A DNA stretch of 43,065 nucleotides from Terriglobia bacterium (lineage in GTDB: Bacteria; Acidobacteriota; Terriglobia; Bryobacterales; Bryobacteraceae). The translations under genes and the position numbers were made by a program. Below the pieces are notes generated by a model, which saw only the letters and a program-made list of their open reading frames with translations, was not told the DNA's origin and ran no database searches. This document shows positions 1 to 43,065 of the stretch, in pieces (position 1 is the first letter of the stretch; each line of letters begins with the position of its first letter). The stretch spans positions 1 to 43,065 of the forward strand of contig JAIQFN010000051.1 in NCBI GenBank assembly GCA_020073265.1. The letters run 5' to 3'.

Positions 1-1296
1 GTCTTCGTCACGCGCGTGCGAGCGGCCACCGCGTTCCACGAAGAGGAGCGGGGTACGCGGCGCCTCTTCGGCCTCGGGCGCCGCTGCCTCCGTGCTCGCT
101 GCCGACTCGGCCACCGCCGCGACAGGTTCGGGCGCGGGCTCGGCGGCCAGCGGCTCGAGCTTCCCGGGCGCGGATGCGACCGGGACAAGTTCGGGCTCCG
201 GCTGCTTCGGGGCAGGCTCGGGCTCAGGTTCGGGCTTGGGTGCAGACAGCTCCGCGACCGGAGCCGGTGCGGGCACCGGCTCGGCCTCGGGCTCGGGCTT
301 GCTCGCGACGAGGATCGCCTCGGGCTGCGCGGCCGGTACGGGTGCCGGCTCGGGGAGCGCGACACCGGCGAGGGCGGTGGCGAAGTCGAGCACGCCCGGG
401 AAGCGATCGGTTGGCTTCCGGCTCATGGCGCGCGCCAGGGCGCTCGACACGTAGGCCGGCAGGTCGGGCCGCGACTCGGCGACCAGCGGGATCGGCCCCT
501 CGAGATGATGGCGCGTGATCTCCTCGAGCGTCTCACCGACGAAGGGCGGGCGACGCGCGAGGCACGCGAAGGCCAGCACCGCGAGCGCGTACTGATCGGC
601 CGCCGGTCCCAGCTCACCGGCGTCGCCGAACTGCTCGGGTGCCGTGTGGCCGTAGTTCTCCTCGATCGACTGCTCCGGGGCGCGGCGCGGCAGCGTGCCG
701 AAGGCGGCGTTGACGCCGAAGTCGGCGACGCGCGCCCAGCCTTCGGGATCGACCAGCACGTTGGCGGGCTTCAGGTTGCCGTGGATCATGCCGCGGCGGT
801 GTCCGTACTCGAGGGCGGAGCCGATCTGCTCGACGAGCCGCAGGCAGGTCTTCAGGTCCATGCGGTCGGCGGTGCGCAGCAGGTCGCCGAGCGAGCGCCC
901 CTGCACGTATTCCATCGCGTACCACACGGCCTCGTCGGTGGCGCCGAAGCTCAGCATCGAGACGAGGTGCGGGTGGTCGAGCGTGGCGGCGCGCTGCGCG
1001 TCCTTGCGGAAGCGATCGATCAGCCCGGCGGGGAGATCGTCGGAGAGCGGCAGGACCTTGAGCGAGCAGAGCCGGCCGGTCACCTGGTCGCGCGCGAGGT
1101 AGATACGCGACGTCGTGCCGCGGCGCAGCACCCCTTCGACCTGGAACTGGCGCTCCAGGGCGGGGAGGATCGGGTCGTCGAGGCGGTTCCAGTCGCTGGC
1201 CTCGACCACCACGCCGCCGGTGCGCGAGAAGCCGCACACCAGGCATTCCTGGGTGGCTTCCGAGATCTCGCCGACCGAGCAGCGGGGGCAGATCAT
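1..1296 (-). CDS. Zinc-ribbon Ser/Thr protein kinase-like protein, probable pseudokinase (3' end beyond window)
   Basis: The frame is open from an ATG at 1296 to the left edge (432 codons), so the C-terminus lies outside the window. The protein starts with a zinc-ribbon motif: Cys3, Cys6, Cys18 and Cys21 (CxxC-x11-CxxC). A Hanks-type kinase domain follows at about residues 45-305, with an N-lobe lysine (SLKVL), DFG (VADFGV) and an APE-like segment (TAPEQF). The catalytic loop reads HGNLKPAN, so the HRD aspartate is replaced by Asn174. Such a change usually abolishes or greatly weakens phosphotransfer, so a scaffold or nucleotide-sensor role is likely. After the kinase comes a long Pro/Glu/Ala linker (about 310-432), typical of tethers to a sensor or secreted domain. 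The in-frame TGA at 1345 rules out a longer start. This stretch looks more GC-rich than its neighbours. Family assignment is firm; the pseudokinase reading rests on one residue. Confidence 0.85.
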   Translation of the reverse strand, partial: MICPRCSVGEISEATQECLVCGFSRTGGVVVEASDWNRLDDPILPALERQFQVEGVLRRGTTSRIYLARDQVTGRLCSLKVLPLSDDLPAGLIDRFRKDAQRAATLDHPHLVSMLSFGATDEAVWYAMEYVQGRSLGDLLRTADRMDLKTCLRLVEQIGSALEYGHRRGMIHGNLKPANVLVDPEGWARVADFGVNAAFGTLPRRAPEQSIEENYGHTAPEQFGDAGELGPAADQYALAVLAFACLARRPPFVGETLEEITRHHLEGPIPLVAESRPDLPAYVSSALARAMSRKPTDRFPGVLDFATALAGVALPEPAPVPAAQPEAILVASKPEPEAEPVPAPAPVAELSAPKPEPEPEPAPKQPEPELVPVASAPGKLEPLAAEPAPEPVAAVAESAASTEAAAPEAEEAPRTPLLFVERGGRSHARDED

Positions 1297-1344
1297 CGTC
1301 GCGGACTCATAGCGGTGGAACGCACGGTCGATTCCATTACTCCG

Positions 1345-1485
1345 TCAAAGAATATCGAACGAATTGCTCTGGACGGTCGGCAGGCCGCCTGCATCGACAT
1401 TCAAGTTATACGTCCCGGGTGGCAGCGCGAGCATCTCGCCGAACTTCGGCGGGTTACTGCGCCAAGGTTTCAATTCGGCCGGATT
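1345..1485 (-). pseudogene. C-terminal remnant of an unidentified protein
   Basis: The minus frame ending at the TGA at 1345 reads like real coding sequence over its last ~35 codons (LPPGTYNLNVDAGGLP, then VQSNSFDIL and stop). It has no start of its own: upstream the frame runs into the 3' end of the neighbouring hydrolase gene. The 'LPPGTYNL' motif resembles beta-sandwich or PEGA-type domains, but no family can be named. It ends 48 nt before the kinase start, so the kinase may once have followed this gene in an operon. Confidence 0.35.
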
Positions 1486-1486
1486 T

Positions 1487-2482
1487 CTATGGCCTTGGCA
1501 ATGTCGAAACGCTCGTGGAACGCACGTCGTCCACGACTTCCCGGATCGCAGCGATGACCGCATCCGGGTCGTCATTTGGTATATAGTGGCCTGCGTCGCT
1601 TATAGTCCTCTGCGTGCCATGGGATGACCACGTCGCCATGTCGTTCTGCATCTCTAGCCAGGTCTTATCGAATTTCTCGGCCTCGGCCTTGGACATGTCC
1701 GGCATCGGTTTTCCATGCGTCAGCACGACGACGGGTCTTGCGCCCAGATTGCGATAAGCCCCGGCCTCATCTAATGTCGTCGGCATCGCCTCTCGTTCGG
1801 ACACCATCGGCCCGAGGGATGTAGAAAAAAAGGCCAGGGAAATCGGGGGCAGGGTGGTATTGCGGGCATGGGATGCCACCAGGCGTGGTACGCCCGTCCA
1901 TGACACCCATTTTCCAGCAGCCTGGAACGCGCTCTTCCCATCGTCCTGAATCTTTCCAAGCACGGCCTCGAAACGCTTTATCTGATCGGGATGCGAGGCA
2001 TCCACATAAACGAGGCCTGCGACCTGAGCACCATAGAGGCCCGTATAGAGGCTGACATAGGGACCGCCCAGCGAAAGCCCGACCATTACGAAGGGACCAT
2101 TCTCGCCGGCAGCAGCCAGGGTCGCGTGGAGATCACGTGCGACGCCTAAACCATCATGGGGACCGGGCTTGTCGTCGCTCCAGACCATTCCGGCGCGGCT
2201 ATAGGCGCAGGCATGCGTGAATTCCGCCACCGGACCGTAGACTTTGGCCCAGCTCAGCGAGCCAAAGTAGTCGAGACCGGTTTCAAATACGACTGTCGGG
2301 CTTCCGGTGCCGCGGCACTCGATCTGCATCCGCCGGCCGCCGATATCGACAAGACGTCCGGGGGCGGGATACGCAGCCGCGACCTGCCGGCGTTCGACCT
2401 GCTCCCAGACCGCGCCGATCACTAACAGAAGCGCAAGACATCCACTGATCGCGATGGCTACCCATTTGAGGATTCTCTTCAC
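1487..2482 (-). CDS. Alpha/beta hydrolase with N-terminal membrane anchor
   Basis: Predicted 331-residue alpha/beta-hydrolase-fold protein. An N-terminal hydrophobic helix (ILKWVAIAISGCLALLLVIG) suggests a membrane anchor or uncleaved signal, so the catalytic domain probably faces the periplasm. The nucleophile elbow is GLSLGG (GxSxG) within FVMVGLSLGGPY. The catalytic His is the one in ISDAGHYIPND near the C-terminus, and an acidic residue precedes it in the usual order. Substrate cannot be read from the sequence. The start is taken as GTG at 2482, preceded by GAAAGAG at ribosome-site distance. A frame extension to a TTG at 2524 is rejected because a TATAAT box overlaps it. The gene stands alone between gene remnants. 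Confidence 0.85.
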   Translation of the reverse strand: MKRILKWVAIAISGCLALLLVIGAVWEQVERRQVAAAYPAPGRLVDIGGRRMQIECRGTGSPTVVFETGLDYFGSLSWAKVYGPVAEFTHACAYSRAGMVWSDDKPGPHDGLGVARDLHATLAAAGENGPFVMVGLSLGGPYVSLYTGLYGAQVAGLVYVDASHPDQIKRFEAVLGKIQDDGKSAFQAAGKWVSWTGVPRLVASHARNTTLPPISLAFFSTSLGPMVSEREAMPTTLDEAGAYRNLGARPVVVLTHGKPMPDMSKAEAEKFDKTWLEMQNDMATWSSHGTQRTISDAGHYIPNDDPDAVIAAIREVVDDVRSTSVSTLPRP

Positions 2483-2523
2483 GATGAACTCTTTCGATCC
2501 AAATGCCCAACCGGGACTCGGCA

Positions 2524-2529
2524 ATTATA
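2524..2529 (-). promoter_or_regulatory. -10 box (TATAAT) of the alpha/beta hydrolase gene
   Basis: A perfect TATAAT lies on the minus strand 42 nt upstream of the chosen GTG start. No good -35 hexamer is visible at 17 nt. It would give a leader of about 35 nt containing the GAAAGAG ribosome site, which supports the GTG start at 2482. Confidence 0.45.
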
Positions 2530-2635
2530 CCCGGACCAAGCCGCCCGAGGCCTTCTTACAGATCGCGCGATCCGATCGTACACGGCGATCTGCACGCTGG
2601 GCAGCACGGAGTTTTGCCGAGCATGGCTCGTTTAG

Positions 2636-2851
2636 AGCACGACACACGAATCCGACAATTCGGCCGCCATCTTCCTCGAGTTTCACGCCGCGCTATCGGG
2701 TCCTTGTGTCGCTGAACTGTGGTTCGCCCCTCCTGTTGTCGAGATCGGACAGTTATCACGCGATCCGTTCAAGAACCGCGATCAACTCATTGCGGCGCCC
2801 TACGGGAGTGGCTCCACTCAAATCGGAATCTTGATTACGATCCACAAGTGA
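2636..2851 (+). pseudogene. Coding-like remnant, unidentified protein C-terminus
   Basis: After a TAG the plus frame stays open for 71 codons to a TGA at 2849-2851. Its translation has the make-up of a folded protein rather than a shadow (AAIFLEFHAALSGPCVAELW ... PYGSGSTQIGILITIHK). It has no plausible start codon and no recognisable family. It is probably the 3' end of a decayed gene. The rest of 2530-2876 holds nothing else I can support. Confidence 0.3.
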
Positions 2852-2876
2852 CTGTCCTGAAGATCAGCGGTGTCCA

Positions 2877-3653
2877 TCACTTGCCTTGGAAGCTGGCCGG
2901 CCTCCGCTCGCGAAAACTCGCCAGGCCTTCGCGGAAATCGTCGCTCGCGAGAATTGCAGGCATATCGTCATTGACGCGCGCCGCAGCCCGAGCCTCGCCT
3001 TCCACGATTCCCAGCCAAGCCGATCGGAGCGTGGCTTGAACACCTAACGGAGCCTGCGCCGCAATCCGCTCGGCGATGGCCACGGCCCGCTCCAACTGTT
3101 GTCCTGGTTCGGTCACTTCCTGCACCAGTCCCATTCGCAGGGCTTCCGCGGCGCCGAACTCGTCCGCGGTAAGCAGGTAGCGCATCGCGTTTCCCCATCC
3201 GGCCTCGCGCACCAGCCGGAACGTCGCGCCACCCAGCGGGTACAGCCCGCGCGCGATCTCCAGTTGCGCGAAGCGTGCGTCGCTGGCGGCGATGCGGATA
3301 TCGGCGGCCAGCATCATCTCGATGCCGATGGTGAACGTAATTCCCTGGACCGCCATCACCAGCGGCTTCGACAGATGGCTGCGCAGGCCGAACGGATCGA
3401 CTTGCCCTTCCTGCTGCGCGAACGCATCCTCGCGTCCGACCAGCGGCGCGAATTGCGCCAGGTCGATGCCGCCCGTGAAGTGCGGCCCGTGCGCGAAAAC
3501 CACGGCGCACCAAAGATCGGGATCCGCTTCGTAGTCGCCGTAAGCGCGCGCCAGGTCGCGGAACATCGGCGGGTCGAATGCATTCCGCTTTGCCACGCGA
3601 TTCAAACCGATCAGCAGCACGTGGCCGCGGCGTTCCGTTGTGATGTTGGACAT
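2877..3653 (-). CDS. Enoyl-CoA hydratase/isomerase family protein (crotonase fold)
   Basis: Predicted 258-residue crotonase-superfamily enzyme, which normally hydrates or isomerises acyl-CoA thioesters in the cytoplasm. The two oxyanion-hole segments are visible: HFTGGIDL (about residue 60) and the GITFTIGIEMMLAADIRIA helix start (about 105). The glutamate at the usual catalytic position follows in FAQLEIARGLYPLGG. The C-terminal helix and length (about 260) fit a stand-alone family member, not a fused FadB/FadJ. The start is the ATG at 3653 (MSNITTERRGH); 11 further in-frame residues upstream look non-native. Exact substrate is unknown, and no other beta-oxidation gene lies nearby. Confidence 0.9.
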   Translation of the reverse strand: MSNITTERRGHVLLIGLNRVAKRNAFDPPMFRDLARAYGDYEADPDLWCAVVFAHGPHFTGGIDLAQFAPLVGREDAFAQQEGQVDPFGLRSHLSKPLVMAVQGITFTIGIEMMLAADIRIAASDARFAQLEIARGLYPLGGATFRLVREAGWGNAMRYLLTADEFGAAEALRMGLVQEVTEPGQQLERAVAIAERIAAQAPLGVQATLRSAWLGIVEGEARAAARVNDDMPAILASDDFREGLASFRERRPASFQGK

Positions 3654-3753
3654 AGAGAGCCAGAGTACCACTGGAACGGCGGCCAACTCATCGCCGCTAC
3701 CCCGCCGCGCGCGGTGTAACCATACGGATCAGCGCTAGTATCGAATCCCGGGC

Positions 3754-3924
3754 GTGGTTTTCTCCGGCGCCATGGACGGCCCCGGCTCGGTGGTAGTGAA
3801 CGGCATGCTCTCTGTCAACTCCGGATACGGATTCGCCGGCGGCATTCCAGGAAATGTTCTGCTGGCGTTCTCCGTGGACGGAAAACAGGCCGCGCGGGCG
3901 TCTGCCAAAAAAAAAAGCGCCTGA
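3754..3924 (+). CDS. Possible small protein or gene remnant (56 aa)
   Basis: A short plus-strand frame opens after a TAG at 3737-3739, with GTG at 3754 and ATG at 3772, and ends at the TGA at 3922-3924. The glycine/valine-rich middle (SVVVNGMLSVNSGYGFAGG) looks coding-like. There is no clear ribosome site and no recognised family. Its last ten residues come from a poly-A run that belongs to a terminator on the other strand. It may be a remnant or chance; confidence is low. Confidence 0.2.
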   Translation: MVFSGAMDGPGSVVVNGMLSVNSGYGFAGGIPGNVLLAFSVDGKQAARASAKKKSA

Positions 3925-3946
3925 GTTAAACCTGCCACTCAGGCGC
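3907..3946 (-). terminator. Strong intrinsic terminator on the minus strand
   Basis: A perfect 10-bp stem (GCGCCTGAGT at 3917-3926 pairing with ACTCAGGCGC at 3937-3946) encloses a 10-nt loop. On the minus strand ten Ts follow it (A-run at 3907-3916). It would stop leftward transcription, yet the nearest gene to its right is on the plus strand, so no annotated gene uses it. Confidence 0.85.
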
Positions 3947-4143
3947 GGGACCGGAGAGGAAACATTGTTCCAGTGGTCCTAGAGTAAGACCTCATCTCTC
4001 TCAAGGGAATGAACCTCTCGATATAGAACGTTTTCCCGCCTGCTGACTTGCCTCGCACTCCTGCGCGCGCGGTACTCTTGGTACCATTACTTAGCTCGTC
4101 GCGTCGAAGTTATACAAAACGATGCGGCCTCAGGGAACCGGAC

Positions 4144-4563
4144 ATGCTGGACGCCAATCGGCGGCTGATCGAGAAGTACTACCACGAACTCTGGAACGCA
4201 TGGAACTTTGCGCTGGCGGACGAGTTGATCTCACCGTCGGTAAAATTCCATGGATCGGTGGGAATCAGCGTACAGGGTCTCAATGGCTTCCGGGAATATA
4301 TGAACCTGATTCGCTCGGCTTTTCCGGATTTTCACAATACCATCGAGGAAATGATAGCCGAAGGCGGCAGCGTGGCCGCGCGCCTCACTTATCGCGGCAC
4401 GCATCGCGGCGCCATCTTCGGCGTCGCGGCTACAGGTAGAGGCATCACTTACGATGGTCTGGCGCTTTTTCATATCGAAGGCGGCAAGATCGTCTCCGGA
4501 TACGTCTTGGGCAACGTCATCCACTTACTCGGCCAACTGGGCACTACTGTGACGGCGCGATGA
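4144..4563 (+). CDS. SnoaL-like / ester cyclase family protein (NTF2-like fold)
   Basis: Predicted 139-residue protein of the SnoaL-like polyketide cyclase/ester-cyclase group. Typical family signatures are the opening helix (ANRRLIEKYYHELWNAWNF), a centre of FPDFHNTIEEMIAEG followed by RLTYRGTHRG, and a closing IEGGKIVSGYVL strand. Members with this length and no partner domain are mostly uncharacterised small ligand-binding or isomerase-type enzymes, so no reaction is proposed. The start is the ATG at 4144 after GGGAACC; the frame is open further upstream, but that extension has no family resemblance. It is followed 67 nt later by glgC in the same direction. Confidence 0.85.
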   Translation: MLDANRRLIEKYYHELWNAWNFALADELISPSVKFHGSVGISVQGLNGFREYMNLIRSAFPDFHNTIEEMIAEGGSVAARLTYRGTHRGAIFGVAATGRGITYDGLALFHIEGGKIVSGYVLGNVIHLLGQLGTTVTAR

Positions 4564-4630
4564 ATCTTGCAACCGGGACGCCTTTTCGTTCGCGCTTCTG
4601 GCAGAATAAGCATGGACAGGATTTCTAACT

Positions 4631-5905
4631 GTGCTGCCTGAGGCTCGCAAGTTACAATTACGCATCCTGGCTTTCGTGCTGGCCGGGGGTAGAGGCACGC
4701 GCCTCTATCCACTTACTAAGGAGCGCGCTAAGCCGGCGGTTCCGTTCGGAGGCCGCTACCGCATCATTGACTTCGTCCTCAGCAATCTGATCAACTCCGG
4801 CATCTACTCCATCTACGTGCTGGTGCAGTTCAGAAGCCAGTCCTTGCTGCAGCACCTGCGCGAGGGTTGGGAGGCCAATAGCTTGCTGCGGAACCATTTC
4901 ATCATTCCGGTGCCCGCGCAAATGCGTTCTCCCGGCGAAGACTGGTATCGCGGCACGGCCGACGCGATCTATCAGAACATCAACCTGATCGAGCAAGGCG
5001 AGCCGCACCTGGTGGCCATCTTCGGCGCCGACCATATCTATCGCATGAACATCCGCGAGATGGTCGAGTTTCACATCGAGCGTGGCGCGCAGGTCACGGT
5101 CTCGGCCATTCCGGTGGAGAAAGAACAGGCGGCCGAATTCGGCGTCATCGAAACCAAGCCGGACGGCCAGATCGTCGGTTTCCATGAAAAGAAGCCGGAC
5201 GCTCCCACCATGCCGGGCGATCCCAGCCGCGTGTACGCGTCCATGGGGAACTACATCTTCTCCACTAAGCTGCTGCTGGACGAGCTCAGAGCCGATGGCG
5301 AGAATGAATCGAGCTCCCACGATTTCGGCGCCAACATTCTCCCCGGCCTGATCGGGCGCGCGGACATGTACGCCTACGATTTCCAGACCAATCGCATTCC
5401 CGGAGATCCGGCCGGTGCGCCGATATATTGGCGCGACGTGGGAACCATCGACGCCTTTTTCGACGCCAACATGGACCTGCGCTCGGTGTCGCCCGAGCTA
5501 AACCTCTATAACCGCCAGTGGCCGCTCCGTACGGCCGGTTACTTTGACGCTCCGGCCAAGTTCATCTTCGACGCGGACGGACGACGTGGCCAGGCGCTGG
5601 ATTCCATCGTGGCGGGCGGGGCCATCCTCTCCGGCGCGATGGTGCGGACCTCGGTCATCGGCCGCGCCGTGCGGGTCCACTCCCACGCCTACGTCGAGGA
5701 CTCTATCATCTTCGATAACTGCGACATAGGCCGCCGGGCCCGGGTGCGGCGGGCGATCCTCGACAAGAACGTGCACGTGCCGCCCGACGCCACCATCGGT
5801 TACGACCTGGAGCGCGACCGTCAGCTCTATCACGTCACCGACAGCGGCATCGTCGTGGTGGAGGGCCACCGTTCTCCAGTCGACATCGCCAGCATGAATT
5901 TGTAA
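4631..5905 (+). CDS. glgC: Glucose-1-phosphate adenylyltransferase (ADP-glucose pyrophosphorylase)
   Basis: This enzyme makes ADP-glucose from ATP and glucose-1-phosphate, the committed step of bacterial glycogen synthesis, in the cytoplasm. The N-terminal nucleotidyltransferase signature is clear (VLAGGRGTRLYPLTKERAKP, then VPFGGRYRIIDFVLSN). Also present are GTADAIYQN, the FGADHIYRM metal-binding region and the WRDVGTIDAFFDANMDL sugar-binding segment. The C-terminus carries the left-handed beta-helix repeats (VRVHSHAYVEDSIIFDNCDIGR). The length of 424 residues is normal. The start is GTG at 4631, eight nt after AGGA. No other glycogen gene is next to it, so it appears to be a solitary glgC ending at a large hairpin. 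Confidence 0.96.
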   Translation: MLPEARKLQLRILAFVLAGGRGTRLYPLTKERAKPAVPFGGRYRIIDFVLSNLINSGIYSIYVLVQFRSQSLLQHLREGWEANSLLRNHFIIPVPAQMRSPGEDWYRGTADAIYQNINLIEQGEPHLVAIFGADHIYRMNIREMVEFHIERGAQVTVSAIPVEKEQAAEFGVIETKPDGQIVGFHEKKPDAPTMPGDPSRVYASMGNYIFSTKLLLDELRADGENESSSHDFGANILPGLIGRADMYAYDFQTNRIPGDPAGAPIYWRDVGTIDAFFDANMDLRSVSPELNLYNRQWPLRTAGYFDAPAKFIFDADGRRGQALDSIVAGGAILSGAMVRTSVIGRAVRVHSHAYVEDSIIFDNCDIGRRARVRRAILDKNVHVPPDATIGYDLERDRQLYHVTDSGIVVVEGHRSPVDIASMNL

Positions 5906-5919
5906 CATACGGGTCTTTG

Positions 5920-6028
5920 GTTCTTTGGTTCTTTAGTTCGTTGGTTTCTTGGTTCTGGCGGATGGCCGCAAACCTGCCTGTTACGAACCAAGGAACCATA
6001 GAACCAAGGAACCAAGGAACGCTTTTTT
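5920..6028 (+). terminator. Long inverted repeat of GGTTCTT units with T-tract, after glgC
   Basis: Left arm 5920-5955 and right arm 5985-6020 pair at 30 of 36 positions. Each arm is made of degenerate tandem GGTTCTT or GGTTCCTT units. The loop is about 29 nt, and GC plus six Ts (6023-6028) follow. It can act as a terminator for glgC, but it is far longer than needed and looks like a repeat-derived element. Confidence 0.65.
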
Positions 6029-6067
6029 ATGTAACGGGTTACTCGAACCGCGTGTCGAACCTATGAG

Positions 6068-7852
6068 ATGACTCCAGCGGTAAACCCAACTGAGGAAATC
6101 ACTGTTCTTAACGGCATCCCTGCCAAGGACATACGGACACAACTGGACCTGATTCTGAGGAGCCGCTCGTTCGTCCAATCGCACCGGGTCCGCCGTTTCC
6201 TGGAGTTCGTCGTCCAGGAAAGCCTCCTGGGGCGGCCGCATCGGCTCAAAGAGTATCTGATAGGACTGGAAGTGTTCGACCGCCATGACGCTTTCGACCC
6301 GCGCGTGGACTCCATTGTTCGAGTCGAAGCGCGCCGCCTGCGTCACAAGCTCGACGAGTATTACCACGGCGAAGGTCGCGAAGACCCCATCCGTATCGTT
6401 CTCCGCAAAGGCAGCTATCTGCCGACCTACGAATATCTAAGCGCGAACAGCCCGGCCGGCATGACGCAGCGGCGCAGAATTGAAATCGCCCCGTTTTCGC
6501 TGATCGGTCCGAGCAACGCCATGCTGGTTGGCGCCGCGGATCCCGGCCCCATCGTCGAGGAGATTCAGCGCCGGCTGGCGCACGTGCTCATTCGGGAAGG
6601 CTGCTTCCAGGTGATCGCGAGGCCCCAATCGAACGGCGCCCCGAGTGCGGCCAACGGCAACGGGCACGCATCCGAGGCAGCCCGGCCCGAGTACGTCGTC
6701 CAGGGAAGCCTGGAGTTCCACCCCGACCATTTCCATCTCATCGTGCAACTCGAGCAGTGCGCCGGCGGCTCGCTGGTCTGGTCGGGCGCCATCGACGCGC
6801 AGGTTCAGGATCTCGCCCCGGTGGAGCGTCTGGCGCAATCCCTGGTCCGCGACCTGCTGGCGCCCGCCAGCGATGCGGTGTCCGCCCGAAGGCAGGCCGC
6901 ATCGAATGAGTGCCGCGACGCCTACTTGCAGGGACGTTATAACTGGAAGCTCGCTACTCCGGGCAGCATCCGCGAAAGCGTCGCCCATTTCTCAAAGGCC
7001 GTGGAATGCGACTCGGGCTATGCAGCCGCCTGGGCCGCGCTGGCCGAAGCTCTGCTGGTCAGTTCCATGTTCGGCCTGGACGCGCCCGCCGAGGCTGGCG
7101 CCCGGATGAAGGAAGCCGCCGCCAAGGCGTCCGCGCTAAACCCATCGCTTCCCGAAGCTCGCGTCGCGCTCGGATCCGTCCTGTCAATCTTGGACTGGGA
7201 TTGGGCGGCGGGCGAGCAGGCACTGAAAGAGGCCATCCAGTTGGATGGTCACGACCCGGTGGGCCACCTGGCCTACGGGATTCATCTGGCTTGCCGCGGA
7301 ATGCTCGATTCGGCTGTGGCTGAAGTGGAGAGCGCTCTCGAACTGGACCCCGCGGCGCTGTTTCCAAATTTTGTACTGGGTTGGCTGTACGGCGTCAGCC
7401 GCCGCTTCGACGAGGCCATCGCCCAGCATTTGCTGGTTTCGCGCCTAGCGCCCGACTACGGACTCCCGCACCTCGGCCTCGGCCTGGCCTATGCCGGCAA
7501 GGGTTCCTTCGCCGACGCCATCGCTCACCTTACCAACGCCTCTCAGATGAAGTGCCGGTCACTGCTGGATGGCCAGATGGGCTACTGCTACGCCCGGGCC
7601 GGCCGCCGCGATGAAGCGCTTCGCGAAATCGAAGCGCTCAGGAACCGGTCCGAGTCCAGTTACGTATCGCCGGTGAGTTTCGCTGCGATTCACTCGGGGC
7701 TGGGCGAAACGGTTCCGGCGCTCGCCTGCCTGGAACAAGCGGTGGAGCTCCACGATATGTCCCTGCCGGTCCACCTTCTGAGCGCCGAGTTCGATACGCT
7801 GCGAATTGAACCGCGTTTCCAGGCGCTGCGGCGCAGGATCGGACTGGAGTAA
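6068..7852 (+). CDS. TPR-repeat regulator with acidobacterial N-terminal domain and FlgO/TolB-N-like domain
   Basis: Predicted 594-residue cytoplasmic protein. Residues ~20-115 form a conserved domain (RSRSFVQSHRVRRFLEFVV; LKEYLIGLEVFDR; DPRVDSIVRVEARRLRHKL; RIVLRKGSYLP), seen in many acidobacterial TPR and adenylate-cyclase-like proteins and probably winged-helix-like. Residues ~135-280 resemble the FlgO/TolB N-terminal fold (EYVVQGSLEFHPDHFHLIVQL). From ~285 to the end there are about seven tetratricopeptide repeats with regular Ala/Gly/Tyr positions. No catalytic domain or membrane segment is visible. The FlgO-like plus TPR half matches in layout the C-terminal half of the kinase at 36483, so the two may act in related signalling. 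A stop separates it by 74 nt from the kinase gene at 7927. Confidence 0.7.
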   Translation: MTPAVNPTEEITVLNGIPAKDIRTQLDLILRSRSFVQSHRVRRFLEFVVQESLLGRPHRLKEYLIGLEVFDRHDAFDPRVDSIVRVEARRLRHKLDEYYHGEGREDPIRIVLRKGSYLPTYEYLSANSPAGMTQRRRIEIAPFSLIGPSNAMLVGAADPGPIVEEIQRRLAHVLIREGCFQVIARPQSNGAPSAANGNGHASEAARPEYVVQGSLEFHPDHFHLIVQLEQCAGGSLVWSGAIDAQVQDLAPVERLAQSLVRDLLAPASDAVSARRQAASNECRDAYLQGRYNWKLATPGSIRESVAHFSKAVECDSGYAAAWAALAEALLVSSMFGLDAPAEAGARMKEAAAKASALNPSLPEARVALGSVLSILDWDWAAGEQALKEAIQLDGHDPVGHLAYGIHLACRGMLDSAVAEVESALELDPAALFPNFVLGWLYGVSRRFDEAIAQHLLVSRLAPDYGLPHLGLGLAYAGKGSFADAIAHLTNASQMKCRSLLDGQMGYCYARAGRRDEALREIEALRNRSESSYVSPVSFAAIHSGLGETVPALACLEQAVELHDMSLPVHLLSAEFDTLRIEPRFQALRRRIGLE

Positions 7853-7926
7853 CCCCGCTGCCCGAGGCTCCATCGGCGCGCGGCGAAGAACCCGCGACTA
7901 AAGTTGTTAAAATTGTTACAGACGCT

Positions 7927-9756
7927 GTGCAAATTGGCCGGTACCGAATCTTGGACGAACTCGGACGCGGTGCGACGGGCATCGTTTACCGGGCTCAGGA
8001 CCCCGCCATCGGCCGCACTATCGCCATAAAAACCATTCGGCTTTCGGACTTTACCGACGACGACGAGCGCGACCGCGTGCGCGAGCGCCTCTTCCGAGAA
8101 GCCCAGTCCGCCGGCATTCTCTCGCACCCCAATATCGTCACCATCTACGACATCGCCGAGGAGAACGGCATGGCGTACATCTTCATGGAGTGCGTCGATG
8201 GCCCGCCGCTCGAAAAGATCCTGAGCAGCCAGCACGCGCTCGATCGCGAGGCCGTGCTGTCCATCCTGGACCAGACCGCCACCGCGCTCGACTACGCTCA
8301 CAAAAAGGGCATCGTACACCGTGACATCAAGCCCGCCAATATCCTGATCCACGAAGGCGCCACCGCCAAGATCACCGACTTCGGCGTGGCCAAGATTCTT
8401 TCCCAGCAGATGACAGTCGCTGGAGTCATGATGGGGACTCCCAACTATATGTCGCCCGAGCAGGTGCAAGGCCACGCCGTGGATGGCCGCGCCGATCAGT
8501 TCTCGCTGGGCGTCATCGCGTACGAGCTGCTCACCGGCGAAAAACCGTTTGTCGCCGATCACCTGCCGGCGCTGCTGTTCCGGATCGTCCGCGAAGATGC
8601 GGTGCCGCCCGAGCGGTTGAACCCGACGCTCGCGCCGCAGGTGGGAGTGGTGTTGCGTAAAGCGCTGGCAAAAAGCGCCGCGGACCGCTACCCGAATTGC
8701 ACGGACTTCATCCAGGCGCTGGCCACCGCGTTAAACGTAAACCCCAATTGGCATGCGCTTCCGAGAACCGTCGCGCAAAACATGCCGACCGTCGGCGGTG
8801 CGGCCCCGGTGCACGACGGCGTTCCCGATCACGCGCCAACTCCGCCGGTGCGTGAACCGGTCCCGGCCGCCGTTCCGGGTTTTGCCGACACCACCCAACG
8901 CGACCGCGAGCCAGCGAATCCGGTTCTCAAGAGCCTGGTGTGGATGCTGGTCGGGATCGGCCTGGTAGGTCTGGTCCTGTTCGGCGCGCAGAAGTATCTG
9001 TTTAATCGCAATACTGAGTCACCGCAGACCACTGCTCAGGTCACCGCGCCGCCCGATCAGGCCGCGACCAAGCCCAGCCCGGTGGGTGATGCGCGCCCCG
9101 GCCAGGCAGCGGAGAAGGAAACGCCCAAGCCGGAGAGTCCACCCGAGACCACTACACCGGCCAGCACCGCGCCAGCAACCACGCCGCCCGAAACTCCGGC
9201 GCACGCACCTGCGGCTGCCGCAACGCCCACGCCTGCAGCTCAGACGCCCGCTGCGAAGGCTCCCGAGAAACGGGTCGAAAAGGCGCAAGCAGAACCCGCG
9301 CCTCGGCGCTCCCTTCCCCCGCCGGTGGTCGAGCCGAAATCCGACGTGACCCAGTCCGTGCAGTTCGTCACTGTTCCGCCCAACGCCCTGGTGACTGTCG
9401 ACAGCAATCCCGCTCAATCCTGCCGCGCGCCCTGCCTGCTGTCTTTATCCTCCGGCCGGCACTCCATGACCGTTACCCTGGAAGGCTACCGCCCCTACCC
9501 GAAGGTGTTCAATGTGCCCGCGGACGACGAAATTTTCCTGCAACTGAACAAGGCCTCCGGCACGTTAAGCGTCACTTCCAACCCGTCCGGCGCCATGATC
9601 GAGATCAATGGTGAAATGCAAGCCCGGCGAACGCCCGCGCTCTTCAACTTCGCGCCGGGTAACTATCGTGTCAAGGTGAGCCGAAACGGCGCCTTTCTCG
9701 AATTCGACGTCCAGCTTCGCGACGGCGAGTTCATAAACAAGCGAGTGGACTTCTGA
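7927..9756 (+). CDS. Membrane Ser/Thr protein kinase with C-terminal PEGA domains
   Basis: Predicted 609-residue Hanks-type kinase (PknB-like). The kinase domain spans about residues 4-275: glycine loop GRGATG, AIK lysine, HRDIKPAN with catalytic Asp133, DFG with Asp151, and MSPEQ as the APE motif. All key residues are intact, so it should be active. A single membrane helix lies at ~336-358 (SLVWMLVGIGLVGLVLFGAQ). A Pro/Ala/Thr-rich linker (about 370-475) leads to two PEGA-type beta domains at ~478-609 on the outside (VTVPPNALVTVDSNPAQSC; VTSNPSGAMIEINGE). The start is GTG at 7927; no ribosome site is visible, but kinase homology begins at residue 3. The TGA overlaps by one base the ATG of the sulfite dehydrogenase gene, indicating translational coupling. 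Confidence 0.93.
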   Translation: MQIGRYRILDELGRGATGIVYRAQDPAIGRTIAIKTIRLSDFTDDDERDRVRERLFREAQSAGILSHPNIVTIYDIAEENGMAYIFMECVDGPPLEKILSSQHALDREAVLSILDQTATALDYAHKKGIVHRDIKPANILIHEGATAKITDFGVAKILSQQMTVAGVMMGTPNYMSPEQVQGHAVDGRADQFSLGVIAYELLTGEKPFVADHLPALLFRIVREDAVPPERLNPTLAPQVGVVLRKALAKSAADRYPNCTDFIQALATALNVNPNWHALPRTVAQNMPTVGGAAPVHDGVPDHAPTPPVREPVPAAVPGFADTTQRDREPANPVLKSLVWMLVGIGLVGLVLFGAQKYLFNRNTESPQTTAQVTAPPDQAATKPSPVGDARPGQAAEKETPKPESPPETTTPASTAPATTPPETPAHAPAAAATPTPAAQTPAAKAPEKRVEKAQAEPAPRRSLPPPVVEPKSDVTQSVQFVTVPPNALVTVDSNPAQSCRAPCLLSLSSGRHSMTVTLEGYRPYPKVFNVPADDEIFLQLNKASGTLSVTSNPSGAMIEINGEMQARRTPALFNFAPGNYRVKVSRNGAFLEFDVQLRDGEFINKRVDF

Positions 9757-11105
9757 TGAAAATGAACCGGCGTGGTTTTCTAGCCGCGGCCGGCCTGGGA
9801 GCGCTCCCGGGCCTGGCCGGCGGCGCTGACTTGGCCAAGATGATCGTGCGCTCGCCGAATCCGCAGGATCTCGAGATGTCGCCCGACGGTTTCCAAGCGT
9901 GGATAACACCGCTGGACCGCTTCTTCGTGCGCTGCCACACCTACGTGCCCGAGCGCGCCGATCTGGCCACGTGGAAATTGAAGCTGGACGGCGTCGTCAA
10001 CCAGCCGCTCGCCCTCAGCATGGACGATCTGAAAAAACTGCCGCGCGTCGAACTGGTGAGCGTGGCCGAATGCGCCGGCAACGGCCGCAGTTTCTACCAG
10101 CCGCACGTCGCCGGAACGCAGTGGGCCTTAGGCAGCGTCGGCAACGGGCGCTGGACCGGCGTGCGATTCCGCGACGTTCTCGCCAAAGCCGGGCTGAAGG
10201 ACTCCGCTAAGCATATTTTGCTCGATGGCACCGATGTGCCGCTCGGAACCATGCCCAAGTTCCAACGCACCATCACGGTGGAGAAGGCGCTCGACCCCGA
10301 CACGCTGCTGGCTTACCAGATGAATGGCGAAGAGCTGCCCCAGGAGCACGGGTTTCCGCTGCGTGTGATCGCGCCCGGTTGGGCCAGCGACTCCTGGGTC
10401 AAGTGGCTGACGCACGCCGAGGTGCTCGACCACGAGTTCGAAGGATTCTGGATGAAGACCGCCTATCGCCATCCCAAGGGGCCGGTCCAGCCCGGCGCGA
10501 CCGTCGATCCGTCGGAAATGATTCCAGTCACCGATCTGAACGTGAAGTCGGTCATCGCGACTCCGGCGGCCGGCTCCATCAAGAGCGGGCGGGTCCGCAT
10601 CAGCGGCGCCGCCTGGTCCAATGGTTCGCCCGTCACCCGTGTCGATGTTTCCGCGAATGGCGGAGAAACCTGGAAAGCGGCCAGGCTCGCAAAAGATCGC
10701 AGCCGTTACGCCTGGCGTCTGTGGAGTTACGACTGGACCGCGAGCGACGGCAAGTACACGCTCATGGCCCGCGCCACCAACTCCGCCGGCCAGTCGCAGC
10801 CGCTCGAGCAGGCGTGGAATCCGTCCGGATATCTGTGGAACGCGGTCGAGCGCGTCGAGGTCGAGGTCAGCGGCAAAGAGATCATTTCGCTATACACCGA
10901 TGAACCGGCGGCCGCGCAGCAGCAACCCCAGGGTTACCAGGCCGCTTGCCTCACCTGCCATGACGAAGGCATGATGCGCCAGCAGCATCTCACTCCCGCT
11001 CAGTGGGATCGCGAAGTCAACAAGATGACTGGATGGGGCGCCAAGATCAAGCCCGAAGACCGCGAAGCAATTCTGAAATACCTCTCCGACAGCTTCTCGC
11101 AGTAA
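9756..11105 (+). CDS. Molybdenum sulfite dehydrogenase fused to a C-terminal cytochrome c domain (SorA/SorB-like)
   Basis: Predicted 449-residue periplasmic enzyme oxidising sulfite, or a related substrate, and passing electrons to heme. A Tat signal (NRRGFLAAAGLGA) opens the protein. The molybdopterin domain covers about residues 40-245, with the Mo-ligand cysteine Cys106 in SVAECAGNGRSF and the substrate-site stretch GWASDSWVKWL. The Mo-co dimerisation (Ig-like) domain follows at ~260-375 (RVRISGAAWSNGSPVTRVDV). A monoheme cytochrome c domain ends the protein: Cys398-x2-Cys401-His402 with a probable distal Met in NKMTGWG. In classic SorAB these are two subunits; here one chain carries both. 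The gene begins on the last base of the upstream kinase stop codon. Confidence 0.9.
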   Translation: MKMNRRGFLAAAGLGALPGLAGGADLAKMIVRSPNPQDLEMSPDGFQAWITPLDRFFVRCHTYVPERADLATWKLKLDGVVNQPLALSMDDLKKLPRVELVSVAECAGNGRSFYQPHVAGTQWALGSVGNGRWTGVRFRDVLAKAGLKDSAKHILLDGTDVPLGTMPKFQRTITVEKALDPDTLLAYQMNGEELPQEHGFPLRVIAPGWASDSWVKWLTHAEVLDHEFEGFWMKTAYRHPKGPVQPGATVDPSEMIPVTDLNVKSVIATPAAGSIKSGRVRISGAAWSNGSPVTRVDVSANGGETWKAARLAKDRSRYAWRLWSYDWTASDGKYTLMARATNSAGQSQPLEQAWNPSGYLWNAVERVEVEVSGKEIISLYTDEPAAAQQQPQGYQAACLTCHDEGMMRQQHLTPAQWDREVNKMTGWGAKIKPEDREAILKYLSDSFSQ

Positions 11106-11196
11106 TCGCCCGTATCCCTGGCGACGCGCAGTGGATACCACTCGGCGAAACCAGTCGTATGTACGGAACCGTTCGCATGGACGATGACATGGCCGA

Positions 11197-12393
11197 GTGT
11201 CCAGTCAGCGTCTACCATTGCTTGAAGCAGCGGAGGCCGCGATTGCCCCGTTAGCGGAAGCACCCGCGCTCATTCCGGTATTGAGGCCGCGGCTTCCCTC
11301 CTTGCGTGAGATCGCGCCGTATCTCGAAGAGATCGACGAACGGCGCTGGTACAGCAACTGGGGACCGCTGGTCGCGCGGCTGGAGGAGCAGCTCAGCCGT
11401 CATTTCGGTTTCGCCGAGGGCGGCGTAGTCACTACCGCCAATGCAACCGCCGGGATCACCGCGGCGTTGCTGGCGCGGCGAGTCGAGCCGGGGTCTTTCT
11501 GCCTGATGCCTTCGTGGACTTTCGTCGCCACGCCACACGCCGCGCGCGGGGCAGGCCTGACTCCGTGGTTCCACGATTTCGACTCCCGGACGTGGGCGCT
11601 CGATCCAGTGCAGGTGTCAGAGACACTGAAGCGGATCTCCGTCAAGGTGGGAGCCGTGATCGTCGTATCGCCTTTTGGTGCGCCGCTGGACGTCCAGGCG
11701 TGGGAGGCGTTTGAGGACCGAACCGGCATCCCGGTAGTCATCGACGCCGCCGCCGGATTCGACACGGTGCAAGCCAGCCATATTCCTTCGGTCGTCAGCG
11801 TGCATGCGACCAAAATCCTGGGCGCCGGCGAAGGCGGATTCATCGCCACCACAGATTCAGAGCTGCGCGAACGTCTGGTGGCCTGCTGCAATTTCGGATT
11901 CACGGAATCGCGCTCGGCGATGCTCGCGGCGCTGAACGCGAAGATGAGCGAATATCACGCGGCCGTGGCTCTGGCCAATCTGGCGCGCTGGCCCGAGACG
12001 CGCGCCGGACACGTCCGGATCTGCGAGTGGTACCGTGCCGGTATTCAGCGCCTGCCGGGTGTCTCGCTTCAGCCAGGTTACGGAGCGGGCTGGGTCTCGG
12101 CTACGACCAGCGTTCTGCTTCCGCTGGATTCGGCCGCCTGGGTCTCACGCGAACTGGTGAGAGCGGGCATCGAGACACGGGCCTGGTGGGGCAAGGGTTG
12201 TCATGTCCAGCCGGCCTTTGCGCATTGCCCCAGAGGCGAACTGTGCGTCACCGAAGACCTCGGTACGCGCGTGCTCGGCCTCCCGCACTTCCCCGGTCTG
12301 CAGACTCGGGATGTCGATACGGTTGTCGACGCGATGAGCCAGGCCCTGCGAAGCTACGCCCTCGGCCGCTTGCGGGAAAGCGTTTGGTCATGA
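11197..12393 (+). CDS. DegT/DnrJ/EryC1/StrS-family PLP aminotransferase (sugar aminotransferase)
   Basis: Predicted 398-residue fold-type-I PLP enzyme that usually aminates a nucleotide-linked keto sugar. Family marks are the opening RPRLPSLREIAPYLEEID, the SNWGPLVARLE stretch, TTANATAGITAALLA (cofactor phosphate site), VVIDAAAGFD (PLP-ring Asp region) and the Schiff-base lysine in VHATKILGAGEGGFI. The start is uncertain: GTG at 11197 or TTG at 11218 both lack good ribosome sites, and family homology begins near residue 27. Its TGA overlaps the methyltransferase ATG by four bases, so the pair is co-translated. With the flagellin locus 4.5 kb away it probably helps build a flagellar or surface amino sugar, but its sugar substrate cannot be named. 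Confidence 0.88.
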   Translation: MSSQRLPLLEAAEAAIAPLAEAPALIPVLRPRLPSLREIAPYLEEIDERRWYSNWGPLVARLEEQLSRHFGFAEGGVVTTANATAGITAALLARRVEPGSFCLMPSWTFVATPHAARGAGLTPWFHDFDSRTWALDPVQVSETLKRISVKVGAVIVVSPFGAPLDVQAWEAFEDRTGIPVVIDAAAGFDTVQASHIPSVVSVHATKILGAGEGGFIATTDSELRERLVACCNFGFTESRSAMLAALNAKMSEYHAAVALANLARWPETRAGHVRICEWYRAGIQRLPGVSLQPGYGAGWVSATTSVLLPLDSAAWVSRELVRAGIETRAWWGKGCHVQPAFAHCPRGELCVTEDLGTRVLGLPHFPGLQTRDVDTVVDAMSQALRSYALGRLRESVWS

Positions 12394-13088
12394 AGGAATC
12401 CTCCGCTTCTCAGCACAGCTACTGGCAGGATCATTTCCGGCGCCAGCATCCGAAGAAGAATGGGGCCGGAATCGCCAAGAGTATGGATTACTCCAACGAC
12501 CGCCTTCAGGTGCAGACCTACGCTCACATCCTGGAAGCGCTCGGCTCGCTGAGAGGGCGAACACTGCTGGATGCCGGCTGCGGCTGGGGACTGTTCAGTC
12601 TGATGGCCTACTCCTTGGGCGCGTCTCCAGTGGGCGTGGACTTCGTGCCTGAGACCATCGAGGCTCTTCGAGATCTTCATCCGATGATTCGCTGGGAAGT
12701 GTCCGACCTTGCCGGTGCCGGCCAACTGGATTCCCTGGGAGTTTTCGATCGAGTCGCGGCTGTAGAGATCTTACAGTGTATGCACTTCCAGTCGTCACTG
12801 GCCGCTCTCTGGAGCCGGGTTGCTCCCGGAGGCCGGCTGGTGGGGTGCGTGCCAAACAGCCTGTGCCCGTTTGCTCCCGGTGTAAGACAGCGCCTCCCGG
12901 AATGGATACCAATTTCGCCGGAAGAGATCAGCACGGCTGCACATGGACTTCCCGGATGTTCCGAAGTGATTTTCAAAGGCCTCACTTACCTCGAAGACCA
13001 GCACTTTCTCCCCTACGTCGCGTCAGCCTGGGGACCGTCAATCAGCGGCACGCCAAATCGGATCGTATTTACACTGCTGCGCGCCTAG
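12390..13088 (+). CDS. Class I SAM-dependent methyltransferase
   Basis: Predicted 232-residue methyltransferase. The SAM-binding motif I is LLDAGCGWGLFSLMAY, followed by the acidic motif II (PVGVDFVPETI), motif III/IV (FDRVAAVEILQCMHF) and a VAPGGRLVGCVPN motif V/VI strand-turn. The start is the ATG at 12390, which overlaps the DegT stop codon (ATGA), so it is translationally coupled to the aminotransferase. Extending the frame upstream to 12027 only covers antisense-like sequence inside the aminotransferase gene. Likely role: methylating a sugar or a small precursor in the same pathway. The last 20 bases overlap the 3' end of the convergent gene at 13069. Confidence 0.88.
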   Translation: MKESSASQHSYWQDHFRRQHPKKNGAGIAKSMDYSNDRLQVQTYAHILEALGSLRGRTLLDAGCGWGLFSLMAYSLGASPVGVDFVPETIEALRDLHPMIRWEVSDLAGAGQLDSLGVFDRVAAVEILQCMHFQSSLAALWSRVAPGGRLVGCVPNSLCPFAPGVRQRLPEWIPISPEEISTAAHGLPGCSEVIFKGLTYLEDQHFLPYVASAWGPSISGTPNRIVFTLLRA

Positions 13089-14136
13089 CTGCGGCCGCCA
13101 GGAATACGCCGGCCTGCCGGTCCATATCGTCAAGGCTGCAGCGCTGATCGCAGATCAGCGTGAGACAACTGGACGCTAGGCCATGGCTGGGATGGAAAGA
13201 TTCCGGCACCACTCCGTTGATCGGCCAATGTAGCGGTGCGTAGATCCGGCGGTGATGCAGTTTCCACAGCACCTGGTTGCGAATGCCCGGCTCGACCCGC
13301 ACCGGGAACCCCAAGGGAACAACATCTCCTGCCAGCTCTGGAAAAAGAGCATATTGTCCGAGGAGCTCCAGCAGCCTCGCGTAGTTCGCGCGGCGGCGCT
13401 TCCGAATTTCGTCGAAATCCGCGCTCGAAATCAGCATTCGCGAAAGGTCGCTCGCGCGGTACGGTCCGACCGGAAATGTGGCTTCCACGCGCTGAAAAAG
13501 TTTGTGCCAGTCATTGGGCCGGCCAGTCAGGTCGAACTCGCGCCGCTTGAGCGCCATTGCAACGGCGGAGCGCCACCAGGATCGCGGAGGTTCGTCGAGC
13601 GAATCGGGCGCCAGCCGGCTTCCGCCATCCGAAAGCATGACACCCCCGTCGGGAACGCCCAGGAATTTCCTCGGACTGTACAAAATCGAGACGCTTTCGC
13701 GAAACTGCCGGGGAAGAAAGAGCGCCTGGCTTGCGTCCTCGACGAGCAGCGCGCCCCTGCTCAGGACGCCGTCAAACGGGAAAGTGGCGTTCGGGAATCC
13801 GAAGTAATGGATGACGAGCACCAGGTCGCCGGCGCGGATTTCCTGGGTCCAGTCCGTCCCGCTCACTCTGAGGCTTTCGTCCAGGCCGTAGTAACGAATC
13901 GGGACGCGGCTCCTGACGAAGGGCTCGCGAATCGAACCGCACAGATAAGAAGGCAGCCATGCCGTGCCTGGCCGGTGAGCCGCGCAAAGCGCCAGCAACG
14001 CGCAGCGGGCGCTCAAGAAGTATTGCGCTTCCGGTCCGAAGAAAGGCGCAGCAGCGCCGCCGAAATCCGCCGGAAGCTCCAGCCCGAAGGCGCCGCCGAG
14101 GATTCTACCGGCGGACCACTCAGACGGCTTCCGCAT
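13069..14136 (-). CDS. Second DegT-like PLP aminotransferase (divergent)
   Basis: Predicted 355-residue PLP fold-type-I protein, quite different from the one at 11197. Recognisable parts are SARCALLALCAAHRPG (phosphate-binding region), LLVEDASQALFLPRQ with the PLP-ring Asp, and the Schiff-base lysine in LYSPRKFLGVPDGGVM. The last third is poorly conserved, so its substrate may not be a nucleotide sugar. It is the last gene of a leftward set: it starts 17 nt inside the acyltransferase gene, which itself overlaps the OGT gene. This overlap chain suggests one operon. It ends 20 bp inside the convergent methyltransferase gene. Confidence 0.75.
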   Translation of the reverse strand: MRKPSEWSAGRILGGAFGLELPADFGGAAAPFFGPEAQYFLSARCALLALCAAHRPGTAWLPSYLCGSIREPFVRSRVPIRYYGLDESLRVSGTDWTQEIRAGDLVLVIHYFGFPNATFPFDGVLSRGALLVEDASQALFLPRQFRESVSILYSPRKFLGVPDGGVMLSDGGSRLAPDSLDEPPRSWWRSAVAMALKRREFDLTGRPNDWHKLFQRVEATFPVGPYRASDLSRMLISSADFDEIRKRRRANYARLLELLGQYALFPELAGDVVPLGFPVRVEPGIRNQVLWKLHHRRIYAPLHWPINGVVPESFHPSHGLASSCLTLICDQRCSLDDMDRQAGVFLAAAARRAAV

Positions 14137-15016
14137 ACCGGTACGCCGGGAAATACTCCGCGTGTTCCGCGGCGGGGCTGGACAGCTCCCGGTAGCGGCT
14201 GGGATCGAGAATCCGTCCGCACAGAAACGCTGTTTTCGTGGTATTCGACCATCCCGCCTTGAACCTGGTCAGTCCGTCCTGCTTCTGGCTGGTTCCAGCG
14301 CCTCCGCCGAGATCGAGCCAGCGCACCTGGCCTTGAAAATACTCGATGGCCTGGCGGTACAGTGCGTAGGAGCAGGCACATTGATATCCGCGCTCGCTGG
14401 CGGCGCTCAAGTGGGAGTATGCCACCTGGCCATGCACGAACCAGAGTTGGGCGCCGACGCACTCGCCGGAGCGATCTATCGCCCGGAGACAGACCAGTCC
14501 CGGCACTCGGAACTGCCGGCGGAACGACTCCGGCGAGAACGCCTGGACGCCCCGGATTCCATGCCGCTGAATCAATTGGCCGTACAGAACTACCCATTCC
14601 GAAAGCATCTGACTCGGCGGATCGCAGATTTCGATTCGAACTTCGCGCAGAGCGCGCTCCGCGTAATACCTGTGATGGGGGCTCGCACAACGCCCCGGCT
14701 GCTCCAGGTCCACCACGAAATGTGTCTTGAACGGTGACACGCGATCGAAGCTGCGCCGGAGCAGGGTTTCATCGTACTCCCCAAACGGATCGGCAACCAG
14801 CACGACGCTCACCAGCCGGTCCCGCAGCGAACTCAGATCGGATTCGAGAGCCCGCCAGTCCGCGCAGCAAAACAGCGGGTACAGGCCCATGGCGTCGCGA
14901 TGGATGGAATTCGCGACCGGCCGTTCGAGCAGCAGCCCGCGGCTGGCAGGCAGCATCAACGGGGCTCCAAATTCAGCCAAAGCCTCGGCATACAGAGGAT
15001 GAGCATACCCAGTCAC
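14120..15016 (-). CDS. GNAT/FemAB-like acyltransferase (CelD/BcsL-type)
   Basis: Predicted 298-residue protein resembling the GNAT-related 'CelD/BcsL' or FemAB-like acyltransferases. The C-terminal half shows the typical pattern: a strand-loop (VCLRAIDRSGECVGAQLWFV), then HLSAASERGYQCACSYALYR, the helix YFQGQVRWLDLGGG and FKAGWSN. Such proteins transfer acyl or aminoacyl groups to sugars or amino groups. No signal peptide or membrane segment is visible, so it is cytoplasmic. It overlaps the 3' end of the OGT gene by four bases and the start of the DegT-like gene by 17, which indicates tight co-translation. Probable role: N- or O-acylation of the sugar used by the OGT-like enzyme (inference from context). 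Confidence 0.7.
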   Translation of the reverse strand: MTGYAHPLYAEALAEFGAPLMLPASRGLLLERPVANSIHRDAMGLYPLFCCADWRALESDLSSLRDRLVSVVLVADPFGEYDETLLRRSFDRVSPFKTHFVVDLEQPGRCASPHHRYYAERALREVRIEICDPPSQMLSEWVVLYGQLIQRHGIRGVQAFSPESFRRQFRVPGLVCLRAIDRSGECVGAQLWFVHGQVAYSHLSAASERGYQCACSYALYRQAIEYFQGQVRWLDLGGGAGTSQKQDGLTRFKAGWSNTTKTAFLCGRILDPSRYRELSSPAAEHAEYFPAYRYAEAV

Positions 15017-16779
15017 AACCGCTCAACCTGGGCGCGGCACCAGGCGCGCCACATGTCCCGATAAGCGTTTTCGACGCTGCGCACCAGACCGATTTCATCC
15101 ATCAGCGGCGAAGACTGGAGCGCCTGACGCACCTGGCGCCTGAGATCGGGTATCCTCGGCACGGTATCGGCCAGATACTGCTCCGGCGTGTGAGCCACCA
15201 GGTCATTGAGGCCGCACGCCGAAAGCACGCTCGCCCCGGATCGCTGTACCGCCAGTCGGCCGGCCAGAGTGACAACCGGAACGCCCATCCAAAGGCTATC
15301 CAGCGTTGTGGTGCCGCCATTGTACGGGAACGGGTCGAGCGCGATGTCGATCTCGCCAAATGCCCTCAAGTAGTCCAACGGGAGACTGGCGCCGAGGAAC
15401 CGGATGCGTTCGGGAACAATCCCGTCCTCTAGAAACCAGCTACGATAGCGGTCCTGCACTGCTTCTGTATCCAGGCCCCGATACTTGAGCAGCAGCCGGC
15501 TTCGAGGGGCCAGGTGCAGGATGGCAGACCAGAGCTTCACCACGTCGCGAGCGATCTTTCGCGGGTTGTTGAAAGAGCCAAACGTGACGTAGCCGCGTTC
15601 CAGGCAAGGCGGGGGCGCCAGGGGAACGTCGGCGAGCGGGCGATAGCAGCTTTCCGCGCGCAGCCGGTACAATTTTTCGCTGAACAAGTGCTCGGTCCCG
15701 GGACACGGCATGTGCGCGTCGCCGATAAAGTAATCCATGGCCGTGAGGCCGGTGGTGCTCAGGAGGCCGAGCCAGGAAACTTGAACCGGTGCGGGCTTCA
15801 GGGCAAACCCCAGAAACGCCCGGCCCATGGTGTGGCCGGCCAGGTCGACCAGGATGTCGATTCCGTCCGCGCGCGCCCGTTCGGCGAATTCGGGGCCGGC
15901 GCCCGGCATCGATGCGTAGTTGTCAACGCTTCGCCGGAACTGCTCGGTCACGTCATCCGATTTCGAACCAACCGCGTAGACGAACGTTTCGAAGCGCGAG
16001 CGATCGTGATGCTCGATCACCGGCGGGAAGAAGCGCATCATCGCGTGGTTACACAGGTCGGGCGACACGTAACCTACCCGGAGGCGGCGCTCGGGATCGG
16101 GAGCGTTGGTGTGAGGCTGAATGCGTGCAGCCATTGGCGCGGCGTAGAGAGAATTCCAGCGGCAGGCTTCGGCGAACAGGTTCTCGGGCGTCGTGTCGGT
16201 GAGAAAGTTCATCTCAAAAAGCAGATTGCTGTGCGGCTCCGGATGGGGTTGGAGCTCGATCGCGCGCCGGCGGCTCTGGCAGGCTTCCGTGATGCGGCAC
16301 AGGGCGGAGCAGCAATCGGCCCGCGCCAGATGCGCGAAGCCATAGCCGGGGTCTGCCTGGATGGCTCGGTCCGCGCAGGCCAGGCCGGCGGCGTAATTCC
16401 CTTCGTTCCAATGCATGTTGGACAGCAGCGACTCGACCCTGGCCGCCAGCGCCGCGTCCAGACTCATCGCCTTTTCCAGATGCGGGCGGGCTCGCCGGTA
16501 GTCGCGCAATTGTTCATAGGCGTACCCCAGGCTGAATTGTCCGGTCGCCCAAGCGGGCTTTTGCGAGACCATCTCGGCCAGCAATGCAGTCGCCGCGCGC
16601 TGCACACACGGGGCTTCACATTCGCGGCCCGCCGTCACTACGGCCGTCTGGCCCAGGGCGCGCTCGAAACAATCCAGAGCCTCCCGGTAGCGATGGGAGT
16701 CCAGCATGCGGCAGCCGAGATGGGCGGCTGCGAGCCTGGTGCGGGCGTGTTTCGGTGTTTTGCGGGTTCGGATCTTCAC
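15013..16779 (-). CDS. TPR/SPINDLY-type O-GlcNAc-transferase-like glycosyltransferase, probable flagellin modifier
   Basis: Predicted 588-residue protein. The N-terminal half (about residues 10-195) holds tetratricopeptide-like repeats that would bind the protein acceptor (FSLGYAYEQLRDYRRARPHL; YAAGLACADRAIQADPGYGF). From ~225 on it is an OGT/SPINDLY catalytic domain (GT41 type): RVGYVSPDLCNHAMMRFF with the conserved His, DILVDLAGHTMGRAFLGF, PAPVQVSWLGLLSTTGL, VTFGSFNNPRKI and DIALDPFPYNGGTTTLDSL (nucleotide-sugar binding). The start is GTG at 16779. It follows the flagellin gene in the same direction, separated by a terminator, and overlaps the acyltransferase gene. Protein O-glycosylation of flagellin is the obvious proposal; the sugar is not known. 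Confidence 0.92.
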   Translation of the reverse strand: MKIRTRKTPKHARTRLAAAHLGCRMLDSHRYREALDCFERALGQTAVVTAGRECEAPCVQRAATALLAEMVSQKPAWATGQFSLGYAYEQLRDYRRARPHLEKAMSLDAALAARVESLLSNMHWNEGNYAAGLACADRAIQADPGYGFAHLARADCCSALCRITEACQSRRRAIELQPHPEPHSNLLFEMNFLTDTTPENLFAEACRWNSLYAAPMAARIQPHTNAPDPERRLRVGYVSPDLCNHAMMRFFPPVIEHHDRSRFETFVYAVGSKSDDVTEQFRRSVDNYASMPGAGPEFAERARADGIDILVDLAGHTMGRAFLGFALKPAPVQVSWLGLLSTTGLTAMDYFIGDAHMPCPGTEHLFSEKLYRLRAESCYRPLADVPLAPPPCLERGYVTFGSFNNPRKIARDVVKLWSAILHLAPRSRLLLKYRGLDTEAVQDRYRSWFLEDGIVPERIRFLGASLPLDYLRAFGEIDIALDPFPYNGGTTTLDSLWMGVPVVTLAGRLAVQRSGASVLSACGLNDLVAHTPEQYLADTVPRIPDLRRQVRQALQSSPLMDEIGLVRSVENAYRDMWRAWCRAQVERL

Positions 16780-16838
16780 GTGTGTCCGGTGCTATCGAGA
16801 TGTGTGAAGCCGGGGCGAATTATTCTCAGGTCAAGACG

Positions 16839-16878
16839 AAAAAGGGGCGAAGGCGAGCGGTGAAGCTCGTCTTCGCCC
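16839..16878 (-). terminator. Intrinsic terminator of the flagellin gene
   Basis: On the minus strand a stem of GGGCGAAG (pairing 16845-16852 with 16871-16878), extended by the GAGC/GCTC inner pairs, is followed by five Ts (A-run 16839-16843). It lies 38 nt after the flagellin stop codon and separates it from the OGT-like gene. Confidence 0.85.
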
Positions 16879-16915
16879 GGAACAAAAGGAGGGCTATCTT
16901 GGCTCTACGGCTGCA

Positions 16916-18478
16916 TTAACTCTTGAGCAGTGAGAGCACCGCTTGTGGGGCCGCATTGGCTTGCGCCAGAGCGGCGACGCCGGCTTGCATCAGGATCTGC
17001 GCCTTGGTCAGGTTGGCAGCCTCGCTCGCCAGATCAGCATCACGAATGCGCGACTCGGCTGTTCCCAGGTTGGTCAACTGCGACTGAGCCAGGTTCACGG
17101 CATAGATGAGCTCGTTTTGCGCGCGGCCCACATGGCCCTGGATCTGGCCGAGGTTTTGGACGGCGGTGGACAGCGCGGTGACAGCGGCGGTCGCGTTTCC
17201 GGATGTGGAAATGTCGACCGCGGTGGAGCTGGCCAGCGTCCGGCCACTGAGGTAGCTGGAATTGCCTCCCGCCGTGAGGCCGCCCGCGCTGATCACGGAA
17301 TCGTCATAGGCCAGGTTGAGCGAGAAGGGGTTGCCATCGGCTTTCATGAAATCGGCGTTCCCGCCGTTGAGGACGGCGAAAATGCCGGCGCCCTGCAGCG
17401 TCGAATCGGCATTGATGGTGTCCACCAACGCCTGCGTGGTGCCCGAGTTGGCGACCGTGAGATCGACCGTTCTGGCGTGCGCAACCCCGGCCGTGTCCGT
17501 CCAGTTGAACGTGGCGTGCTGGGTGCCGAGACTGACGGCTGCCGCGCCCACGCCGGAAATCGACGACTCGGCGACTTCATGCAGGTTGGCATCGCCTAGC
17601 AAGTCGGCAGCACCGGTGCCGGCGCCGCCGTTGGCCTTGATGGCGAAGGCTTCCGCCGACGTGAACACCAGTTTCCCAGTGGAGTCGATGGAAGCGCGGA
17701 TGTTGGCCGCGGCCAGTTGCGTGCTGCTGTTGGCTGCGCTCTCGATGGCCGTATTCAGCACGCTGACCAGATCGGATTGGCTCTTCACCGCGGTAAATCC
17801 GGTGCTGAAGTCCACCGTTACCTTGGCGCCGGACCCGGCCAGATAAAAGTCGAACTTGTCGCCCGCCGTGGCCCGGCCCACCGCGGTGGATAGCGCCGTG
17901 GAGCCGGGATTCATGTCCGCTCCCGTGATGCCGTTGGACGACAGGCCCAGGCTGGTGGTGTCCAGCAAACTGGAGCTCATGTCCACCGTCACCGATCCGT
18001 TGGTGATGGAATCGGTGCCGGCCGCATCAGTCCTGCCGCCGCCGATGAACACTGCCATGGATTTTGCGAAGTCGCCGCCCGAGATCATGCCGATCGACTG
18101 CGCCTGCCGGTTGATTTCCGTCAACACGTTCTGGAATTCGCCGTTCAGCACGCTGCGGTCGCCGGTGAACGTGTCCGACGCGGATTGCGTCGCCAGCGTT
18201 CGGGCGCGGTCAAGCAACATCGATATGTTGCTCATGCCGCCGTCGATGGTCTGCAATGTTGACAAACCGTCATTGGCGTTGCGGATACCTTGACTCAACA
18301 CCGCCTGGTCGGAACGATAGCCGTTGGCCACCGCTAAGCCGGCTGCGTCGTCGCCGCTCTGGACAATGCGTAGACCCGAGGTCACGCGGCTGATGGTCTT
18401 GCTTTGGAAGTCGCTGTTGGTGCGCAGATAGTTCTGGGCTTGCAACGATGCAACGTTGGTATTAATACTAAAAGACAC
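16916..18478 (-). CDS. fliC: Flagellin (FliC)
   Basis: Predicted 520-residue flagellar filament protein. The conserved D0/D1 ends are unmistakable. N-terminal: SFSINTNVASLQAQNYLR, then VTSGLRIVQSGDDAAGLAVA and TIDGGMSNISMLLDRARTLA. C-terminal: RIRDADLASEAANLTKAQIL, then QAGVAALAQANAAPQAVL. The middle (about residues 135-430) is variable, rich in Ser, Thr, Ala and Gly, and would be the surface-exposed part available for O-glycosylation. The start is GTG at 18478 with a strong AAGGAGAG ribosome site. Upstream are a sigma-28 promoter, csrA and fliW; downstream are a terminator and an OGT-like gene. Export is by the flagellar type III system, as no signal peptide is present. Confidence 0.97.
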   Translation of the reverse strand: MSFSINTNVASLQAQNYLRTNSDFQSKTISRVTSGLRIVQSGDDAAGLAVANGYRSDQAVLSQGIRNANDGLSTLQTIDGGMSNISMLLDRARTLATQSASDTFTGDRSVLNGEFQNVLTEINRQAQSIGMISGGDFAKSMAVFIGGGRTDAAGTDSITNGSVTVDMSSSLLDTTSLGLSSNGITGADMNPGSTALSTAVGRATAGDKFDFYLAGSGAKVTVDFSTGFTAVKSQSDLVSVLNTAIESAANSSTQLAAANIRASIDSTGKLVFTSAEAFAIKANGGAGTGAADLLGDANLHEVAESSISGVGAAAVSLGTQHATFNWTDTAGVAHARTVDLTVANSGTTQALVDTINADSTLQGAGIFAVLNGGNADFMKADGNPFSLNLAYDDSVISAGGLTAGGNSSYLSGRTLASSTAVDISTSGNATAAVTALSTAVQNLGQIQGHVGRAQNELIYAVNLAQSQLTNLGTAESRIRDADLASEAANLTKAQILMQAGVAALAQANAAPQAVLSLLKS

Positions 18479-18484
18479 AGTTTT

Positions 18485-18545
18485 CTCTCCTTAGATTTGA
18501 AAACTCAGAGCGCGTAACCTTCGCGCTCCGGAGCGCCTTTGGCGC
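18485..18545 (-). promoter_or_regulatory. Structured flagellin leader with strong ribosome site, candidate CsrA target
   Basis: The ribosome site AAGGAGAG (18485-18492) sits 8 nt from the GTG and contains an AAGGA core like that of CsrA targets. Just upstream is a perfect 7-bp hairpin, GAGCGCG/CGCGCTC (18508-18514 with 18522-18528), whose 7-nt loop reads AAGGTTA. A further GCGCC/GGCGC hairpin lies at 18533-18545. In Bacillus, CsrA represses flagellin by binding such a leader; that this leader is bound is inference. Confidence 0.5.
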
Positions 18546-18658
18546 CCTCGAGGGACAAGCCCCACGTCATCGCGGACCAGATTGCGTCGCCGCCCTTTCG
18601 AGCCGCCCCTAGGCTTCCCGATGCGTCGGTCTAGTGCCTCTCTCAGTTCTCACTGTGC

Positions 18659-18685
18659 TTATCGAAGCGAAAAAGATTTTCTTGA
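18659..18685 (-). promoter_or_regulatory. Sigma-28 (FliA-type) promoter of flagellin
   Basis: Reading leftward: TCAAGAAA, 11 nt, TTCGATAA. The class-3 flagellar consensus is TAAAGTTT-N11-GCCGATAA. The spacing is exact, -35 keeps T.AAG and -10 keeps CGATAA. It lies right after the csrA stop codon and gives a flagellin leader of about 170 nt. Confidence 0.75.
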
Positions 18686-18686
18686 G

Positions 18687-18914
18687 TCAGGGCCGGATTT
18701 TTTGGATGGCCCGTTCCAGATCCGCCGGCGCAGGCCCGCGCGCGGCCTTCACGTTCTGCTCTTGCGTGAGCTTGAGCTCCTTGCGAAGCACCATCGTCTG
18801 GCGCGGCGCTCGCACGCCGATCTTGGCGCCTTGCGAGCTCACCGCCAGCACTTCAATCTCGATGTCGTCGCCGATCAGCACCGACTCGCCCACCCGCCGC
18901 CGCAGCACTAGCAT
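18687..18914 (-). CDS. csrA: Carbon storage regulator CsrA (RNA-binding translational repressor)
   Basis: Predicted 75-residue CsrA: MLVLRRRVGESVLIGDDIEI, then VLAVSSQGAKIGVRAPRQ, with the RNA-contacting first strand (LVLRR) and the GVRAP region intact. The C-terminal tail (to residue 75) is typical of CsrA paired with FliW. CsrA dimers bind GGA motifs in mRNA leaders. In flagellated bacteria with FliW, flagellin mRNA is the main target. The ATG lies 7 nt inside the 3' end of fliW, so the two are translationally coupled and probably made in fixed ratio. Confidence 0.97.
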   Translation of the reverse strand: MLVLRRRVGESVLIGDDIEIEVLAVSSQGAKIGVRAPRQTMVLRKELKLTQEQNVKAARGPAPADLERAIQKIRP

Positions 18915-19381
18915 ATGCCCTCGTATTCCTGGGTGGTACGGACCGCATCGATGGGATGCTCGTGCGAGTACGACGCGTCCCGCCGGATGGCCTGCAGAGC
19001 TCGCCGCGTCTTGAGATTCACCACGATCGGCGCCATTAAATTGGCGGTGGCCGAAAAACCGTCATGCAGCGACACCAGCGCGAGCACCAGCACTTCCGTG
19101 CCTAATTGCGGCGGCCGCTCCGGATCGAGCTCCAGCGCCGCCAGATCCTCGGGTGCCACCGCGAGCCGATAATCGCGATCCACCACCAGGATCGGAAGCG
19201 CTAGAAAACAAAGCTCCGGCTGGCTTAGGCTCTGCAGGAAAACCAACGGCGCCTGCTCGGGCGTTTCGATGAAGACGAACCGGGTTTGATCCTCGAAGGA
19301 CGGCAGCCCGGCCGGAAAATCGAACACCGACGCTTCGGCGTAGACCATCGATCCGAAATATTTGGTTTCCAGCAGCGGCAT
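18908..19381 (-). CDS. fliW: Flagellar assembly factor FliW (CsrA antagonist)
   Basis: Predicted 157-residue FliW. The family pattern is clear: ETKYFGSMVYAEASVFDFPA, GLPSFEDQTRFVFIE, PLVFLQSLSQPELCFLAL and VVDRDYRLAV, with the later ANLMAPIVVNLKTRRALQ segment. FliW is held by free flagellin; when flagellin is exported, released FliW binds CsrA and relieves repression of flagellin translation. The ATG at 19381 lies 21 nt after the DUF4342 gene, and csrA overlaps its end. It therefore probably belongs to a leftward operon starting at 21034 or 19693. Confidence 0.96.
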   Translation of the reverse strand: MPLLETKYFGSMVYAEASVFDFPAGLPSFEDQTRFVFIETPEQAPLVFLQSLSQPELCFLALPILVVDRDYRLAVAPEDLAALELDPERPPQLGTEVLVLALVSLHDGFSATANLMAPIVVNLKTRRALQAIRRDASYSHEHPIDAVRTTQEYEGIC

Positions 19382-19402
19382 GCTACCGCTTTGCCATGCA
19401 CG

Positions 19403-19693
19403 TCAGGTGCCGCTGGATGGCTGCTTCGGATCCGGCCGCTCGCCGGCCCGTTCCACCACCAGCGTGAAGTTCGCCACCAGCGCCGCGATGGTACCCAAAG
19501 CCGCCACCAGCGGCGCCGCGATGACGCCCACCGCGGCCACCGTCAGCGGAATCTCCAGGAAGGTATGGCCGGTTTCGTCCTTGAGAATGATGCGCCGGAC
19601 ATTGCCTTCGTGCAGCAGGCTCTTGATCTTCTCCACCAGGTCGCGCCCGCACACCTTGAATTCTTCGTAGAACTTGTGCTCCATGGCGAGCAT
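19403..19693 (-). CDS. DUF4342-type small membrane protein
   Basis: Predicted 96-residue protein matching the DUF4342 pattern: EEFKVCGRDLVEKIKSLLHE, then GNVRRIILKDETGHTFLEIP and a hydrophobic stretch (VAAVGVIAAPLVAALGTIAALVA) followed by FTLVVER. The family has no known function; the hydrophobic part suggests membrane association. The ATG at 19693 is preferred over an in-frame TTG at 19720, and ATG at 19684 is also possible. It precedes fliW by 21 nt in the same direction, so it is probably co-transcribed with fliW-csrA, though a link to flagella is only positional. Confidence 0.75.
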   Translation of the reverse strand: MLAMEHKFYEEFKVCGRDLVEKIKSLLHEGNVRRIILKDETGHTFLEIPLTVAAVGVIAAPLVAALGTIAALVANFTLVVERAGERPDPKQPSSGT

Positions 19694-19744
19694 GAGTGTA
19701 GCACGGGACCAACTTCGCAATGTTGCATGCAGGTCGCGCTCGGA

Positions 19745-21034
19745 TCACTGCCGCCGGTAAGCGCCGATATTAATTCCAGGGTCGCGCTCCGCGTACGCGA
19801 CGTTGTGCAATCCCAGCCGCTCCAGTTCTCGCGGAACCGCGGCCGGCGATGCGCCACGCACCAGCACGATTCCTCCGGGATTGGTCATCTCCGAGATGCT
19901 CTCGAGCGCGAGCGACTGCTCCAGGCGGTTGTAACGCGAGAACGCATCCAGGGCCACCACCAGGTCGAAACCGGCCCCGGGCGTGGTCTCGGCGCTCTGC
20001 GCCACGATGTCGATATCCTCGACGCTGATGCGCGCCGCCAATTGCGGCTTCAGCGTCAAGGTCCTGGTTTCCAGATTCCGCAATCCGGCCGGAACAGGCG
20101 TGGGCGGCGCGCCAGTTCCCGAGGCGGTAACGGACACCGCTGCGATGATCTCGCCGAAATGGCTCCAGTAGCTCACGGCCGCGCTGTTCCAGCCCGCCTC
20201 GGTGTTGCGGCCCAGCTCGAGCACGGCGCGGCCCCCGGCGCGGGCTTTGGCCGTCAGCGCGCGCATTTGCGCCAGCGCGAACGGATGCAAATCGAACGCC
20301 ACCACCTGCACGTCGCCGGGCTCGGCGAGGCCCAGCCGCAGCGCCGCCTCCAGGATCGAAAACGGCAGCGTGGTCTGAATCGGGAAAAAGTCGTAGCCGT
20401 CCGGACCGCCGGAGAAATTGAACGTGGGTGCAATCACAGCCACGCGCCGGACGCGGCCCGGAGCGTGCCCTTCGCTCTTCAGCAAGCGCAAAGTTTCAGC
20501 AGCCGCAAAGTCCTTGAGCAACGGCGCGAGCTCGCGGCTGTTCGGGTCTTGCGCGCGCTCCAGCGCGCTGCGCCGCAGAATGCCCGCCAGGTAAGCCCGC
20601 AATTCGTCTTCGGTCACGCGCTCGCGGCGCAGGAAATCGAGCACATACCGGTAGCGCTCGTCATCGCGGCTGTCGAGCGCCTGGATGAATTCGTCGATGC
20701 GGGCGCGGGCCACCGGAGCCAGGTCTCCCGCTGCGTTCACCGCCGCTTGCTCGTTTGCCAGGCGCGGCTCCTTGGTAAAGGAAGTGCCGAACACGATCAA
20801 GCCGCTGATGGAATCCTCCAACAGGCGGCCGATGCGTCCGCGGATCTCGTAGTCCCGCTGGCGAATCCAGGTGTCCCACTCCGGAGCGCTCGCAAACTCC
20901 GGCAGCTTCTCTCCGGAAGCGGCCAGCGAGCGAATCAGCGGCTGAATCTGCGGCCAGCGGAGATATCGAACCAGGTCCGGCCGCGCCAGCAGACATCCGG
21001 CCACCGCCAGACCGGCCAGCGCTCTTCGAGACAT
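19745..21034 (-). CDS. Unknown protein with N-terminal hydrophobic segment and Rossmann/methyltransferase-like C-terminal part
   Basis: Predicted 429-residue protein that I do not recognise. A hydrophobic N-terminus (RRALAGLAVAGCLLARP) may be a signal or anchor. Residues ~30-190 are mostly helical and charged. From ~200 on the order of strands resembles CheR-like SAM methyltransferases: GDVQVVAFDLHPFALAQM (acidic strand end), GFDLVVALDAFSRYN, then ISEMTNPGGIVLVRG. No clear glycine-rich motif I is present, so catalysis is doubtful. The start is the ATG at 21034. It lies 51 nt upstream of the DUF4342 gene, in the same direction as fliW-csrA. Its promoter region is shared with the divergent P450 gene. 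Confidence 0.6.
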   Translation of the reverse strand: MSRRALAGLAVAGCLLARPDLVRYLRWPQIQPLIRSLAASGEKLPEFASAPEWDTWIRQRDYEIRGRIGRLLEDSISGLIVFGTSFTKEPRLANEQAAVNAAGDLAPVARARIDEFIQALDSRDDERYRYVLDFLRRERVTEDELRAYLAGILRRSALERAQDPNSRELAPLLKDFAAAETLRLLKSEGHAPGRVRRVAVIAPTFNFSGGPDGYDFFPIQTTLPFSILEAALRLGLAEPGDVQVVAFDLHPFALAQMRALTAKARAGGRAVLELGRNTEAGWNSAAVSYWSHFGEIIAAVSVTASGTGAPPTPVPAGLRNLETRTLTLKPQLAARISVEDIDIVAQSAETTPGAGFDLVVALDAFSRYNRLEQSLALESISEMTNPGGIVLVRGASPAAVPRELERLGLHNVAYAERDPGINIGAYRRQ

Positions 21035-21052
21035 GTAAGGAAGCAATCACCA

Positions 21053-21088
21053 TTCTAATCGGCTTCCAACATCACCAGCCGATAGAAT
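21053..21088. promoter_or_regulatory. Divergent promoter region with inverted TAGAAT boxes
   Basis: The sequence ATTCTAATCGGCT at the left mirrors AGCCGATAGAAT at the right, so each strand carries CCGAT(T)AGAAT followed by a gene start. TAGAAT at 21083-21088 (plus) would start transcription about at the P450 GTG. TAGAAT at 21053-21058 (minus) would serve the gene starting at 21034. -35 boxes are not obvious. Confidence 0.45.
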
Positions 21089-21094
21089 AAGACT

Positions 21095-22453
21095 GTGGTA
21101 GTGACCGCTCCAGTTCCGCGCGGCCCGCGCAACCTGCCGCTGGTCGGCAATCTGCCTGCTTTCCGCGCCAGGCCCATTCAATTCCTGATGCGCATGGCCC
21201 GCGATTACGGCGATCTCCCTTACTTCCGGCTGGGGCCGTATCCGGTCTACCTCATCAACCATCCGGACTTCGTGCGCGAGATCTTCGTCACGCAACAAGC
21301 CAACTTCATCAAGAGCCGCGCGCTGCAACGCGCCCGGATTCTGCTGGGCGAAGGCCTGCTCACCAGCGAAGGCGAATTTCACCGGCGCCAGCGCCGCCTG
21401 GTGCAGCCCGCCTTCCACCGCGAGCGCCTGGCTGCGTATGGCTCCGTCATGGCCGAGTACGGCGTGCGTCTGCGCGAGCGCTGGAAATCCGGCAGCACCC
21501 TGGACGTGGCCGACGAAATGATGCGGCTCACCTTGGCCATCGTCGGCAAAACGCTGTTCAGCGCCGACGTCGAAACGGAAGCTTCCGAAATCGGCCAGTC
21601 GCTGACCACCGTGCTAAAGATGTTCCGCGTGCTCATGCTGCCGTTCTCGGAATATCTGGAAAAACTTCCGCTGCCGTCGATGCGCCGCTTCGAAAAGGCC
21701 CAGGCCCGGCTGGACTCCATCATCTATGGATTGATCCACGAGCGCCGCAAGAGCGGCCAGGATACCGGCGACCTGCTTTCCATGCTGCTGCTCGCCCAGG
21801 ACGACGAAACGGGCGGCGCGGGAATGACCGACCAGCAGGTTCGCGATGAAGCCCTCACGCTGTTTCTCGCCGGACACGAAACCACCGCCAACGCACTCAC
21901 TTGGACCTGGTACCTGCTGTCGCAGAATCCGGACTGCGAGCGACTGCTGCACGAAGAGCTCGACCGGGTGCTCGAAGGCCGCCCGCCCGGCGTCGCGGAT
22001 CTTCCCAATCTGCGCTACACCGAAAAAGTCCTGGCCGAAGCGATGCGCTTGTATCCGCCGGCCTGGGCGATCGGCCGCATGTCCACCGGCCCCTTCGAGC
22101 TGGGCGGAATCAAGATTGCCGCCCGGTCGATCTGCATCGCGAGCCCCTACGTCACCCATCGCGACCCGCGCTGGTTTCCCGACCCCGAGCGCTTCGATCC
22201 CGAGCGCTGGACCCAGGAAGCGCGCGACGCCCGTCCCAAGTTTTCCTACTATCCCTTCGGCGGCGGCGCTCGCATCTGCATCGGCGAGCGGTTCGCCTGG
22301 ATGGAAGGCGTGCTGTTGATCGCGGCGCTGGCGCAGAAGTGGAAGCTGCGGCTGGATCCGGCGCAGCGTGTCGAGCCGCTGCCGCTCATCACCCTGCGAA
22401 CCAAGTACGGCATGCGCATGCAGCTGCTGCCGCGAACCGGCACCACGAACTAG
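21095..22453 (+). CDS. Cytochrome P450 monooxygenase
   Basis: Predicted 452-residue soluble P450. Diagnostic motifs are the proline-rich start (PRGPRNLPLVGNLP), the WxxxR-like FHRRQRRLVQPAFH (C-helix), the oxygen-binding I-helix LFLAGHETTANAL, the ExxR motif EAMRLYP, the PERFDPERW region and the heme loop FGGGARICIGE with the thiolate ligand Cys395. The layout and FLAGHETT spelling fit bacterial relatives of eukaryotic-type fatty-acid or alkane hydroxylases (CYP102/CYP110-like groups), but substrate is not predictable. Redox partners are not encoded next to it. The start is GTG at 21095, close to a -10 box, so the mRNA may be nearly leaderless. It is followed 43 nt later by comEC. Confidence 0.95.
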   Translation: MVVTAPVPRGPRNLPLVGNLPAFRARPIQFLMRMARDYGDLPYFRLGPYPVYLINHPDFVREIFVTQQANFIKSRALQRARILLGEGLLTSEGEFHRRQRRLVQPAFHRERLAAYGSVMAEYGVRLRERWKSGSTLDVADEMMRLTLAIVGKTLFSADVETEASEIGQSLTTVLKMFRVLMLPFSEYLEKLPLPSMRRFEKAQARLDSIIYGLIHERRKSGQDTGDLLSMLLLAQDDETGGAGMTDQQVRDEALTLFLAGHETTANALTWTWYLLSQNPDCERLLHEELDRVLEGRPPGVADLPNLRYTEKVLAEAMRLYPPAWAIGRMSTGPFELGGIKIAARSICIASPYVTHRDPRWFPDPERFDPERWTQEARDARPKFSYYPFGGGARICIGERFAWMEGVLLIAALAQKWKLRLDPAQRVEPLPLITLRTKYGMRMQLLPRTGTTN

Positions 22454-22496
22454 ACCCGCGAGAGTTTCCGGGCGCCGCGACACTATCTGATGTCGC

Positions 22497-25037
22497 GTGA
22501 AAGACCCCCTCATCCTTCCCTGCCTGGCGCTCGCGTCGGGCATCCTGGTTTCTCGCCTGATCCGGATTGACGCGCACGACCTGCTGATTCTCCTGCCGGT
22601 ACTGGCCGCCTGCACCGTGCTGGCGATGCTGCGCTCCCGCCGGATGCTGGCGCCGTGCTGCCTTCTGACCGTGGCTTGCTCCGGCGCGTTGCTCGAAGTC
22701 CGGCACCGTCCCGATCCGGCGCCCCAGATCGAAGCCGGTTCCCGCGAGGTCGTCCTGCTGCACGGCTGTGTCGTCAGTCCTCCGGCTTTCTACGAAGGAC
22801 GGGATCAGTTCACCATCGAGCTGGCTCCCCAGGCGCGCGCCCAAGTCAGCATGACCATTCGCGACGGCGAGCAGCCGCCCGATCTCCGCTACGGCCAGCT
22901 CATCGAGTTCGAAGGACGCGTCCGGCCCGCGCGCAATTTTCAGAATCCCGGCGCGTTCGACTATCAGGGCTACCTGGCGCGCCAGAAGATCTACTGGACC
23001 GTCTCGATTCCGGCGGGAGGCCAGATCGCGGCTCAGCCCGGCCGCTGTGGCTCGCGCTTCTTCGCCGCCGTCTTCAGCCTGCGCACCGCGGCGCTCGATC
23101 GCATCGAGCGGCTCTACGCCGGCAATCCCTATGCGACCGGCATGCTGGAAGCCACGTTGATCGGCGAGACGAAAAAGCTGGAGCGCATCTGGACCGACCA
23201 TTTTCGCCGCACCGGCACCTATCACATGCTGGTGATCGACGGCCTGCACATCACCGTGCTCGCGGCCTTCCTGCTGTTCCTGCTGCGGCTGTGCGTCATC
23301 CCGGAACTCGGCGCGCTGGCGCTCACCGCCGCCGGAGCCTGGCTCTACGCGCTGGTCTCCGGCTGGAACACGCCCGCGGTACGCGCCGCTGGCGGCTTCA
23401 CTCTGTATGTTGTCGCGCGCTACTTCTATCGCCGCGGCCGATTCATGAATCTGCTGGCCGCGGCCGCCATCGTCTACCTGATCGCCGATCCCGGCCAGCT
23501 TTTTGAGTCCGGCTTCCAGCTTTCGTTTCTCGCCGTGGCCGCCATCGGCGCCCTGGCCGTGCCGTTGCTGGAATCGACCTCGGCGCCCTATTCGCGCGGT
23601 CTGTACGGCATCACAGAGGAGCGCCGCGATCCGCGCCTCACGCCCAACGCCGCGCACTTCCGTCTCGAGCTGCGCCTCCTCGCCGAGACCATGCACTACT
23701 ACCTCCGCATCCCGCAGAACTGGCTTCTGCGCGGGCTCGCCTTCGCCGCGCGCCTGGTTCTCTATGCCTACGAAATAGCGGTAGTCTCCACCGCCATCCA
23801 GATCGGCGTCGCGCTCCCCATGGCCATGTATTTTCACCGCATCTCGCTGACCGGGTTGTCGGCCAACGTCATAGTGCTTCCGTTGCTCGCGCTGGTTGTT
23901 CCAGTTGGCTTCGTGGCCGTCTTCACGAATTCGCATCTTGTCGCCAGGGTCGCCGAATGGCTGCTGCTCGCGGGCGAAAAAGTCGCCGACTGGCACACGC
24001 GCTTCGAACCCAATTGGCGCGAACCCGATCCGCCGCTGTGGCTCGCGCTGGCGCTGACCGCCGCCCTGGTGTTGTTGGCTTTCGCGATGCGACGGTCTCG
24101 CGTCTGGGCCTGGACCCTCGGCGCCACCGTGCTCGCGCTCTTCGCGCTGGTCTTCTGGTCACCGTTTCCTCCCGCGGTCCACCCGGGCGAACTGGAGCTG
24201 ACCGCCATCGACGTGGGCCAAGGCGACAGCCTGCTGGTGTGCTTCCCCGACTCAAAGCTCATGCTGATCGACGGCGGCGGCGTCCTATCGTTCGGCCGGC
24301 GCGTCAAGCCTCGCTTCGACATCGGCGAAGACGTCGTCTCGCCCTATCTCTGGACCCGGTCAGTCCGCAAGCTCGACGTCGTGGCGCTGACGCACGCGCA
24401 TGACGACCACGCCCGCGGCCTGCCCGCGATCATCGAGAATTTCCATCCCGCCGAGTTGTGGACCGGCGCCACGCCCCAGAGCGAAGCCTGGTCGGAAGTG
24501 CAGGCCAAATCCGCCGCGGAAAAAGTGAAGATCGTCGCCATGCAAGCCGGACGCAGCTTCGAATTCGGAGGCGCGCGCATCGAGATCCTGTCGCCGCCTG
24601 AAGACTACCAGCCCTCCGACGCCCCGAAGAACAATGATTCGCTCGCGCTGCGCATCACCTACCGGCAGCGCTCCTTCCTGCTGACCGGCGACGCAGAGCG
24701 GCCCATGGAGCAGCAGATGCTCGCCTCCGGTGAACCGCTGCGCGCCGACGTGCTGAAGGTCGGCCATCACGGCAGCAACACCTCCAGCACCGATCCGTTT
24801 CTCGACGCAGTGTCACCGGTGTTCGCGGTCATCTCGGATGGTTTCGAAAATTCATTCCACCATCCGCACCCGCAGGTGCTCTCACGTCTGGCCGCGCATC
24901 ACGCCGGAGTCTTTCGCACCGACCAGCAAGGCCTGGTGACCATCCGAACCGACGGCCGCCGCATGTCGGTGGAGACCTTCCACAACCAGCAAGCCGTGCA
25001 CCGCGCCTACCCGTTTTCGATCGGCCCGCCGGACTGA
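22497..25037 (+). CDS. comEC: DNA-uptake channel protein ComEC/Rec2
   Basis: Predicted 846-residue inner-membrane protein that carries single-stranded DNA into the cytoplasm during natural transformation. Domains in order: two N-terminal helices and a DUF4131 region (about residues 5-190); the polytopic Competence domain (about 210-550) with HMLVIDGLHITVLAAFLLFL and FESGFQLSFLAVAAIGAL; and a C-terminal metallo-beta-lactamase domain (about 565-830) with AIDVGQGDSLLVCFP, LIDGGG, the metal motif THAHDDHA, LTGDAE and VGHHGSNTS. The full three-domain form is intact. The start is GTG at 22497. Its TGA directly abuts the TGA of the convergent MauG-like gene (TGATCA at 25035-25040). Confidence 0.95.
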   Translation: MKDPLILPCLALASGILVSRLIRIDAHDLLILLPVLAACTVLAMLRSRRMLAPCCLLTVACSGALLEVRHRPDPAPQIEAGSREVVLLHGCVVSPPAFYEGRDQFTIELAPQARAQVSMTIRDGEQPPDLRYGQLIEFEGRVRPARNFQNPGAFDYQGYLARQKIYWTVSIPAGGQIAAQPGRCGSRFFAAVFSLRTAALDRIERLYAGNPYATGMLEATLIGETKKLERIWTDHFRRTGTYHMLVIDGLHITVLAAFLLFLLRLCVIPELGALALTAAGAWLYALVSGWNTPAVRAAGGFTLYVVARYFYRRGRFMNLLAAAAIVYLIADPGQLFESGFQLSFLAVAAIGALAVPLLESTSAPYSRGLYGITEERRDPRLTPNAAHFRLELRLLAETMHYYLRIPQNWLLRGLAFAARLVLYAYEIAVVSTAIQIGVALPMAMYFHRISLTGLSANVIVLPLLALVVPVGFVAVFTNSHLVARVAEWLLLAGEKVADWHTRFEPNWREPDPPLWLALALTAALVLLAFAMRRSRVWAWTLGATVLALFALVFWSPFPPAVHPGELELTAIDVGQGDSLLVCFPDSKLMLIDGGGVLSFGRRVKPRFDIGEDVVSPYLWTRSVRKLDVVALTHAHDDHARGLPAIIENFHPAELWTGATPQSEAWSEVQAKSAAEKVKIVAMQAGRSFEFGGARIEILSPPEDYQPSDAPKNNDSLALRITYRQRSFLLTGDAERPMEQQMLASGEPLRADVLKVGHHGSNTSSTDPFLDAVSPVFAVISDGFENSFHHPHPQVLSRLAAHHAGVFRTDQQGLVTIRTDGRRMSVETFHNQQAVHRAYPFSIGPPD

Positions 25038-26153
25038 TCAGTCGCCTGGCAGCGCCTTCGGTTCGCTGATGTATTCCGCCGGCAACTCTCCGGTGAGCGT
25101 CTTCAGCCAGGCGACGATCACGCGCTTCTCGTCCGGCAGCAACTCCACTCCTAACTGGTACCGCGCCATCCGCGTAACCGCTTCCTCCAGCGTCGCCACT
25201 TTGCCGTTGTGAAAATATGGCGCGGTCATCTCGACGTTGCGCAGTGACGGCACCTTGAACACCATCCGGTCGGAAGCCTGCCTGGTCACCTGGAAGCGGC
25301 CGAGGTCGCTGCGCTCCGGATAAGGCACCGCCTCCCCGAGCCGCTGGTAGGAATTCCCGCCGACGAAAGTGCCGGAATGACAACTGGCGCAACCGGAATG
25401 CATGAACCATTGGAACCCGGCGCGTTCCTCGGCCGTCAGCGCGTTTCCGTCGCCTTCCAGGAACCGGTCCCAGCGCGAGGGCGTGACCAGCTTTCTTTCA
25501 AAAGCGCCAATCGCATTGGCGATGTTGTCGAATGTCACGGGATCGGTTTCGCCCGGAAACGCGGCCTCGAACCGAGCCACATACTCGGGCACCGCGCGGA
25601 TAGCGGCCACCGCTGCCTTTTCAGACGGCATGGCCATTTCCACCGGATTCAGAATCGGTCCCTTGGCCTGGTCCTCAATCGTCGCCGCCCGGCCGTCCCA
25701 AAACTGCGCGAAATGACCGGCCGCGTTGTAGACCGTCGGGGAATTGCGGGTGCCGCGCTGGTTTTTGTGGCCAAGCGAAGTAGGCTGATGGTCCACGCCA
25801 TAGCTGGCCAAGTCGTGACAGCTATTGCACGAAAGCTGGCCGCTGGCCGAGAGCCGTCTCTCGAAGTACAGCAGGCGCCCGAGTTCCACTTTGGCCGGAG
25901 TGATGGGATTCGATTCTGAGTCGATCTCGGCCGGCAGCGCCCGGAATTCGCCCAGTATCGGCATGCCGGCCATCCGCATGCCGCCCATCTGCATGCCGCT
26001 CATGCGATGCTCGCCCTGCTGCATGTCCATTCCCATGCGGCAACTGTGCGGCGGCGGGCCGGGCCGTTGATCGATGTCGTGATTGGCTACCGCGATCGGA
26101 ACGGCCAGAATTCCAGCCAGCGCCGGAAAACAAAACACAGCCATGCGCCTCAT
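25038..26153 (-). CDS. MauG/diheme cytochrome c peroxidase family protein with Met/His-rich N-terminus
   Basis: Predicted 371-residue exported diheme protein. A signal peptide (RRMAVFCFPALAGILAVPIA) is followed by a Met/His-rich segment (DMQQGEHRMSGMQMGGMRMA) that looks like a copper-binding region. Two heme sites follow, CNSCH and CASCH, with family stretches SPTVYNAAGHFAQFWDGRA, ILNPVEMAMP, AIGAFERKLVTPSRWDRFL and VPSLRNVEMTAPYFHNG. The family reduces H2O2 or performs long-range protein oxidation. The start is the ATG at 26153 after a perfect AGGAGA; 11 extra residues upstream are rejected. It stands alone on the minus strand, convergent with comEC. Confidence 0.92.
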   Translation of the reverse strand: MRRMAVFCFPALAGILAVPIAVANHDIDQRPGPPPHSCRMGMDMQQGEHRMSGMQMGGMRMAGMPILGEFRALPAEIDSESNPITPAKVELGRLLYFERRLSASGQLSCNSCHDLASYGVDHQPTSLGHKNQRGTRNSPTVYNAAGHFAQFWDGRAATIEDQAKGPILNPVEMAMPSEKAAVAAIRAVPEYVARFEAAFPGETDPVTFDNIANAIGAFERKLVTPSRWDRFLEGDGNALTAEERAGFQWFMHSGCASCHSGTFVGGNSYQRLGEAVPYPERSDLGRFQVTRQASDRMVFKVPSLRNVEMTAPYFHNGKVATLEEAVTRMARYQLGVELLPDEKRVIVAWLKTLTGELPAEYISEPKALPGD

Positions 26154-26330
26154 AGAATTCTCCTCAGCGACGCTGATAGCATGCATCTCGCCGTCAGCGC
26201 TGGCGCTACTCTGGCTGTATTTTCAATCAGCTTCGGGAAACGTAGAGTGGTATAGGCTCATTCCGCGCTGTGTGATACTGTGCCGTTTCGCGCAGGTTGG
26301 CAACCGCGTAGCCGCCCGAACCCGGGTTCG

Positions 26331-27197
26331 CTAGGGCGCGATGGCTCTCGCAAGCCCGACGGATTCTTTGTTCCCCCAATCCTCGCGCGGCTCGGCTGCG
26401 GCTCGGGCAAACATCCACAACCGGACGCGCTCGCGATCCACGCCTGCCAGATCCGCGACGCACCCGATCGTCCCGGCCGCGTCCGCGCGCAGTCGCGCTC
26501 CACAATTGAACAGGTGCTGCGTCGCGTCATAAGCCGGATCCCCGACGAATGGCTTGGGGTCGATGACCAGCCATGGCTCCCGCTGCGACCGCAGAACATT
26601 GCCGGCGTGCAGATCGGTCGCCAGCAACACGGCGGTCGTCGCACTGCGCGGCAACTCTTGAAATAGGGCCAGACCTTGACGGACTAGCCCTGCATCGGGC
26701 CAGCGTTTGACGTCGGCCGTTGTCTCGCGACTCCAATGTTCCATCAAAGCCGACAATGGACGGAACGGATGCGGCGCCGAAGGCGTACGCCACAGCCGGC
26801 GGAGCAGCCTTGCGATCACCACATCCTGCTCGATCTCCGGCAGCGCGCGCAGCGCCGTCCCTGGCTCGCAACGCTCCAGCAGCATGGCGCCAAGCTCATC
26901 GTCCGCCTCAAGGAGCCGCACCACCGGGTCCCCGTCCCAGAAGCGCAATCCTTGGAGTTCGTGCTCGGCTTCCAGGTGCGGCATGCCGAGCTTCAGCACC
27001 GCCGAAGTTCCGTCCGCGAGCCCCACCGGCGCTACCCACGCACAGCTCACGTCTTCGCCCTCGAACGGCGGACCGATCGATAGCGACCATCGGCGCTCCA
27101 GGTCTCGCAAGGCGTCCGGCAACCGGTCGAGCCATGCGCTCCGTTCAAACGTTTTGCGGCAGTTGGCCGCCAGCCGGCCCGGGATTCTCAACGCCAT
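26331..27197 (-). CDS. Aminoglycoside/hydroxyurea phosphotransferase-like kinase (APH(6) family)
   Basis: Predicted 288-residue small-molecule kinase of the APH(6)/hydroxyurea-phosphotransferase group. The N-lobe lysine is in GTSAVLKLGMPHLEAEHE. The catalytic loop is LLATDLHAGNVL, with the expected Asp and Asn, followed by the metal-binding VIDPKPFVGDPAYD. Length and motifs match streptomycin 6-kinases, but many chromosomal members have no resistance role, so the natural substrate is unknown. Its ATG lies two bases beyond the stop codon of the MoaD-like gene, which itself overlaps the BNR-protein gene, so it is the third gene of a compact operon. That setting argues for a metabolic rather than a resistance function. 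Confidence 0.82.
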   Translation of the reverse strand: MALRIPGRLAANCRKTFERSAWLDRLPDALRDLERRWSLSIGPPFEGEDVSCAWVAPVGLADGTSAVLKLGMPHLEAEHELQGLRFWDGDPVVRLLEADDELGAMLLERCEPGTALRALPEIEQDVVIARLLRRLWRTPSAPHPFRPLSALMEHWSRETTADVKRWPDAGLVRQGLALFQELPRSATTAVLLATDLHAGNVLRSQREPWLVIDPKPFVGDPAYDATQHLFNCGARLRADAAGTIGCVADLAGVDRERVRLWMFARAAAEPREDWGNKESVGLARAIAP

Positions 27198-27199
27198 AC

Positions 27200-27496
27200 C
27201 TACCCGCCGGCGATCGCGGCCAGAATAATGAACGGCTCCGCTCCCGACAACACTGCGTCCGGCAGCGGCGTGTCCGGCAGCTCATGCGACAGATCCTCCG
27301 CGCAGGCGAAGAACCGCAGGAACGGCCGGTGCTCCCGCGTGACGTGATCCCGGATGGTTCCGCGCAGCATCGGATACGACCGCTCCAGCGCGTCGATAAC
27401 GGAGCGCGGCGTGGCTTGACCATCCACGTCCAGCATCACCTCGCCATTCACACGCGCCAGCGTTCGCAGATGCTGCGGAAGCACCACCCGGATCAT
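27200..27496 (-). CDS. MoaD/ThiS-family sulfur-carrier-like protein
   Basis: Predicted 98-residue ubiquitin-fold protein. It opens with [20 protein letters not shown], has the [15 protein letters not shown] helix typical of MoaD/ThiS, and ends in the diagnostic C-terminal Gly-Gly (AAIAGG), where an adenylate/thiocarboxylate would form. No activating E1-like enzyme (MoeB/ThiF) is nearby. Its ATG overlaps the BNR gene's TGA (ATGA at 27493-27496), so expression is coupled. Whether it serves molybdopterin, thiamin or another sulfur-transfer path cannot be told; linkage to a BNR protein argues for a dedicated carrier. A longer frame through this region from 28666 is a shadow of the BNR gene. Confidence 0.82.
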
Positions 27497-28620
27497 GACA
27501 GCGTCTGCACCTCCACCGAAAGCACTGCCGGAAGATCCCGGACAATCGGCGTCCAACAATCGCCTGCATCGGCGGAAGCGTACACCTGCCCGCCGGTGGT
27601 TCCGAAATACACGCCGCACTTGTCGAGCGAATCCACCGCCATCGCGTCGCGCAGCACGTTCACATAGCAGTCGCGCTCGGGCAGCCCCTTCGAAAGCTCC
27701 TCCCACTCGTTCCCGCCCGTCCGGCTGCGGTACACGCGCAGCTTTCCATCCGGCGGAAAATGCTCCCCATCGCTCTTGATCGGGACCACGTAGATGGTCT
27801 CCGGCTCGTGCGCGTGAACGTCGATCACGAACCCGAAGTCGGTCGGCAGGTTTCCACTCACCTCGTGCCACGAATCGCCGGCGTCGTCGCTGCGCATCAC
27901 ATCCCAATGCTTCTGCATGAACAACACCGACGGGCGCGACCGGTGCATCGCGATGCGGTGCACGCAGTGACCCACTTCGGCGGTCGGATCGGGAATGTAC
28001 AGCGAATGCAAGCCGTTGTTGATCGGACGCCATGTCTTGCCGCCGTCGTCGGTTCGAAACGCGCCCGCCGCCGAGATAGCGATGAAGATCCGCGCGGGGT
28101 CGCTCGGATCCAGAAGAATCGTGTGCAGGCACATCCCGCCGGCGCCCGGCTGCCAGCGCGGTCCCGAGCCATGGCCGCGCAGCCCGGCCAGCTCCTGCCA
28201 CGATTTTCCGCCGTCGCCCGAGCGGAACATCGCGGCGTCTTCCACTCCCGCGTACACCGTGTCCGGATCCGTGAGCGACGGCTCCAGATGCCACACTCGT
28301 TTGAACTCCCAAGGGCGCAGCGTTCCGTCGTACCACTGGTGCGTGCCGGGGACGCCGTCGTACACGAACTTGTTGTCCACCGGCTCCCAGGTCTTGCCGC
28401 CATCGTCGGACCTCTGGATCAACTGCCCGTGCCAGCCGCTGGACTGCGATGCATACAACCGGTTCGGATCCGCCGGCGATCCCTTGACGTGATAAATCTC
28501 CCAGCCCGCGAAGTGCGGACCGCTGATGTCCCACCGTTCGCGCTTTCCGTCCGACGTCAGAACGAACGCGCCCTTGCGCGTCCCCACCAGTACTCTTACA
28601 CCGCTCGCTTTGTTTGGCAT
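27493..28620 (-). CDS. BNR/Asp-box repeat beta-propeller protein (sialidase/WD40-like, no signal peptide)
   Basis: Predicted 375-residue beta-propeller. At least five Asp-box motifs are visible: [32 protein letters not shown] and SADAGDCW, spaced about 50-75 residues apart. The start [20 protein letters not shown] and the [20 protein letters not shown] stretch are typical of 'exo-alpha-sialidase-like' proteins that lack sialidase catalytic residues. No signal peptide is seen, so it is probably cytoplasmic. The start is the ATG at 28620 after GGGGGAA. It is the first gene of a tight three-gene operon with a MoaD/ThiS-like carrier and an APH-like kinase. Confidence 0.85.
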
Positions 28621-28745
28621 GCGTTCCCCCAACAGTGAGACGATCGGCTGCTACCCGATTCGACATCCCACCTGAAATAATTTACCATCGGTGCACACAC
28701 TGGAACGCCGGTCAGGCCGTCGAGCAACTTTACCGCTTCGAGCCG

Positions 28746-29612
28746 CTAAAACCAATCGAACTTCTTGAGCACGATGAGCAGGCCCAGCGTCGCCACCAGC
28801 ATGAGGCCGAACGCTATTTCACTGCCATAGGGCGAATTGATCCACGGCAGGCCCTTCGTGTTCATACCGTAAATGCCGGAGATCACGATCGACGGAAGCG
28901 CCACGGTCCCTAGCACCGTGAGCACCTTCATCACCTGGTTGGTGCGATTGGCGACGCTCGAAAGGTACACGTCCATCGCTCCGCTCAGCAGATCGCGCTG
29001 CATTTCAACCGTGTCCATGTTGCGAGCCAGGTGATCGTAGACGTCGCGCAGGAATGGCCAAAGATCGCGCTGGATCAATTCGGTCTCCAACCGCTGGAGG
29101 TGGCTCGCGACGTCGCGCATGTTGCCAAGATGCCGCCGCAGTTCCACCAAGCCGCGCTTGGACTCGAAAATACTCTGCAACGTCACCGGCGACGGCTTCT
29201 CCAGAACCGTGTCCTCGATGCGGTCGATGGTCTCGTTGAACCAATCCAGCACCGGCGCGTACGCGTCCACCACGCCGTCGGCGACTCGGTAGAAGAGCTG
29301 GTCCGGGCGCGAGTGATCGCTGGCCGCCCGCAGTTGATCCAGCGAGGTCCGCACCGCCGGGCACTCGCCCTCTTGAACGGTGATCAGGTAATCGCGGCCC
29401 AGGAACAGATCCAGGTCTGTAACGTACAACTCGCCGCTATCGGCGACGTGCACCGGCTTCAGCACCACGAAGATGTAGCCCGCGCCTTCTTCAACCTTGG
29501 CGCGCTGGCCTCGATGCCGGCAATCCTCGACATGCAGCGGGTGAAGATGAAAGCGCTCAGCCAGGACGTCCAGCTCGGGATCATTGGAGTCCCGCAGGTC
29601 ATGCCAGATCAC
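28746..29612 (-). CDS. corA: CorA-type magnesium/divalent metal channel
   Basis: Predicted 288-residue CorA-family transporter. The cytoplasmic funnel domain holds FHLHPLHVEDCRHRGQRAKV, DLDLFLGRDYLITVQEGECP and the long stalk helix (LRRHLGNMRDVASHLQRLE). Two C-terminal membrane helices carry the signature GMN in ISGIYGMNTKG, and the chain ends in a basic/aromatic tail (LKKFDWF). CorA pentamers let Mg2+ (also Co2+ or Ni2+) enter the cell. The start is GTG at 29612, supported by CGGAG six bases upstream and a TATAAT box. The frame extends to 29726 without family resemblance. Confidence 0.93.
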   Translation of the reverse strand: MIWHDLRDSNDPELDVLAERFHLHPLHVEDCRHRGQRAKVEEGAGYIFVVLKPVHVADSGELYVTDLDLFLGRDYLITVQEGECPAVRTSLDQLRAASDHSRPDQLFYRVADGVVDAYAPVLDWFNETIDRIEDTVLEKPSPVTLQSIFESKRGLVELRRHLGNMRDVASHLQRLETELIQRDLWPFLRDVYDHLARNMDTVEMQRDLLSGAMDVYLSSVANRTNQVMKVLTVLGTVALPSIVISGIYGMNTKGLPWINSPYGSEIAFGLMLVATLGLLIVLKKFDWF

Positions 29613-29630
29613 AGTAGCTCCGCACGATTG

Positions 29631-29636
29631 ATTATA
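29631..29636 (-). promoter_or_regulatory. -10 box (TATAAT) of corA
   Basis: A perfect TATAAT lies 18 nt upstream of the chosen GTG start, with TGCA directly before it (near an extended -10). No good -35 is visible. The interval 29613-29900 otherwise holds only an unsupported 72-codon frame. Confidence 0.4.
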
Positions 29637-29900
29637 TGCAGCAGCGCAATCCAGCGACGCTACCGCACGATTCCATCCGCTGACAGGCGGGCCACCACGG
29701 CTCCACCAGGTGCATCTACGAGGCATACGACGAGGGCGCCGAAAGCGGATTCGTAGAACGCCACGCGGACGTGATGTCGCCGACGAGTTGATCTGAGCAC
29801 GGCGTTCGCGCCACCGTCACATCCGTGGTTTGCGCGTGAGTGCGGCAGCGTCGTCGGCCTCGCGATCATCCGTGACAATTGCGGAAACGTGTTGCGGAAC

Positions 29901-31814
29901 TTACGTGGCCTTGCGATCTCGAGCCGATGCCAGCACCCGCTGGAAGACCTCGCTCACCTCAGCGATCCTCCACGGCTTCGGAATCACGTCGTCAAAGCCG
30001 TACTTGCGGTAATCCGACATGATTGGCGCATCCGAATAGCCGCTGGAGACTATCAGCTTCACCGGCGGGTCCAGCTCTCTCAGTCTGGCGGCCGCTTCAA
30101 TGCCTCCCATCCCGCCGCTCACGGTCAAGTCCAGCAGAACGGCATCGAAACCGCGCCCGAAGGCTTTCGCGTCTTCACACAAAGCGATTGCTTCGGCGCC
30201 GTCCCGGGCCGTCTGGACTTCGTAGCCCAGGTTCGTCAGAACGGCTTTCAGCAGCACCCGGAGACCGTCGTCGTCGTCCATGATCAGCAGCCGCTCCGTG
30301 CCGGTTCGTATCTCGCTCGAAATCGGAGCCTGCGGCGCCGGACTCTCTTCGGAGGCCGGCAGATCGATGGTGAATACTGTTCCGTGCCCGGGTCTCGATT
30401 CCGCCGAAAGACTGCCGCCGTGCTTGGCGACGATAGCATAGGACGTCGCCAGGCCCAGGCCGCGCCCGCCGGGTTTGGTAGTGAAGTATGGGTCGAAGAT
30501 ACGAGGAAGAACATCGACGGGTATTCCACTCCCATAGTCCCGTATGGAAATCCGCACCCGAGTGTCGGCTCGCTGAGCGCCCGCCAGGACCACGTTCTCC
30601 GCGCGAACCTCGATGATTCCGCCTTCCGGCATGGCCTGCCGCGCGTTGAGCAGAATGTTATGGAGCACCTGGCCGATCTGGCCCGGATCCACCTCGGCAC
30701 AGCGTAGATCCTCCGCAATGCTCACCTCGATGCTGGTCTGCGCGCCGGCCCGTGCCAGGTCCACCGCGTCCGTCACCAGTTTGGCTACGGAAACCAGGTG
30801 GCGGACGGGGACCCCGCCTTTCGCGAAGGTCAGCAATTGAGACGACAGCAGCGCCGCCCGTTGACAGGCGCTCGCCGTTCGGTCGAGTATGGCCCGAACC
30901 GGCTGGTTCCGCCCCAACTGCATCTTGGCCATCTCCACGTTGCCTTGCACCACGGTCAGAAAATTGTTGAAGTCGTGCGCGATGCCGCCGGCCAGAACTC
31001 CCAGCGATTCCAGTTTGCGCGCCCGCAGCAGCTCCTCTTCTATCAGCTCGCGCTGCCTGATCTCATCCCTGAGCCGCTCGGTCGACCGCTGCAGCTCGGC
31101 CGTGCGCTCTTGAACCCGAACCTCCAGTTGCTCGTTCAAAGCCTCGGTATTGCGTTTCTCGATTTGCAGATCCTCCACCAGATCCTGATTTTCGAACTTT
31201 AGATTCAGGGATGAAACGATGGTTTGATGGATTCGCCGGGTGGTGATCAAGGTGGCAACGACAAAAATCCCGGCCAGCAACCCCATTTCAAGGTGGGCCT
31301 CATCGCCTTGCAGCATCAGGCGCACGGCCGGTGCGATGCCGGTTGGAACCATGAACGCGAGAAAGGCCTCGGGACGCGGCGCCAGCAGGGAAGCCGCGCC
31401 CAGCATCATTCCGCCCAGAATGAAGACCAGAAACATTTGACCCGCGAGATGGTCTGCTGGGTATAGCAAGAATCCGGCCGCGCCCCAACCTGCTCCGGCC
31501 AGGCCCGCGCCAATGGTGAATGTCGTGCCCCACCTGCTGGTCTCCAGGCTCCACGGCGCTGCGCGCCAATAGCGGCGTGCCAGCATGAACCTCGCCACCG
31601 CTATCAGAAACGTGTACAGGCCCCAAACAATGATGCTCAGATGCGGAACGACACCCCATTGAAGACGCGCCAGGACTGTCGCGGCCACCAGCGTGACCAC
31701 GCCACCAACATTCACATTGCTGTACAGCAGTCGAACCTGCGCGGCTCGGATCTGTCGACTTCGGGAGTCTCCCTGGAGGTGCGCTGCCTCGGCCGGTGAA
31801 AAGTTCGCGGGCAT
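29901..31814 (-). CDS. Membrane-bound hybrid sensor histidine kinase with receiver domain
   Basis: Predicted 637-residue hybrid kinase. The N-terminal sensor has about six membrane helices (residues ~30-205, e.g. GGVVTLVAATVLARL and MFLVFILGGMMLGAASLL) and no large extracellular domain. A coiled coil (about 210-265) leads to the dimerisation domain with phospho-acceptor His280 in LGVLAGGIAHDFNNFLTVVQ. The ATPase domain has DYGSGIPVDVLPRIFDPYFT and GRGLGLATSYAIV. A C-terminal receiver shows the acidic triad (IMDDDDG), phospho-acceptor Asp562 in VLLDLTVSGGMGG and the switch Lys in VIPKPW. Thus the phosphate may pass internally. No partner regulator is adjacent. The start is the ATG at 31814; a weak upstream GTG is possible. 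Confidence 0.93.
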   Translation of the reverse strand: MPANFSPAEAAHLQGDSRSRQIRAAQVRLLYSNVNVGGVVTLVAATVLARLQWGVVPHLSIIVWGLYTFLIAVARFMLARRYWRAAPWSLETSRWGTTFTIGAGLAGAGWGAAGFLLYPADHLAGQMFLVFILGGMMLGAASLLAPRPEAFLAFMVPTGIAPAVRLMLQGDEAHLEMGLLAGIFVVATLITTRRIHQTIVSSLNLKFENQDLVEDLQIEKRNTEALNEQLEVRVQERTAELQRSTERLRDEIRQRELIEEELLRARKLESLGVLAGGIAHDFNNFLTVVQGNVEMAKMQLGRNQPVRAILDRTASACQRAALLSSQLLTFAKGGVPVRHLVSVAKLVTDAVDLARAGAQTSIEVSIAEDLRCAEVDPGQIGQVLHNILLNARQAMPEGGIIEVRAENVVLAGAQRADTRVRISIRDYGSGIPVDVLPRIFDPYFTTKPGGRGLGLATSYAIVAKHGGSLSAESRPGHGTVFTIDLPASEESPAPQAPISSEIRTGTERLLIMDDDDGLRVLLKAVLTNLGYEVQTARDGAEAIALCEDAKAFGRGFDAVLLDLTVSGGMGGIEAAARLRELDPPVKLIVSSGYSDAPIMSDYRKYGFDDVIPKPWRIAEVSEVFQRVLASARDRKAT

Positions 31815-31829
31815 GGGGACACCGTGTAT

Positions 31830-31845
31830 TGTTGGTGTATCAACA
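31830..31845. promoter_or_regulatory. Short palindrome upstream of the hybrid kinase
   Basis: TGTTGGTGTATCAACA has 5-bp arms (TGTTG/CAACA) around a 6-nt centre and sits 15 nt from the kinase start. On the minus strand it overlaps a TTGTGA-like -35 zone, so it could be an operator. The rest of 31846-32038 shows nothing else convincing, apart from an 8-bp TGGTTTGA/TCAAACCA palindrome at 32029-32046 over the next gene's stop codon. Confidence 0.25.
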
Positions 31846-32038
31846 CTATCACAAAATTCGCCCGCTGAATCCTCCGCGTGCGGCAGCGCTCTCGGACGGT
31901 GTCCGGCGGACCAGGCGGCCGTATCGGGACCGCGAGCGGAACAAGTGCGGAATGCCGGCGATACGGGCGCCGCGGATGTCCTTGCCAGAATCGCCGCGGC
32001 AGCATCGATGCAGCCGGCTGCCAACTGTTGGTTTGATG

Positions 32039-32653
32039 TCAAACCAGTAACGCTACAAAACCGGTTACCACCAGTGCGATGGCCCATACCAGGTCCAGGT
32101 TGAACCACGACCGGCGCAGCATTGCCAGGCCGAATTTCTGATAGACGAGCAAGGCCACCGCTGCGGTCACGGTGAAGTATCCCAGCGTGTGCACTAGAGT
32201 GGCCCAGACGCCGCTGACGCCGTGGGCTGCGGCGAGGTGATGCGCATGCGGCCCCGCCAGCACCACCGGCAGCACCATCAGGCCAGCGCCGTGCGCGGAC
32301 GCCATCAGAAACGACCAGATGGTGAGGTCGCGAAAGCCTACTTGCATGCCGCCCCAGCGGAAGTGCCGGCTGCGAATCAGCTTGTACACGCCCAGCCCCA
32401 CCAGCGTGACGGCCACGCCGATGCGGATGTACGTTAGCGGCAGCGCCATCTGCACCAATCCAGCAACCAGAACCACCACGCCGATGGAGAGAGCGTGGCC
32501 CAGGGCGATGGGCGGCAGCGACCACGCCACGGCTCGCGCGCGATGCTCTTGCATGCCGCGAGCCACCGCGAACAACCACCCCATTCCGGGATTGATGCCG
32601 TGATAGGCCCCCAGCAAAAAGAGCGTGGACCAGATTGCTAATTCTCCGCTCAT
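32039..32653 (-). CDS. Polytopic membrane protein, NicO/UreH-like
   Basis: Predicted 204-residue protein with about six membrane helices (WSTLFLLGAYHG; ALGHALSIGVVVLVAG; IGVAVTLVGLGVYKLI; FLMASAHGAGLMVLPVVLAG; LVHTLGYFTVTAAVALLV; AIALVVTGFVALLV). The histidine motif GAYHGINPGMGW near the start and several intramembrane His residues recall NicO/UreH-type metal transporters or the TauE/LysE-like fold, but I cannot assign it with certainty. A GAGGGAAC ribosome site precedes the ATG at 32653. It follows the methanethiol oxidase gene by 7 nt, so it is co-transcribed and could supply copper or export a sulfur compound (inference). Confidence 0.65.
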   Translation of the reverse strand: MSGELAIWSTLFLLGAYHGINPGMGWLFAVARGMQEHRARAVAWSLPPIALGHALSIGVVVLVAGLVQMALPLTYIRIGVAVTLVGLGVYKLIRSRHFRWGGMQVGFRDLTIWSFLMASAHGAGLMVLPVVLAGPHAHHLAAAHGVSGVWATLVHTLGYFTVTAAVALLVYQKFGLAMLRRSWFNLDLVWAIALVVTGFVALLV

Positions 32654-32660
32654 TGTTCCC

Positions 32661-34055
32661 TCACGCGTAACAGTAGGAGTCTGACGAAGCGTCGCCGCCT
32701 TCCAGACGGACCTGGTGACCGCGCAGCTCGCCGAAATCGACGAAGAACTTGGGATCGAGCTCCATGCCGCCTTCCGGTTTGGCGTCCAGCTTCACCATCC
32801 AGCTCCGGATGCCTTCCGGATAAAACTGAGCGTCCCACGGAGAATATAGAGAGTTGGTGAAGTAGATGCGCTTGCCGTCGCGGCTGAGCTCGACCATTTG
32901 CGGCGCGCCGTTTAACGGAGTCTTGGGCTGCTTGGGATGCGCGGCCTTGCGGACGATTCCACCCAGGTGCACCGATCCGGTCTTGCGCGGATGGAAAGGA
33001 TCGGTGACATCATATTGCAAAAACTCGCCGGTGCCAAAGCAGGAAACATACAGGAAGCGGTCGTCGAGAGAGAGATTGATGTCCGTGATAAAGGGCGGCA
33101 CGGCTTTAAATCCCTGGAGCAGCGGCGGTAAGGTGGCCGGATCGGCAGGCTCGGCGGGAATCTCGATCACTTTCTTGATCCCCCATTTTCCGTTGTCGCG
33201 ATACCAGACCCAGATCGACGCCGAGAGATCTTTCAGCGACACCACCACTCCGAGAAAACCGTAAGCGCGGGTGGGGTCGTGGGCCGGCCGCAGCTCCAGC
33301 GTCATCTGATACTCGGAGCCCAGATCGAGCGCCTGCTGATGACGGCGCTTGAGCAGATCCCAGATGTGCAGCTTGTGGCCGTAGCCGCCCTTCAGCAGAA
33401 TTTCCGGATTCACTCCCTGGTTCACCATGCCGGGTGTTCCCCATTCGCTAGTGATGATGGTGTCGAATCCCAGGTGCCACCAGAAGTCATACGCAAGTTC
33501 CTGAGGGCCGCGATCCAGCTCCCATTTCCCGAGTACATCGAAGCTCTCGTGATCCATCACGAAAATTCCGCCGGGACCGCCGCCGTCGGGAGCTCCCAGC
33601 GCGCTGACAAGGATTCCGTCGGGACCGCAATGAACCGTGTGCGGGGATGCGTATCCCGTACGCGCCGCCAACGTCTCCGGCTCAATTACCTTCACGATTT
33701 TCGGGTTGCGCGGATCCGGCTTGGTGTCGATGATATGGATGCGCGACGAATGGATGCCCGGCACCACCAGGTAGCGGCGTTCCACATGGGGATGCGGAGC
33801 GTGCGGGCAGAGACAGGCGCTGCATGCATTCCAGCCGAAATGATGCAACTCGTCGCCGGCGTTCGGCATGTCCACCTGGCCGACGATATGGCCGTAACCC
33901 GAGGATGCCGGATCGACGTCCACGACGCCCAATGCGTCGTGACGGCCGTTATTCTTTCCGTTGAGCATAGCCACGAACGCCAGCTTTTCCGCCGGCGCGG
34001 ACATGGCCATCTTGGGCGATGGGTAGAACGTGGGATCGGGGCGCCACATTGACAT
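32661..34055 (-). CDS. mtoX: Selenium-binding protein SBP56 / methanethiol oxidase
   Basis: Predicted 464-residue beta-propeller enzyme of the SBP56/SELENBP1 family, whose characterised members oxidise methanethiol to formaldehyde, H2S and H2O2 and use copper. Family marks are HHFGWNACSACLCPHAPHPH (Cys/His cluster), YLVVPGIHSSRIHIIDTKP, SPHTVHCGPDGILVSALGA, TIITSEWGTPGMV, FITDINLSLDDRFLYVSCFG and VELSRDGKRIYFTNSLYSPWD. The length fits (about 460-470). No signal peptide is apparent, unlike some periplasmic MtoX. The start is the ATG at 34055 with GGAGATATCAA before it. It lies 17 nt after a SAM methyltransferase gene and 7 nt before a membrane-protein gene. The activity is inferred from the family. 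Confidence 0.88.
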   Translation of the reverse strand: MSMWRPDPTFYPSPKMAMSAPAEKLAFVAMLNGKNNGRHDALGVVDVDPASSGYGHIVGQVDMPNAGDELHHFGWNACSACLCPHAPHPHVERRYLVVPGIHSSRIHIIDTKPDPRNPKIVKVIEPETLAARTGYASPHTVHCGPDGILVSALGAPDGGGPGGIFVMDHESFDVLGKWELDRGPQELAYDFWWHLGFDTIITSEWGTPGMVNQGVNPEILLKGGYGHKLHIWDLLKRRHQQALDLGSEYQMTLELRPAHDPTRAYGFLGVVVSLKDLSASIWVWYRDNGKWGIKKVIEIPAEPADPATLPPLLQGFKAVPPFITDINLSLDDRFLYVSCFGTGEFLQYDVTDPFHPRKTGSVHLGGIVRKAAHPKQPKTPLNGAPQMVELSRDGKRIYFTNSLYSPWDAQFYPEGIRSWMVKLDAKPEGGMELDPKFFVDFGELRGHQVRLEGGDASSDSYCYA

Positions 34056-34072
34056 TTGATATCTCCTCAGCC

Positions 34073-34915
34073 TTAGACCGAAACCGTGACTCGCATGAAG
34101 GTGGCCGGAATAAAGGTGCCGGCGTCTTTACTCTTGTTCTGCGAGTTCGCCAGTTCCACGAGTTGGTTGTGGAGTTCCTCCGCCTTCCCGTTTTTCCGGG
34201 CCGCGTCGACGGCGTTCATGGTCGGTCCATAGAATGCCTCAAACAGGTCTATGAACTGGGTTGGGCTTTTTTCTGGCGAGGCGAAGTAGTACGTGTCCTT
34301 GACCATGCAGATTTTCTCCTGAGGCACTCCGGCTTGGCCGAAGCGCTCGATGATGTGACTCTCCACACCCCACGTCATGGGACTGACGAAGCCTTCCGGA
34401 GGCGGGGGCGTGAACGCCGAGCTGACCTTGAGCAACTGCGACACGAAGGTCGGATCGTTGGGAATCCAGTTGCCCATCACGATGCGGCCGCCCGGCCGTG
34501 TGACCCGGACCATCTCCTTGGCGACGTCGAAGGGCCTGGGTGCGAACATAGCGCCGAACACCGAGATGGTCAAATCAAACGAATGGTTGTCGACCCCGCA
34601 CAGGTTACACGCATCTCCTTCAAGAAACCTCAGCCGGCGGAGACCTGCCTGCGCGGCTCGTCTGTTTCCGGCTTCCACCAGGTTTCTGGCGATGTCGATT
34701 CCAGTTACTTCAGCCCCCAGGAGGGCGAGCGGCATGGCCGTGGTGCCGTCTCCGCAGCCCAGGTCCAAAGCCTTGAGCGGCGGCGTTACCCCCAGAGACT
34801 GAACCAGCGCTTCTCCGGATTGACGCATGAACGCGGCAATCTCTGTAAAGTCGCCTTTTTCCCACAACGCTTTGTTGGGACTTTCGATTCGATCAAACGC
34901 TGTTTGCGGTGTCAT
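34073..34915 (-). CDS. Class I SAM-dependent methyltransferase, first gene of the mtoX operon
   Basis: Predicted 280-residue methyltransferase of the UbiE/Methyltransf_11-25 type: motif I LDLGCGDGTTAMPLA, acidic GAEVTGIDIARNLVEAG, FLEGDACNL, SFDLTISVFGAMFAP and VTRPGGRIVMGNW. An AGGAGG site seven bases upstream marks the ATG at 34915 as the start. It leads a leftward operon with methanethiol oxidase and a membrane protein, so a role in methyl-sulfur chemistry is possible, though the fold does not reveal the acceptor. It is divergent from the AraC-type regulator gene, which may control it. Confidence 0.88.
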   Translation of the reverse strand: MTPQTAFDRIESPNKALWEKGDFTEIAAFMRQSGEALVQSLGVTPPLKALDLGCGDGTTAMPLALLGAEVTGIDIARNLVEAGNRRAAQAGLRRLRFLEGDACNLCGVDNHSFDLTISVFGAMFAPRPFDVAKEMVRVTRPGGRIVMGNWIPNDPTFVSQLLKVSSAFTPPPPEGFVSPMTWGVESHIIERFGQAGVPQEKICMVKDTYYFASPEKSPTQFIDLFEAFYGPTMNAVDAARKNGKAEELHNQLVELANSQNKSKDAGTFIPATFMRVTVSV

Positions 34916-34955
34916 GGTTGCCTCCTAGTTGGTGATGATGCTCTCGCTTCAGGAC

Positions 34956-34961
34956 TATAAT
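34956..34961 (+). promoter_or_regulatory. -10 box of the AraC-type regulator, in divergent intergenic region
   Basis: A TATAAT on the plus strand with a poor -35 (TGATGA) 17 nt upstream. It overlaps a TATAGT on the minus strand that could serve the methyltransferase-mtoX operon about 35 nt further left. The two promoters would compete for polymerase. Confidence 0.4.
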
Positions 34962-35083
34962 TGTGCAATGCGCCCGCTGGAACATCCATGCCCGAGCGTC
35001 GCCATGATTTGCTCGCTCGGCTTAGGGAAGCAGATCTCTTTGCGCGGGGACCAGGGAATTTTGCAGGAAGTCCGGAGGACCGA

Positions 35084-36100
35084 ATGGATGCATTCTCCCG
35101 GATCCTGAGCGGAGTGACGCTGAACGGCGCGGTGTTCTTCAGGGCTGAGTTTTCGGCTCCCTGGGGCCTCACGGTGCCCGCGTCGAATATGACCGCGGCC
35201 ACGCTCTCCCTGGGTGCGGCACACCTGGTGCTTTACCATTTCGTCATGGACGGCGGAGCGGTCGTCGAGCTCGAGAATGGACCATCCATCGAGCTGCAGC
35301 CCGGCGATGTCGTCATCTTTCCGCATGGGGATCCGCACCATATGAGCAGCGGGAAAGGGGCCATACGGCCATTCCCCAGCTACGGAATCAATTCCAAGAT
35401 CAAGTCGCACGACTTGAGTCCTTTGCATGCCGGCGGCGGCGGTGAGATTTCAAAGTTCGTGTGCGGGTACATGACTTGCGACCCCTACCTCTGCCGCCCG
35501 ATACTGAGCGGACTTCCACCGGTCTTTAAGGTCAACATCCGGACCGATCGCTCCGGCCACTGGCTGGAGAGCTCCATCCTGCACCTGGTGGAAGAAGCGG
35601 CTTCGGGACGGGTGGGCAGCGAAGCGATGCTTGCCAAACTCTCAGAGGCCTTATTCGTCGACACGCTGCGGCGCTATGTCGCCGGATTGCCCGAACAGCA
35701 AATGGGCTGGCTCACGGGAGCGCGCGATCCCATCGTGGGGAAATGCCTCGGCTTGCTGCATAGCCGCATTGCCCATCCGTGGACGATCGCGGATCTCGCG
35801 AACGAGGTGGGCATTTCCCGGTCCGCTCTGGTGGAGCGCTTTACCCGATATCTGTCCGAGCCGCCGATGACATATTTGAGCCGCTGGAGGCTTCAATTGG
35901 CCGCGCGATCGCTCGAAAGGACCTCGCGCGGCGTCGCTGAAATCGCCGCCGACGTCGGCTACGAATCGGAAGCGGCCTTCAATCGGGCCTTCAAGCGTGA
36001 GTTTGGGCAGCCTCCCGGCCGATACCGCAGCGATCACAAGAGTTCGCCCGCCAAGCAGGCCGGCCAACACCTGGAAGCAAGGGCAACGGCTGATGGTTAA
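35084..36100 (+). CDS. AraC-family transcriptional regulator with cupin sensor domain
   Basis: Predicted 338-residue regulator. The N-terminal half is a cupin of the AraC 'Cupin_6' type (FSRILSGVTLNGAVFFRAEF; LQPGDVVIFPHGDPHHM with metal or ligand-type His residues), covering about residues 1-185. The C-terminal half holds two helix-turn-helix motifs (WTIADLANEVGISRSALVER; VAEIAADVGYESEAAFNRAF) followed by the conserved FGQPPGRYR end. The start is chosen at the ATG at 35084 because GGAGGA lies just before it and family homology starts there. An in-frame ATG at 34988 would add 32 residues. It is transcribed away from the methyltransferase-mtoX operon, its likely target. Confidence 0.9.
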   Translation: MDAFSRILSGVTLNGAVFFRAEFSAPWGLTVPASNMTAATLSLGAAHLVLYHFVMDGGAVVELENGPSIELQPGDVVIFPHGDPHHMSSGKGAIRPFPSYGINSKIKSHDLSPLHAGGGGEISKFVCGYMTCDPYLCRPILSGLPPVFKVNIRTDRSGHWLESSILHLVEEAASGRVGSEAMLAKLSEALFVDTLRRYVAGLPEQQMGWLTGARDPIVGKCLGLLHSRIAHPWTIADLANEVGISRSALVERFTRYLSEPPMTYLSRWRLQLAARSLERTSRGVAEIAADVGYESEAAFNRAFKREFGQPPGRYRSDHKSSPAKQAGQHLEARATADG

Positions 36101-36114
36101 GCATAACTCCCGAG

Positions 36115-36180
36115 TGACGGCGTAACCGGAAACCATCCGTCGCCGACGATCCCGTCAGAACCAGCCTCCCAGTAGCAATG
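36115..36180. repeat. Dispersed repeat, copy A (partner at 42688-42752)
   Basis: A ~66-bp segment that shares about three quarters of its bases with 42688-42752 in the same orientation. The conserved core is CCGGAAACCATCCGT, and both copies end in AGTAGC. It lies just after the AraC gene stop. The remaining intergenic DNA to 36436 shows no gene I can support. Confidence 0.6.
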
Positions 36181-36436
36181 GAAGGGTGGCCGACCCTTTG
36201 GGAGTTGGACCAGTACACTTCCTAGAACCTCTGTGCGGCGCACCTAGGTATGATGCCCATCGGCTTGTTGCTGGATGAGTCTGAAAAATTGGTGCGGCGG
36301 TGATTCGCCAGTGAAGCGCTCCCAGTCTCCGTTGTGGCAACTATTGGAGGGGGGCGCGGTATTGACAATCAAGTTTCCTCGGCCCCGTGGCGCTGGTTGG
36401 GATTCGAGCGCTGAGTCTGGGCTGTTTTTGGGCCCG

Positions 36437-36451
36437 TGGCACGCTAGTTGT
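36437..36451 (+). promoter_or_regulatory. Sigma-54-like promoter (-24/-12) of the kinase-TPR gene
   Basis: TGGCACGCTAGTTGT matches the TGGCACG-N4-TTGC consensus at all but the last position (-12 GC is GT), with correct GG-N10 spacing. Transcription would start near 36463, 20 nt before the ATG. A cognate activator-binding site was not identified. Confidence 0.6.
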
Positions 36452-36482
36452 GGGATGATGGGGAACCATCCGGACGGCGGCC

Positions 36483-39008
36483 ATGACCCCGGAGCAATTC
36501 CGTCTAATCGACGAGCTATACAATGCCGCGCGAGAGCGCTCAGCCGAGGACCGTGCGGCACTGCTGGCGCGTGCGGACCCAGAACTGCGCCGCGAGGTCG
36601 AATCGCTGCTGGCCCAGCCAAGCGGCGACATGTTACTCGACCGGCCAGCCATCGAAGCCGTTCCGGCGCTGCTTGAGGATGCGACGGTCGCGGTATTGTC
36701 CACCGGCACCCGTTTCGGGCCATACCGGATCGAGGCCAAGCTCGGCGAGGGCGGGATGGGCGATGTGTATCTCGCCGAGGACCAACGACTCGGGCGGCGC
36801 GTTGCGTTGAAGTTGCCCAAGGGTGCCGGCGGCGAACTGTTGCGCGAGGCTCAGCTCGCCGCGCGGCTCGACCATCCCAACATCTGCCAGGTCTACGAAG
36901 CCGGTGAACACCAGGGCCGTCCCTACATCGCCATGCAGTATGTGGAAGGCGAGACACTGGCGCATCGCCTAAGCCGCGGCCGCCTGACCGAGGCGGAAGT
37001 GATTACCATCGCCGGGCAAGCCGCCGAAGGACTTGCCGAAGCGCATCGGCGCGGCGTTCTCCATCGCGACATCAAGCCGGCCAACATCATGCTCGGGGTT
37101 CGCGGCCAGGTGAAGGTGATGGATTTCGGCCTGGCGGTTCGCGGAGCCGGCCGCGCGACCGGCACCAGCACCACCCAGACGATCGACATGGCTGCCGGGC
37201 AGATCGCCGGAACGCTGCGCTACATGTCGCCCGAGCAGTTGCGCGGCGAGCCCCTGGACGTTCGCGCCGACATTTTCAGCTTCGGCGCCGTGCTGTACGA
37301 AATGTTCACCGGCCGGCGTGCCTTTGCGGCCGAGCTTCAAGGGGAATTGATGGCGGCGATTCTCAGCACCAACCCGCCGGTTGAAGAGGTCCCGCAGCCA
37401 CATCGCGCGCTGGTCGCGAATTGTCTCGCGAAGTCGCGCCAGGCGCGCCCGGCGTCGATGCAGGAAGTGTTAGCCGGGCTGGCTTCGGAGACTCGCGCGC
37501 CTTCCGCGCCCTCCCGAAGAGCGTTGTCTGCCGGCATCGCCGCGGCCGCTCTGATCGCCGTTGGTATCTTCGCTTGGCGGCGGTTCGCGGCGCCAGCCGA
37601 GATCCATTCGCTCGCGATCCTCGGGCTGGAGAACCGGTCCGGCGATGCCAGCCAGGATTACTTCGCGGACGGGCTGACCAACGCGCTCGCCGCCGGTCTT
37701 GGACGCTTGAACGGACTGCGCGTGATTCCGCCGGCGGCGACCCTGATCTATCGAGGCATCAAGAAGCCGCTGTCGGAAATCGGCAAGGAACTGAACGCCG
37801 ACGTGCTGTTGGATGGGACGGTGTCGCGGGCGGGCAATCGCCTGGCAATCAGGACGCGGCTGGCGAGCGCGCGCGGCGGGCGCGATCTGTGGACCCACAC
37901 CTACGACAGCACGGCGGCGGAGCTGCCCGCCTCACAAAATCAGATCGAGCGCGACATTGCGGCCCAAGTGCATGCGTCGGCGCCCGATCGCGCGCGAATG
38001 ATCGATACGCGCAAACTCGACCCGCGCGCCTACGATCTCTATCTGCGGGCGGGTTATCACGCCAGCCGGCTCCTGAACGCGCAGGACACCGACCAAGCCA
38101 TCGAATTGTATGAACAAGCCGCCGCCATCGCTCCGGATTTCGCTCCGCTGCAGGCGGATTTAGCGAGCGCGTACGCCGCCAAGTCTTTCAGCTACGCGCC
38201 GGACGACCGGCAACTTGAGGACCGTTCCTTTGCGGCCATCGAGAAGGCGTTTGCGCTCGATCCCGATTCCGCTGAAGCGCACGTGGCGCGCGGTCAGCTC
38301 CTGTGGCGGCCATCGCACAAATTTCCGCACCGCGAGGCGCTTACCGAATACCGGCTGGCGGCCGCCGCGCGCCCGAACCTCGACACCGCCTTCTGGGGCA
38401 TGGCGGGGATTCTGATTCACGTCGGCCATCTGGACGAAGCGCTGGTGGAACTGCGCAAAGCCGCGGCGCTCAACCCCAGCCATCCGTCGGCCGCCTCGCG
38501 GGTTTCAGAGGTGCACCTGTTTCAGGGTAAGCCTCAGTTGTTTCTCGATGAGCTCAAGCGCAACCCGCTCGCCGCGAACGTTTCGATCATGCAGTTCAAT
38601 CATGCCTGGGCGTTGATCGATCTCTCGCGGTTAGATGAAGCGGCGCGGTCCATCCGGTCAGATTTCCAGGACGTGAAGGGGGGAGCGAGTGGACTGAAGC
38701 ATAGCGTTAGCGCGCTGCTTGCGGCGCGCCAGAGCAACCGCAGGCTGGCGGAGTCCGAGATCCGGGCAGCAATTGCGGAAGAACACGGGTTCGCCCATTT
38801 TCACCACATCATGTTCATGATCGCCTGCGCGTATTCGGTGATGGGAGATGTCGATCGGGCGCAGGAATGGATGGAGAAGACCGCCGAGGACGGGTTCCCG
38901 TGTTACACGTTGTTTGAAGTCGAGCCCAGCTTGGAACGCTGGCGCGCCACTCCGCGCGGTCGCGAGTTCCTGGTGAACTTGCGGCGGGAATGGGAAACGA
39001 CCACGTAG
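36483..39008 (+). CDS. Ser/Thr protein kinase with FlgO/TolB-N-like and TPR C-terminal domains
   Basis: Predicted 841-residue signalling protein. Residues ~1-75 form a short helical leader (TPEQFRLIDELYNAARERSA) common in acidobacterial kinases. The kinase domain (about 80-340) is complete: GEGGMG loop, VALKL lysine, HRDIKPAN with Asp196, DFG with Asp214, MSPEQ and RADIFSFG. A membrane helix follows at ~347-366 (ALSAGIAAAALIAVGIFAW). The outside part has a FlgO/TolB-N-like domain at ~372-505 (ILGLENRSGDASQDYFADGL; LNADVLLDGTVSRAGNR), then about eight TPR units to the end. The start is the ATG at 36483, downstream of a sigma-54-like promoter. It is a single-gene unit; its targets are unknown. 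Confidence 0.93.
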   Translation: MTPEQFRLIDELYNAARERSAEDRAALLARADPELRREVESLLAQPSGDMLLDRPAIEAVPALLEDATVAVLSTGTRFGPYRIEAKLGEGGMGDVYLAEDQRLGRRVALKLPKGAGGELLREAQLAARLDHPNICQVYEAGEHQGRPYIAMQYVEGETLAHRLSRGRLTEAEVITIAGQAAEGLAEAHRRGVLHRDIKPANIMLGVRGQVKVMDFGLAVRGAGRATGTSTTQTIDMAAGQIAGTLRYMSPEQLRGEPLDVRADIFSFGAVLYEMFTGRRAFAAELQGELMAAILSTNPPVEEVPQPHRALVANCLAKSRQARPASMQEVLAGLASETRAPSAPSRRALSAGIAAAALIAVGIFAWRRFAAPAEIHSLAILGLENRSGDASQDYFADGLTNALAAGLGRLNGLRVIPPAATLIYRGIKKPLSEIGKELNADVLLDGTVSRAGNRLAIRTRLASARGGRDLWTHTYDSTAAELPASQNQIERDIAAQVHASAPDRARMIDTRKLDPRAYDLYLRAGYHASRLLNAQDTDQAIELYEQAAAIAPDFAPLQADLASAYAAKSFSYAPDDRQLEDRSFAAIEKAFALDPDSAEAHVARGQLLWRPSHKFPHREALTEYRLAAAARPNLDTAFWGMAGILIHVGHLDEALVELRKAAALNPSHPSAASRVSEVHLFQGKPQLFLDELKRNPLAANVSIMQFNHAWALIDLSRLDEAARSIRSDFQDVKGGASGLKHSVSALLAARQSNRRLAESEIRAAIAEEHGFAHFHHIMFMIACAYSVMGDVDRAQEWMEKTAEDGFPCYTLFEVEPSLERWRATPRGREFLVNLRREWETTT

Positions 39009-39079
39009 CCATCGCCCACGTCGAACAGGGCGACGATGGTGGGGTGATTGCGCGCAGCCACGCCCCGCGCTTCGAGTGC
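38993..39079 (-). pseudogene. Antisense remnant of a Ser/Thr kinase N-lobe
   Basis: Reading leftward, 29 codons give EARGVAARNHPTIVALFDVG, then DGYVVVS. This is the alpha-C/beta-4 'HPNIVALYDVG' region found in Hanks-type kinases. No kinase sequence continues on either side in any frame. It overlaps the last 16 bases of the intact kinase gene. The rest of 39080-39314 holds nothing I can support. Confidence 0.5.
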
Positions 39080-39314
39080 GAAACCATACCATCTGAATAT
39101 GAAAGCCGGAGCATTTTCGCCGTGGTAGCATTTCAAATACTTTATGATGCGCAACCCACTCATCTCTCGACGCGGTCCCTATTGCTGATATCTGTCGATC
39201 CCATCAAAACCAGCTCCCAATCGGGCAACGATCAGTAATGAAGGTTTCGCCCGTGGCTGTCGCCAGAGTACTGGACCCTGCCCGTCTCCATTGGGGATTT
39301 CCCACTCGGCGGGC

Positions 39315-39344
39315 TTGCCATCATCGCGTCCGAGGTGCTATGTT
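39315..39344 (+). promoter_or_regulatory. Possible sigma-70-type promoter of the IPT/TIGR03437 gene
   Basis: TTGCCA, 18 nt, TATGTT. Transcription would begin near 39351, giving a ~57-nt leader that includes the GGGAGG ribosome site of the gene at 39408. Confidence 0.35.
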
Positions 39345-39407
39345 AGCCCGAAACGATGGGCTGCCCAGCTCGTTATGTTCTGGCGCCCAAGTTCTGGGAG
39401 GGAACTC

Positions 39408-42398
39408 ATGAGATCGATTTCCATCAACGTTCTGCTGTCGCTGGCCGCCGCCGGCTTGGCTTACGGTCAACCGGCCATCACTTCGGTGCTCGATCCTTAT
39501 ACCGGCGGCAACAAGCTGTCTCCCGGAGGCCAGGCGGTGATTACGGGGACCAATCTCGGCCTCAATCCTTTGGTGACGGTCGGCGGCGTGAACGCGTTTA
39601 ATCTCGTCCCGCCGCAGTTCGGACCCCAGATCACCATCGAGATCCCGATGAATGCGCCAATCGGCGCAAGTGTGCCGGTGATTGTCAGCACCGGGGCGGG
39701 GCCCTCAGCGCCGTTCAACATTACGCTGGTGCAGTACGCGCCGGTGCTCATCAGCACTACCAGCGGCGCGCTCACTTCTCCGCGGCATCCATCGACAGGC
39801 GTGGCGGTGACCCAAAGCACTCCCGCCGCGACGGGTGAAACCGTCGTTCTCTACGCCATCGGCCTGGGACCGGTCACTACGCCGGTGAACACGGGAAGCG
39901 TGGGTCCCCCCAACGATGCCACCACCACCGCCCCGACGGTGAGCCTGGGGGCCAATGCCGTTCCGGGCGCAACGGCGCGTCTGGCGAACGGCCAGGCCCT
40001 TTTCGGCGGATCATCTACCGGACCTGTGGTCGGCAGTAACCAAGGCCTTATCGCGATCTATGTGGTCAGTTTCGTCGTGCCGGCGGGCACAGCCGCCGGC
40101 AGCTATCAAGTTTCGCTGACCATCGGAGGGGCCGCCAGTAACAGCGTGGCGTTGTCCGTCGGGCCTGCGCCTGCCGGCCCGGTGATCACTGCCGTCGTAG
40201 GCGAAACCGGGAAAACGGCACTCTGCCCCGGCGACGTCGCCATTCTGACCGGTCTGAACCTCGGCACCAGTCCCGCAATAACGGTCGGCGGCAAGGCGGC
40301 GTTTACCATTAACCCGCCCAACAACGGCAACCAGATGACCATCCAGATTCCGGTGGACGCGGCGCTCGGCGCCGCCAACGTGGTGCTCACGCTCGGCACC
40401 GGCACGGCCTCCGCGCCCTTCGCCATTACGTTGACGCAGTACGCTCCGGTGATACCCATTGCCGGCGGCACGTTTTTGCCGTCGCATCAAGGCGGTGTGC
40501 CGGTGACCAATGCGAATCCGGCCGTGCCGGGCGAGACACTCATCATCGCTGCGTATGGGCTGGGCGCAACGAATCCAGCCGTGCCCACGGGAACCCCCGG
40601 ACCCTCCAACCCACCAGCTTTCACCGTCACGACGCCCACCGTGAACCTAGGCGGAGGCCAAGCCATTGGAGTGAGCGCGGGTTTGAGCAACGGTCAAGTC
40701 GGCACCTATTTTGTCATCTTCGTCGTGCCCCCGAACCTAACCGCTGGCGGCTACCCGCTCTCGATTTCCATTGGAGGACTCACCTCCAACCTATCGACCT
40801 TGCAAGTTTTCGTCGGACCGGTCATCACCAACGTGACGAATGCGGCCAGCAACATCACTGCCGGGCTGCCGAATGCCGGGATCGCACAAGGGGCGATCTT
40901 TATCCTTTATGGCACCAATCTTGGACCGGGTACGATTTCGGTCGCGCAAGCAGCCTTTCAAAATGCCAGCTTGAGCGGAACGTCGGTGAGCGTTACGGTC
41001 AAAGGAACTACCGTCGCCGCGTTGATGTACTACACCTCGGCGACGCAGGTGTCCGCGCTGCTGCCGTCGAATACCCCCGTAGGCGTGGGAACGGTCACCG
41101 TCACCTACAACGGCCAAGTCGGCATCGCCGCGCCGATCACCGTCGTGGCGAGCAACCTCGGCATCTTTACGGTGACATCGGACGGACAGGGTGTCGGCAT
41201 CGTCACGAATGCCGATTACAGCTTGGTTTCGACAACCAAGGCGGCCAATTGCGGAGGCCCGAACACCACGTGTGGCGCGGCCAATCCGGGCGACACGCTG
41301 ATCCTGTGGGCCACCGGACTGGGTCCGGTGAACGGGAGCGACGCGGCGGGCGCGGGGCTGGGCCTCAACTTGACCGACGTTCCGTTGACGCTGTGGCTCG
41401 GCGGAGTGCAGGCCACCGTGGTATATCAGGGCCGCTCGGGATGCTGCATCGGTGAAGATCAGATCGTGTTCGTGGTGCCGAACAACGTACCCACGGGCTG
41501 CACAGTTCCGCTGGCGGTTCAGATCGGTAACCAGATCAGCAACTACACCGCAATGGCGGTCGCCAACAAAGGCAGCCGCACCTGCACCGCCACGAATCCG
41601 GCTCTTACCAGCGGCGTCGTTCAGCTTCTGACTACCAACACCGGGGCGATTGCATTCGCCGACCTCGAACTCAGGCGCGAACCCAACATCAATGGACAAG
41701 GGCAAGTGACCGGGAACACGGACACCGGAAGAATGGAGAGCGGCGCCCTCACCGTGCCTGCGCCCCTTCAGCCGTTCATTGTTTCCTACATCGATTCCCC
41801 GCCAGCTGGAACATGCTTTGTGTCCAACAATCTCAATGGCTTTAATGGAGGGGATTACTTGACTGGCGTCAAGGATCTGGATGCCGGCCCCAGCGTCAAG
41901 GTGACGGGTCCCAATGGAAGCCAGAACGTCCCGGTAAATGGGAGTCGAACCACGCTAGGCCCTGGAACTTTTCTTGCTCCCGGCGCCTACACGCTCTCGG
42001 GAACCGGAGGAGCGGACATCGGCAGTTTCAATGCGCCGTTCACCATTCCCACGCCGCCCAACTTAGTCACTCCTGCGAGCGGGGCCCATGTCGTCATTAC
42101 TCGGGCCGACGGATTCACATTTACCTGGAGCGGGGGCACCTCGGATTCCTTCATCGAGATCGACGGACAAAGCGCCACGGACAACAGCAATACGAACGGC
42201 GCCGTCTTCAGTTGCTTCGTCTTGGCCAGCGCAGGCACATTCACCATTCCGTCGAGCGTGCTGATGGCGCTCCCGGCCGGCATCGGCGTATGGGATTTCA
42301 AACCCAGCATGTTCCCGGCTCCTTTCTCGGCCAGTGGCTTGGACCTGAGCTTCATCTCAATGAACTACGACACGACGATTGCCACCACGCTTCAGTAG
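39408..42398 (+). CDS. Large secreted protein with IPT/TIG-like and TIGR03437-type repeats
   Basis: Predicted 996-residue exported protein. A signal peptide (MRSISINVLLSLAAAGLAYG) is followed by repeated immunoglobulin-like units: ITSVLDPYTGGNKLSPGG, ITAVVGETGKTALCPGD and ITNVTNAASNITAGLP. Each is followed by an 'ITGTNLG'-type strand (VITGTNLGLNP; ILTGLNLGTSP; ILYGTNLGPG) and a LYAIGLGPV or LWATGLGPV motif. This 'N-A-A-S ... GTNLGP ... ATGLGPV' pattern is that of the TIGR03437 family, expanded in Solibacter relatives. A separate C-terminal domain (about 790-996) has no recognised family. No anchor or sorting signal is visible. The start is the ATG at 39408 with GGGAGGGAAC before it. Function is unknown; a surface or matrix role is likely. 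Confidence 0.88.
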   Translation: MRSISINVLLSLAAAGLAYGQPAITSVLDPYTGGNKLSPGGQAVITGTNLGLNPLVTVGGVNAFNLVPPQFGPQITIEIPMNAPIGASVPVIVSTGAGPSAPFNITLVQYAPVLISTTSGALTSPRHPSTGVAVTQSTPAATGETVVLYAIGLGPVTTPVNTGSVGPPNDATTTAPTVSLGANAVPGATARLANGQALFGGSSTGPVVGSNQGLIAIYVVSFVVPAGTAAGSYQVSLTIGGAASNSVALSVGPAPAGPVITAVVGETGKTALCPGDVAILTGLNLGTSPAITVGGKAAFTINPPNNGNQMTIQIPVDAALGAANVVLTLGTGTASAPFAITLTQYAPVIPIAGGTFLPSHQGGVPVTNANPAVPGETLIIAAYGLGATNPAVPTGTPGPSNPPAFTVTTPTVNLGGGQAIGVSAGLSNGQVGTYFVIFVVPPNLTAGGYPLSISIGGLTSNLSTLQVFVGPVITNVTNAASNITAGLPNAGIAQGAIFILYGTNLGPGTISVAQAAFQNASLSGTSVSVTVKGTTVAALMYYTSATQVSALLPSNTPVGVGTVTVTYNGQVGIAAPITVVASNLGIFTVTSDGQGVGIVTNADYSLVSTTKAANCGGPNTTCGAANPGDTLILWATGLGPVNGSDAAGAGLGLNLTDVPLTLWLGGVQATVVYQGRSGCCIGEDQIVFVVPNNVPTGCTVPLAVQIGNQISNYTAMAVANKGSRTCTATNPALTSGVVQLLTTNTGAIAFADLELRREPNINGQGQVTGNTDTGRMESGALTVPAPLQPFIVSYIDSPPAGTCFVSNNLNGFNGGDYLTGVKDLDAGPSVKVTGPNGSQNVPVNGSRTTLGPGTFLAPGAYTLSGTGGADIGSFNAPFTIPTPPNLVTPASGAHVVITRADGFTFTWSGGTSDSFIEIDGQSATDNSNTNGAVFSCFVLASAGTFTIPSSVLMALPAGIGVWDFKPSMFPAPFSASGLDLSFISMNYDTTIATTLQ

Positions 42399-42687
42399 GA
42401 CGGCAGCCGGAGCGGAGACGACAACCAGACGGCCATGCAGCGGTGAGTGTTACCGCTGAACCCTGGCGGGACGTCTCCAATCAGTTCGGCCGCGGATCGT
42501 GCGCCAGAGCCGCTGGCAAAAACTTTGATCGCACCTCAAGTTTGGTGTGCTGGGATCGAAACTCTTCCCCCATGCCACCTCCCCAATGGCGCAAGGATTT
42601 CGTCGCGAACCGAGTCTGTCACCGGCAGACTGCGACATGTGCTTGATTCAGCCAGGTGTGGCCGATCACGGAGGATAGGGAATGTAT

Positions 42688-42752
42688 TGACGGAGCATCC
42701 GGAAACCATCCGTTGCTGACGTTCCGTGAGAGACTAACTTCCGAGTAGCGAC
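42688..42752. repeat. Dispersed repeat, copy B (partner at 36115-36180)
   Basis: The second copy of the ~66-bp repeat, same orientation, with the identical core CCGGAAACCATCCGT. The region 42399-42687 between the surface-protein gene and this repeat shows no supportable gene. Confidence 0.6.
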
Positions 42753-42966
42753 CATCCGGGAGCTATCCCCGTAAGTCCTCGAAGTGAACCCCACGCGCGT
42801 CAGTTCTCTCCGGTTTCTCCGCCGAGGGCTGCACGCTTGGTTGACTTGCGCTCGACAGCGCCCGATGGGCAGCATTTTCTCATTGAAGAATGAGCCTGAA
42901 GGCGGGAGCGGAGCGACTGCCGCCAGGCCTCCTTTCTGAATTGGGTTTTGAGAGGAAGAGCAGTGA

Positions 42967-43009
42967 GTGGGAAAGTGGGAAACCTGCTCTTGGTTTTCCA
43001 CTTTTCCAC
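42967..43009. repeat. Hairpin-forming inverted repeat near the window end
   Basis: GTGGGAAAGTGGGAAACC (42967-42984) pairs with 42992-43009 at 16 of 18 positions around a TGCTCTT loop. It has no T-tract. Two smaller hairpins lie nearby: CTCATT/AATGAG around 42890 and AATCGC/GCGATT at 43037-43053. The whole 42753-43065 stretch appears to be noncoding repeat-type DNA. Confidence 0.6.
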
Positions 43010-43065
43010 GTCGAGTAGGGGCGGTGGAAATGTGGGAATCGCGACCAGCGATTTCCAAGGGCTGT

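Follow-up and report, generated by a model that had tools for sequence, protein, structure and literature searches.

A predicted GT41-type flagellin glycosylation cassette with a probably separately acquired sugar module in a Terriglobia bacterium

Flagellin glycosylation cassettes are known in other bacteria. The available text on enterobacterial islands describes variable inserts by fliC that carry SPINDLY-domain GT41 enzymes, DegT aminotransferases and SAM methyltransferases; several DegT types occur and N-acetylation is mentioned, and that text makes no mention of a Fem-like enzyme (PMC4875605). In Caulobacter crescentus, FlmG is described, in the available part of its source, as a flagellin O-glycosyltransferase of 596 residues with TPR and GT-B parts, of which the TPR part binds flagellin (PMC7591256). 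The viosamine island of Pseudomonas syringae encodes the aminotransferase VioA, VioB for N-acyl transfer and the methyltransferase VioM, and the product carried on flagellin is N-acylated, O-methylated 4-amino-4,6-dideoxyglucose (PMC3927599, available text). GT41 and TPR are not mentioned in the available text on Geobacillus islands (PMC5109656). The stretch of DNA analyzed here (the window; 43,065 nt, positions 1 to 43,065 of contig JAIQFN010000051.1) belongs to Terriglobia bacterium GCA_020073265.1 (Bryobacterales; Bryobacteraceae). It likely encodes a cassette that builds an unusual amino sugar, perhaps bearing an amino acid, and puts it on flagellin through a GT41 enzyme, with a sugar module of separate acquisition, and in its present form this cassette looks new. 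Its features are as follows:

11197-12393, plus strand: DegT1, PLP-dependent nucleotide-sugar aminotransferase, DesI-like (PF01041, NCBIfam, PDB, tree)
12390-13088, plus strand: MT, SAM-dependent methyltransferase (PF13489, PF13649, PF08241)
13069-14136, minus strand: DegT2, distant DegT-family PLP enzyme (relatives, profile, fold)
14120-15016, minus strand: GNAT, Acetyltransf_6 protein with a Fem-like predicted fold (PF13480, AF2/Foldseek, FemX profile match)
15013-16779, minus strand: OGT (GT41), short-TPR protein of the O-glycosyltransferase family, SPINDLY/TtOGT type (PF13844, PDB)
16839-16878, minus strand: probable intrinsic terminator separating fliC from OGT (hairpin, then T5)
16916-18478, minus strand: FliC flagellin, presumed acceptor (PF00669 8.5e-26, PF00700 1.8e-19)
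18687-18914, minus strand: CsrA (PF02599 2.5e-18; stop read by eye)
18908-19381, minus strand: FliW (PF02623 2.6e-25)

The five genes and fliC lie where the initial annotation had placed them. The series fliW-csrA-fliC is followed by GT41, GNAT and DegT2, all on the minus strand, and DegT1 and MT converge on these last three from the plus strand, so that a glycosyltransferase gene and sugar-biosynthesis genes adjoin fliC, the arrangement that marks a flagellin glycosylation island. The end of DegT1 and the start of MT are joined by an ATGA overlap, MT and DegT2 overlap tail to tail by 20 bases, and GNAT overlaps DegT2 by 17 bases and GT41 by 4, the last making coupled translation likely. Apart from DegT, the block holds no nucleotide-sugar synthesis gene; the genome has one RmlB over the cutoff, and a sugar nucleotidyltransferase lies about 14 kb off on the same contig. 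The GT41 gene does come next after fliC, as first noted, but the 136-base gap between them contains a terminator-like hairpin (−24.7 kcal/mol, z −4.0, followed by T5; absent from the list of a consensus terminator scan), so that the two genes may not form one simple transcript. This hairpin would suit a cassette that is silent or decaying beside an unmodified flagellin, as would the lack of any hit in a scan for sigma-70-like promoters (0 found vs 1.7 expected by chance), a second flagellin that may be the main filament protein, and broken frames in two flagellin-linked GT41 genes of relatives. The reading frames of all six genes are nevertheless intact, their starts and stops overlap and the key residues are conserved, and we consider decay or silence highly improbable.

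The genome contains two strong flagellin matches, the window fliC and a second on contig C128 directly before a fliD gene. The middle of FliC (residues 131 to 425) has 70 Ser/Thr among 295 residues, a fraction of 0.237; since 16 other flagellins span 0.208 to 0.281, this value gives no evidence for glycosylation.

The GT41 protein matches PF13844 (1.8e-42, 145.8 bits vs a cutoff of 25) at the only such locus found in the genome, and its N-terminal TPR repeats (TPR_2 at 2.9e-13 and others) form a part clearly shorter than that of SPINDLY in the PDB alignment. Its closest relatives of known structure are TtOGT and SPINDLY (PDB matches 5djs, 1.6e-85; SPINDLY 7y4i, 5.2e-81). We take the catalytic positions of GT41 enzymes to be the lysine after the FGSFNN motif, the histidine of the NH and GHT motifs, and the TTT-x-D loop; the window protein has K408, H245, H316, T490-492 and D494 within the stretch aligned to SPINDLY/TtOGT. 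Compared by description with the available account of FlmG, it has the same order of N-terminal TPR and C-terminal GT domain and a similar length (588 vs 596 aa); FlmG acts on flagellin in the cytoplasm and uses pseudaminic acid, whereas pseudaminic acid genes are absent from the window block (PMC7591256). A Caulobacter vibrioides control genome also gave a PF13844 match. The earlier statement that GT41, DegT and methyltransferase sets occur in flagellin islands of other bacteria is borne out by the enterobacterial case; as far as the available text goes, those islands differ in that they sit between fliC and fliA, that most of their GT41s bear a methyltransferase domain whereas the window methyltransferase is a separate gene, and that the window comes from another phylum and pairs a Fem-like GNAT with a very distant DegT (PMC4875605).

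Across the order, GT41 and flagellin matches lie 285 to 3537 bp apart in at least 14 of the 35 other GT41 genomes sampled (P = 2e-19 to 3e-15 for 14/35, at an assumed chance of 1 to 2% per genome; G036 was counted as unlinked on contig numbers alone, and locus G036:C42 was left out, as were additional copies in G016, G082, G083, G104 and G121). The adjoining of GT41 and flagellin is not due to chance. The closest GT41 (G014, 58 to 59% identity) also adjoins flagellin, and linkage was clustered on a quick GT41 tree built without bootstrap and without L092 and L103, the two of the 14 linked GT41s with broken frames (8 label changes vs 13.6 to 13.7 expected; as few in 0 to 1 of 500 shuffles). Among the matches listed, PF00669 was found in 36/36 GT41 genomes vs 127/150 overall (Fisher P = 0.0012, with kinship not corrected and PF00669 also catching FlgL); G091, of the same genus, has no GT41 and, among the matches listed, one weak PF00669 match. 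A GT41 acting as a general cytoplasmic protein glycosyltransferase, with main targets other than flagellin and a merely historical linkage to fliC, would fit the nature of its nearest solved relatives and the 21 of 35 other GT41 genomes in which, among the matches listed, no flagellin was seen nearby. The linkage so far above assumed chance, its clustering on the tree and the single GT41 copy in the genome speak against this explanation, which we regard as improbable.

The neighbors of these linked GT41 genes vary. A methyltransferase or DegT gene lies close by in at least 10 of the 14 linked loci (a methyltransferase ORF adjoins GT41 in 8, and a DegT gene is near in two more). Homologues of the window MT, DegT2 or GNAT occur at none of the 14, a DegT1-like gene occurs at 2, and of 150 genomes from the order five contain DegT2, the source genome among them. 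That the block as a whole is conserved next to fliC was rejected on the lack of MT, DegT2 and GNAT at linked loci and on the rarity of DegT2. The initial annotation had proposed a search for the same five-gene neighborhood beside fliC in related genomes, which thus failed to find it, and had named unlinked genes in relatives as an outcome that would speak against a glycosylation island; on this point the evidence divides, GNAT and DegT being unlinked to fliC and GT41 being linked. The glycosylation island itself keeps the support of a recurrent flagellin-linked GT41 and of sugar genes in flagellar clusters of other phyla, and loses that of block conservation.

Within the sugar module, DegT1 is the clearest member (PF01041, 3.6e-60, 204.5 bits; PDB matches 3ju7 and 2po3), with its best NCBIfam match, DesI, at 174 bits vs a cutoff of 650. 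The PLP residues Lys206 and Asp183 lie in the expected motifs, and DegT1 falls in a clade with proteobacterial cassette DegTs (SH-aLRT 100), in a tree with a long-branch warning where the inner order of the five-row clade holding the window protein is unreliable. MT matches PF13489, PF13649 and PF08241 at about 1e-6 each, and comparison with Pfam, NCBIfam and PDB gave no specific family, the PDB matches being generic. DegT2 is, by sequence and predicted fold, a distant DegT-family PLP enzyme. The DegT-like call made for it at the outset is upheld by relatives, profile and fold, but not by any Pfam or NCBIfam match of the window protein itself, which does not reach the PF01041 cutoff; 6 of 10 aligned family sequences match PF01041 at E ≤ 0.01. 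The family profile matches PDB DegTs (best 3.8e-07), the AF2 model (pLDDT 84.8) resembles ArnB in Foldseek (probability 1.00, TM about 0.6, rmsd about 10), and Lys157 and Asp134 are invariant in alignments of the relatives. A chance reading frame was rejected, nine relatives at distant loci being 26 to 42% identical with the PLP lysine kept.

The GNAT protein, annotated as an acyltransferase, is FemX-like by profile and predicted fold. It matches PF13480 (23.9 bits vs a cutoff of 22) and falls below the cutoff for PF02388 (17.8 vs 24 bits), which 12 of 29 aligned family sequences match at E ≤ 0.01. These 29 form alignment A4, which combines the window sequence with 28 of the 40 GNAT loci (L160, L168, L172, L173, L177, L179, L181, L184, L190, L191, L193 and L196 were excluded as duplicate, cut, of unlisted ORF or on a short contig; usable ORFs were present in L160, L173 and L179). 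The profile match to FemX was 9.4e-11, and the AF2 model (pLDDT 94.8) had FemX as its top Foldseek matches (TM 0.71) vs a TM of 0.43 for the tandem GNAT of the clavulanic acid pathway (2wpw, 2wpx). Lys253, the lysine of an FK pair, aligns with FemX Lys305 (FemX numbering counted by hand) and is conserved in 29/29 sequences; similar lysines occur, by pattern, in other Acetyltransf_6 proteins too. Queried as single sequences, two further Acetyltransf_6 proteins paired with DegT2-like genes had no convincing PDB match, and since the same is true of the window GNAT, this control gives no ground to call Fem-likeness family-specific. The motif pattern that we took for the CoA loop was missing from the expected region in 29/29 GNATs, a weak test because it occurs elsewhere in 9 of them. 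The FemX-like profile and fold and the kept lysine suggest that GNAT may load an amino acid from aminoacyl-tRNA in place of a group from acyl-CoA, and an aminoacyl group from this predicted Fem-like enzyme is a serious alternative to acetyl. The acylated amino sugar first proposed retains the right kind of sugar genes, its acyltransferase being refined to a Fem-like protein. In the available text on FemX and aminoacyl-tRNA GNAT folds, the likeness extends to a double-GNAT fold (predicted for the window protein) and the kept Lys305 equivalent, and 'glycoprotein', 'flagell' and 'polysaccharide' have 0 occurrences (PMC12945691). The available account of the viosamine island offers the same aminotransferase, N-acyl transfer and methyltransferase functions; there, however, vioS, vioR and acp make the acyl group, whereas the window donor may be aminoacyl-tRNA, and VioT is a 1,173-residue transferase onto a rhamnosyl glycan, whereas GT41 would attach its sugar directly (PMC3927599). 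No vioS- or vioR-like match was found in the ten proteins scanned (7.9 to 21 kb).

Among the 40 loci with GNAT relatives, the fetched stretches hold a DegT1-like gene in 31 and a DegT2-like gene in 9 (ORFs came from a longest-frame picker, some N-terminally extended; 8/40 loci are under 10 kb, so a missing partner there says little). The nine GNAT and DegT2 loci span seven phyla, and seven also carry DegT1. Three of the nine lie among flagellar genes, one of them with GT41s: in L188 (Calditrichia) the module accompanies FlgH, FlgI and FlgK, in L192 (Chloroflexi) flagellin, FliD and a CheA-type kinase, and in L195 (Rhodocyclaceae) flagellin and two GT41s. L194 (Caulobacterales) combines DegT1, DegT2 and GNAT with two GT41s. 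A flagellin search of the genomes of 22 of the 40 loci gave a match in 13. When 43 ORFs taken from L062, L188 and L192 served as queries against all 40 loci, no flagellar gene was found at 37. Many of the non-flagellar loci resemble polysaccharide clusters, as judged by eye. It is conceivable, though in our judgment unlikely, that GT41 puts an ordinary sugar on flagellin and that DegT1, MT, DegT2 and GNAT serve a surface polysaccharide, being neighbors by chance or regulation: those 37 loci, the position of DegT1 and MT on the strand opposite GT41, and the relatives' GT41s that adjoin flagellin without the window module are all in keeping with this. Against it count the coupling expected from the GT41/GNAT overlap, the company of GT41 or flagellar genes that the module keeps in L188, L192, L194 and L195, and a scan of ten proteins between 7.9 and 21 kb in which no flippase, polymerase or glycosyltransferase of polysaccharide synthesis was found.

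For the flagellin cassette, the favored reading, gene content, families, linkage and recurrence are observed, and the substrates, order of steps, acceptor sites and transfer would be these. A keto-deoxy nucleotide sugar, e.g., dTDP-4-keto-6-deoxyglucose, would be supplied by genes elsewhere in the genome and aminated by DegT1, with C4 as the most likely position; the Fem-like GNAT would amidate the amino group, DegT2 might give a second amine or shape the transferred group, and MT would methylate the sugar product. The short TPR domain of GT41 would bind flagellin, and the finished sugar would pass to Ser/Thr of the middle domain, so that flagellin would be decorated in the cytoplasm, ahead of export. 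GT41 itself would stem from a lineage already adjoining flagellin in the order, with the sugar module probably acquired separately. A bolder form, which we offer tentatively and hold to be doubtful, is that the FemX-like enzyme aminoacylates the flagellin sugar from aminoacyl-tRNA before GT41 attaches it, and that DegT2-GNAT-DegT1 is a widespread transferable module serving polysaccharides and flagellin glycans of several phyla.

The favored reading would extend GT41-based flagellin glycosylation to the Acidobacteriota, where it would be recurrent in one order, and points to a glycosyltransferase that remains beside flagellin while sugar genes are exchanged. The Fem-like GNAT would connect tRNA charging with flagellar decoration, and the recurrent DegT2-GNAT pair would provide a handle on a sugar pathway in several phyla.

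The window spans one entire contig of a 6.4 Mb draft genome from the phylum Acidobacteriota, and all genes named in the initial annotation were found at this locus, with overlaps as described there. Domain scans recovered the families of DegT1, the methyltransferase (MT), GNAT (Acetyltransf_6), GT41 with TPRs, flagellin, FliW and CsrA; DegT2 alone matched nothing in either of the two domain libraries scanned. The 136-base interval between fliC and GT41 holds a strong hairpin with T5 after it. Elsewhere in the window, one protein (9756-11105) joins a SorA-like sulfite dehydrogenase to a C-terminal cytochrome-type domain, and 26331-27197 encodes an APH(6)/hydroxyurea-family kinase (PF04655).

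The solved structures closest to the window GT41 were TtOGT (5djs; 1.6e-85) and SPINDLY (5.2e-81), with weaker matches to human OGT (~1e-40) and XcOGT (~1e-28), and the enzyme keeps the GT41 catalytic motif residues. The genome has a second flagellin (G000:C128:77428; 10417-11895 of fetched locus L062) with fliD after it. This region appears to be the main flagellar cluster, and it lacks a GT41 because the only one found in the genome is in the window. Across the order, GT41 was present in 36 of 150 genomes (window's genome counted), all of them among the 127 with a PF00669 match (flagellin or FlgL). The five-gene neighborhood that the initial annotation proposed to look for beside fliC was not conserved in relatives: among the flagellin matches listed, 14 of the 35 other GT41 genomes had a GT41 match 285-3537 bp from flagellin, and homologues of the window MT, DegT2 and GNAT were found in none of these 14 linked loci. 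In the remaining 21, no flagellin stood close to GT41 among the matches listed, some contigs being short. The reading frame is broken in two of the 14 linked genes. Linkage was clustered on the GT41 tree, which pairs the window enzyme with the flagellin-linked GT41 of genome G014 as its sister (SH-aLRT 100). A methyltransferase ORF adjoins GT41 in eight of the 14 linked loci, of two types:

L092, L096, L099, L101, L102, L103: methyltransferase with a C-methyltransferase C-terminal domain
L093, L095: Methyltransf_9 type

In two further loci, L094 and L097, DegT lies nearby, giving a methyltransferase/DegT total of at least 10 of 14, the neighbors of the other four having been scanned in part. 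The recurrence of a C-methyltransferase-type gene beside flagellin-linked GT41 in the order suggests C-methylated flagellin sugars in these relatives.

The AlphaFold2 model of GNAT (pLDDT 94.8) had as its top solved-structure matches FemX, an aminoacyl-tRNA-dependent peptide synthase, MprF and aminoacyl-phosphatidylglycerol synthases, with a TM of 0.71 to FemX versus 0.43 to the tandem GNAT of the clavulanic acid pathway. By sequence, the family profile reaches FemX (9.4e-11) and two tRNA-dependent synthases (6.7e-4 and 5.4e-3). Lys253, invariant in 29/29 aligned sequences, lines up with FemX's FK lysine, Lys305 by hand count, which is catalytic according to PMC12945691. Against a Fem-like reading, PF02388 fell under the cut-off on the window GNAT, and such a fold, with a comparable lysine, may be common to Acetyltransf_6 proteins in general. 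In two phyla, a gene for a beta-keto acid cleavage enzyme (BKACE) lies within a few kilobases of GNAT (L146, 14582-15472; L180, 7113-8039); it could also hint at another acyl source, and perhaps at the identity of the transferred group. The DegT2 model (pLDDT 84.8) resembles DegT enzymes, among them ArnB, WecE and perosamine synthase; since TM is ~0.6 with a large rmsd, its parts are probably arranged differently. Lys157 and Asp134 are invariant in alignments, and DegT2 is probably an active PLP enzyme.

Most likely, cytoplasmic GT41 would bind FliC through its TPRs, as FlmG binds flagellin (PMC7591256), and would add a finished sugar on which DegT1 would place the C4 amine, GNAT the amide and MT the methyl, with DegT2 supplying a second amine on the sugar or else helping to form the transferred group. 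RmlB and a sugar nucleotidyltransferase are encoded elsewhere in the genome. This proposed pathway is comparable in logic to that of modified viosamine (PMC3927599). We infer the sugar chemistry, the acceptor sites and the glycosylation of FliC itself. Flagellin islands in which DegT and methyltransferase genes accompany GT41/SPINDLY enzymes are already a known kind, as the initial annotation held, since PMC4875605 describes them for Enterobacteriaceae. Literature searches, with most subscription journals outside their reach, returned no title on acidobacterial flagellin glycosylation, nothing on a flagellin glycan with an aminoacyl-tRNA-dependent step and no earlier description of the cassette in its present form.

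DegT2 occurs in 5 of 150 genomes of the order and 10 of 347 of the phylum, and GNAT likewise in 10 of 347 (window's genome counted in each); in the four other genomes with strong GNAT matches, the same stretch also contains a DegT1-like gene and has the look of a polysaccharide cluster. In exopolysaccharide-type clusters (L152, L153, L155, L157), distant DegT2 relatives have a larger GNAT gene of the Acetyltransf_6 type that adjoins them, overlaps them or stands nearby: the pairing of DegT2 with GNAT may be general. In L147 a DegT2-like gene has a WbqC-like neighbor in place of GNAT. A GNAT profile scan of genome contigs gave 40 loci: 31 carried a DegT1-like gene, three a GT41-query match (weak in L184) and nine, from seven phyla by record titles, a DegT2-like gene (L161, L174, L180, L185, L188, L192, L194, L195, L197), seven of these with DegT1 as well (exceptions L174 and L180). 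DegT2 and GNAT genes abut or overlap in L174, L180, L185, L192, L195 and L197. Three loci place the module among flagellar genes:

L188: FlgH, FlgI, FlgK and a flagellin-fold protein
L192: flagellin, FliD and a CheA-type kinase
L195: flagellin and two GT41s

Comparison of 43 flagellar-cluster ORFs with all 40 loci found no further flagellar locus; flagellar genes thus occur in 3/9 loci with DegT2 versus 0/31 others (Fisher P = 0.0085, uncorrected for short contigs). L194 holds DegT1, DegT2, GNAT and two GT41s, without flagellin in the 21 kb seen, its sole match to the flagellar-cluster ORFs being to a chemotaxis-regulator-like query. The module is paired with GT61 in L197, and GNAT and DegT1 accompany GT2 in L187; window DegT1 groups on its tree with those of L187, L194, L195 and L197. 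Given these partners, GT41, GT61 or GT2, and the DegT1 grouping across loci, the sugar genes seem to pass from one glycosyltransferase to another and from phylum to phylum.
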